The translations under genes were made by a program, and so were the position numbers. Positions 1 through 33,830 of a DNA stretch of 33,830 bases are shown piece by piece. The stretch is taken from NCBI RefSeq assembly GCF_000379525.1, contig NZ_KB902534.1:1-33830 (forward strand). The letters run 5' to 3'. The notes beneath the pieces are model-generated. The model saw nothing but the letters and a program-made list of their open reading frames with translations, was not told where the DNA came from and did no database searches. Each line of letters opens with the position of its first letter. Position 1 is the first letter of the stretch. This stretch comes from Lamprocystis purpurea DSM 4197. Its GTDB lineage: Bacteria > Pseudomonadota > Gammaproteobacteria > Chromatiales > Chromatiaceae.

Positions 1-164
1 CATTTGTAGTATAGAACTGGCGCGCGATCTCTTCTGTGAATTTTCGAATCTTCAACTGGGCATTGACAAACAGGGCACCCTAGACCAGTCGGATGAAGTA
101 TATTAACCAAGAAATCATAGCATTTCTGTTCGTCCATTAACTCGATGACGGAAAAAATGAGCAT
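1..164 (-). CDS. IS1595-like transposase, N-terminal fragment (window edge)
   Basis: Reads leftward from an ATG at 164 and stays open to the window edge, about 54 codons. The protein starts MLIFSVIELMDEQKCYDFL. It has a CPVC pair near residues 30-33 and a second C..H group near residues 55-59 (present in full in the right-hand copy), which is the layout of the zinc-ribbon domain at the N-terminus of IS1595-family transposases. The DDE-like catalytic domain would lie outside the window, so the family call is tentative. It is identical to the right-hand copy as far as both can be compared, suggesting a recent duplication or ongoing gene conversion. Confidence 0.6.
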   Translation of the reverse strand, partial: MLIFSVIELMDEQKCYDFLVNILHPTGLGCPVCQCPVEDSKIHRRDRAPVLYYK

Positions 165-258
165 ATCAGTCCAAAAAGATAATTATGTGCTGTGCGGTAT
201 TTCATTATCGTCTATCATTCTAAATTAATAAAGGCTCACACACTTGGCCTCATGAGCC
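1..258 (-). mobile_element. Insertion sequence end (left copy, cut by window)
   Basis: Positions 1-258 are the exact reverse complement of 33548-33805. The element's inner end is at 258, marked by GGCTCATGAGG read leftwards; identity stops at 259. An AT-rich leader precedes the start of a zinc-ribbon transposase that reads out of the window. The rest of the element, its other end and any target duplication lie outside. Assignment to the IS1595 group rests on the protein's N-terminus only. Confidence 0.75.
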
Positions 259-317
259 ATCATTTCTTTAAAGATTGGTGCGCACAACCGGCTCGACGGC
301 AATGCCGGGATCCGTAG

Positions 318-334
318 GGTCCGCTACGCGGACC
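318..334. repeat. Short palindrome GGTCCGC-TAC-GCGGACC
   Basis: Perfect 7-bp arms around a 3-base loop, in the gap between the insertion-sequence end and the 3' end of the flippase gene. No T-run follows on either strand, so it is more like a dispersed palindromic unit than a terminator. The rest of the gap 259-388 shows no gene. Confidence 0.5.
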
Positions 335-388
335 AGCAGCCTCGCCGACAGCGAAGTGGCCGGGTTGATGACCAAGGCCGTCGCTTGC

Positions 389-1861
389 TCAGCGCCGACG
401 AACCAAAGCCCGCCCATCCGCGAAGAACACCAGCACCAAAAACAGCACGAGCAGTCCGCCTCCGACCAGCGGGGCTTGCCAGCCGACTACGCCCACCAGC
501 AGCCTACTCGCTCCGAACAGCGCCAGGCCCAGGGCCAGATAGCCGAATACCCGCTTGAGGTCATAGGGCACGGGGTAGTAGCGTCGACCCAGGACATAGG
601 AGACCACCACCATCGCGCTGTAGCAGGCCAGATGTGCCCAAGCGGCACCGGCATAGCCCCAGGTCGGGATCAGGGTGATCAGCATGATGACGGTAATTGC
701 GGCACCCAGGAGCGACACCCAGGCGCCCATCAGGGTGCGGTCGGTCAGTTTGTACCAGATCGACAGGTTCACATAGATGCCGAGCAGTAAGTTGGCCAGC
801 AGCAGGACCGGAACCACCGAGAGCCCCTCGCGGTAGGCCGCCCCGACGAAGTACTGAAAGACATCGAGGAAGAGGGTGACCAGGAGAAAGATGAACACGC
901 AAAAAATCACGAACCAATTGAGCACGATGGCGTAGACGCGTCCGGCGTCGGCCCGCTTGGCGTAGGCGAAGAAGAAGGGTTCACCGGCATAGCGAAACGC
1001 CTGAATGAACAAGGTCATTAGGATCGACAGTTTGTAGCAGGCGCTGTAGATGCCGAGCTGCGCCATGTTGGTCGCATCGTCGTAGGGCAGGAGGTACTTG
1101 AGCGCTGCCCGGTCCAGCATCTCATTCACGATCCCGGCCATGCCGATGACCACCATCGGCAGTGAGTAGCGGATCAGCCGGGCGAAGAGCGGCCGATCGA
1201 ATCCACGCAGCCCGCCGTTGAACTGGGGCGCCAGCATCAGGAGCTTGATTGCGCTCGCCGCCAGGTTGGCGATGAAGACATAGCCGATCCCGATGGCCGG
1301 GTCCCAGAGCCGGCCGAGGAAGGACTGCGGGTCCGCGTCAAAGGCCGCGCGGCAGCCGAGGATGAAGAAGAGGTTGAGACCGATGTTGATGGCGATCTCG
1401 ATCAGCTTCACCACGGCGAAACGGCCCGCCCGGTTCTCGGCCCGGAGCCGGGCGAAGGCCGCCGCGCCGATGGAGTCCAAGGCGAGGATGGCGGCGCACC
1501 ACCAGATGTATTCCGGATGTGCGGGGTGACGCAGCAGGTCGGCGACCGGTTGCCGAAACGCGAAGGCCAGGATGAAGAAGGCGAGGTTGGCCAGCACCAG
1601 GACGCGCAGCACGGTGGCGAAGACCACCGGCGCCGGGCGTTCGCCGCCCGAGCGGAAGCGGAAATAGCCGGTCTCCAGGCCGAAGACCAGCAGGACCGCC
1701 AGAAACCCCATGTAGGCGTAGAATTCCGCCACGACACCATACTCCGCCGGCGCGAAGGTGTAGGTGAAGAGCGGGACCAGCAGATAGTTGAGAAAGCGTC
1801 CCAGCACGCTGCTCATGCCGTAAACGGCGGTCTGGGAGGCGAGTTGCTTTAGGGGATTCAC
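389..1861 (-). CDS. Polysaccharide flippase (Wzx/MATE-like, oligosaccharide flippase family)
   Basis: A 490-residue polytopic membrane protein with about a dozen hydrophobic segments. It has the N-terminal pattern of Wzx-type exporters: a short cytoplasmic start, then the glycine-rich first helix around QTAVYGMSSVLGRFLNYLLV and the APAEYGVVAEFYAY stretch. Such proteins move lipid-linked sugar units across the inner membrane for O-antigen, capsule or exopolysaccharide assembly. The start is a GTG at 1861 without a strong ribosome-binding site. No glycosyltransferases or Wzy lie next to it in the window, so its substrate cannot be named; other genes of a surface-sugar locus may lie beyond the insertion sequence to the left. 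Confidence 0.8.
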   Translation of the reverse strand: MNPLKQLASQTAVYGMSSVLGRFLNYLLVPLFTYTFAPAEYGVVAEFYAYMGFLAVLLVFGLETGYFRFRSGGERPAPVVFATVLRVLVLANLAFFILAFAFRQPVADLLRHPAHPEYIWWCAAILALDSIGAAAFARLRAENRAGRFAVVKLIEIAINIGLNLFFILGCRAAFDADPQSFLGRLWDPAIGIGYVFIANLAASAIKLLMLAPQFNGGLRGFDRPLFARLIRYSLPMVVIGMAGIVNEMLDRAALKYLLPYDDATNMAQLGIYSACYKLSILMTLFIQAFRYAGEPFFFAYAKRADAGRVYAIVLNWFVIFCVFIFLLVTLFLDVFQYFVGAAYREGLSVVPVLLLANLLLGIYVNLSIWYKLTDRTLMGAWVSLLGAAITVIMLITLIPTWGYAGAAWAHLACYSAMVVVSYVLGRRYYPVPYDLKRVFGYLALGLALFGASRLLVGVVGWQAPLVGGGLLVLFLVLVFFADGRALVRRR

Positions 1862-1916
1862 AAGCGGGCGGAGTCCAGGGCGGCGAGTCGGAAGGGTGCA
1901 TTCTAATGCGTCTCGC

Positions 1917-1933
1917 AGCGGCTGGAAGCCGCT
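1917..1933. repeat. Short palindrome AGCGGCT-GGA-AGCCGCT
   Basis: Seven-base arms around GGA in the gap between folE and the flippase, with no T-tail. It resembles the other GCT-rich short palindromes in the window, for example those at 18119-18192. It is probably a dispersed palindromic unit rather than a terminator. Confidence 0.45.
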
Positions 1934-1960
1934 TCTACTCAGGCTGCGCCGGGTCGCGCC

Positions 1961-2040
1961 GGATCAGGTCCTGATGGGATCAGGTCTTGATGGGATCAGG
2001 TCTTGATGGGATCAGGTCTTGATGGGATCAGGTCTTGATG
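1961..2040. repeat. Five tandem copies of a 16-bp unit overlapping the folE stop
   Basis: The unit GGATCAGGTCTTGATG occurs five times head to tail (1961-1976, 1977-1992, 1993-2008, 2009-2024, 2025-2040). Copies 2-5 are identical; the outermost has one change (CCTG for CTTG). Read on the minus strand, the innermost copy contains the last codons of folE (Ile-Lys-Thr) and its TGA stop, so the array seems to have grown by repeated duplication of the gene's own 3' end. Confidence 0.9.
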
Positions 2041-2666
2041 AAGGACATGAACTCCGAGCGGGTCGCTGGGTCGGTCTCAAAGGTCCCGCGCATAGCGCTG
2101 GAGACCGTCGTGCTGCGCTGCTTTTGTACGCCGCGCATCATCATGCAGGTGTGGCTCGCTTCCATCACGACCGCCACCCCGTGCGCCCCCAGGTGCGCCA
2201 TCAGCGCGTCCGCCACCTGATTGGTCAGTCGCTCCTGCACCTGGAGCCGGCGTGCGAAGCAGTCCACCACCCGCGCGACCTTCGATAGTCCGACCACGCG
2301 GCCGTTGGGCAGGTACCCGACGTGGGCATGGCCAAAGAAGGGCAGCATGTGGTGCTCGCACATGGAGTAGAACTCGATATCACGCACCACCACCATCTCC
2401 TTGACGTCTTCGGCAAAGAGCGCCTTCTTAATGATCTCCTCGGCCGAGAGGTCGTAACCGCTGGTCAGAAAATCCAGGGCCTTCGCGACCCGTAAGGGGG
2501 TGCGGCGCAGACCCTCCCGCTCCGGATTCTCTCCGATCTCGGTGAGCAGTGAGCGCACCAAGCCCTCTTTCTTCAGGTCGTAAACCTCATCCTCGGATTC
2601 CGCCTCGAAACTCGCCGCGTAATGTGCATGTGCCGAGATATTGGAAATTTGTGCTTTCTCTGACAT
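2028..2666 (-). CDS. folE: GTP cyclohydrolase I
   Basis: Converts GTP to 7,8-dihydroneopterin triphosphate, the first step of tetrahydrofolate synthesis and also the entry to queuosine precursors. The 212-residue length is normal. Zinc ligands are visible: Cys103 and His106 in the [10 protein letters not shown] motif and Cys174 in the HTCMMMRGV motif. GLSK and QVQERLT motifs are also present, and [13 protein letters not shown] marks the N-terminal helical part. A good AGGAGAG ribosome-binding site sits just upstream of the ATG at 2666. The stop codon lies inside the 16-bp tandem array. queG, which acts at the end of queuosine synthesis, lies 4 kb upstream on the same strand, but there is no sign of a shared transcript. 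Confidence 0.97.
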
Positions 2667-2769
2667 GGTTGCTCTCCTGCTGTAACCTGGGGTCTTACGG
2701 CCGCTTGCGGCGCGATGCGCTGCGGCGCCATTATCCGAACGTGGGGATGTGCGTGAGATATACCAAAGG

Positions 2770-3453
2770 TCAGGCGAGCGGTCCGATCAGGGTGCCCAAG
2801 AGCAGTACCGCGCTGGCACTGAGCGTGATCAGCACGTTATCGTCGATGGGGCCGAACTCGTAGCGCTCCACGATGGTCGCGACGATGGCCGAGATCACCC
2901 CCCATTCGGGGATTGCGGGGTCCGCATTCCCACCGATGATCCAGCCCATCGGTACGCAGACGATCAGCATGAAGACGTTGCCGACCGGGTCCTTGGAGCG
3001 GCGTCGGATCAGTGCATTGCGGGCGATGCCGGTCACGCCGTCACCGAACGCCATGTACAGCGCCGGCAAGACCGCCAGCCAGGGGTCACCGAGCAGCCAC
3101 CACAGCGCCGATACCGAGGCCGCCCACATGAGCGCAAACTTGACGTCGTTGGTATTCTCCGGGGTCTGGAACCAGTACAAGCGCAAACCGGTGCGGTGCG
3201 CCAGATAGGTGAACAGGGTCAGCAGAAGGCCGGCAATCAAGGGATACCAGGGGTCGGTGAAGACCAGCGGCACCATCAGTGAGCCCACGCCGCCGGCCAT
3301 CATATGGACGATTTTGCGGTTATAGTAAACTGCGCGGATCGGCTCCATCCCGCGCGCGACCATGGCCCGGTAGGGGATCAAGGTGAGGAACAGGACGGCC
3401 ATGGTGTACAGGCTAAGGCCGACGGCCCATGCGAATTGTGGAGAGATGCTCAT
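2770..3453 (-). CDS. Dolichol/phytol-kinase-like membrane protein (CTP-dependent polyprenol kinase family)
   Basis: A 227-residue protein with about seven hydrophobic segments. Motifs fit the CTP-using polyprenol-kinase family (SEC59/VTE5-like): [11 protein letters not shown] near residues 46-56, [12 protein letters not shown] near 136-147, a following KDPVGN, and a C-terminal [12 protein letters not shown] that would help bind CTP and metal. Known members phosphorylate dolichol, phytol or similar prenols. In a phototroph, recycling of phytol released from bacteriochlorophyll would be a sensible role, but the substrate is inference. It sits between the DsrC-like gene (52-base gap) and folE (103-base gap) on the same strand. 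A related CTP-linked lipid transferase remains possible. Confidence 0.65.
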
Positions 3454-3505
3454 GGGCGAGGCCTGATCGACGACGGGTCAGCGCGGTGTGGAGACTGTGA
3501 TGGGC

Positions 3506-3811
3506 TCAGACGCAACCCGTGGGTTTGGGCAGGCCGCCCCACTTACAGATCAGCTTCATCGGCCCTTTCTTGAAGATATCGTAGAGATCCTTGGTGCTCA
3601 CACCCTGCTTTTTCGCAAAGATGCGGATCGGTGGGACCACGCCGTCCTCGTCATACATGGCGCGGGCCTTGTTGATGAACTCCATGACCTGTCCGGTCAT
3701 CTCGAAATCATCGCCGCGGGCCAATTGCACCGCGATCGCTTCGCTCCAGTCGTCCCGGTTCACCAAGAAGCCTTCGCCATCCAGCGGCACATTCAATACA
3801 TCAGTCGTCAT
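3506..3811 (-). CDS. DsrC/TusE-family sulfur-carrier protein
   Basis: A 101-residue protein with the family's unmistakable C-terminal arm, CKWGGLPKPTGCV. Both mobile cysteines of true DsrC are present: the penultimate Cys100 and a second at Cys89, eleven positions earlier. TusE proteins keep only the last one. In sulfur oxidisers DsrC carries persulfide sulfur and is the substrate of sulfite reductase. This copy is about ten residues shorter than classical DsrC, lacking the charged insert before the YLYxLF-like stretch (here DLYDIF), so it is probably a divergent paralogue. A GGGAG ribosome-binding site precedes the ATG at 3811. No dsr genes are nearby. Confidence 0.85.
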   Translation of the reverse strand: MTTDVLNVPLDGEGFLVNRDDWSEAIAVQLARGDDFEMTGQVMEFINKARAMYDEDGVVPPIRIFAKKQGVSTKDLYDIFKKGPMKLICKWGGLPKPTGCV

Positions 3812-3905
3812 CGCAACATCTCCCGGATACCTAAGTAGAGCACAATGCTCTCACTTGGCCTGAAATGGAGCTTTGCGACGGGGAATCAACGCCGGATGGT
3901 TCAGG

Positions 3906-6212
3906 CTAGCTTGCCGGTGGAACCGCCGCGGCCGCTGTTGGTGTACCGACATCGCTGCCTTGCAGCATCTTGCGGATCGACACCAGCGCCCGGTCGATGA
4001 ACGGGTGTTTCGGGCGCGGGATGACGCGTGCCCGACCGGCCAGGATCTCCTGCGCCAGATCGCGCAGGCTCTTGATTTCCGCTTGCATCCCGGATCTGTC
4101 CACGAACATGCAGGTGGCGGTCAAGGGGCTCATCCAAGACAACTTGATGCGCCGGACCGGTGTTCCCGGGTCGCCGCTGAACTCGAACCAGGTGCCGAAG
4201 CGCATGCGGCGCAGGCGCTCCACCATCTGGCGCTCGGGTTCAGAGAGATCCTCGTCGTCGCTGATGCTGCTCTCCAGGGTGGGAGGCGAGGTGGAGTCGC
4301 CCGACTGGCCGGGCATGCCCGGCAAGGGGATCTCCGGCCGCTCCAGGGTTTGTGACGGCCAGTTCTGGGGGGCGTCCAGCAGGGCGATCAAGGCGTCGAT
4401 AGCGGCGGTATTGAAGCCGCCGACGCGCGCGGCCGTATTGACGATTGTTTCGCGCAGTTTGGGAATCGTCTCGATGCGTGCGCGGCGCATCTCAGGCGAG
4501 GTGCGTGGATCGAACAATGCGACCAACTGTTCGGCGACCGCGACGGCGTGCTTCCAGGTGGGGCCGCGCTCCTGCTCCTCGTCGCGCAGCAGGATGAACA
4601 CCAGATGATCCATCCAGGTTTTGGAGAGGAACCCGGCGACCGGCTGCGGCACCGGATAGAGTCCGAACAGACCCTGGATCTCGCGGGCGGCGCGCTGCTT
4701 CGCCAAGGTCAATTTCTCGCGCCCGCGGACCGCCTCCTGGGTGCGTTGCTCCATGGTGTCGCTCCGCCGCTGTTGGTCGCGCATCTTCTCGTCGAAGAAG
4801 TGCAGGAGGTCATCGAACAGGCCGACGTCATCGGAGAATTCCTGCAGCACCCGATCAACGATCTGCTGCAAGGCGGGGAACATGCCGCGGCTCGGGTTGC
4901 CTTCCTCCACCCACTGGCTGCCGGCCTCGACCATTTGATCCAGCAAGCGACGGGCCGGGTGCCGGCTGTCGACGAGGAGCCGACGGTCGATCAACGCGAC
5001 CTTGAGGTAGGGGGTGTGCAGATGGCTCAGCAGAGCCTTGGCGACGTTTGGCAGTACCGGGTCGTTGAGCATGTACTCGAACAGCATGCCGATCAGGTCG
5101 ATCAGGTCCGCATCCATGGGCGAGAGCTTGTTGCGGTCGACGGAGTTCAAGACCTTCTCGCGTTCGAGGCTGAGTGCCTCCTTGACCCGGTTGATGAAGC
5201 TCGAATCGATCTCGACGTTCGGGAACGCGGCCATGTCGGTCGTCACGGTCGACCCCTGCTCAACGGCGCTGCTGGCCTGTAGGCTGCTGATCGCACTCAG
5301 CAGTTCGCGTGTCTGCGCCTGTGTTTCCGCGGGGGATGGAGCGCCCATGGACCCGCCCGGTCGGCCGCCGCGTCGGCCGCCGCGTCTGGTCGACATCAGA
5401 TCGAGGATCGAGTCGAATAATTCGGCCCCCAAGGCCTGGGGCTCCACCTGATCGGCACCCGCGGTCTTCTCGGATTCGGACTCGGGTTTTCCCCCGTCGC
5501 CATGCTCCGCCGCGTCCCTGCCCGCGGCATTGCGGATGTGCACCGGTTTGAGGTTCGGGAGGATGCCGGCGGCGATCAGGATTGCGTTATATTCGACGTA
5601 GGTCGCGCGCGCTTTTTTCAGCACGAATTTATCGAACAGGGCGTAGAGGATGATCTTGACGCGTACCTCCACATCCAGCCCCTCCAGGGCGCGGCGGAAG
5701 CATTGCACCACATGGTGAGGTCCCGCGGGAATCTCGAAATCCTTGAGTTTGCGCCCGCCGATGACCGCGCCGAGGCGTTGGCTCAGCGCGTAGAGTTCCG
5801 GGAAATAATTGGCATTCGCACGTAAGACCAGGTTCTCGGCCGCGACCGACTCTTCCATCTCGTCGGGTTCGACGAGCGAAAGTTCCACCCCGAATCCCTC
5901 GCCTGATTCGGACGCTTCGGAGGATTGTGGTTTCGATTTCCCCAGCACGTCGAACCCGAGATTGATCTCCTGACGGAAGATGTGCTCAATGTCGCTGCGG
6001 CGGCGCGTCAACTGGCCCATGGCCTCGAAGAACCGGCTTTGGACCGCATTGCTCTCCGCGCGCTCCGCGAAGTCCAGCAGGGCGGCCCCCGCATTTTGGA
6101 ACAGATCGGCCAACTGCGTATCGAAGAACACCAAGACGGTGTCCCGGCATTGGTCCATGACGGCGTCGTACTGCCGCCGGTTCCCTGATCGAGTGATGGT
6201 GTTATTGGACAT
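3906..6212 (-). CDS. DUF1631 family protein
   Basis: A large, probably cytoplasmic protein of 768 residues with no signal peptide or membrane segment, matching the DUF1631 family of gammaproteobacteria (sometimes misnamed thymidine phosphorylase). It is mostly helical, with an acidic low-complexity stretch around residues 225-255 and an arginine/glycine-rich linker around 275-290. The C-terminal 100 residues (GTWFEFSGDPGTPVRRIKLSWMSP...) look like the compact beta-rich PilZ-like tail reported for this family. No catalytic residues are recognisable. The stop is 94 bases ahead of the DsrC-like gene on the same strand. No strong ribosome-binding site is seen before the ATG. The function is unknown. 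Confidence 0.8.
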   Translation of the reverse strand: MSNNTITRSGNRRQYDAVMDQCRDTVLVFFDTQLADLFQNAGAALLDFAERAESNAVQSRFFEAMGQLTRRRSDIEHIFRQEINLGFDVLGKSKPQSSEASESGEGFGVELSLVEPDEMEESVAAENLVLRANANYFPELYALSQRLGAVIGGRKLKDFEIPAGPHHVVQCFRRALEGLDVEVRVKIILYALFDKFVLKKARATYVEYNAILIAAGILPNLKPVHIRNAAGRDAAEHGDGGKPESESEKTAGADQVEPQALGAELFDSILDLMSTRRGGRRGGRPGGSMGAPSPAETQAQTRELLSAISSLQASSAVEQGSTVTTDMAAFPNVEIDSSFINRVKEALSLEREKVLNSVDRNKLSPMDADLIDLIGMLFEYMLNDPVLPNVAKALLSHLHTPYLKVALIDRRLLVDSRHPARRLLDQMVEAGSQWVEEGNPSRGMFPALQQIVDRVLQEFSDDVGLFDDLLHFFDEKMRDQQRRSDTMEQRTQEAVRGREKLTLAKQRAAREIQGLFGLYPVPQPVAGFLSKTWMDHLVFILLRDEEQERGPTWKHAVAVAEQLVALFDPRTSPEMRRARIETIPKLRETIVNTAARVGGFNTAAIDALIALLDAPQNWPSQTLERPEIPLPGMPGQSGDSTSPPTLESSISDDEDLSEPERQMVERLRRMRFGTWFEFSGDPGTPVRRIKLSWMSPLTATCMFVDRSGMQAEIKSLRDLAQEILAGRARVIPRPKHPFIDRALVSIRKMLQGSDVGTPTAAAAVPPAS

Positions 6213-6295
6213 CTTGACTGGCGTTTGGATGTTTACACCGTGGCCGTCCTGCGCCGACAGACTGCCGGCTTGGCGTATAACGAGCGCTAACGCGC

Positions 6296-6508
6296 TCAGT
6301 CCTCGCCGATGACACGCTCGTCACGGGGCGTTGCGAGGAGTTTTTCCGCCTCGCCCGCTTGGTTGGCAAAGATCATCCGGTACTCGACGCCGGACTCGCC
6401 TGTTTGCCGCAATGCGCGCACCTGCGCGCGCGCTTCCTGGTACTGCTCCAGCGTAACGATGTGTGTCAGCTCGAGCGGCGGTGTGATCTTGTAGACAAAA
6501 TAGGGCAT
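6296..6508 (-). CDS. Small conserved protein of unknown function (70 aa)
   Basis: Begins MPYFVYKITPPLELTHIVTL and ends with a TPRDERVIGED tail. Short proteins with this start and tail recur in gammaproteobacteria, but I know of no function. An upstream ATG at 6538 would add ten residues (MTPRFGDSVT); the 6508 start is preferred because MPYFVYKI is the recognisable family start. It sits between queG (39-base gap from this start) and the DUF1631 gene on the same strand. A GAGCGC-TAAC-GCGCTC hairpin overlaps its 3' end. The composition, rich in Glu, Ala and Arg with regular spacing, suggests a helical cytoplasmic protein. Confidence 0.65.
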   Translation of the reverse strand: MPYFVYKITPPLELTHIVTLEQYQEARAQVRALRQTGESGVEYRMIFANQAGEAEKLLATPRDERVIGED

Positions 6509-6547
6509 GGTGACTGAATCGCCGAAACGCGGAGTCATGAGTGTAGC

Positions 6548-7705
6548 TCAATCCTGGCCCGGAGCCATCATTGTGCTGTGTTGCGGATCCGTGCCCGGGA
6601 TCCGTGTCGGGGTCGGCCCAGGGTCGCGATGGCGCATCAAGGACCAGCGGACATGGTCGCGAACCAACGCACTGGGATGGTCCGCGCGCGCCGCCAGCGC
6701 GGCGCGCACTGCGGGCGATCCGGGCGCGTTGCCGAGCGCGACGGCGAGGTTGCGCAGCCAGCGTTCGTGGCCGAGACGGCGGATCGCCGATCCCTGCGTC
6801 CGGGCCATGAAGGTGGCTTCGTCCCAACTGAAAAGCTGCACCAGGGTTGCCTGATCGAGTCCGTTGCGCGGCAGGAAATCGGGCTGCGCGGTGCGTCGTG
6901 CGAAGCGGTTCCAGGGACACACGAGTTGACAATCGTCACACCCGAAGATGCGGTTGCCGATCAGTGGGCGCAATGGCAGGGGGATGCTGCCGTGATGCTC
7001 GATCGTGAGATAGGCGATACAGCGGCGGGCGTCGAGTTCAAAGGGCGCGACGATGGCACGGGTCGGGCACACCTCCAGGCACGCCGTGCAGCGGCCGCAA
7101 TGCGCGCGGGCCGGGCCGTCGTGAGGCAGGTCGAGGTCCGTATAGATCTCACCCAGGAAGAACCAGGACCCGGCGCGCCGGTTGATCAGAGTGGTGTGTT
7201 TGCCGATCCAGCCGAGACCGGCGCGTTCAGCCAGGGGCTTTTCCATGACCGGGGCCGAATCCGTGAAGACCCGGTAGCCGAACGGGCCGATTTCCGCGCT
7301 GATGCGCTCGGCCAGCCGCTGCAAGCGCCGGCGCAGCAGCTTGTGGTAGTCACGTCCCAGGGCATAACGGGCGATGAAGGCGCGTGCCGGATCCGTCAGG
7401 GCCCGCTCGATGTCCGGGCAGGGCTCCGGCAGGTAGTCCATGCGCGCCGCGATCACGCTGCGGGTTCCAGGGACCAGTTCCGCCGGGCGCGAGCGCCGCG
7501 TGCCATGGCGAGCCATATAGTCCATGGTGCCGTGGCGGTCGGCCGCGAGCCAGTCGTGCAGACGCTCCTCGGCGAGGCTCAGGTGCGTGTCGGCAATACC
7601 GATCTGCTGGAACCCGAGTTCCAGACCCCACGCCTTGATCGCCGGAGCCAGCGCGGCCCCGGCGTACTCCCGGTGGGGAGTGTCCGTCCCGGCGGCCTCG
7701 GTCAT
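6548..7705 (-). CDS. queG: Epoxyqueuosine reductase
   Basis: Catalyses the last step of queuosine synthesis in tRNA, reducing epoxyqueuosine with a cobalamin cofactor and two 4Fe-4S clusters. The 385-residue protein has the expected ferredoxin-like cysteine clusters: CGRCTACLEVCPTRAI near residues 200-215, and a CDDCQLVCPWN set about 55 residues further on. The C-terminal HEAT-like part (RRLGHERWLRNLAVALGNA) matches the tRNA-binding end of the family. It follows the DUF1841 gene by only 4 bases, and that gene follows nth by 12, so the three are likely co-transcribed. Confidence 0.95.
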   Translation of the reverse strand: MTEAAGTDTPHREYAGAALAPAIKAWGLELGFQQIGIADTHLSLAEERLHDWLAADRHGTMDYMARHGTRRSRPAELVPGTRSVIAARMDYLPEPCPDIERALTDPARAFIARYALGRDYHKLLRRRLQRLAERISAEIGPFGYRVFTDSAPVMEKPLAERAGLGWIGKHTTLINRRAGSWFFLGEIYTDLDLPHDGPARAHCGRCTACLEVCPTRAIVAPFELDARRCIAYLTIEHHGSIPLPLRPLIGNRIFGCDDCQLVCPWNRFARRTAQPDFLPRNGLDQATLVQLFSWDEATFMARTQGSAIRRLGHERWLRNLAVALGNAPGSPAVRAALAARADHPSALVRDHVRWSLMRHRDPGPTPTRIPGTDPQHSTMMAPGQD

Positions 7706-7709
7706 GTGC

Positions 7710-8144
7710 TCACCGACCTGCGGCCGCGTGCTGGATGCAAGTAAAATAATCCTCGTCGTCGAACGGCTTGCGGTCCTGCTGGACGCGCCAGAGTCCAGCG
7801 GCCAGACAGTCCATCATACGGTGCTCGGCGGTATGTGGATCCCCGGTGACGGCGATCAGCGTCTGATGCAGGTGGCGGATGCCGACTGGCCGGTCGATGC
7901 TCAATTGCTCCAGGATAACGATGTGCAGGCCCATGTGCAGGAACGGATTCTCATCCCCCGACGTGGGCACGAAGTGCCGTTGGAGAACGCGCTCCGGGTC
8001 GGTGAGCGCGTTCTGGTACTGCGGGTGCATGCGGACGATCTGGACGATCTGCGCCTCCACCGGATCGAGGGGCTGACCCGATCGGGCCTTGGCCCAGGCA
8101 TCGACGAAAGCGCGACGATGGGTCTGGCGGTCTGATGAAAACAC
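7710..8144 (-). CDS. DUF1841 family protein
   Basis: A 144-residue soluble protein with the family's hallmark stretches: RRAFVDAWAKARSGQPLDPVEAQIVQIVRMHPQY at the start and ENPFLHMGLHIVILEQLSIDRPVGIRH in the middle. The start is a GTG at 8144 with a GAGG ribosome-binding site about seven bases upstream. Lying directly after nth is a familiar arrangement for this family in beta- and gammaproteobacteria. No enzymatic motif is evident; conserved histidines (HMGLHIVILEQ) could bind metal, but this is a guess. Function unknown. Confidence 0.85.
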   Translation of the reverse strand: MFSSDRQTHRRAFVDAWAKARSGQPLDPVEAQIVQIVRMHPQYQNALTDPERVLQRHFVPTSGDENPFLHMGLHIVILEQLSIDRPVGIRHLHQTLIAVTGDPHTAEHRMMDCLAAGLWRVQQDRKPFDDEDYFTCIQHAAAGR

Positions 8145-8156
8145 GATGGGCCTCGT

Positions 8157-8837
8157 TTATGCAGATTCACTTGCGTTCATGTGCGAACCGTTTTCTCCTT
8201 GCGGCGCCGGGGTCTTGTCCGGAAACTCGCACAGGTCGGCGATGGGGCAGGTGGGACACTTGGGGGTGCGTGCCACGCAGCAGTAACGACCGTGCAGAAT
8301 CAGCCAGTGGTGGGCGTTCTGGAGGAACTCGCGGGGGGTGTGGCGCAGGAGCTTGTGCTCCACCGCCAGCGGCGTGGCCCCCGGGGCGATCCGGGTGCGG
8401 TTACCGACGCGAAAGATGTGGGTATCGACCGCCATCGTCGGCTCACCGAAGGCGGTATTGAGCACCACGTTGGCGGTCTTGCGGCCCACGCCGGGTAGTG
8501 CTTCCAGCAACTCGCGGGTGCGGGGCACAGCGCCGCCGTGGGCAGCCAACAAGTGCTCGCAGGTCTTGATGATATTGCGTGCCTTGCTGTTGAAGAGGCC
8601 GATGGTGCGGATATGGGATTTCAGTCCCTCCTCGCCCAGGTTGAGGATCGCCTGGGGTGTGTTGGCCACTGGGAAGAGCCGGGCGGTGGCCTGGTTGACC
8701 GCCTTGTCGGTCGCTTGGGCGGAGAGGATGACGGCGATCAGCAGTTCAAAGGGGCTTTGATACACCAGTTCGGTGGTTGGTGCCGGGTTGGCGGCGCGCA
8801 GGCGCTCGAAGATCCGGCGGCGTTTGGTATCGTTCAT
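8157..8837 (-). CDS. nth: Endonuclease III
   Basis: DNA glycosylase/AP lyase that removes oxidised pyrimidines in base-excision repair. At 226 residues it aligns almost position by position with the E. coli enzyme. The helix-hairpin-helix LPGVGRKTANV carries the catalytic Lys120, and AVDTHIFRV carries the catalytic Asp138. The C-terminal 4Fe-4S ligands are Cys187, Cys194, Cys197 and Cys203. It is the first gene of the leftward nth-DUF1841-queG group and diverges from the restriction-modification cassette. The SOS box at 8925-8940 lies 87 bases upstream, but the promoter overlapping that box faces the other way. Confidence 0.97.
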   Translation of the reverse strand: MNDTKRRRIFERLRAANPAPTTELVYQSPFELLIAVILSAQATDKAVNQATARLFPVANTPQAILNLGEEGLKSHIRTIGLFNSKARNIIKTCEHLLAAHGGAVPRTRELLEALPGVGRKTANVVLNTAFGEPTMAVDTHIFRVGNRTRIAPGATPLAVEHKLLRHTPREFLQNAHHWLILHGRYCCVARTPKCPTCPIADLCEFPDKTPAPQGENGSHMNASESA

Positions 8838-8907
8838 CGTGTCGGGAAGATAAGGCGTCCGTCACCGCGTGCCAAGTCCCAAGCACGATCCCCGCGTGGC
8901 TTCGCGC

Positions 8908-8940
8908 TTGCAAAATGCCTGGATCTGGATAAAAATACAG
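8908..8940 (+). promoter_or_regulatory. Candidate SOS promoter with LexA box
   Basis: CTGGATAAAAATACAG at 8925-8940 is a complete CTG-N10-CAG LexA operator with an A/T-rich centre; seven of the ten central bases match the enterobacterial consensus. It overlaps a plausible rightward promoter: -35 TTGCAA at 8908-8913, 16-base spacer, -10 TAAAAA at 8930-8935. LexA bound here would block the -10. The next rightward gene is the DNA methyltransferase, 80 bases on; lexA lies 2.1 kb downstream behind the methylase and nuclease. The remaining bases of the gap 8838-9020 show no gene. Confidence 0.7.
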
Positions 8941-9020
8941 CTATCGCAGACCGTCTCACGATTTGACAGCAATCGCCTGACATCAAGCCGGTCCCGCCCT
9001 GGGAATCTCGGAGCAACTCC

Positions 9021-9998
9021 ATGTATCTCAAACGGACTTCACCATATCATCCCTACTACACCAGTGCTTTGGGAGAAGCCTTTCTGTGCGATACCCTGGA
9101 GTTTTTGCCTTTTCTGTGTGATGCGTCCGTAGACCTGATCCTCACCTCGCCGCCCTTTGCGCTCAAACGCAAGAAAGAGTACGGCAATGAGGAAGAAGAC
9201 AAATACTGCGACTGGTTCATGTCCTTCGCCCCGCATCTGTACCGGATTCTCAAGGATGATGGTTCCTTTGTTCTCGATCTGGGCGGGGCCTACAAACCGG
9301 GGTTCCCCGTACGCTCCATTTACCAGTTCGAGTTGCTGGTGCGGCTGGTCAAGGAGACTGGATTTTATCTGGCACAGGAGTTTTACCACTACAATCCGGC
9401 GCGTCTGCCGGCACCGGCCGAGTGGGTCAATGTACGTCGTGTGCGGGTCAAGGATTCGGTGAATGTTGTCTGGTGGTTGTCCAAGACACCGAATCCCAAA
9501 GCCGATAACCGGCAAGTGTTGCGGCCTTACAGCGACAGTATGCAAAGTCTGTTGAAAAACGGCTACAAGGCGAAGCTGCGGCCGAGCGGACACGACATCT
9601 CGGAGAAGTTTTCGCGTGACAATGGCGGCGCGATCCCCCCGAACCTACTTGAATTGGCCAATACCGACAGTAACGGCCGCTACCAGCAGCTGTGCCGTGA
9701 ATATGGCGTTAAGGTCCATCCGGCGCGCTTTCCGCCGCAGTTCGCCGAATTCTTTATCAAATTTTTAACCGATGAGGGCGCCTTGGTATACGACATCTTC
9801 GCCGGCTCCAATACCACCGGATTCGTTGCCGAGAAATTGGCGCGCCGGTGGCTGGCGACCGAACTCTCCGAAGAATACCTGCGGGGCAGTAAATTTCGCT
9901 TTATGGACAAGGATCTGCCGGTGAAAGTCAGCAAGCGGGTGACACGCGCAGTGGAGAAGGAAAACCTTCAGATGTCGCTTTTTCCAAACAAGAAATGA
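9021..9998 (+). CDS. DNA (cytosine-N4)-methyltransferase, PvuII-type
   Basis: Modification half of a type II restriction-modification pair. The catalytic motif IV, TSPPF, lies near the N-terminus (SPPF at 43-46), and the AdoMet-binding motif DIFAGSNTTGFVAEKLARRW follows near residues 258-275. This order is typical of beta-class methylases, and SPP(F/Y) favours N4-cytosine methylation. Many stretches recall M.PvuII: ALKRKKEYGN, RPSGHD, DNGGAIPPNLLE, VHPARFP. This is recalled from memory, not searched; if right, CAGCTG or a related site is the likely target. GGAG precedes the ATG. The gene overlaps the HNH gene by four bases (ATGA). Its base composition is visibly less G+C-rich than its neighbours, which suggests transfer. 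Confidence 0.9.
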   Translation: MYLKRTSPYHPYYTSALGEAFLCDTLEFLPFLCDASVDLILTSPPFALKRKKEYGNEEEDKYCDWFMSFAPHLYRILKDDGSFVLDLGGAYKPGFPVRSIYQFELLVRLVKETGFYLAQEFYHYNPARLPAPAEWVNVRRVRVKDSVNVVWWLSKTPNPKADNRQVLRPYSDSMQSLLKNGYKAKLRPSGHDISEKFSRDNGGAIPPNLLELANTDSNGRYQQLCREYGVKVHPARFPPQFAEFFIKFLTDEGALVYDIFAGSNTTGFVAEKLARRWLATELSEEYLRGSKFRFMDKDLPVKVSKRVTRAVEKENLQMSLFPNKK

Positions 9999-10987
9999 GC
10001 GGACCACTGCGCAAGCAAGATCTGTTGAAGCGAGTCCTTTTAGGGGTCGATGCCAGTGGTTGGCAGGCGCTTGTCGTTCATCGATCACACCCGTTCGGTT
10101 TGCGCATATTCAGGTGCGAAGACGCCCATTTTATCAGTTTTCGCATCTATATCTGGAACTGTACACCAGGCGGCAGGAACCGTCCCGTTGACGAATTTCG
10201 GGTGCAGCTTACGGGTACGGTCCCGCAAGCTGAAAGGGGAGAGATAACCTTATTACTTGGTTGGCATGAGGGTTACGGTGTCTTCGTCGGGTTCGACATG
10301 CGTCGACATGCCGGCCAAGCATCGGCTTCTCCCTCCATTCAAGTCAAGGAGGCATCATTGCTCAATGCGCACAACCGGGCATTCTCCGCATATGATCGAG
10401 CAAATGGTGAAATCGCGATCTGTTTCCGTCCGGAATTCCTGGTCGAATATTGTATGAATCTGGCAACGCTTCACGGTTTTACGGCTGATGACGAAGCTTT
10501 AGGGATGTTGAATACGATCGATACGTTGAATGAGCGTGACGTTGAGACCAGGATCGCCAGTTTCGAACGGCGCGAGGTCATCGCCACTATTAGAAAAAAA
10601 TATCGTGAGTATGATTTCCGCCGTCGTGTTGTAACCGCTTACGCAGCAACCTGTGCTTTTTGCGGTGTACAGCTAAGGTTAGTTGAAGCCGCCCATATCA
10701 TTCCGGTAGCGGCAGATTCAAGTACGGACGAAACGCGCAACGGTGTCGCTTTGTGCGCGCTGCACCACCGCGCTTACGATCAGAATCTGATCAGCTTCGA
10801 TGAAGCGTATCGCATTGAAGTCAGTGCTACGGCGATCATGCGGCTAAGCGAAAGCGGTTTGGCGGGTGGCTTGGCAGCATTTCGCGAAGGCATCAAAAGT
10901 GCGATCGTTCTGCCGGCGGATAAGCGCGATTATCCAGCCCGACAGTATGTTGCAAAAAGTCGCGAGATCCGGCAATGGCAAACATGA
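9995..10987 (+). CDS. HNH endonuclease, probable restriction partner
   Basis: A 330-residue protein. The C-terminal third holds an HNH nuclease fold: CAFCG near residue 219, then [10 protein letters not shown], then [21 protein letters not shown], giving the zinc-binding Cys pairs and the catalytic His/Asn/His. The first 200 residues are a separate domain without recognisable catalytic residues and probably recognise DNA; they resemble the methylase-associated domains found N-terminal to HNH in similar cassettes. Its start overlaps the methylase stop by four bases and lacks its own ribosome-binding site, so translation is probably coupled and methylase is made first. The classical PvuII nuclease is not HNH, so the methylase/nuclease pairing is mixed. 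Low-GC composition matches the methylase. Confidence 0.8.
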
Positions 10988-11030
10988 GTTGTTCCTATCG
11001 GGTCGACCGCGCCATCGGAGGCCAAGCACA

Positions 11031-11729
11031 GTGATCGACCAACTCACCGATCGCCAGCGCCAGATACTGGATCTGATCCAGCGTCATATCCGCGTGACCG
11101 GCGTGCCGCCGACCCGGGCCGAAATCGCCCGCATCCTGGGGTTCCGCTCCGTCAATGCCGCGGAGGACCACCTGCGCGCCCTGGCCCGGCATGGTGTCAT
11201 CGAACTCACGCGCGGGCGCTCGCGGGGCATTCGACTGATTGCGGATGGGGCGATCGGGGGGGACGCGAATGCGGATACGCGGCCCGGTGCGGCGGGTGGG
11301 TTCGGTGCGGGAGCGGACCTGCCGGTGATCGGGAGGGTGGCCGCCGGCAGTCCGATTCTGGCCGCGGAGCATGTTGAGGACCGTCATCGGATCAGCCCCG
11401 ATCTGTTCCGTCCGCGGGCGGACTACTTGCTGCGGGTGCGCGGCAGCAGTATGCGCGACGTGGGTATCCTCGACGGCGACTTGCTCGCCGTGCATGCCTC
11501 TGCGGAGGCGCAGAATGGTCAGATCGTCGTCGCGCGGCTTGCTGATGAGGTGACGGTCAAGCGACTGCGCCGCCATGCCCGCTGGGAACATCGCGTGCAA
11601 CTCCTGGCGGAGAATCCGGAGTTTCCGCCCATCGTGGTGGACCTGCGGGAGCAGGAACTGGTCATTGAGGGCATTGCCGTGGGCGTGCTGCGCCTGGGGT
11701 TGGCCGCGCCGCTGCAGGTCGACGACTGA
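11031..11729 (+). CDS. lexA: LexA repressor
   Basis: Master repressor of the SOS response. The start chosen is a GTG at 11031 with GGAGG just upstream, giving [20 protein letters not shown], the normal LexA beginning; the longer open frame back to 10866 only reads through the end of the nuclease gene. The 232-residue protein has the N-terminal winged helix ([25 protein letters not shown]). The self-cleavage bond is Ala105-Gly106, with catalytic Ser140 in GSSMRD and Lys177 in VTVKRL. A glycine/alanine-rich linker before the cleavage site is longer than in E. coli. No LexA box lies between the nuclease gene and this start; the nearest is 2.1 kb upstream, before the methylase. Confidence 0.95.
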
Positions 11730-11769
11730 GCGCTTGTTTCAGGTTTTTTTCACACAGCATCTTGCCGCC

Positions 11770-12390
11770 ATGTCCATCCAACAAATCCTCGATCGGCACC
11801 CCGACCTGTGGCGCGGCCGGGTGGCGCCGGAGCAGGTCCCGGCGGGAGTGCCGACCGGGTGTGCGGCACTGGATCGGGAACTGGTCTGGGGTGGTTGGCC
11901 GCCCGGTAGTTTGAGCGAGCTGCTCAGTGCACGGATGGGCGACGGACTCGGGCTGGTCCTGCCGACCCTGGCGCGGCTCAGTACCGAACCGCGCTGGCTG
12001 CTGCTGGTTGACCCGCCCTGGCTACCCTTCGCACCGGCCCTGGCCGCCCATGGTCTGGTGCTCGAACAGGTGGTGGTCATCAACGCCGGTACGCGGTCCG
12101 CCTGGGCCGCCGAGCAGGGATTAGGCTCCGGCGCCTGTGCGGCGGTGCTGCTGTGGGGTGGCGGGCCTTGGAATCCTACGCGGCTGCGCCGGCTCCAGTT
12201 GGCTGCTGAGACCGGCGGCGCACTGGCTTTTTTGTTTCGTGATCCGGCGGCCTGCCGTAGTCCCTCGCCTGCGCCACTGCGCCTGCAAGTAGAGCGGATC
12301 GCTGACGGCCGGCGGGTGACGGTGCTCAAGCAGCGCGGCGGTCGCGGTGGGGTCGTCTTGACCCTGAGTAACGAGTCAAGCATAAGTTAA
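11770..12390 (+). CDS. imuA: ImuA/SulA-like RecA-related SOS protein
   Basis: A 206-residue protein with the pattern of ImuA: VPTGCAALDRELVWGGWPPGSLSELLS in place of a RecA Walker A region, then RWLLLVDPPWLPFAPALAAHGL and WAAEQGLGSGACAAVLLWGG. In bacteria with the full set, ImuA works with ImuB and DnaE2 in damage-induced mutagenesis; neither partner follows here. The same superfamily includes the cell-division inhibitor found next to lexA in pseudomonads, so a SulA-type role is the main alternative. It lies 40 bases after lexA and is almost surely co-transcribed. The ATG at 11770 is chosen because it begins the conserved MSIQQILDRHPDLWRG; upstream codons overlap lexA. Confidence 0.8.
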   Translation: MSIQQILDRHPDLWRGRVAPEQVPAGVPTGCAALDRELVWGGWPPGSLSELLSARMGDGLGLVLPTLARLSTEPRWLLLVDPPWLPFAPALAAHGLVLEQVVVINAGTRSAWAAEQGLGSGACAAVLLWGGGPWNPTRLRRLQLAAETGGALAFLFRDPAACRSPSPAPLRLQVERIADGRRVTVLKQRGGRGGVVLTLSNESSIS

Positions 12391-12424
12391 ACAACGACAA
12401 CGACCGAGACGCCAAAGGAGATCC
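12391..12424 (+). repeat. Dispersed ACAACG-type repeat containing a ribosome-binding site
   Basis: This 34-base stretch matches 13600-13633 at 29 positions: an (ACAACG) run followed by CGAGA.G.CAAAGG.G.TCC. The AAAGGAGA in it is the ribosome-binding site of the following gene, whose TTG start is at 12426. It begins directly after the imuA stop. Confidence 0.7.
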
Positions 12425-12425
12425 C

Positions 12426-13445
12426 TTGCGTATCGACTCCATTCGTCAGCGCCTGCAGGCCCAGGGCGCGAAGCACTGTCACGAACAGCGGGTGTTGCAG
12501 GCTTGGGCGCGCGGCCTGTCCGTGGATACCCGTCACCGTCGCGCCGAAGATTTCCTGCCGCTGCGGGTGCGCGCGGTGCTGCCGGCCTTGTTGGGCGAAT
12601 TGCAGGGTCTGGCCCGGCTGCGGTCCGAACATCCTGATGCCGACGGTTCCGCCCGGCTCCTGGTCGCGCTGGCCGATGATCAGTTGATCGAGAGCGTCCT
12701 GTTGCCGCGCAATGGCCTGTGCGTGTCCACTCAGGTCGGTTGCGCGGTCGGTTGCCGCTTTTGCATGACCGGGCGCTCCGGCCTGCTGCGCCAACTCGGC
12801 AGCGCCGAGATCGTCGCCCAGGTGGCACTCGCCCGCACGCGCCGCCCGGTCGAGCGGGTCTTGTTCATGGGAATGGGTGAACCGGCGCATAACCTCGACA
12901 ACGTGCTCGAGGCCATCGAACTGCTCGGCACCGTCGGGGCGATCGGGCACAAGCATCTGGTCTTTTCCACGGTCGGCGACCGGCGCGTCTTCGCGCGTCT
13001 GCCGCAAAGCCCGGTGAAGCCGGCGCTGGCCCTGTCACTACACAGCACGCGCGCGGAGCTGCGTGCCCGGCTGTTGCCCAAAGCACCGTTGATCGATCCG
13101 GAAGCCCTGGTCGATCTGGCCGAGTGCTATGCCCGCGCGACCGGCTGTCCGACCCAATATCAGTGGACCTTACTTGCCGGCGTCAACGACGGCGACGAAG
13201 AACTGAACGGCATCATCAGGCTCCTCACCGGGAAATACGCGATGATGAACTTCATCCCGTATAACTCGAACGAGGGACTCGGGTTCAGCCGGCCCTCATG
13301 GGAGCACGCGTCGGCGATGGCCGCCCGGTTACAGCAAGCGGGGATCGTCACCCGCCTGCGCAACTCGGTTGGACAGTCGATCGACGGTGGTTGCGGGCAG
13401 TTGCGGGCGCGGGTCCAGGACCACTTAGTCACGAGTCAGAAATAA
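12426..13445 (+). CDS. RlmN/Cfr-family radical SAM RNA methylase
   Basis: A 339-residue radical SAM enzyme of the family that methylates C2 (RlmN) or C8 (Cfr) of adenine 2503 in 23S rRNA; RlmN also acts on some tRNAs. The CxxxCxxC iron-sulfur motif is Cys106, Cys110, Cys113. The two cysteines of the unusual RlmN/Cfr mechanism are also present: Cys99 and Cys323 (IDGGCGQL). MGMGEP and LALSLHST motifs match. It is shorter than most RlmN proteins, with a reduced N-terminal domain, so it may be a paralogue rather than the housekeeping enzyme. The start is TTG with a strong AGGAGA upstream. It may share the lexA-imuA transcript (35-base gap). Confidence 0.85.
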   Translation: MRIDSIRQRLQAQGAKHCHEQRVLQAWARGLSVDTRHRRAEDFLPLRVRAVLPALLGELQGLARLRSEHPDADGSARLLVALADDQLIESVLLPRNGLCVSTQVGCAVGCRFCMTGRSGLLRQLGSAEIVAQVALARTRRPVERVLFMGMGEPAHNLDNVLEAIELLGTVGAIGHKHLVFSTVGDRRVFARLPQSPVKPALALSLHSTRAELRARLLPKAPLIDPEALVDLAECYARATGCPTQYQWTLLAGVNDGDEELNGIIRLLTGKYAMMNFIPYNSNEGLGFSRPSWEHASAMAARLQQAGIVTRLRNSVGQSIDGGCGQLRARVQDHLVTSQK

Positions 13446-13508
13446 GTACTTCAAGTGAAATATTTGTAGGCGAAAATAATTTTAACATCTTCGTACCTGA
13501 TATCCGGA

Positions 13509-13633
13509 CAGACCCTTGGTGTAGGGGCGGGTTTGAAACCCGCCCCTACGTCCGGTTATCACGTCAGATGCCTATATCATCGCCTCGATTACGACAACGA
13601 CAACGACAACGATCGAGAAGTCAAAGGCGTTCC
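13509..13633. repeat. Composite dispersed repeat: GC-rich palindrome plus ACAACG run
   Basis: In the gap between the convergent RlmN-like and srkA genes. The head is a near-perfect palindrome with 14-bp arms around one G (13521-13534 and 13536-13549, core GGGGCGGGTTT). It is flanked by CAGACCCTTGGT and followed by TCCGGTTATCACGT. The tail is CTCGATT plus an ACGACA run (13584-13612), of which 29 bases recur exactly at 23755-23783. The end matches 12391-12424. The palindrome could also fold in RNA from either convergent gene, but no T-tail is seen. Confidence 0.8.
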
Positions 13634-13638
13634 GCATA

Positions 13639-14628
13639 TCACGCCGACCACAGCGGGCCTTCCTCCATCGCCGCGATCTGCTCGCGCAGGGCCAGGATGT
13701 GATCCTGCCAGTAGTGCTGGGTGTTGAACCAGGGAAAGGCGGCGGGGAAGGCGGGGTCTTCCCAGCGGGTGGCGAGCCAGGCGGCATAGTGGATTTGGCG
13801 CAGGGTGCGCAGGGCCTCGATCAGGTGCAGTTCGCGATGGTCGAACTCCTGAAAGTCCTCGTAGCCGGCCAGCACGTCCGCCAACTGGCGGCTCATGTCG
13901 GCGCGGTCTCCGGAGAGCAGCATCCACAGGTCCTGCACCGCGGGTCCCATGCGGGCATCGTCGAAATCGACGAAGTGCGGACCGGCGTCGGTCCACAGCA
14001 GATTCCCGCGGTGACAGTCGCCGTGCAGCCGGATCATGGCGAAGTCGCCCGCCCGCGCGAAGCAGGCGTGCACGCCGACCAGTGCCATCTCGACGACGGA
14101 TTCATAGGCCGGAAGCAGGTCGCGCGGGATCCAGCCGCCGGCGAGCAGCAGATCGCGGGGGCCGGTGCCGAAGGAGGCGATGTCGAGGCACGGGCGATGC
14201 GCGAAGGGACTGACCGCGCCGATGGCATGGATGCGGCCGATCAGGCGGCCGATCCACTCCAGCACCCGCGCGTCGTCCAATTCCGGTGAGCGGCCGCCGT
14301 AGCGCGGGCTCAAACTGAAGCGGTAGCCGCGATGCGCGTGCAGGGTCCGGCCCAGCGTCGCGAAGGGCGGGACTGCCGGGATTTCCGCGTCGGCCAAATC
14401 CAGGGTGAAGGCGTGCTCCTCCAAGATGGCGGCGTCGCTCCAGCGGCCCGGTCGGTAGAACTTGGCGATCACCGGCTCGGCCTCGTCGATGCCGACCTGA
14501 TAGACCCGGTTCTCATAGCTGTTGAGCGCCAGCAGGTGGCCGTCCGTGGGCAGACCGATGGACTCCACGGCATCCAGGATCAGATCCGGACTGAGATCGG
14601 CGTAAGGTGTGGGATTCAAGTCGTTCAT
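13639..14628 (-). CDS. srkA: Stress response kinase A (YihE/RdoA-like Ser/Thr kinase)
   Basis: A 329-residue kinase of the aminoglycoside-phosphotransferase fold, almost the same length as E. coli SrkA (328). The E. coli protein counteracts stress-induced cell death and is linked to Cpx signalling. LNSYENRVYQVG near residues 30-41 is the family signature; IRLHGDCHRGNLLW holds the catalytic Asp and Asn; FVDFDDARMG holds the metal-binding Asp. The ATG at 14628 is preferred since the protein then starts like SrkA; an ATG three codons upstream is equally possible, and the long frame to 14832 is not conserved-looking. It converges on the RlmN-like gene. Confidence 0.88.
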   Translation of the reverse strand: MNDLNPTPYADLSPDLILDAVESIGLPTDGHLLALNSYENRVYQVGIDEAEPVIAKFYRPGRWSDAAILEEHAFTLDLADAEIPAVPPFATLGRTLHAHRGYRFSLSPRYGGRSPELDDARVLEWIGRLIGRIHAIGAVSPFAHRPCLDIASFGTGPRDLLLAGGWIPRDLLPAYESVVEMALVGVHACFARAGDFAMIRLHGDCHRGNLLWTDAGPHFVDFDDARMGPAVQDLWMLLSGDRADMSRQLADVLAGYEDFQEFDHRELHLIEALRTLRQIHYAAWLATRWEDPAFPAAFPWFNTQHYWQDHILALREQIAAMEEGPLWSA

Positions 14629-14817
14629 GAGTGCCATTCTAGCCGGGATCGCTGCCTTGGTGCCTGGCGATGCGCTGCGCGGCCCGACGGATGGTCTCCG
14701 CACCCGGGATTTGCCCCTTGCGACAGGTCCGGGCATGATGCGCGCGGCAGGTGCCTCCCGGGGCGTCTCAGTCAACTCCCCGACCATGATCGTCCCGCCA
14801 TGTGGGCTACCAATCCG

Positions 14818-15882
14818 ATGTGCCGACCGCATTGGCTTATCTTGAAAAATGCCGTTCGCCGCCAGTCGCGTGGGCGCAGCAGGTCCCGTTTCAGGGGCAT
14901 CGGCGCCGTCGCTCGTGCCGCGGCGATCGGTGTCCTGCTGCTTGCCGGCCTCGCGGCGGCGGACGGCGAGGGCGCCGCGAGCGGATCACGCGGCGGCGAG
15001 CCCGGCGGACCGCCGCCGGTGCGGTTCTTTGCCGTCGGCGATCTGCCCTATGGCCAATCGGAGGTCGCCCCCTTGCAGGCACTCCTGAACGCTGCCGCGG
15101 CCCAGCATCCACCCTTCATCGCCCATGTCGGTGACATCAAAGCCGGCAGCACCCCTTGTACCGACGCCAACCTGCACGAGATCGCCGGGATCTTCCGTGC
15201 GCTGCCGGTTCCGGTCGCCTACACGCCCGGAGATAACGAGTGGACCGATTGTCACCGTCCCGCCGCTGGGGGGCTGGATCCGCGTGTGCGGTTGGCGCGG
15301 GTGCGTGAGGTGTTCTTCGGTGATCCAACGGTCCTGCGGCTGGCCGCCTTGGGCGCGGTCCCGGCAGCGAAGGCGTTTCCGGAAATCTACGCCTTTCAGA
15401 TCGACGCGGTCGCCTTTATCTCGTTACATATCGTTGGCAGTAATAATGGATTTAGCGACAATGATCCCGCCGCCGCGGCCGAGTTCGCGGCGCGTGAGGC
15501 TGCGAACACGGCTTTCCTGAACCGGGCTCTGGAGTCCGCCAAGGCCGGGAATGTTCGGGCGTTGGTGCTGATGATTCAGGCGAATCCGCTGTTCGATCGG
15601 GGGCAGGGGCCGCCGGGCTTTCGGGGTTTCAAACAGCAACTCGTCGCCGCGATGGCGCGTTTCGCCGGTCCGGTGCTGGTGCTGCATGGCGACACCCATC
15701 GGTTTCGGCACGACCGGCCGCTGATCGACCCGGTGCGCGGTACGCCCTTCGCACGCCTGGTGCGGATCGAGGTGCCCGGATCGCCCGTGGTTGGCGGTGT
15801 TTGGATTACGGTTGATCCGTCGGCGCCGGAGCCCTTCCGTGCCGATCCGGTGTATGCGGTGTCGTTGGACTCCCTGAATTGA
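14818..15882 (+). CDS. Secreted calcineurin-like metallophosphoesterase
   Basis: About 354 residues. The metal-binding motifs of the calcineurin-like fold are in order: FFAVGDLPYG, HVGDIKAG, TPGDNEWTDC and a C-terminal LHGDTHRF. An arginine-rich start followed by a hydrophobic stretch ending LLLAGLAAAD (about residues 33-49) looks like a signal peptide, placing the enzyme in the periplasm or membrane-attached. The substrate is unknown. The start is uncertain: ATGs at 14800 and 14818 are both in frame with no clear ribosome-binding site, and the long frame back to 14332 only mirrors srkA. It stands alone, 225 bases ahead of cbbL on the same strand. Confidence 0.8.
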   Translation: MCRPHWLILKNAVRRQSRGRSRSRFRGIGAVARAAAIGVLLLAGLAAADGEGAASGSRGGEPGGPPPVRFFAVGDLPYGQSEVAPLQALLNAAAAQHPPFIAHVGDIKAGSTPCTDANLHEIAGIFRALPVPVAYTPGDNEWTDCHRPAAGGLDPRVRLARVREVFFGDPTVLRLAALGAVPAAKAFPEIYAFQIDAVAFISLHIVGSNNGFSDNDPAAAAEFAAREAANTAFLNRALESAKAGNVRALVLMIQANPLFDRGQGPPGFRGFKQQLVAAMARFAGPVLVLHGDTHRFRHDRPLIDPVRGTPFARLVRIEVPGSPVVGGVWITVDPSAPEPFRADPVYAVSLDSLN

Positions 15883-16107
15883 TCGAGCCGGTGACCGAGC
15901 GGGCCCGGGTAACATCCTGGCCATCTATAAGCTTTTTTGTATAGTGGATATCAAAAATATTGAGTTTTCTTTATTTATCCGATCGCTAAAATACTCCTCA
16001 GACAAGATTGCTTGGTTATTCGCGGCAACCCTTGTCGGTTTGAAGACGGTGGTCGACCCGTGGGGCGGCTGCTTCCACTTTAAGATGACATTCCACGAGG
16101 ACTGAAC
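15883..16107 (+). promoter_or_regulatory. Leader region of the RuBisCO operon
   Basis: The 225 bases between the phosphoesterase and cbbL include an AT-rich block (about 15925-16020) that contrasts with the GC-rich genes around it, the expected site of the cbb promoter. CTATA...TATAG arms occur near 15929-15946. No cbbR gene diverges from this point, and I could not identify a convincing CbbR operator or sigma-70 promoter by eye. GAGGA precedes the cbbL ATG by seven bases. Confidence 0.4.
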
Positions 16108-17526
16108 ATGGCGAAGAGTTACAGCGCGGGTGTGAAAGAGTACCGCGAGACTTACTGGATGCCGGACTACACCCCCAAGGACACCGATATCCTGGCGTGC
16201 TTCAAGATCACCCCGCAGCCGGGCGTGCCCCGTGAGGAGGCCGCCGCCGCGGTGGCCGCCGAGTCGTCGACCGGCACCTGGACCACTGTCTGGACCGACC
16301 TGCTGACCGACCTGGACTACTACAAGGGTCGCGCTTACGCCATCGAAGACGTGCCGGGCGACGACTCCTGCTACTACGCCTTCATCGCCTACCCGATCGA
16401 CCTGTTCGAGGAAGGTTCGGTCGTCAACGTGTTCACTTCGCTGGTCGGTAACGTCTTCGGTTTCAAGGCCGTGCGTGCCCTGCGCCTGGAAGACGTGCGC
16501 TTCCCCATCGCCTATGTCATGACCTGCGGCGGTCCGCCCCACGGCATTCAGGTCGAGCGCGACATGCTCAACAAGTACGGCCGCCCGCTGCTGGGTTGCA
16601 CCATCAAGCCCAAGCTCGGTCTGTCCGCCAAGAACTATGGTCGGGCGGTCTACGAGTGCCTGCGCGGCGGCCTGGACCTGACCAAGGACGACGAGAACGT
16701 CAACTCACAGCCCTTCATGCGCTGGCGTCAACGTTTCGATTTCGTGATGGACGCCATCGACAAGGCCGAGCGCGAGACCGGCGAGCGCAAGGGGCACTAT
16801 CTGAACGTCACCGCGCCGACCCCGGAAGAGATGTACAAGCGCGCCGAGTACGCCAAGGAGATCGGCGCGCCCATCATCATGCACGACTACATCACCGGCG
16901 GCTTCTGCGCCAACACGGGTCTGGCCAACTGGTGTCGTGATAACGGCATCCTGCTGCACATCCACCGCGCCATGCACGCCGTGCTCGACCGTAACCCGCA
17001 CCATGGCATTCATTTCCGGGTGCTGGCGAAGATCCTGCGTCTGTCCGGGGGCGATCACCTGCACTCCGGCACCGTGGTGGGTAAGCTGGAAGGTGATCGC
17101 GAGGCCACCCTCGGCTGGATCGACATCATGCGCGACAAGTTCATCAAGGAAGACCGCAGCCGCGGCATCTTCTTCGATCAGGACTGGGGCTCCATGCCCG
17201 GCGTCTTCCCGGTGGCCTCCGGCGGCATCCACGTCTGGCACATGCCCGCGCTGGTGACCATCTTCGGCGACGACGCCTGCCTTCAGTTCGGCGGCGGCAC
17301 CCTGGGCCACCCCTGGGGCAACGCGGCCGGCGCCGCGGCCAACCGGGTCGCTCTGGAAGCCTGTGTTCAGGCCCGCAACGAGGGCATCGCCATCGAGAAG
17401 GAGGGCAAGGACGTGCTGACCAAGGCGGCGAAGCATAGTCCTGAACTCAAGGTCGCCATGGAGACCTGGAAAGAAATCAAGTTCGAGTTCGACACGGTCG
17501 ACAAACTCGACGTTGCGCATAAATAG
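16108..17526 (+). CDS. cbbL: RuBisCO large subunit, form IA
   Basis: Fixes CO2 onto ribulose-1,5-bisphosphate in the Calvin cycle. The 472-residue protein is of form I length and begins [16 protein letters not shown] as in sulfur bacteria. The active site is intact: TIKPKLGLS, then [13 protein letters not shown] with the carbamylated Lys193 and metal ligands Asp195 and Glu196, followed by the HxHR ([11 protein letters not shown]) and [10 protein letters not shown] motifs. Codon use is strongly biased to C/G-ending codons, as expected for a highly expressed gene. It heads cbbLSQO. With cbbQ and cbbO present and carboxysome genes absent, it belongs to the non-carboxysomal IAq type. Confidence 0.98.
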
Positions 17527-17545
17527 GCTGTCGCCAACCAGTGGT

Positions 17546-17578
17546 CAGCCGCCGGCAAGCAGTGCCGGCCGGCGGCTG
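17546..17578 (+). promoter_or_regulatory. Stem-loop between cbbL and cbbS
   Basis: Perfect 11-bp arms, CAGCCGCCGGC (17546-17556) and GCCGGCGGCTG (17568-17578), around an 11-base loop, 19 bases after the cbbL stop. No T-run follows, so it is not a standard terminator. It could stabilise the cbbL message or tune the amount of small subunit made. Confidence 0.6.
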
Positions 17579-17646
17579 CTGGATGCCGAGGTCGCACCGT
17601 GAATTCCGACTGAACTCCGAACAACCCGAATCTGAGGATACATCTG

Positions 17647-18003
17647 ATGAGCGACATGCAGGACTACCGTTCCAGTCTCGAAGACGTCAACAGCCGTAAG
17701 TTCGAAACCTTCTCTTATCTGCCGCCCATGGAGCCGGAAGGTATCCGCAAGCAGGTAGAATACCTGGTCCGCAAGGGTTGGAACCCGGCGATCGAGCATA
17801 CCGAGCCGGAAAACGCCTTCGACCACTACTGGTATATGTGGAAGCTGCCGATGTTCGGTGAGACCGACGCCGACCGAATTCTCGAGGAAGCCGCGGCCTG
17901 TCATAAGGCCCACCCCAATAATCATGTGCGGCTGGTCGGCTATGATAACTATGCCCAGTCCCAGGGGGCGGCCATGGTGATTTATCGGGGCAAGCCGGTC
18001 TAG
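17647..18003 (+). CDS. cbbS: RuBisCO small subunit
   Basis: A 118-residue partner of CbbL in the L8S8 enzyme. It carries family motifs: ETFSYLPPM near the start, [28 protein letters not shown] and [15 protein letters not shown]. The gap to cbbL is 120 bases with a strong stem-loop. A TGAGGA sequence precedes the ATG. Length and motifs fit form IA. Confidence 0.97.
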
Positions 18004-18118
18004 TCGTTTCTCGCTCGCGCGAAAAACGCTGTTTGAAGGCGGAAACGAGGGCTCCTGTTTCGCCCGGCGGGGCAGGTGCTCGCTAACGTTTCCAAGTTCC
18101 GCATGGGAAGACAGTCGT

Positions 18119-18192
18119 GGCCGCTCCAGCGGCCGGAGCCTGGACGCGACGCTGGAGCGTCGCCACGTGCTCCCACGCTGGAGCGTGGGAGC
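18119..18192. repeat. Three consecutive palindromes between cbbS and cbbQ
   Basis: Three perfect hairpins in a row: 18119-18134 (GGCCGCT-CC-AGCGGCC), 18147-18162 (CGACGCT-GG-AGCGTCG) and 18169-18192 (GCTCCCACGCT with AGCGTGGGAGC around GG). All share a GCT-SS-AGC centre, so they seem to be variants of one dispersed unit. They fill much of the 214-base gap, and the last ends 25 bases before the cbbQ start. They could protect the upstream cbbLS message or weaken read-through into cbbQO. Confidence 0.85.
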
Positions 18193-18217
18193 CAGAATTA
18201 GAACCAGGGCAATAGTG

Positions 18218-19024
18218 ATGAGTGAAGTCGACCGCGAACAATATCTGATCAAGACCGAGCCCTATTACCGCCCGGTGACCAACGAGGTGGCGCTGTACGA
18301 GGCCGCCTATGCGGCGCGGATGCCGGTCATGCTCAAGGGTCCGACCGGATGCGGTAAATCCCGTTTCGTGGAGTATATGGCCTGGCGGCTGAAGAAGCCG
18401 CTGATCACGGTTGCCTGTAACGAGGACATGACCGCCTCCGACCTGGTCGGGCGCTTCCTGCTCGACATCAATGGGACTAAATGGCAGGACGGTCCGCTGA
18501 CGGTCGCGGCGCGGATCGGTGCCATCTGTTACCTGGATGAAGTGGTCGAAGCCCGTCAGGACACCACGGTCGTCATCCATCCGCTCACCGATCACCGCCG
18601 CAATCTGCCGCTGGAGAAGAAGGGTGAGCTGGTCAATGCGCACCCGGATTTTCAGATCGTGATTTCCTACAACCCTGGCTACCAGAGCCTGATGAAGGAT
18701 CTGAAGCAATCCACGAAGCAGCGTTTCGGCGCCCTGGACTTCGACTATCCCAGTGCGGAGATCGAAGCCGAGATCGTGACCCACGAGGGCCTGGTGGACA
18801 GCGCGGTGGCGGAGAAGCTGGTGCAGATCGCGCAACGCAGCCGCAACCTCAAAGGGCACGGACTGGATGAGGGGATGTCGACCCGCCTCCTGGTCTATGC
18901 CGCCCAGCTCATCGGCAAGGGCGTCGATCCCCAGTCCGCCTGCCGCATGGCCCTGGTGCGTCCGCTCACCGACGATCCGGATATGCGCGATACGCTGGAC
19001 GCGGCGGTCAGTACCTTCTTCTAG
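18218..19024 (+). CDS. cbbQ: RuBisCO activase ATPase subunit
   Basis: A MoxR-type AAA+ ATPase of 268 residues which, with CbbO, removes inhibitory sugar phosphates from RuBisCO. Walker A is GPTGCGKS at residues 41-48; Walker B is AICYLDE at about 102-108; sensor 1 lies in [10 protein letters not shown]. The ATG at 18218 is chosen because it starts [20 protein letters not shown], the family beginning; the frame upstream runs through a palindrome. Only a weak ribosome-binding site is visible. It is followed by cbbO after a 22-base gap. Confidence 0.96.
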
Positions 19025-19046
19025 GAGACCGCTGGAGGCTCCCGGC

Positions 19047-21431
19047 ATGACCATCGACTTCTCCGACTATGTCTCCTGTCTGAAAACCGACCCGGAGCAC
19101 CCGCACAAGCAGGCGCTGGAGGCGAGCTATCATGAGGCCGCGCGGGTCATGTCGACTCAGGGACTCGAACATTACCTGACCGGCATGAAGGCCCTGTGCA
19201 GTCTGAACAAGGGGGAGGATCTGATCCTGACCTATGTTCAACACCTGCCGGCGGTGGTCAAAGAGGTCGGCGAGGACATCACCCCGGATCTGGTGGGGGC
19301 CTTGATGAAGCTGGCCTCCCACACCTCGGGTACCGTCATCACGCTGGTCATGGCAAACATGCCGTTGGCCGCGAGCCGGTTGGGTGACGCGGAAGTCGTG
19401 CGGGGTTATCTCAACCTGCTGCATCAGTTGGCCGGCAAGGCGCCGCGGGGATTGCGGCCGATGATGGAGAACATGGACGAGTTGCTCGGCAAGCTCACAC
19501 TCGGCGGTCTGCGCCGCTGGGCCATGTGGGGTGCCCAGGCCCATGCCCGCGATCTGGATGGCCAACTGGCCTATTTCGGACTGCAAACCGAGTCCTCGCG
19601 GGCGGTGCTCCAGAAGGAGCGGCGCGGCACCCTGTTCGTGGACAATCAGCGCAAGCTGAATTTTTATCTGCGGGCGCTGTGGGCGCGCGCTTTTTTTATG
19701 CGCCCGACCTCCGGAGATTATGAGTCGCGGCTGGGCTTGCGGCCCTTCATCGAGGATTTCCAGATCCACCTGCCGGACGCATTCGATAGTTTTCGCGGCA
19801 TTTCCGGAGTCACGGTCTACCGTGCCGCCGCGGCCCATTGTGCCGCGCACCTGGTCTATACGACGGCCCCGCTCAGCGCGGAGCAATTGACCCCGGCCCA
19901 GATGCGGTTCATCGACTTGTTCGAGGACGCGCGGGTGGAGTCCCTCGCCATTCGCGCTTTCCCTGGGCTGCGTAAGCTCTGGCTCGGCATCATGACCGCG
20001 CCGCTGACGGCCAAGGATGAAGCGGTCGAGCTGCATCCGATGGTGGATCTCATGATGCGCATGGCGCAGGCACTGCTCGATCCGGACTATCAGGACGCAG
20101 TGGCCATGATCAATGAAACGGCCGCCGCGTTTCATGACGCCTGCGCGCTGCGCGGCGACGATAACCGGATCAGTTGGGATGCCGGCATCGACTTCTATAA
20201 CCGGGCGGTCGCCCAGTGTCATTTGCCTAACCTGCGCGTTTTGGAAAACGTGCCGATTCCTTATCGGGACGATAATCGCTACTGCTGGGCCTTCGATGAA
20301 AACCGGTTCCTGTCCCACGGCATCGACTATCTGCCGGCCAGCCGGCAGCAGGTGCGCCGCCAGGTTTCCGCCATGGAACTGGCCAATGAGGTGGATGTGG
20401 AAACCGCGGGAGATGATGCGCAAGAGGTCTGGGTCTGCTCCACGGAGTTTTTTCCCTATGAAGATCATGGGGTTTCGTTCAATGCGCTGGAAGGCAAGGA
20501 GCCGGTTTCCGAGCCCTTTTATTACCACGAGTGGGATTACCATGCCCAACTCTACCGCCCGGATTGGGTGACGGTCATCGAGCGCCGTCAAGGGCGCGCC
20601 GATCCGCAGGTGATGGACGACATCCTCACCAAGCACAAGCCGGTGGCCAGCCGCATCCGTCACCTCATCGATGCGCTGCAGCCGCAAGGGATCGTGCGGC
20701 GGCGCGGCTATGAGGAAGGGGAGGAACTGGACCTGAGCGCGGCCGTGCGGGCGATGATCGACATCCGCCGCGGGGTCATGCCCGATCCGCGCATCAACAT
20801 CCGGATCAGCCGTCATGTCCGTGACCTCGCCCTGGTCGTCCTGATGGATCTGTCGGAGTCCACGAACGAGAAAATCAGCGGTCTCGATAAATCCGACCCG
20901 GCGTATGCGCAAGCCCCGAGTATTCTGAGTTTGACGCGCGAGGCGACGGGGCTGCTGGCCTGGGCCATCGACTCCATCGGCGACACCTTCGCCGTCCATG
21001 GGTTCGCCTCCGACGGTCGTCACGACGTACAGTATTTTCGGTTCAAAGACTTCGACCAGCCCTACGACGACGGACCCAAGTCGCGGATGGCCGGTATGAA
21101 GGGTGGGCTGTCGACCCGCATGGGCGCGGCCCTGCGCCATGCCGGCTGGCATCTGACCCGGCAGTCGGCGAGCAAGCGGCTGGTGCTGGTCATCACTGAC
21201 GGGGAACCGGCCGACATCGATGAGCGCGATCCCCAGACCCTGCGCCATGACGCCAAGAAGGCGGTCGAGGATCTGCGTATGCAGGGCGTGCACACCTACT
21301 GTCTGACGCTGGACCCGCAGGCCGATCGTTACGTTGCGCGCATCTTCGGCGAGAACAATTACTCGATCGTCGATCAGGTGGAGCGCCTCCCAGAGCGGCT
21401 GCCGGCTGTTTTCGCGGCGCTGACCGGCTAA
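19047..21431 (+). CDS. cbbO: RuBisCO activase adaptor subunit with VWA domain
   Basis: A 794-residue partner of CbbQ. The N-terminal two-thirds is the long helical CbbO region. The C-terminal von Willebrand A domain has an intact MIDAS: DLSES with Asp601, Ser603 and Ser605, a threonine in GGLSTRMG, and TDGEPADID near residue 716. In related systems the VWA domain binds the RuBisCO large subunit and couples it to the CbbQ ring. GGAGG lies eight bases before the ATG at 19047; the open frame further upstream overlaps cbbQ and is not coding. It ends the cbb operon. Confidence 0.95.
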   Translation: MTIDFSDYVSCLKTDPEHPHKQALEASYHEAARVMSTQGLEHYLTGMKALCSLNKGEDLILTYVQHLPAVVKEVGEDITPDLVGALMKLASHTSGTVITLVMANMPLAASRLGDAEVVRGYLNLLHQLAGKAPRGLRPMMENMDELLGKLTLGGLRRWAMWGAQAHARDLDGQLAYFGLQTESSRAVLQKERRGTLFVDNQRKLNFYLRALWARAFFMRPTSGDYESRLGLRPFIEDFQIHLPDAFDSFRGISGVTVYRAAAAHCAAHLVYTTAPLSAEQLTPAQMRFIDLFEDARVESLAIRAFPGLRKLWLGIMTAPLTAKDEAVELHPMVDLMMRMAQALLDPDYQDAVAMINETAAAFHDACALRGDDNRISWDAGIDFYNRAVAQCHLPNLRVLENVPIPYRDDNRYCWAFDENRFLSHGIDYLPASRQQVRRQVSAMELANEVDVETAGDDAQEVWVCSTEFFPYEDHGVSFNALEGKEPVSEPFYYHEWDYHAQLYRPDWVTVIERRQGRADPQVMDDILTKHKPVASRIRHLIDALQPQGIVRRRGYEEGEELDLSAAVRAMIDIRRGVMPDPRINIRISRHVRDLALVVLMDLSESTNEKISGLDKSDPAYAQAPSILSLTREATGLLAWAIDSIGDTFAVHGFASDGRHDVQYFRFKDFDQPYDDGPKSRMAGMKGGLSTRMGAALRHAGWHLTRQSASKRLVLVITDGEPADIDERDPQTLRHDAKKAVEDLRMQGVHTYCLTLDPQADRYVARIFGENNYSIVDQVERLPERLPAVFAALTG

Positions 21432-21490
21432 GCGGCTGAGTGGCTATAGGGTTGCCTCGACCCGCTGGGAACGGCAGATGCGTGTCCCCC

Positions 21491-21620
21491 GTGGGAGCGG
21501 CGTCCCGCCGCGATGCGGTGCCGCGGTGACCTCGAACGCTGCGGCGACGCGTCCGGCCCCGTCGCGGCGGGACGCCGCTCCCACCGGGCCGCTACGCGCC
21601 TCTTATGGTAAGCCTCGACC
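21491..21620. repeat. Dispersed inverted-repeat element, copy 1
   Basis: Identical 23-bp arms (21491-21513 and 21562-21584; core GGAGCGGCGTCCCGCCGCG) enclose about 48 bases. The arms, the interior and about 36 bases beyond (to GGTAAGCCTCGACC) match a second element at 27400-27528 in the opposite orientation with scattered changes. It has no coding capacity and occupies the gap between cbbO and the pilin gene. Such units are usually non-autonomous mobile repeats of the REP/MITE kind. The rest of the gap (to 21724) holds only the pilin's AGAGGATC ribosome-binding site. Confidence 0.85.
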
Positions 21621-21724
21621 CCCGACATGCGCGGGCCGCGTGAAAAGGTTGTTCGCGGTTCGGACACAGCCCGCTGATCATGCTAACCTATCGCTGAGGC
21701 GCGTCGGGTACAGAGGATCTTTGC

Positions 21725-22168
21725 ATGCTGTCGTTACCTTCCGTCCATTTTTGCAGGCCACGGCCGTTCGGTCGGGCTCGGTTCCGGCCAGGATTCACCC
21801 TGATCGAACTGATGATCGTCGTCGGCATCGTGGCCATCCTGGCCGCCATTGCCTATCCGTCCTATCAGTCCCAAATCCGCAAGACCCGGCGTGGCGATGC
21901 TCAGGCGGTGCTGATGCAGGCGGCTCAGTTCATGGAGCGGATCTACACCGAGAACGGCTGCTACGACGAAAACCCCTGCGACAGCGGCACGGCCACGGTC
22001 TTGCCATTTACCAAGTCGCCCATCGACGGGGCCGAGGCATATTACGTCATCGCCCTGAAGAATGATGTCACTGCCGACACCTTCACGATCACGGCCACGC
22101 CGCAGGGTTCAGAGGTAGGTGCCGGAGATCTCAGCATCGACAATACCGGGACGCGCACCGGTTGGTGA
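21725..22168 (+). CDS. Type IV pilin, PilE-like
   Basis: A 147-residue prepilin with a class III signal: the cleavage site is RPG/FTLIE (after Gly23), with Glu at mature position 5. A hydrophobic assembly helix follows (LMIVVGIVAILAAIAYPSY). Two cysteines in ENGCYDENPC near residues 78-85 could form a small disulfide loop. The SYQSQIRKTRRGDAQAVLMQAAQFMER stretch is typical of PilE-like minor pilins. The 23-residue leader is unusually long. No other pilus gene is nearby, so it is an orphan subunit that would use an assembly machine encoded elsewhere. Confidence 0.88.
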   Translation: MLSLPSVHFCRPRPFGRARFRPGFTLIELMIVVGIVAILAAIAYPSYQSQIRKTRRGDAQAVLMQAAQFMERIYTENGCYDENPCDSGTATVLPFTKSPIDGAEAYYVIALKNDVTADTFTITATPQGSEVGAGDLSIDNTGTRTGW

Positions 22169-22320
22169 TGGCCGCAGGATTTGCCGTAAGCACCTTTGCA
22201 TCGCGCGCGGCGCTGTCGCCCGCCGGTTCAGGGTCGCTGAGGCAGGCCGGGCGGTTGATCCAGACGGGCGCCATACCGCAGCCCTGACAGGCGAATGAAC
22301 AGAGGAGTTGCACGAGGCCA

Positions 22321-23028
22321 ATGGTCAAGAGTGTCACATTGCGCGAGGCTTGGTCCGGCGAGGCCGATTGCCGCAACTGCTCGCTGCGAACCTCGGTGCT
22401 GTTCGCCGGCCTGCAGGAGCAGGCATTCGAGCGAATCCACGAGCCTATCGACCAGTTTACGCTCAAACCCGGTAACATCCTGTACCACGCCGGGGATCGG
22501 GCCGAATTTCTGTTCACCGTGCGCACCGGCTCGCTGAAACTGGTCCAGTACCTGCCCGACGGCAGCCAGCGCATCGTGCGCATCGTCCGCACGACCGACG
22601 TTCTGGGGCTCGAGGCGCTGCTCGATGAGCGTTATCAGCACGAGGCCGTGGCCCTGCACGCGACCGAGGTGTGCCGCTTCCCGGCCCGGCTGGTGCGTGA
22701 TCTCGGGCAGGACAGCCCGGCGCTGCACCGGGAGCTGATGGCGCGTTGGCAGCGCGCCCTGACCGAGGCCGATGCCTGGCTGACCGAGCTGTCCACCGGA
22801 TCGGCCCGGCAGCGGGTTGCGCGCCTGTTGCTGCGCCTGGTGCGCGACCGCGAGTCCAGTGAGTGCTATCTGTTCGGCCGCGAGGACATGGGCGCCATGC
22901 TCGGCGTCACCACCGAGACGGCGAGCCGGACCATCGCGGAGTTCAAGCGTCAGAGCTTGCTGGTGGAAACCGCACCCAACCTGTTCCTGCTGGATGTACC
23001 GAATCTCACCCGTATCGCCGAAGACTGA
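22321..23028 (+). CDS. Crp/Fnr-family transcription regulator
   Basis: A 235-residue regulator with an N-terminal cyclic-nucleotide-binding-like beta-barrel (residues 30-120), a long dimer helix and a C-terminal helix-turn-helix (REDMGAMLGVTTETASRTIAEF). The N-terminus has Cys17 and Cys20, and Cys118 lies where FNR has its fourth cluster ligand; the position of FNR's third N-terminal cysteine is Val26. So three of four FNR-type cluster ligands are present. It may still sense oxygen or redox state, or may have lost the cluster. It sits before a small conserved gene, a NifX-like gene and cydABX, which suggests a role in respiratory control. Confidence 0.88.
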   Translation: MVKSVTLREAWSGEADCRNCSLRTSVLFAGLQEQAFERIHEPIDQFTLKPGNILYHAGDRAEFLFTVRTGSLKLVQYLPDGSQRIVRIVRTTDVLGLEALLDERYQHEAVALHATEVCRFPARLVRDLGQDSPALHRELMARWQRALTEADAWLTELSTGSARQRVARLLLRLVRDRESSECYLFGREDMGAMLGVTTETASRTIAEFKRQSLLVETAPNLFLLDVPNLTRIAED

Positions 23029-23051
23029 GGCGGCCCGCCCCGACCAGGGCA

Positions 23052-23065
23052 TTGACCTTTGTTAA
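23052..23065 (+). promoter_or_regulatory. Possible FNR-type binding site
   Basis: TTGAC-CTTT-GTTAA resembles the FNR-family palindrome (TTGAT-N4-ATCAA) with one half imperfect. It lies 24 bases after the regulator's stop and 115 bases before the next gene's start. It was judged by eye, and a single 14-base match can occur by chance. Confidence 0.3.
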
Positions 23066-23179
23066 TGTGATCATCGCTGCCGCTGCTTAACCTGAGTCAT
23101 TGAGTGACCTCCCATCGCGGCGACCGTTAGTGTCGCGCACGGCGGGGGTTCCGGTGACTGATCATCAGGAGTTACAGTC

Positions 23180-23629
23180 TTGCAACAGACCGTGCGGCAA
23201 GAGACGTTTCCGGTTTTTGTCTTGAAGTTCGGTCGCGAGGAGACGACCCTGCAATCGGTCGATGCCATTTGCGCCTATTTTCGGGCACGGATCGAAGCGC
23301 ACCCTTGCGCGGTTTTCATCGCCGAGTTCGATCACTTCGCGCACACCAGCGCCTTAGGCGAGGGACGCATCGGCGAGGGCATCCGCGCCGCCAAGAATGT
23401 TGTCTACTGTTTCGGCATCGCCCTGCCGGAACCTGAGGTGTTGGCGGTGCGTCCCCGTTCCATCGGCGTCGCCGAAACAGAGGATGGCTTCCTGGTGACC
23501 TTCATGGAGGCTCCCATGCCGGTCGCCAATGGCGTCGTCGAGGACTGGGCCAGGGGGCTGTGTGATCTTGAACCCCGCTCGCCTTTGCCCGAGATCCCGG
23601 CAGACTCTTGGTATCGGGGCGGGTGTTGA
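23180..23629 (+). CDS. Conserved protein of unknown function (DUF6858-like)
   Basis: A 149-residue soluble protein starting at a TTG with AGGAGTT upstream. The body (SVDAICAYFRARIEAHPCAVFIAEFDHFAHT ... AKNVVYCFGIALPEPEVLAVRPRSIGVAE ... FMEAPMP) looks like a small family I recall as DUF6858 in sulfur- and iron-cycling proteobacteria; no function is known and the name is tentative. The last nine codons (ADSWYRGGC) and the TGA lie in a dispersed repeat matching 13509-13549, so the natural C-terminus was probably replaced or extended. It lies between the Fnr-like regulator and the NifX-like gene. Confidence 0.65.
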   Translation: MQQTVRQETFPVFVLKFGREETTLQSVDAICAYFRARIEAHPCAVFIAEFDHFAHTSALGEGRIGEGIRAAKNVVYCFGIALPEPEVLAVRPRSIGVAETEDGFLVTFMEAPMPVANGVVEDWARGLCDLEPRSPLPEIPADSWYRGGC

Positions 23630-23783
23630 CCCCGACCCTAAGACTGGTTATCAGGTTCGACCGCGATAGCCGTTGTCGTATTCGTAATCGTAATCGGAGA
23701 AGCGATGCAACTTAGGGTGCGAACGAATCCGGGGCTTCGGGGCACTACGATAAACTCGATTACGACAACGACAACGACAACGA
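23601..23783. repeat. Composite dispersed repeat, second copy
   Basis: The head (CAGACTCTTGGT, a GGGGCGGGT...ACCCCGACCC palindrome with decayed arms, then GACTGGTTATCAGGT) aligns with 13509-13565. The tail CTCGATT plus ACGACA run (23755-23783) is identical over 29 bases to 13584-13612. Between them lie about 100 bases absent from the first copy, including a GTTGTCGTA...TAATCG stretch (from about 23672) that is roughly the reverse complement of the tail, so the copy could fold into a long hairpin. Confidence 0.75.
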
Positions 23784-23833
23784 CGTAAGAACCAAATCCT
23801 CAAGCCATGAATCAACCCCGCCGGAGCGACTCC

Positions 23834-24217
23834 ATGCGTATCGCCGTGACCAGCCAGAATTTCAAGACCATCACCGGCCACGCCGGCAAGGCGCGCCGCT
23901 TCCTGATCTACGAGACGGACGCTGGGCCTGACCCCGTGGAACTGGAGCGGCTCGATCTGCCGAAAGACATGTCCGTCCACGCGTACCACGGCGAGGATCA
24001 CCCGCTGTTTCAGTTGGGGCTCGCGGCGCTGGTAACCCAGGGGGCAGGGCAAGGCTTCGTGCAGCGGATGGGCCGCCATGGCATTACCGTTCATGCGACC
24101 AGTGAGTCCGACCCGCTGCCGGCGGTCGCGCGGGTCGCGGCCGGTGTGCCGCTCGCCGCGGCCTTACCCCACGACCATGATCATGGTCCGGAACTCGTTC
24201 AAATCCAGGAGCCCTGA
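23834..24217 (+). CDS. NifX/NifB-domain protein (dinitrogenase FeMo-cofactor family)
   Basis: A 127-residue member of the small RNase-H-like family that includes NifX, NafY and the NifB C-terminus and often binds metal clusters. The start MRIAVTSQNFKTITGHAGKARRFLIYE is diagnostic, followed by FQLGLAALVTQGAGQGFVQRMGRHGI. The C-terminus adds a histidine-rich PHDHDHG that may bind metal. The ATG at 23834 is preferred over 23807 because GGAG sits eight bases before it and the nine extra residues come from sequence next to a repeat. There are no other nif genes here, so a role in nitrogenase is not implied. Confidence 0.82.
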   Translation: MRIAVTSQNFKTITGHAGKARRFLIYETDAGPDPVELERLDLPKDMSVHAYHGEDHPLFQLGLAALVTQGAGQGFVQRMGRHGITVHATSESDPLPAVARVAAGVPLAAALPHDHDHGPELVQIQEP

Positions 24218-24444
24218 TCCAGCGGCACTGCTGCGCCCGTCGATTGCTGCTGGCGCGCGCATCAGCCTAGCTTATCAGGGTATCAGCGTAATCGCCATGT
24301 CGACTTTCCTTGTTTAAGGGTAGGCTGGGGAACATCATCGCGCGACGCTAGCCCGGCCATCCGTGGAGCCCGGCGTACGCGGGGACCTGCCGGCGCCACC
24401 GCCGGTTTCGCTGACCATTGGCCTCGACCCTCGGGACATCCGCC

Positions 24445-26061
24445 ATGCTCGACAGCACCATGATCGAACTCTCGCGCTGGCAGTTCGCCGCCACCGCGAT
24501 GTACCACTTTCTGTTTGTGCCCCTGACCCTGGGTCTCGCCTGGATCCTGGTGATCATGGAGACGGTCTACGTCATGACCGGGCGCGAGATCTACCGGGAC
24601 ATGACCAAGTTCTGGGGCAAGCTGTTCGGCATCAACTTCGCGTTGGGTGTTACCACCGGGCTGACCATGGAGTTCCAGTTCGGCACGAACTGGGCCTACT
24701 ACAGCCACTATGTCGGCGATGTCTTCGGGGCGCCGCTGGCCATCGAAGGACTGATGGCCTTCTTCCTGGAGTCGACCTTCATCGGCTTGTTCTTCCTCGG
24801 CTGGGAGCGGCTCAGCAAGCTCCAGCATCTCACGGTGACCTTCCTTACCGCGCTGGCCTCTAACCTCTCGGCGCTGTGGATCCTGATCGCCAACGGCTGG
24901 ATGCAGAACCCGGTGGGTTCCGAGTTCAGCTACGAGACCATGCGCATGGAGATGACCAGCTTCACCGAACTGCTGCTGAACCCGGTGGCACAGGTCAAGT
25001 TCGTCCATACGGTGGCGGCCGGCTATGTCACCGCCTCCATGTTCGTGCTCGGCATCAGTGCCTGGTATATGCTCAAGGGCCGCGACCTGGCCTTCGCCAA
25101 GCGGTCCTTCTCGGTCGCCGTCGGCTTCGGGCTGGCGTCCATCCTCTCGGTCATTTTGCTGGGAGACGAGTCCGGCTACGAGGTGGGTGATGTCCAGCGG
25201 GTCAAGCTCGCCGCCATTGAGGCGGAATGGGAGACCGAACCGGCACCGGCCGCCTTCACCGCGTACGGCTTCCCGAGCAACGCCGATGAAGAAACCCACG
25301 ATGCGGTCAAGATTCCCTATCTGCTGGGGCTGATCGCCACCCGGTCGCTGGACACGCAAGTCGTTGGCCTGAAGGATCTGATGCGCGAGCACGAGGTGCG
25401 TATCCGCAGCGGCATGATCGCCTATGAATATCTCCAGCGGCTGCGCAATGGCGAGGATACCCCCGGCAACCGGGCCAGCTTCGAGGACCACAAGGCGGAT
25501 CTGGGCTACGGCCTGCTGCTCAAGCGTTACACCGAGAACCCCGCCACCGCCACCGAGGAGCAGATCAAGCAGGCGGCCAAGGACTCGATCCCGGAGGTCG
25601 CGCCCGTGTTCTGGGCCTTCCGCGTGATGGTGGGGGCGGGGGTCTGGATGTTACTGCTGATCGTCCTGGGCTTCTATTTCAACGCCCGTCGGGTGATTCA
25701 GGATCGCCGCTTCCTGCTCTGGCTGTTCGTCTTGAGCATCCCGGTGCCCTGGCTCGCGGCCGAGACCGGCTGGTTCGTCGCCGAGTTCGGCCGTCAGCCC
25801 TGGGCGATCGGTGAGGTGCTGCCGACCGGTATCGCCGCCTCCAGCCTGACCGCGACCGACCTGCGGATCAGCCTGACCGGCTTCATCGTCTTCTACAGCA
25901 TCCTGTTCCTCATCGAAATGTTCTTGATGTTCAAGTTCGGGCGCATGGGACCGAGTTCCCTGCACACCGGTAAGTACCATCACGAGTGCCGCCAGGAATC
26001 GCCGGCGGCCCATGGCGGCGGCGCCACCCCGGCCACCGCACCGCACGACCAAGCGCAGTAG
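24445..26061 (+). CDS. cydA: Cytochrome bd ubiquinol oxidase subunit I
   Basis: Quinol-oxidising, haem-carrying subunit of the high-affinity bd oxidase in the inner membrane. The 538-residue protein has the N-terminal [22 protein letters not shown] with haem ligand His21, [13 protein letters not shown] with the second haem-ligand histidine, a long periplasmic Q-loop (about residues 250-390), and the conserved [13 protein letters not shown]. The long Q-loop is the E. coli type. A His- and Gly-rich hydrophilic tail ends the protein. The ATG at 24445 begins the family's usual start; the longer open frame lacks support. cydB follows after 12 bases. Confidence 0.97.
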
Positions 26062-26073
26062 AGGACAACTATC

Positions 26074-27216
26074 ATGATCCTTGACTACGAAACGTTGAAG
26101 TTCGTCTGGTGGATACTGGTGGGCGTACTGCTCATCGGGTTCGCCGTGACCGATGGGATGGACATGGGGGTCGGCACCTTGCTGCCCTTCCTGGGTAAGA
26201 ATGACCTGGAGCGGCGGGTCATCATCAACACCGTGGGGCCGCACTGGGACGGCAATCAGGTGTGGCTGATCACCGCCGGCGGGGCGATCTTCGCCGCCTG
26301 GCCGCTGGTCTATGCCAGCGCCTTCTCCGGGTTCTATTTCGCCATGCTGCTGGCGCTGTTCGCCTTGTTTTTCCGGCCGGTCGGCTTCGACTACCGCAGC
26401 AAGATCGAGAATCCGACCTGGCGCAGCGCCTGGGACTGGGGGCTCTTCGTGGGTGGGGCCGTGCCCGCCCTGGTGTTCGGTATCGCCTTCGGCAATTTGA
26501 TTCAGGGCGTACCTTTTCATCTGGATGAGTTCCTGCGGCCCTGGTACACCGGCAGTTTCTTTGGTCTGCTGAATCCCTTCGCCCTGCTCGCTGGGGTGAT
26601 CAGCCTGGGGATGTTGACCATGCACGGGGCGATCTGGCTGCAACTGCGCACCGAGGAGCCGATCGTCGGTCGGGCCAAGGTCTGGGCCAAGAAGACCGGG
26701 ATCCTGACGATCGCCGCTTTTGCCTTAGCCGGCGTCTGGCTCAGTCTGGGGATCGACGGTTTCCGGGTGGTCTCGATGCCGGAACTCGGCGCGACCCCGA
26801 ATCCGCTGACCAAGGAAGTCGTTCAGGAGTCCGGGGCCTGGCTCGCCAACTACCAGCAGTATCCCTGGACCCTGGTGTTTCCGCTCCTGGGATTCGCCGG
26901 ACTGGGCGGGGCCGTCCTGCTGTCGATGAAAGATCGTCCCGGTCTGGGGCTCGTGGTCAGCAGCCTGGGTTTGACCGGGGTTATCATGACCGCGGGGGCG
27001 ACCATGTTCCCCTTCATCATGCCCTCCAGTACCAACCCGAACTCCAGTCTGATCGCCTGGGACGCCGTGTCCAGTCATTTGACGCTGACGGTGATGTTCT
27101 GGGCGGCGATGATCTTCGTGCCGCTGATCCTCATGTATACCACCTGGACCTACACCAAAATGTGGCGGCGGGTGACGGTGGCCGAGATCAAAGCACAAGA
27201 CCACCTGGCCTACTGA
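26074..27216 (+). CDS. cydB: Cytochrome bd ubiquinol oxidase subunit II
   Basis: A 380-residue membrane subunit pairing with CydA. It begins MILDYETLKFVWWILVGVLL, and GFAVTDGMDMGVGTLLPFLG and GPHWDGNQVWLITAGGAIFAAWP are family hallmarks. Length and about eight to nine membrane helices are normal. A GAGGAC ribosome-binding site overlaps the short gap after cydA. bd oxidase lets the cell remove oxygen at low concentrations, which fits a microoxic or anaerobic sulfur bacterium. Confidence 0.97.
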   Translation: MILDYETLKFVWWILVGVLLIGFAVTDGMDMGVGTLLPFLGKNDLERRVIINTVGPHWDGNQVWLITAGGAIFAAWPLVYASAFSGFYFAMLLALFALFFRPVGFDYRSKIENPTWRSAWDWGLFVGGAVPALVFGIAFGNLIQGVPFHLDEFLRPWYTGSFFGLLNPFALLAGVISLGMLTMHGAIWLQLRTEEPIVGRAKVWAKKTGILTIAAFALAGVWLSLGIDGFRVVSMPELGATPNPLTKEVVQESGAWLANYQQYPWTLVFPLLGFAGLGGAVLLSMKDRPGLGLVVSSLGLTGVIMTAGATMFPFIMPSSTNPNSSLIAWDAVSSHLTLTVMFWAAMIFVPLILMYTTWTYTKMWRRVTVAEIKAQDHLAY

Positions 27217-27238
27217 AGAATCGACCGGAGAAACATCC

Positions 27239-27361
27239 ATGTGGTACTTCGCCTGGCTGCTGGGCGTCCTGTTGGCTTTGGCCTTCGGCGTCATCAATGT
27301 GATGTGGTATGAGTCCGAGCAGTGTCTCGGGCCCGCGGATGACGACCGGCCGATGGCTTAG
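27239..27361 (+). CDS. cydX: Cytochrome bd small subunit CydX
   Basis: A 40-residue protein: MWYFAWLLGVLLALAFGVIN forms a single membrane helix, followed by VMWYESE and a short charged tail. This is the standard CydX pattern; the subunit stabilises the haems of bd oxidase. GGAG lies about nine bases before the ATG, and the gene begins 22 bases after cydB. Confidence 0.93.
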   Translation: MWYFAWLLGVLLALAFGVINVMWYESEQCLGPADDDRPMA

Positions 27362-27399
27362 GCATCGTTCCGGCCGAAGGCTGGGCGCCCCGCACTGGA

Positions 27400-27528
27400 G
27401 GTTGAGGCTTACCGTGAAAGTCGCGCAGCGACCCTGTGGGAGCGGCGTCCCGCCGCGATGGGGCCGGGCACGCAGCCGCAGCGTCGAGGTCACCGCGGCA
27501 CCGCATCGCGGCGGGACGCCGCTCCCAC
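27400..27528. repeat. Dispersed inverted-repeat element, copy 2
   Basis: Arms 27436-27458 and 27506-27528 are identical to those of the copy at 21491-21584. The interior and one flank (27400-27435, starting GGTTGAGGCTTACC) match that copy when read in reverse complement. It sits 38 bases after cydX; transcripts leaving cydABX would fold here, so it could act as a 3' structure. Of the rest of the 449-base gap, 27529-27703 shows no gene. Confidence 0.85.
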
Positions 27529-27703
27529 GGGGACTTTCATCTTCCGGGGCGGTTCCTTCCATGGCCGTTAGCCGGACGAGGGCGGCCTAGACGCGGGATC
27601 GACCGGCTATAAGGCCTCGACCTCCGGTTTTCTTGCGGCTGGAGCGATGATCTGGGCGGGCAACGGTGTAGGTGATTCCCGCAACACCGGATACTACCCC
27701 GGA

Positions 27704-27731
27704 TGTAGGTGCGACTTCAGTCGCACCTACA
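27704..27731. repeat. Palindrome TGTAGGTGCGACT-TC-AGTCGCACCTACA
   Basis: Perfect 13-bp arms around TC, upstream of the CIA30 gene and without a T-tail. This is a different family from the other palindromes here. It is followed to 27810 by AT-richer sequence with TTATCG...CGATAA arms that may hold the promoter of the next gene. Confidence 0.8.
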
Positions 27732-27810
27732 CTTATCGGTAACCAAATTTTCGATAATCGCCTAAGGGTATTCTTCAACGGATTTATCATTTGCGAGCGA
27801 ACCCATCCTA

Positions 27811-28344
27811 ATGGTCACTACTGACCCCGAGCGCACGGACGCCGGACTGATCGACGACTTTCGTGGCGCGGGAAACCTCTCCCGACTCGGTACACCCTGG
27901 CGATTGATCACCGATCAGGTGATGAGCGGTGTGTCGCGGGGCCAGTTGGTCCGCGCGCCGCGTGACGGCCGGTCAGCCATCGGGCTGACCGGTGAACTGA
28001 GCCTGGAAAACAACGGCGGCTTTGTGCAGGCGAATCTGGCACTGGCACCAGCGGGCCTGTTCGACGCGAGCGCGTACAGCGGTGTGCGGATACTGGTGCA
28101 GGGCGATGATCAAACCTACGGTCTGCACCTCAAGTCAGCGGACACCGACCTTCCCTGGCAGTCGTATCGGGCGGGGTTTTCCGCGCCGCCCGCCTGGCAG
28201 GAACTGCGGTTTCCCTTCACCGCGTTCGTCCCCTACCGGGTGGCCGCGCCGCTCGCGCGGTCCCGCCTGCTGCGTCTCGGCGTCGTTGCCATCGGCCGGG
28301 TCACGCGTTTCGAACTCTGGATCGCGGAGATCGGTTTCTACTAA
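27811..28344 (+). CDS. CIA30-domain protein
   Basis: A 177-residue single-domain protein of the CIA30/NDUFAF1 family, a beta-sandwich related to carbohydrate-binding modules. The key stretches are LIDDFRG near the start, WRLITDQVMSGVSRGQL, LENNGGFVQANLAL, YSGVRILVQGDDQTYGLHLKS and FELWIAEIGFY at the end. The mitochondrial relative helps assemble complex I; bacterial members are widespread and mostly uncharacterised. No signal peptide is seen, so it is probably cytoplasmic. It stands alone, with 218 empty bases after it. Confidence 0.82.
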   Translation: MVTTDPERTDAGLIDDFRGAGNLSRLGTPWRLITDQVMSGVSRGQLVRAPRDGRSAIGLTGELSLENNGGFVQANLALAPAGLFDASAYSGVRILVQGDDQTYGLHLKSADTDLPWQSYRAGFSAPPAWQELRFPFTAFVPYRVAAPLARSRLLRLGVVAIGRVTRFELWIAEIGFY

Positions 28345-28562
28345 ACCGCGCCCAGCGCTGTATGCGATGTTTTTGGATGGGATAGGTCCCGGCAGACTTG
28401 ACGATTGTTGGAGCTGGCGCGGTTTAATCCGATCGGTTCTTGGCGCGGCTGTTGCCTGACGCCGGATCGGGGCGATTCAGGATTGCAATTTGCGTGCGTC
28501 ATTGGCACCCTCCCCACGCATCCCTGAGTTCAACCCGCAACATCAGAAAATTGAGGACTCCT

Positions 28563-29234
28563 ATGAAGCGTCGTTACCGGCTCTCGCCCGTCCTTCTGCT
28601 TGGTCTGGCCGGCAGCCTGGCCGCACAGGTCCCCGGCGTCGCCCCGCCCGCGGCTCCGGCCTCCTGGTCGGTTCCTGGGACTCAGCAGTCGGCACCCGGT
28701 CAGGTCCCCCCGACCGAACGCGTCAGGGGCCCGCTCATGCAGGCGACCCTCACGCTCAAGGAGGGGATCGACAAGCTGCGTGCCTTCCTGGGTCAGCCGG
28801 ATCTGCCGAACAAACTTCAGGTCGCCGCCTTTCTCGATCGGGAGATCGCGCCTTATTTCGATTTCGACTACATGGCAAAGTGGGCTGCCGGCCCCGGCTA
28901 CGCACAGTTGAGCGAACAGGAGCGTAAGGCCCTGGCCGGTCGCATCGAGTCCAGTTTCCTGACCGCCCTGGGCGGTCAACTGGCCGGCTATCAGGGGCAG
29001 CAGGTGCGGATGCTGCGTCCGCGTCTGAGTGCCCGCGGCGCGGTGAGCGTGAACGTCGGGATCATGCGTCCGGGCACCTATCCATCGCGGTTGGAGTTTC
29101 GCATGTACCAATCCGGTCAGGCGGGTCAGGCCTGGAAGGTCTATGACGTGATCGCCAACGGGCGTAGCGTCTCGTCTTATTACCGTGGGCAGTTTCAGCG
29201 AGGGGCCGAACAAGGTCAGGCGGCGAGTCGCTGA
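28563..29234 (+). CDS. MlaC/Ttg2D/HpnM-family periplasmic protein
   Basis: A 223-residue exported protein. The signal peptide is MKRRYRLSPVLLLGLAGSLAAQ, followed by a proline-rich linker. The mature domain (LKEGIDKLRAFLG ... FLDREIAPYFDFDYMAKWAAG ... LEFRMYQSGQAGQAWKVYDVIANGRSVSSYYRGQF) matches the family of periplasmic lipid carriers that shuttle phospholipids (MlaC) or serve hopanoid transport (HpnM). The usual mlaFEDB partners are not adjacent. TTGAGGA lies just before the ATG. The aspartic protease gene starts 16 bases after its stop, so the two may be co-transcribed. Confidence 0.8.
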   Translation: MKRRYRLSPVLLLGLAGSLAAQVPGVAPPAAPASWSVPGTQQSAPGQVPPTERVRGPLMQATLTLKEGIDKLRAFLGQPDLPNKLQVAAFLDREIAPYFDFDYMAKWAAGPGYAQLSEQERKALAGRIESSFLTALGGQLAGYQGQQVRMLRPRLSARGAVSVNVGIMRPGTYPSRLEFRMYQSGQAGQAWKVYDVIANGRSVSSYYRGQFQRGAEQGQAASR

Positions 29235-29250
29235 GTCGGCCTTCAGCCGC

Positions 29251-29793
29251 ATGAAAGACCCGATCCCGACCAGCGACGACAGCCCCTCCCGGCTGGGTCG
29301 CGCCATGCTGTTCGCGGCCTGGGTCCTGGGTCTGGCGCTCCTGGTTCTGTTCTTCAACGGCGTCATCGAGCGTCAGCGCAACCCCAATCCCGATCCGGTT
29401 GCCGGTACGACGCAGACCGGTGTGCCCCAGGTCGTGCTGCGCCGCAACCGGGCCGGTCATTACGTGGCCGGCGGACGGATCAATGGCAAGCCCGTCGTGT
29501 TCCTGGTGGATACCGGTGCCACCGACGTAGCCCTGCCGCTGTCGCTGGCCCGCCGTTTGGGTCTGGCGCTGCGCCCCGGCGGTATCAGCCAGACCGCCAA
29601 CGGGACCGTCGAGACCTGGAGTACGCGTCTGGCGACCGTCGACCTTGGGGGCCTGGTGGCCCGTAACGTGCGAGCCAGCGTGCTGCCCAACATGCATGGT
29701 GATGAGGTCCTGCTGGGGATGAGTTATCTCAAACAACTGGAACTGATCCAGCGCGGGGAGACCCTGACCCTGCGGCCTCATTCGGCTCCATGA
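29251..29793 (+). CDS. Membrane-anchored retropepsin-like aspartic protease
   Basis: A 180-residue protein of the clan AA family found in many proteobacteria (TIGR02281 type). One membrane helix (AMLFAAWVLGLALLVLFF, about residues 18-35) anchors it, leaving the protease domain in the periplasm. The active site FLVDTGATDVALP carries the catalytic Asp, the hydrophobic-hydrophobic-Gly element appears as VLLGMSYLKQLEL, and like other members it would act as a dimer. The start at 29251 lacks a strong ribosome-binding site. It overlaps the next gene by four bases. Confidence 0.83.
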   Translation: MKDPIPTSDDSPSRLGRAMLFAAWVLGLALLVLFFNGVIERQRNPNPDPVAGTTQTGVPQVVLRRNRAGHYVAGGRINGKPVVFLVDTGATDVALPLSLARRLGLALRPGGISQTANGTVETWSTRLATVDLGGLVARNVRASVLPNMHGDEVLLGMSYLKQLELIQRGETLTLRPHSAP

Positions 29794-30926
29794 CCATGGC
29801 CATCACGGACGACATCAATGCGGTCCCTGTTCCGGACTCACCCGCCCGGCCGGATCTCAGCGGAATCGTCGCGGGCTTCACCGTCGGCGCTGCGGTCGGT
29901 TCGATCCTGCCCCTGGGTAAAGGGCTGATCAACGACACCTTCGCGGTGACGACCGACAGCGGCCGCTACGTGCTCCAGCGCGTCAACCAGCGGGTCTTTC
30001 CGCGCGCCGAGCGGATCATGGCCAATCTGTCCGTACTCGCCGCTCATGCCGCGGGCACGGATGGACTGCGGGTGCCGGCCCTGATCCCCGCCGCCGACGG
30101 CCGACCCTACCTGCGCACAGCCGGCGGCGATCTCTGGCGGCTGATGGAACTGATTGCGGACGCGGTCACCCTGGAGCGGATCGGCACCGCGGCGCAGGCC
30201 GCGCAGGTCGGCCGCGCCCTGGGGCGCTTTCATCGTTTGACCCAGGATTTGGCCACGGACCGCCTGGAGTTCACGCTGCCCGGTTTTCACCAGACGCCTG
30301 ACTATATGTTCCGCCACGTGGCCCTGCGCGGGCAGGCCACCTGGGCCGCCGACGACGCTTCGGTGCGCGCCTGCACCGCCTTCATCGACACCCACGCCGC
30401 CTTGGCCTGGGTGCTGGAGGACGCCCTGGCCGCCGGCCGCATCCCCTTGCGGGTCACCCATGGCGATCCGAAGATCGACAACATCCTGTTCCACCGGGTG
30501 GACGGTCGGGCGCTGGCGCTGATCGACCTGGATACGGTCCAGCCCGGTCTGATCCAGCATGATCTTGGCGACTGTCTGCGCTCCTGCTGCAACCGCGGCG
30601 GCGAGTCCGGCCCGTCCGGTGCCACCGGCGCGGTGCGTTTCGATCTGGACATCTGCGAGCAGATCCTCGGTGCCTATTTCGCGGAGACACGCGGATTTCT
30701 CACCGCCGCCGACCTGGCGCTCTGTTACGACAGCATCCGCCTCATGCCATTCGAACTGGGCCTGCGCTTTCTCAACGATCACCTGGAACGCGACCGCTAT
30801 TTTCGAGTCGCCTATCCGGGTCAGAACCTGCGTAAGGCCACAATTCAGTTTGCGCTGGTCGCGTCCATCGAGGCTCAGGAGGCCGAAATCCGGGCGATCA
30901 TCGCTCGGGGTGTCGCGGGCGAGTGA
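29790..30926 (+). CDS. Sugar kinase, N-acetylhexosamine 1-kinase-like (APH fold)
   Basis: A 378-residue kinase of the aminoglycoside-phosphotransferase fold. GKGLINDTFAV near residues 43-53 is the nucleotide loop, VTHGDPKIDNILFH (about 222-235) holds the catalytic Asp, and ALIDLDTVQPGL holds the metal-binding Asp; DLGDCLRSCCN follows. This combination resembles NahK, which makes GlcNAc/GalNAc-1-phosphate, and related sugar-1-kinases. The exact sugar is not shown by the sequence. Its ATG overlaps the protease stop (ATGA), implying coupled translation; a second ATG two codons on is possible. Confidence 0.75.
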   Translation: MTMAITDDINAVPVPDSPARPDLSGIVAGFTVGAAVGSILPLGKGLINDTFAVTTDSGRYVLQRVNQRVFPRAERIMANLSVLAAHAAGTDGLRVPALIPAADGRPYLRTAGGDLWRLMELIADAVTLERIGTAAQAAQVGRALGRFHRLTQDLATDRLEFTLPGFHQTPDYMFRHVALRGQATWAADDASVRACTAFIDTHAALAWVLEDALAAGRIPLRVTHGDPKIDNILFHRVDGRALALIDLDTVQPGLIQHDLGDCLRSCCNRGGESGPSGATGAVRFDLDICEQILGAYFAETRGFLTAADLALCYDSIRLMPFELGLRFLNDHLERDRYFRVAYPGQNLRKATIQFALVASIEAQEAEIRAIIARGVAGE

Positions 30927-31094
30927 TCTGGGCTCCAGCGCGGCTGGTTCCCGGCGTTGCTATTGCCTGCCGAAAATGCTGTTGTTGCCGCGATTGAACG
31001 ACTATAGATAAATGTTGGTGTCGTTCGGGTATTGCTCTTCATACGAAACCCATTTGCGCTCGCCCTTGGGTCGTTCGTTAGGCAAATCTTGGGT

Positions 31095-31295
31095 TCATAA
31101 TTGAGCCTGGCCGGTGTTGTCACCCGATGCCAAATGCTCAGCCTGACGTTGCTGAACCTGACGCGCACGCAGCCGCTCTGTTTTTTTTCTCCAGAATTCC
31201 ACCTCTTGCTCGTGGGACATATTAGCGGTTTGCGCGGCAACCATCTCTGCGCCTTGGCGTTTCCATTGAATACACTTTGGTTCAGGGCGGGTCAT
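31095..31295 (-). CDS. Putative antitoxin of a PIN-type pair
   Basis: A 66-residue charged, helical protein (MSHEQEVEFWRKKTERLRARQ in the middle), with the pattern of small antitoxins that pair with PIN toxins of the MKxYxDTSVFGG type. Its start overlaps the end of the PIN gene by 14 bases, the usual toxin-then-antitoxin order for this group. After its TGA the same frame stays open for about 30 codons to a TAG at 31002-31004 (ending NDTNIYL), which may be a degraded extension. The gap 30927-31094 holds nothing else. Confidence 0.5.
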   Translation of the reverse strand: MTRPEPKCIQWKRQGAEMVAAQTANMSHEQEVEFWRKKTERLRARQVQQRQAEHLASGDNTGQAQL

Positions 31296-31737
31296 AGCTG
31301 ATTACCTCCGATGGCGAGTGAATATTGATGGTGCGATATCCGTGCAGTACATTCACGGCATTGTATTTAGGAATCTTTTGGAAATGCACAATGTGCTTGA
31401 AGTTCCAGCTCACGATAATCTCGCACTGCGCGATGGTAGCGAGCGCTACGTGCGTGGCATCATCTTTGGATTTAGGTGTGACGATGCCTGCGCTAAGGTA
31501 AGCGTCTCTTAGATCTAGAACCTCTGGACTAATTTCCGCAAGCTCAGATGAAGAAAGGAACTGCATGAAATGAGATCTTACGCATGCGGGTGCAGATTCG
31601 ATCTCTTCTTCAACCAAGGCCGAGACAGCAAGGCTAAACTTACCAACCAGGACTTCATCGAAGAACTATCGACTGTCCCGCGCGAATTCTTCGTCGAAGA
31701 CTCCTCCGAACACAGAGGTATCAGCATAAACCTTCAT
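31282..31737 (-). pseudogene. PIN-domain toxin interrupted by an in-frame stop
   Basis: From an ATG at 31737 the frame reads MKVYADTSVFGGVFDEEFAR and then DSR before a TAG at 31666-31668 (codon 24). It continues in the same frame with FFDEVLVGKFSLAVSALVEEEIE through to 31282. The whole 151-codon product has the PIN pattern: Asp6 in the first beta strand, an acidic VEEEIE helix, SKDDATHVALA with two aspartates, and SWNFKHIV. The stop most likely replaced a lysine codon (AAG to TAG). The downstream part has a TTG start at 31617 but lacks the first catalytic Asp, so activity is unlikely unless the stop is suppressed. Confidence 0.75.
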
Positions 31738-31781
31738 GGATTTTGTATGGTTGAAGCGAGCGGTAACCAATTATATTTGTT

Positions 31782-32136
31782 TTATCTTCTTTCGATACTG
31801 ACTACTAATGCTAAAAGCAGCGCAGCAACGAACATTATAAAGATTGCGGCAATAATTGCGGATAAAGAAGCGGCGACAGAGAAGCCAAAAGCTGTGAGCA
31901 CTAAGGCTTCAAGGGCAAAGGCACAAAAAAATTATCTGTGGCTCACCGCCTATGATTCCCCCGGCGAGCATTAATACGAGAATTCCATATAGCAAGTAGA
32001 TCCAACCAGTTGATGTCAGAACGCCAAGGAACTCCTTCCATCCGATCACATGGACTTGTTCATTGTGATCAACTAATGGCCCTCTAAAAAAATCAAAGCT
32101 GTCGCCTAAGCGTTTAGACAGCAAGCGGACAAACAC
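31782..32136 (-). pseudogene. Small membrane protein with a frameshift at a T7 run
   Basis: A GTG at 32136, with TAGGA upstream, opens a frame reading FVRLLSKRLGDSFDFF ... GWIYLLYGILVLMLAGGIIGGEPQIIF and ending early in LCLCP. After a run of seven Ts (seven As on the plus strand near 31925-31931), another frame continues smoothly as CAFALEALVLTAFGFSVAASL...IIAAIFIMFVAALLLALVVSIERR, to a TAA at 31782-31784. Together they make a protein of about 117 residues with three hydrophobic segments. One missing T would restore it. The cause may be decay, a sequencing error or phase variation. Family unknown. Confidence 0.6.
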
Positions 32137-32581
32137 CCAAAAATCCTACCCAGCACTCGTAGCGCAGAACTTCGCGCTGCTGATTCCGACTCCGGCAGGC
32201 GGTGTCAAGCGTCTCCCGGGACCACGTGGTCGGAACGTCAGGAACCAAGACCTAAAACAGACGCTATGAAAGTCAACACGACACGTCGAAAACAAACCTT
32301 CGTTAGTATAGACTCAAAGCGATCGTCAAACCGTGATCTGGGTCATGTCTTAGTGATCTTGCCGAGTCCGTCGCGGATCGACCGATCGCTCATCTGCGGG
32401 CCGATGATCTGGCTAGCGGTTTGTTGAGATTGCAGCGTAAAGTATTGATATTTCACGATAAAATTGCGCACTCAGAAGGCGACGAAACATCTGTGTATCC
32501 ACCTGTTATCAGTGTTAGTCCGGCAGGCTGCCAGGTCCGGTTATCGCGTTCGCTGCCGATCTAGCCGGAGTGTCCGCCAAT
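32137..32581. other. AT-richer stretch without a recognisable gene
   Basis: About 445 bases with no convincing coding frame on either strand; short frames such as the one from the ATG at 32268 (MKVNTTRRKQTFVSI...) are about 50 codons and match nothing I know. It contains a perfect 12-bp palindrome GACCACGTGGTC at 32220-32231 and a CCGGTTATCGCG near 32532 that recalls the composite repeat. It reads like debris of an acquired segment. Confidence 0.5.
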
Positions 32582-32606
32582 AAACGCAAATTTTTTGCGT
32601 TTTTTT
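32582..32606 (+). terminator. Rho-independent terminator
   Basis: AAACGCAAA-TTT-TTTGCGTTT hairpin followed by a continuous T run to 32606 on the plus strand. It lies about 80 bases before the methyltransferase start and would stop transcripts coming from the left; no intact rightward gene precedes it. Confidence 0.65.
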
Positions 32607-32687
32607 GCATCCATTTGCGGAAATCAATCCCGTTTTAGTCGATCCTGTACCAGGGTACCAACACCAGACCGCAATCGGAGGCCCCGC

Positions 32688-33431
32688 GTGCAGACCACCA
32701 CCACCCCGCCCAGGCTCCTGGCTGACCAGCAGACCGAGGCGTTTGACGTCGAGTATGTGATTCCGCAACTCTGGGCGCTGATCGAGCCCCATCTGGAGCC
32801 GCGCTTGGCGCGGCCGTCGCGCTTTCTGGATGTCGGCGGCGGCAACGGCATCTTTACCGATCGGGTGCTCGATGCCTACCCACAGGCGGAAGGGGTCATC
32901 GTGGAGCCCTCCCAGACGCTGCGCGAGCGTAATCTGCCGCGTCCGTCCAAGACGCTGGTGAGCGGTACCTTTCAGGGTGCCGCGTTCGATCCGCGGCACC
33001 GGTTCGACGTCATCTTCTTCAACTGGGTCCTGCACCATTTTGTGGCAGACACCTATCGGCAGACCCAGGCGCTGCAACTGCAGGGACTCATCGATGCACG
33101 CAACCTGCTGGCACCGGACGGGATTCTGGTGATCTTCGAGAACTATTATCCCGGCCTGCTGATCGACGATCTGCCGTCGCGCCTGATCTACACGCTGACC
33201 GCGAGCCGCTTGCTCAAGGCTTTCACCCAGCGCCTAGGCGCCAATACCGCCGGGGTCGGCGTGTGTTTTCATTCGCTGCACGCTTGGTTGAGCAAGGTCA
33301 GTCAAGCCGGGCTGACGGTGGAGGCCACCCATCCGGGGTATCGCTACGGCACCCTGTCGCCGACCAAGCGGTTGATGCTCCACATGCGCAACGCGGAGGT
33401 CGGGGCCATCATTGCCAGGGCGGATGCTTGA
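32688..33431 (+). CDS. Class I SAM-dependent methyltransferase
   Basis: A 247-residue methyltransferase. Motif I is FLDVGGGNGIFTDRVLDAYP (about residues 47-66), followed by an acidic strand end (GVIVEPS) and a post-motif FDVIFFNWVLHHF typical of small-molecule or lipid methylases. The C-terminal LSPTKRLMLHMRNAEVGAIIARA is not diagnostic. The start is a GTG at 32688 with GGAGG six bases before it; the open frame to 32595 crosses a terminator. The substrate is unknown. It is the last complete gene before the insertion sequence. Confidence 0.8.
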   Translation: MQTTTTPPRLLADQQTEAFDVEYVIPQLWALIEPHLEPRLARPSRFLDVGGGNGIFTDRVLDAYPQAEGVIVEPSQTLRERNLPRPSKTLVSGTFQGAAFDPRHRFDVIFFNWVLHHFVADTYRQTQALQLQGLIDARNLLAPDGILVIFENYYPGLLIDDLPSRLIYTLTASRLLKAFTQRLGANTAGVGVCFHSLHAWLSKVSQAGLTVEATHPGYRYGTLSPTKRLMLHMRNAEVGAIIARADA

Positions 33432-33481
33432 AAATGGGCGGGAACAGCAGTTCCAAATTTTGGCGGCGTCGCGCGACCCTT

Positions 33482-33546
33482 GGTGGATGCGGCGCGCGCG
33501 CCCGCTGTGCCGGGTCCCAGACACCGAGCGGCGCGCCTTATCCACC
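33482..33546. repeat. Imperfect hairpin repeat abutting the insertion sequence
   Basis: GGTGGATGCGGCGCGC (from 33482) and GCGCGCCTTATCCACC (to 33546) pair at 13 of 16 positions around a GC-rich loop. The insertion sequence begins at 33548, one base past the hairpin's end, so the element may have used the palindrome as its target. Confidence 0.6.
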
Positions 33547-33547
33547 C

Positions 33548-33830
33548 GGCTCATGAGGCCAAGTGTGTGAGCCTTTATTAATTTAGAATGATAGACGATA
33601 ATGAAATACCGCACAGCACATAATTATCTTTTTGGACTGATATGCTCATTTTTTCCGTCATCGAGTTAATGGACGAACAGAAATGCTATGATTTCTTGGT
33701 TAATATACTTCATCCGACTGGTCTAGGGTGCCCTGTTTGTCAATGCCCAGTTGAAGATTCGAAAATTCACAGAAGAGATCGCGCGCCAGTTCTATACTAC
33801 AAATGTGCTAACGGACATATTTATAACGCA
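33548..33830 (+). mobile_element. Insertion sequence end (right copy, cut by window)
   Basis: 33548-33805 is the exact reverse complement of 1-258; the last 25 bases continue into the transposase and cannot be compared. The element starts GGCTCATGAGGCC, then an AT-rich leader, then a transposase reading out of the window. The other end is outside the window. Confidence 0.75.
33642..33830 (+). CDS. IS1595-like transposase, N-terminal fragment (window edge)
   Basis: Open from the ATG at 33642 to the window end, 63 codons. The zinc-ribbon is seen in full: GCPVCQCPVE around residues 29-38 and YYKCANGHIYNA at 52-63. An internal ATG at residue 10 (MDEQKC) is an alternative start. Family assignment rests on this domain and the RAPVLYY stretch; the catalytic part is outside. 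Confidence 0.62.
   Translation, partial: MLIFSVIELMDEQKCYDFLVNILHPTGLGCPVCQCPVEDSKIHRRDRAPVLYYKCANGHIYNA

Follow-up and report, generated by a model that had tools for sequence, protein, structure and literature searches.

A restriction-modification pair between the lexA operator and lexA forms a predicted SOS operon in Lamprocystis purpurea and two related species

Results

Organization of the locus

The window analysed comprises 33,830 nucleotides of Lamprocystis purpurea DSM 4197. It contains a cassette of about 2.1 kb, formed by the genes of a PvuII-type methylase and an MTaX1-HNH nuclease, which separates the promoter/operator of lexA from lexA itself (Table 1). The original prediction had placed a methylase and an HNH nuclease, joined by a 4-base overlap, in front of lexA (43 bases further on) and imuA, within a segment poorer in G+C than its flanks; coordinates and domains confirmed this order, and the G+C content was 0.51–0.57 along the cassette vs 0.60–0.69 in the flanking segments.

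Table 1. Features of the nth–imuA region, with positions in the window.
Feature	Position	Strand	Basis or remark
nth (endonuclease III), divergent, bordering the insertion site	8157–8837	-	TIGR01083 equivalog above cut-off
Ancestral lexA promoter (predicted): -35 TTGCAA (8908–8913), 17-nt spacer, -10 AAAAAT (8931–8936)	8908–8936	+	Top-scoring pair in the nth–methylase gap
LexA operator (predicted), CTGGATAAAAATACAG	8925–8940	.	Overlaps the -10; conserved among genus members
Methylase leader, new, about 80 nt, GGAG at 9010–9013	8941–9020	+	Sequence
DNA methyltransferase, PvuII (N4-cytosine) type	9021–9998	+	PF01555; match to M.PvuII structure 1boo
MTaX1-HNH nuclease, 4-bp overlap with methylase	9995–10987	+	PF20296 MTaX1, PF13391 HNH_2
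Nuclease–lexA gap, 43 bp, Shine-Dalgarno-like GGAGG at 11017–11021	10988–11030	+	Sequence; no LexA box
lexA, GTG start	11031–11729	+	TIGR00498 equivalog, 216 bits vs cut-off 111
imuA (family related to SulA too), next gene of the presumed operon	11770–12390	+	NF033429

The lexA product has the DNA-binding and S24 peptidase domains (PF01726, PF00717 and TIGR00498, all above their cut-offs) and its best match to a LexA repressor structure had an E value of 6.5e-71. The genome also encodes a second, distant LexA (35–40% identical). The assignment of imuA is based on 176 bits against NF033429 (cut-off 150); matches to SulA were weak.

Cassette genes

The methylase aligned with the M.PvuII structure 1boo over residues 10–317 (E 3.2e-112) and was 52% identical to the copy on the Proteus vulgaris plasmid NC_002632. 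It adjoins a nuclease whose core HNH residues are invariant across six homologues, the arrangement of a type II restriction-modification (R-M) system with an intact catalytic motif in the nuclease, the methylase being judged by its full-length alignment with M.PvuII. Solved structures exist for R.PvuII, and the nuclease gave no match to PDB sequences at E 0.1; homology to R.PvuII was thus not found, and the protein carries HNH_2 and MTaX1 domains instead. No controller (C) gene is present in the cassette, as the 43 bp between nuclease and lexA and the 80 bp between box and methylase leave no room for one.

Values of dN/dS of 0.06 for the methylase, 0.14–0.21 for the nuclease and 0.08–0.11 for LexA indicate that the three proteins are under constraint, the nuclease having the highest single pairwise value of the genes compared (0.205). 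Matches to the nuclease were obtained in 26 of the 194 genomes drawn from the family, but along most of its length and at E <1e-50 only in G000, G004, G006 and G140. When 369 genomes of the class were searched at E 1e-20, the window's own genome alone matched; G004 and G006, which both gave E <1e-200 in the family draw, were evidently not part of this sample.

LexA operator and promoter

A full CTG-N10-CAG box overlapping a rightward promoter had been predicted ahead of the cassette, and both were located: the box covers the -10 hexamer AAAAAT of the predicted promoter of the first gene. The CTG-N10-CAG pattern by itself occurs in the window at chance level (10 found vs 9.35 expected), and no other site in the window comes within one mismatch of CTGTAT-N6-ACAG. 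The strict pattern CTGKATANNNATACAG occurred at two places in the 6.9-Mb genome and its reversed control at none; since the reversed pattern occurred 0 to 3 times per genome in seven genus mates, the count of strict boxes is no proof alone, and it is their location that is informative. In each of the three carriers of the cassette the strict box was found at two places only, one being the lexA operator and the other lying ahead of a gene for an error-prone DNA polymerase, and all strict matches in the eight genomes lay at one or other of these positions.

The same TTGCAA/AAAAAT pair also came out on top in each of the four empty loci that were scanned (G001, G002, G003 and G007); there, the -10 ends 6 nt upstream of the lexA start position, or 7 nt if the alternative TAAAAA with a spacing of 16 is taken. 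In the window, the promoter overlapping the operator scored 8.5 and the best candidate in the 3' region of the nuclease gene 6.4, scores that rest on approximate weights with no null model and are thus weak evidence.

Empty sites in related genomes

The cassette was found in three species (the window, G004 and G006), which form one group on nth and LexA. Five of the seven same-genus genomes examined have an empty site, in which the box lies 2 bp before lexA, and nth adjoins lexA in these loci too. The operator is identical in all three carriers and in four of the five empty loci, the fifth differing by one change; all 16 of its bases were kept after the insertion. An uninterrupted relative had been expected to show the same box directly before lexA, and every cassette-free genus member among the seven examined did so (5/5). 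The box is therefore that of lexA and not of nth, and the empty sites support the proposal that the cassette was inserted between operator and gene. Assignment of the box to nth, which would have spoken against the prediction, was looked for in these relatives and is contradicted by the empty sites together with G001, where nth lies about 190 bp further from the box, which remains beside lexA.

Adjacency of box and lexA appears to be the usual state, since a box stands no more than 400 bp from 94 of the 102 distinct lexA genes compared, by a count made without shuffle control and including two genes with less than 400 bp of upstream sequence. These genes (at least 52% identity, near full-length) came from 132 loci, L001–L131 and the window, with duplicates merged; boxes were required to have CTG...CAG ends and at most three mismatches to CTGTATNNNNATACAG. 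In the three cassette-bearing loci the box is 2090, 2138 and 2090 bp from lexA with none nearer, which bears out the prediction that no LexA box lies between nuclease and lexA.

The flanks of the window are nearer to G004 and its cassette is nearer to G006, so descent at the locus was not purely vertical. An assembly artefact was ruled out by the same arrangement in three separate assemblies. The sequence GACCGTCTCACGAT, considered as a leftover of the original lexA start just past the box in the window, is absent from G004 and is not claimed as such.

Avoidance of CAGCTG

The PvuII site CAGCTG ranked 1 of 60, 2 of 58 and 2 of 44 palindromes by observed/expected ratio in the carriers, and 24 of 57 (G003), 8 of 51 (G001) and 4 of 60 (G007) in cassette-free genomes, the ranking being restricted to palindromes expected at least 5 times, in partial genome samples. 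G007 encodes a PvuII-like methylase elsewhere. Judged by these counts, the carriers avoid CAGCTG, as do, in part, two of the three comparison genomes; ranks by z-score in the carriers were 3, 8 and 3, which means that CAGCTG is not everywhere the most avoided palindrome. As a sign that both enzymes of the pair act on one site, such avoidance would be indirect.

Discussion

The sequences compared show where the cassette was inserted, that operator and promoter were left unchanged, that the genes are open and constrained and that a second box is lacking; co-induction of the R-M genes with lexA from the lexA operator would be the simplest reading. It is considered probable that a mobile R-M pair settled at the lexA operator and gave rise to a single predicted SOS operon, methylase–nuclease–lexA–imuA, with LexA as its repressor. 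The insertion would have occurred in an ancestor of the three Chromatiaceae-related species, a few bases 3' of the operator and before the start codon of lexA, whose translation, predicted to have begun at a leaderless ATG, would now start at a GTG preceded by a Shine-Dalgarno-like sequence. That lexA is generally autoregulated is established, as is the RecA-stimulated self-cleavage of LexA upon DNA damage. In the carriers, one LexA-repressed transcript would start next to position 8941; LexA would repress the R-M genes and, through them, its own synthesis, and DNA damage would induce methylase, nuclease, LexA and ImuA jointly.

A single transcript could be questioned if lexA had acquired a promoter that does not depend on LexA, located either at the 3' end of the nuclease gene or within the 43–86-bp gap, leaving the old operator to control the R-M pair only and LexA autoregulation lost. 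In every one of the three carriers the four best promoter-like pairs within some 600 bp upstream of lexA scored 5.4–6.8; G004, whose gap is 43 bases longer, has such a pair in the added sequence (TTGCTC-16-TATGGT, scoring 6.4), and lexA has its own Shine-Dalgarno-like sequence. These scores, which have no null model, are nevertheless below the 8.5 of the lexA promoter, and a consensus scan of 8700–12500 gave no plus-strand promoter, although its silence means little as it also missed the lexA promoter itself. Such a takeover of lexA expression is regarded as unlikely, although a weaker promoter independent of LexA may exist directly ahead of lexA. Two terminator-like hairpins were found on the plus strand inside the cassette (9345 and 10642), fewer than in shuffled sequences (mean 4.0).

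It is still less probable that the cassette is a passenger in which restriction is silent or dead and only read-through to lexA counts. Polarity by itself would be enough to keep stop codons out of the cassette, and the highest pairwise dN/dS belongs to the nuclease; however, the methylase value is low, that of the nuclease is well below 1, the HNH core is invariant and CAGCTG is avoided in the carriers. Hardly any credence is given to the box being an nth operator or a chance site, with a neighbourhood uninformative on lexA control. The chance frequency of CTG-N10-CAG, the divergent orientation of nth from the box and the reversed strict matches in the genus mates would fit that reading, but it is largely contradicted by the empty sites, where the box shares sequence with the -10 of a rightward promoter and stops 2 bp short of lexA, as well as by its separation from nth in G001 and the positions of the strict matches in the eight genomes.

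With LexA as repressor of the whole predicted operon, LexA would be somewhat like a C protein, an autoregulated regulator made from the same operon, but it would be a damage-responsive host protein. A closed loop between R-M and SOS, with LexA as controller protein, is a more doubtful extension: cutting of under-methylated self-DNA would lead RecA to inactivate LexA, and the captured lexA promoter would then supply more methylase, together with nuclease and LexA, until the genome was protected again. The downstream lexA would tie the mobile cassette to the host, since a polar lesion in the cassette would disturb SOS control.

In comparison with the PvuII system, the methylase is a clear M.PvuII homologue and CAGCTG is avoided in the carriers, whereas the nuclease is of the MTaX1-HNH type, a C gene is lacking and the presumed repressor is LexA. 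Pairs of methylase and MTaX1-HNH genes arranged in this order, with an overlap or a 3-bp gap, occur on small plasmids of Thiothrix winogradskyi (pThCT3_1; 77/56% identity) and Roseivivax marinus (unnamed4; 59/38%), but without a LexA box or an annotated lexA in the 4.2- and 6.0-kb stretches examined. The Roseivivax plasmid has a separately annotated restriction endonuclease gene upstream of the methylase, so the HNH protein may not be the only nuclease, or not the cognate one, in systems of this kind. The lexA, imuA, operator and promoter of the window are those of the lexA-imuA operon of uninterrupted genus mates, from which it differs in having two R-M genes first and a lexA start at GTG with a Shine-Dalgarno-like sequence.

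As outlined in PMC1891008, symE of Escherichia coli is an SOS-regulated, LexA-repressed toxin of a family linked to R-M genes; in that case the target of LexA is a toxin gene close to restriction genes, whereas here lexA's own operator precedes them. In C-protein systems as described in PMC8053105, the regulator is encoded with methylase and nuclease and feeds back on their promoter; LexA is instead the host SOS repressor and not a dedicated C protein, and the window shows nothing that would delay the nuclease relative to the methylase. Type II R-M systems that cut their own genome trigger SOS, according to the account in PMC3874152. The reverse wiring seems to be present here, with the SOS repressor controlling restriction genes and made from the same promoter. 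A literature search found nothing that appeared to describe an R-M cassette between the lexA operator and lexA.

The locus, for which sister species supply empty-site controls, is a natural setting for the questions of how a host repressor can be recruited to control an acquired defence system and how autoregulation of lexA copes with 2 kb of sequence inserted between the operator and its gene. One damage-responsive switch appears to drive both R-M and lexA in this small group related to purple sulfur bacteria.

Organization of the lexA region

The lexA region of Lamprocystis purpurea DSM 4197 carries a cassette of about 2.1 kb, composed of a PvuII-type methylase gene and an MTaX1-HNH nuclease gene, between the lexA operator and lexA. 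The two genes overlap by 4 bases, and the nuclease gene is separated from lexA by 43 bp. As had been proposed from the sequence alone, the G+C content of the cassette is lower than that of its flanks (windows of 0.51–0.57 vs 0.60–0.69). A perfect 258-bp inverted repeat is present at the contig ends (1–258 and 33548–33805), so a repeated element present in two copies probably interrupted the assembly.

Features of the L. purpurea lexA region and open reading frames (ORFs) between LexA box and lexA at two Burkholderiales loci
Feature	Position	Direction	Remarks
nth	8157–8837	-	Divergent from promoter and cassette
Promoter TTGCAA-17-AAAAAT	8908–8936	Rightward	Promoter scoring
LexA box CTGGATAAAAATACAG	8925–8940		Predicted operator
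Methylase	9021–9998	Rightward	
HNH nuclease	9995–10987	Rightward	
lexA	11031–11729	Rightward	GTG start
imuA	11770–12390	Rightward	
RlmN-like gene	from 12426		
ORF, L045	819–1235		138 aa
ORF, L074	5532–5990		152 aa

Empty and filled sites

Five of seven genus mates (G001, G002, G003, G005 and G007) possess divergent nth and lexA genes without the cassette, which is present in the other two (G004 and G006). Only 2 bp separate the end of the box from the lexA start position in all five cassette-free loci; over its 16 bases it matches the L. purpurea box fully in four, with a single base changed in G002. The original prediction, that uninterrupted relatives have the same box directly before lexA, was borne out, and the finding is real. 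Four empty loci (G001, G002, G003 and G007) were scanned for promoters, and in each TTGCAA-17-AAAAAT was best and ends 6 nt before the lexA start, so a lexA message with little or no leader is predicted; the same letters are seen in G005. G001 has an additional stretch of about 190 bases separating nth from the box, which nonetheless stays attached to lexA. An nth–lexA arrangement with a box near lexA is likewise present in G022 and G030, genomes from other genera of the family. The lexA of G002 has ACG, not ATG, at the start position. Around 1883–3255 of its locus (L120) this gene also encodes additional residues internally, and the imuA match is split in two, oddities reflecting either decay or sequence error.

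Downstream of the identical box, the three carriers (L. purpurea, G004 and G006) have the methylase gene instead of lexA, which begins 2090, 2138 and 2090 bp further along, respectively. The claim that no box lies between the nuclease gene and lexA also held, the last 400 bp before lexA being boxless in all three. The GTG start of carrier lexA genes is preceded by GGAGG nine bases before. The gap in G004 (L034, 5915–6000) has 43 extra bases, with a short inverted repeat and seven consecutive T, possibly an added regulation of lexA.

A box was found within 400 bp in 94 of 102 distinct lexA genes. The remaining eight comprise the three carrier loci, three genes without a recognisable box, and L045 and L074, where the box lies 489 and 510 bp from lexA and an ORF intervenes. 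These ORFs share 50% identity and match neither Pfam nor NCBIfam families. It is therefore rare among the 102 for genes to stand between operator and lexA, and a restriction pair is found there in the three carriers only. A second, distant LexA (35% identical) is encoded in locus L130 (4907–5488, minus strand) with a divergent LexA/UmuD-like gene (5663–6052, plus strand), and such copies are present in several genus mates.

Specificity of the LexA box

CTG-N10-CAG alone is not above chance in the window (10 found, 9.35 expected), and only 8925–8940 comes within one mismatch of CTGTAT-N6-ACAG there. The pattern CTGKATANNNATACAG occurs at two places in the whole 6.9-Mb L. purpurea genome (reversed control, 0). 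The second (C135:49478–49493, L199) is directly upstream of an error-prone DNA polymerase gene, whose partial product of 481 residues scores 613 bits against NF004225 (the cut-off of 939 applies to the full protein). G004 and G006 have exactly two matches each, at the lexA operator and the same polymerase gene (G004:C257, L315; G006:C176, L316; 97–98% identical over the part compared), and the five cassette-free mates one each, at lexA. As the reversed control gave 0, 1, 1, 0, 2, 0 and 3 matches in G001 to G007, a single match at an arbitrary genomic position is not unusual; the telling point is location, all true matches in the eight genomes being at the lexA operator or the polymerase gene. 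With three mismatches allowed, the L. purpurea genome gave 8 forward and 7 reverse matches vs 11 and 8 for the control, so no weaker LexA sites can be assigned. Around the open-frame start of L. purpurea recA (400 bp upstream, 150 bp downstream), CTG-N10-CAG is absent. The SOS regulon of the carriers may be very small. Two L. purpurea contigs (L205 and L206) share the LexA-like site CTGTAAAAATAGACAG at 1501–1516, with nearly alike right flanks and differing left flanks, as at a mobile-element end.

Origin of the cassette

In a tree of nth and LexA from the three carriers, five cassette-free mates and two outgroups, the carriers formed a group (FastTree support 0.98). Because they are placed apart from the other taxa, one insertion in their ancestor suffices, the empty state being ancestral. 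This history is complicated by the L. purpurea flanks, which are nearer to G004 (LexA 95.7%, nth 95.5% identity; G006, 92.7% and 94.6%), and the cassette, which is nearer to G006 (methylase 98.8%, nuclease 92.7%; G004, 95.4% and 90.0%); the segment has likely recombined among close species. Pairwise dN/dS values among carriers indicate that all four genes are constrained (methylase 0.06, nuclease 0.14–0.21, LexA 0.08–0.11, nth 0.14–0.17).

The same pair was found on plasmid pThCT3_1 of Thiothrix winogradskyi (methylase 77%, nuclease 56%, genes overlapping) and on a Roseivivax marinus plasmid (59% and 38%), and a related pair with reversed gene order in G140, a further family genome. Since a LexA box (up to two mismatches) is absent from the examined stretches of these three loci, the cassette has the appearance of a mobile restriction system that lacked LexA control when it arrived. 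On the Roseivivax plasmid (L198, 28–1392) a separately annotated restriction endonuclease directly precedes the methylase–HNH pair, and the HNH protein there may be an extra, not the cognate nuclease.

Enzymes and CAGCTG avoidance

The methylase is a homologue of M.PvuII (structure 1boo, E 3.2e-112, residues 10–317). The nuclease joins MTaX1 to HNH_2, with A-A-H-I-x-P, N-G and H-x-A-Y-D residues invariant in six homologues; no PDB sequence matches it at E 0.1, so it is not R.PvuII-like by this test. Recognition of the PvuII site by the pair should lead to CAGCTG avoidance in carriers. In partial samples of each genome, CAGCTG occurred 24 times in 434 kb of L. purpurea vs an expectation of 82.7 based on shorter words (rank 1 of 60 palindromes by lowest ratio, third by z-score), 18 vs 45.4 in G004 (rank 2 of 58, eighth by z) and 3 vs 10.1 in G006 (rank 2 of 44, third by z). 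Counts in cassette-free genomes without a close methylase homologue were 50 vs 67.9 (G003, rank 24 of 57) and 12 vs 28.0 (G001, rank 8 of 51); G007, cassette-free at lexA with a PvuII-like methylase elsewhere, had 18 vs 79.7 (rank 4 of 60). The depletion fits a working CAGCTG system but is not specific proof, since G001 is also depleted.

Proposed regulation of the cassette

Type II restriction systems induce SOS in post-segregational killing and when unbalanced (PMC3874152), the toxin gene symE is repressed by LexA and its family is associated with restriction-modification islands (PMC1891008), a Caulobacter Vsr-like nuclease gene is suspected to be LexA-controlled (PMC12907096), and in PvuII and other systems the nuclease is delayed by C proteins (PMC8053105); a search for LexA in a long restriction-biology review (PMC12707154) gave no hit. 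Among the open-licence papers searched, judged by title and abstract start, none appeared to deal with a restriction-modification system inside a lexA operon. Here a familiar type of enzyme pair is joined to a familiar type of switch, in a combination not found described in the literature covered.

When LexA leaves the box, RNA polymerase would start next to 8941 and produce a single transcript of methylase, nuclease, lexA and imuA. Promoter, operator, gene order, empty sites and constraint are evident from the sequences, and the single transcript, LexA binding and induction are inferred from them. The dependence of lexA on read-through, offered originally as an alternative, is the same operon model viewed from lexA. 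The chief competing model gives lexA a nearby promoter of its own that does not depend on LexA; promoter-like matches do occur in that region (best scores 6.4 in the window, 6.8 in G004 and 6.4 in G006), all below the 8.5 of the operator promoter. A consensus scan of 8700–12500 found no plus-strand promoter, a silence that means little because it misses the lexA promoter too. Two terminator-like hairpins lie inside the cassette, fewer than in shuffles.

An autoregulated lexA must have some basal expression; under the operon model the restriction pair would therefore be on at a low level, rising with DNA damage.
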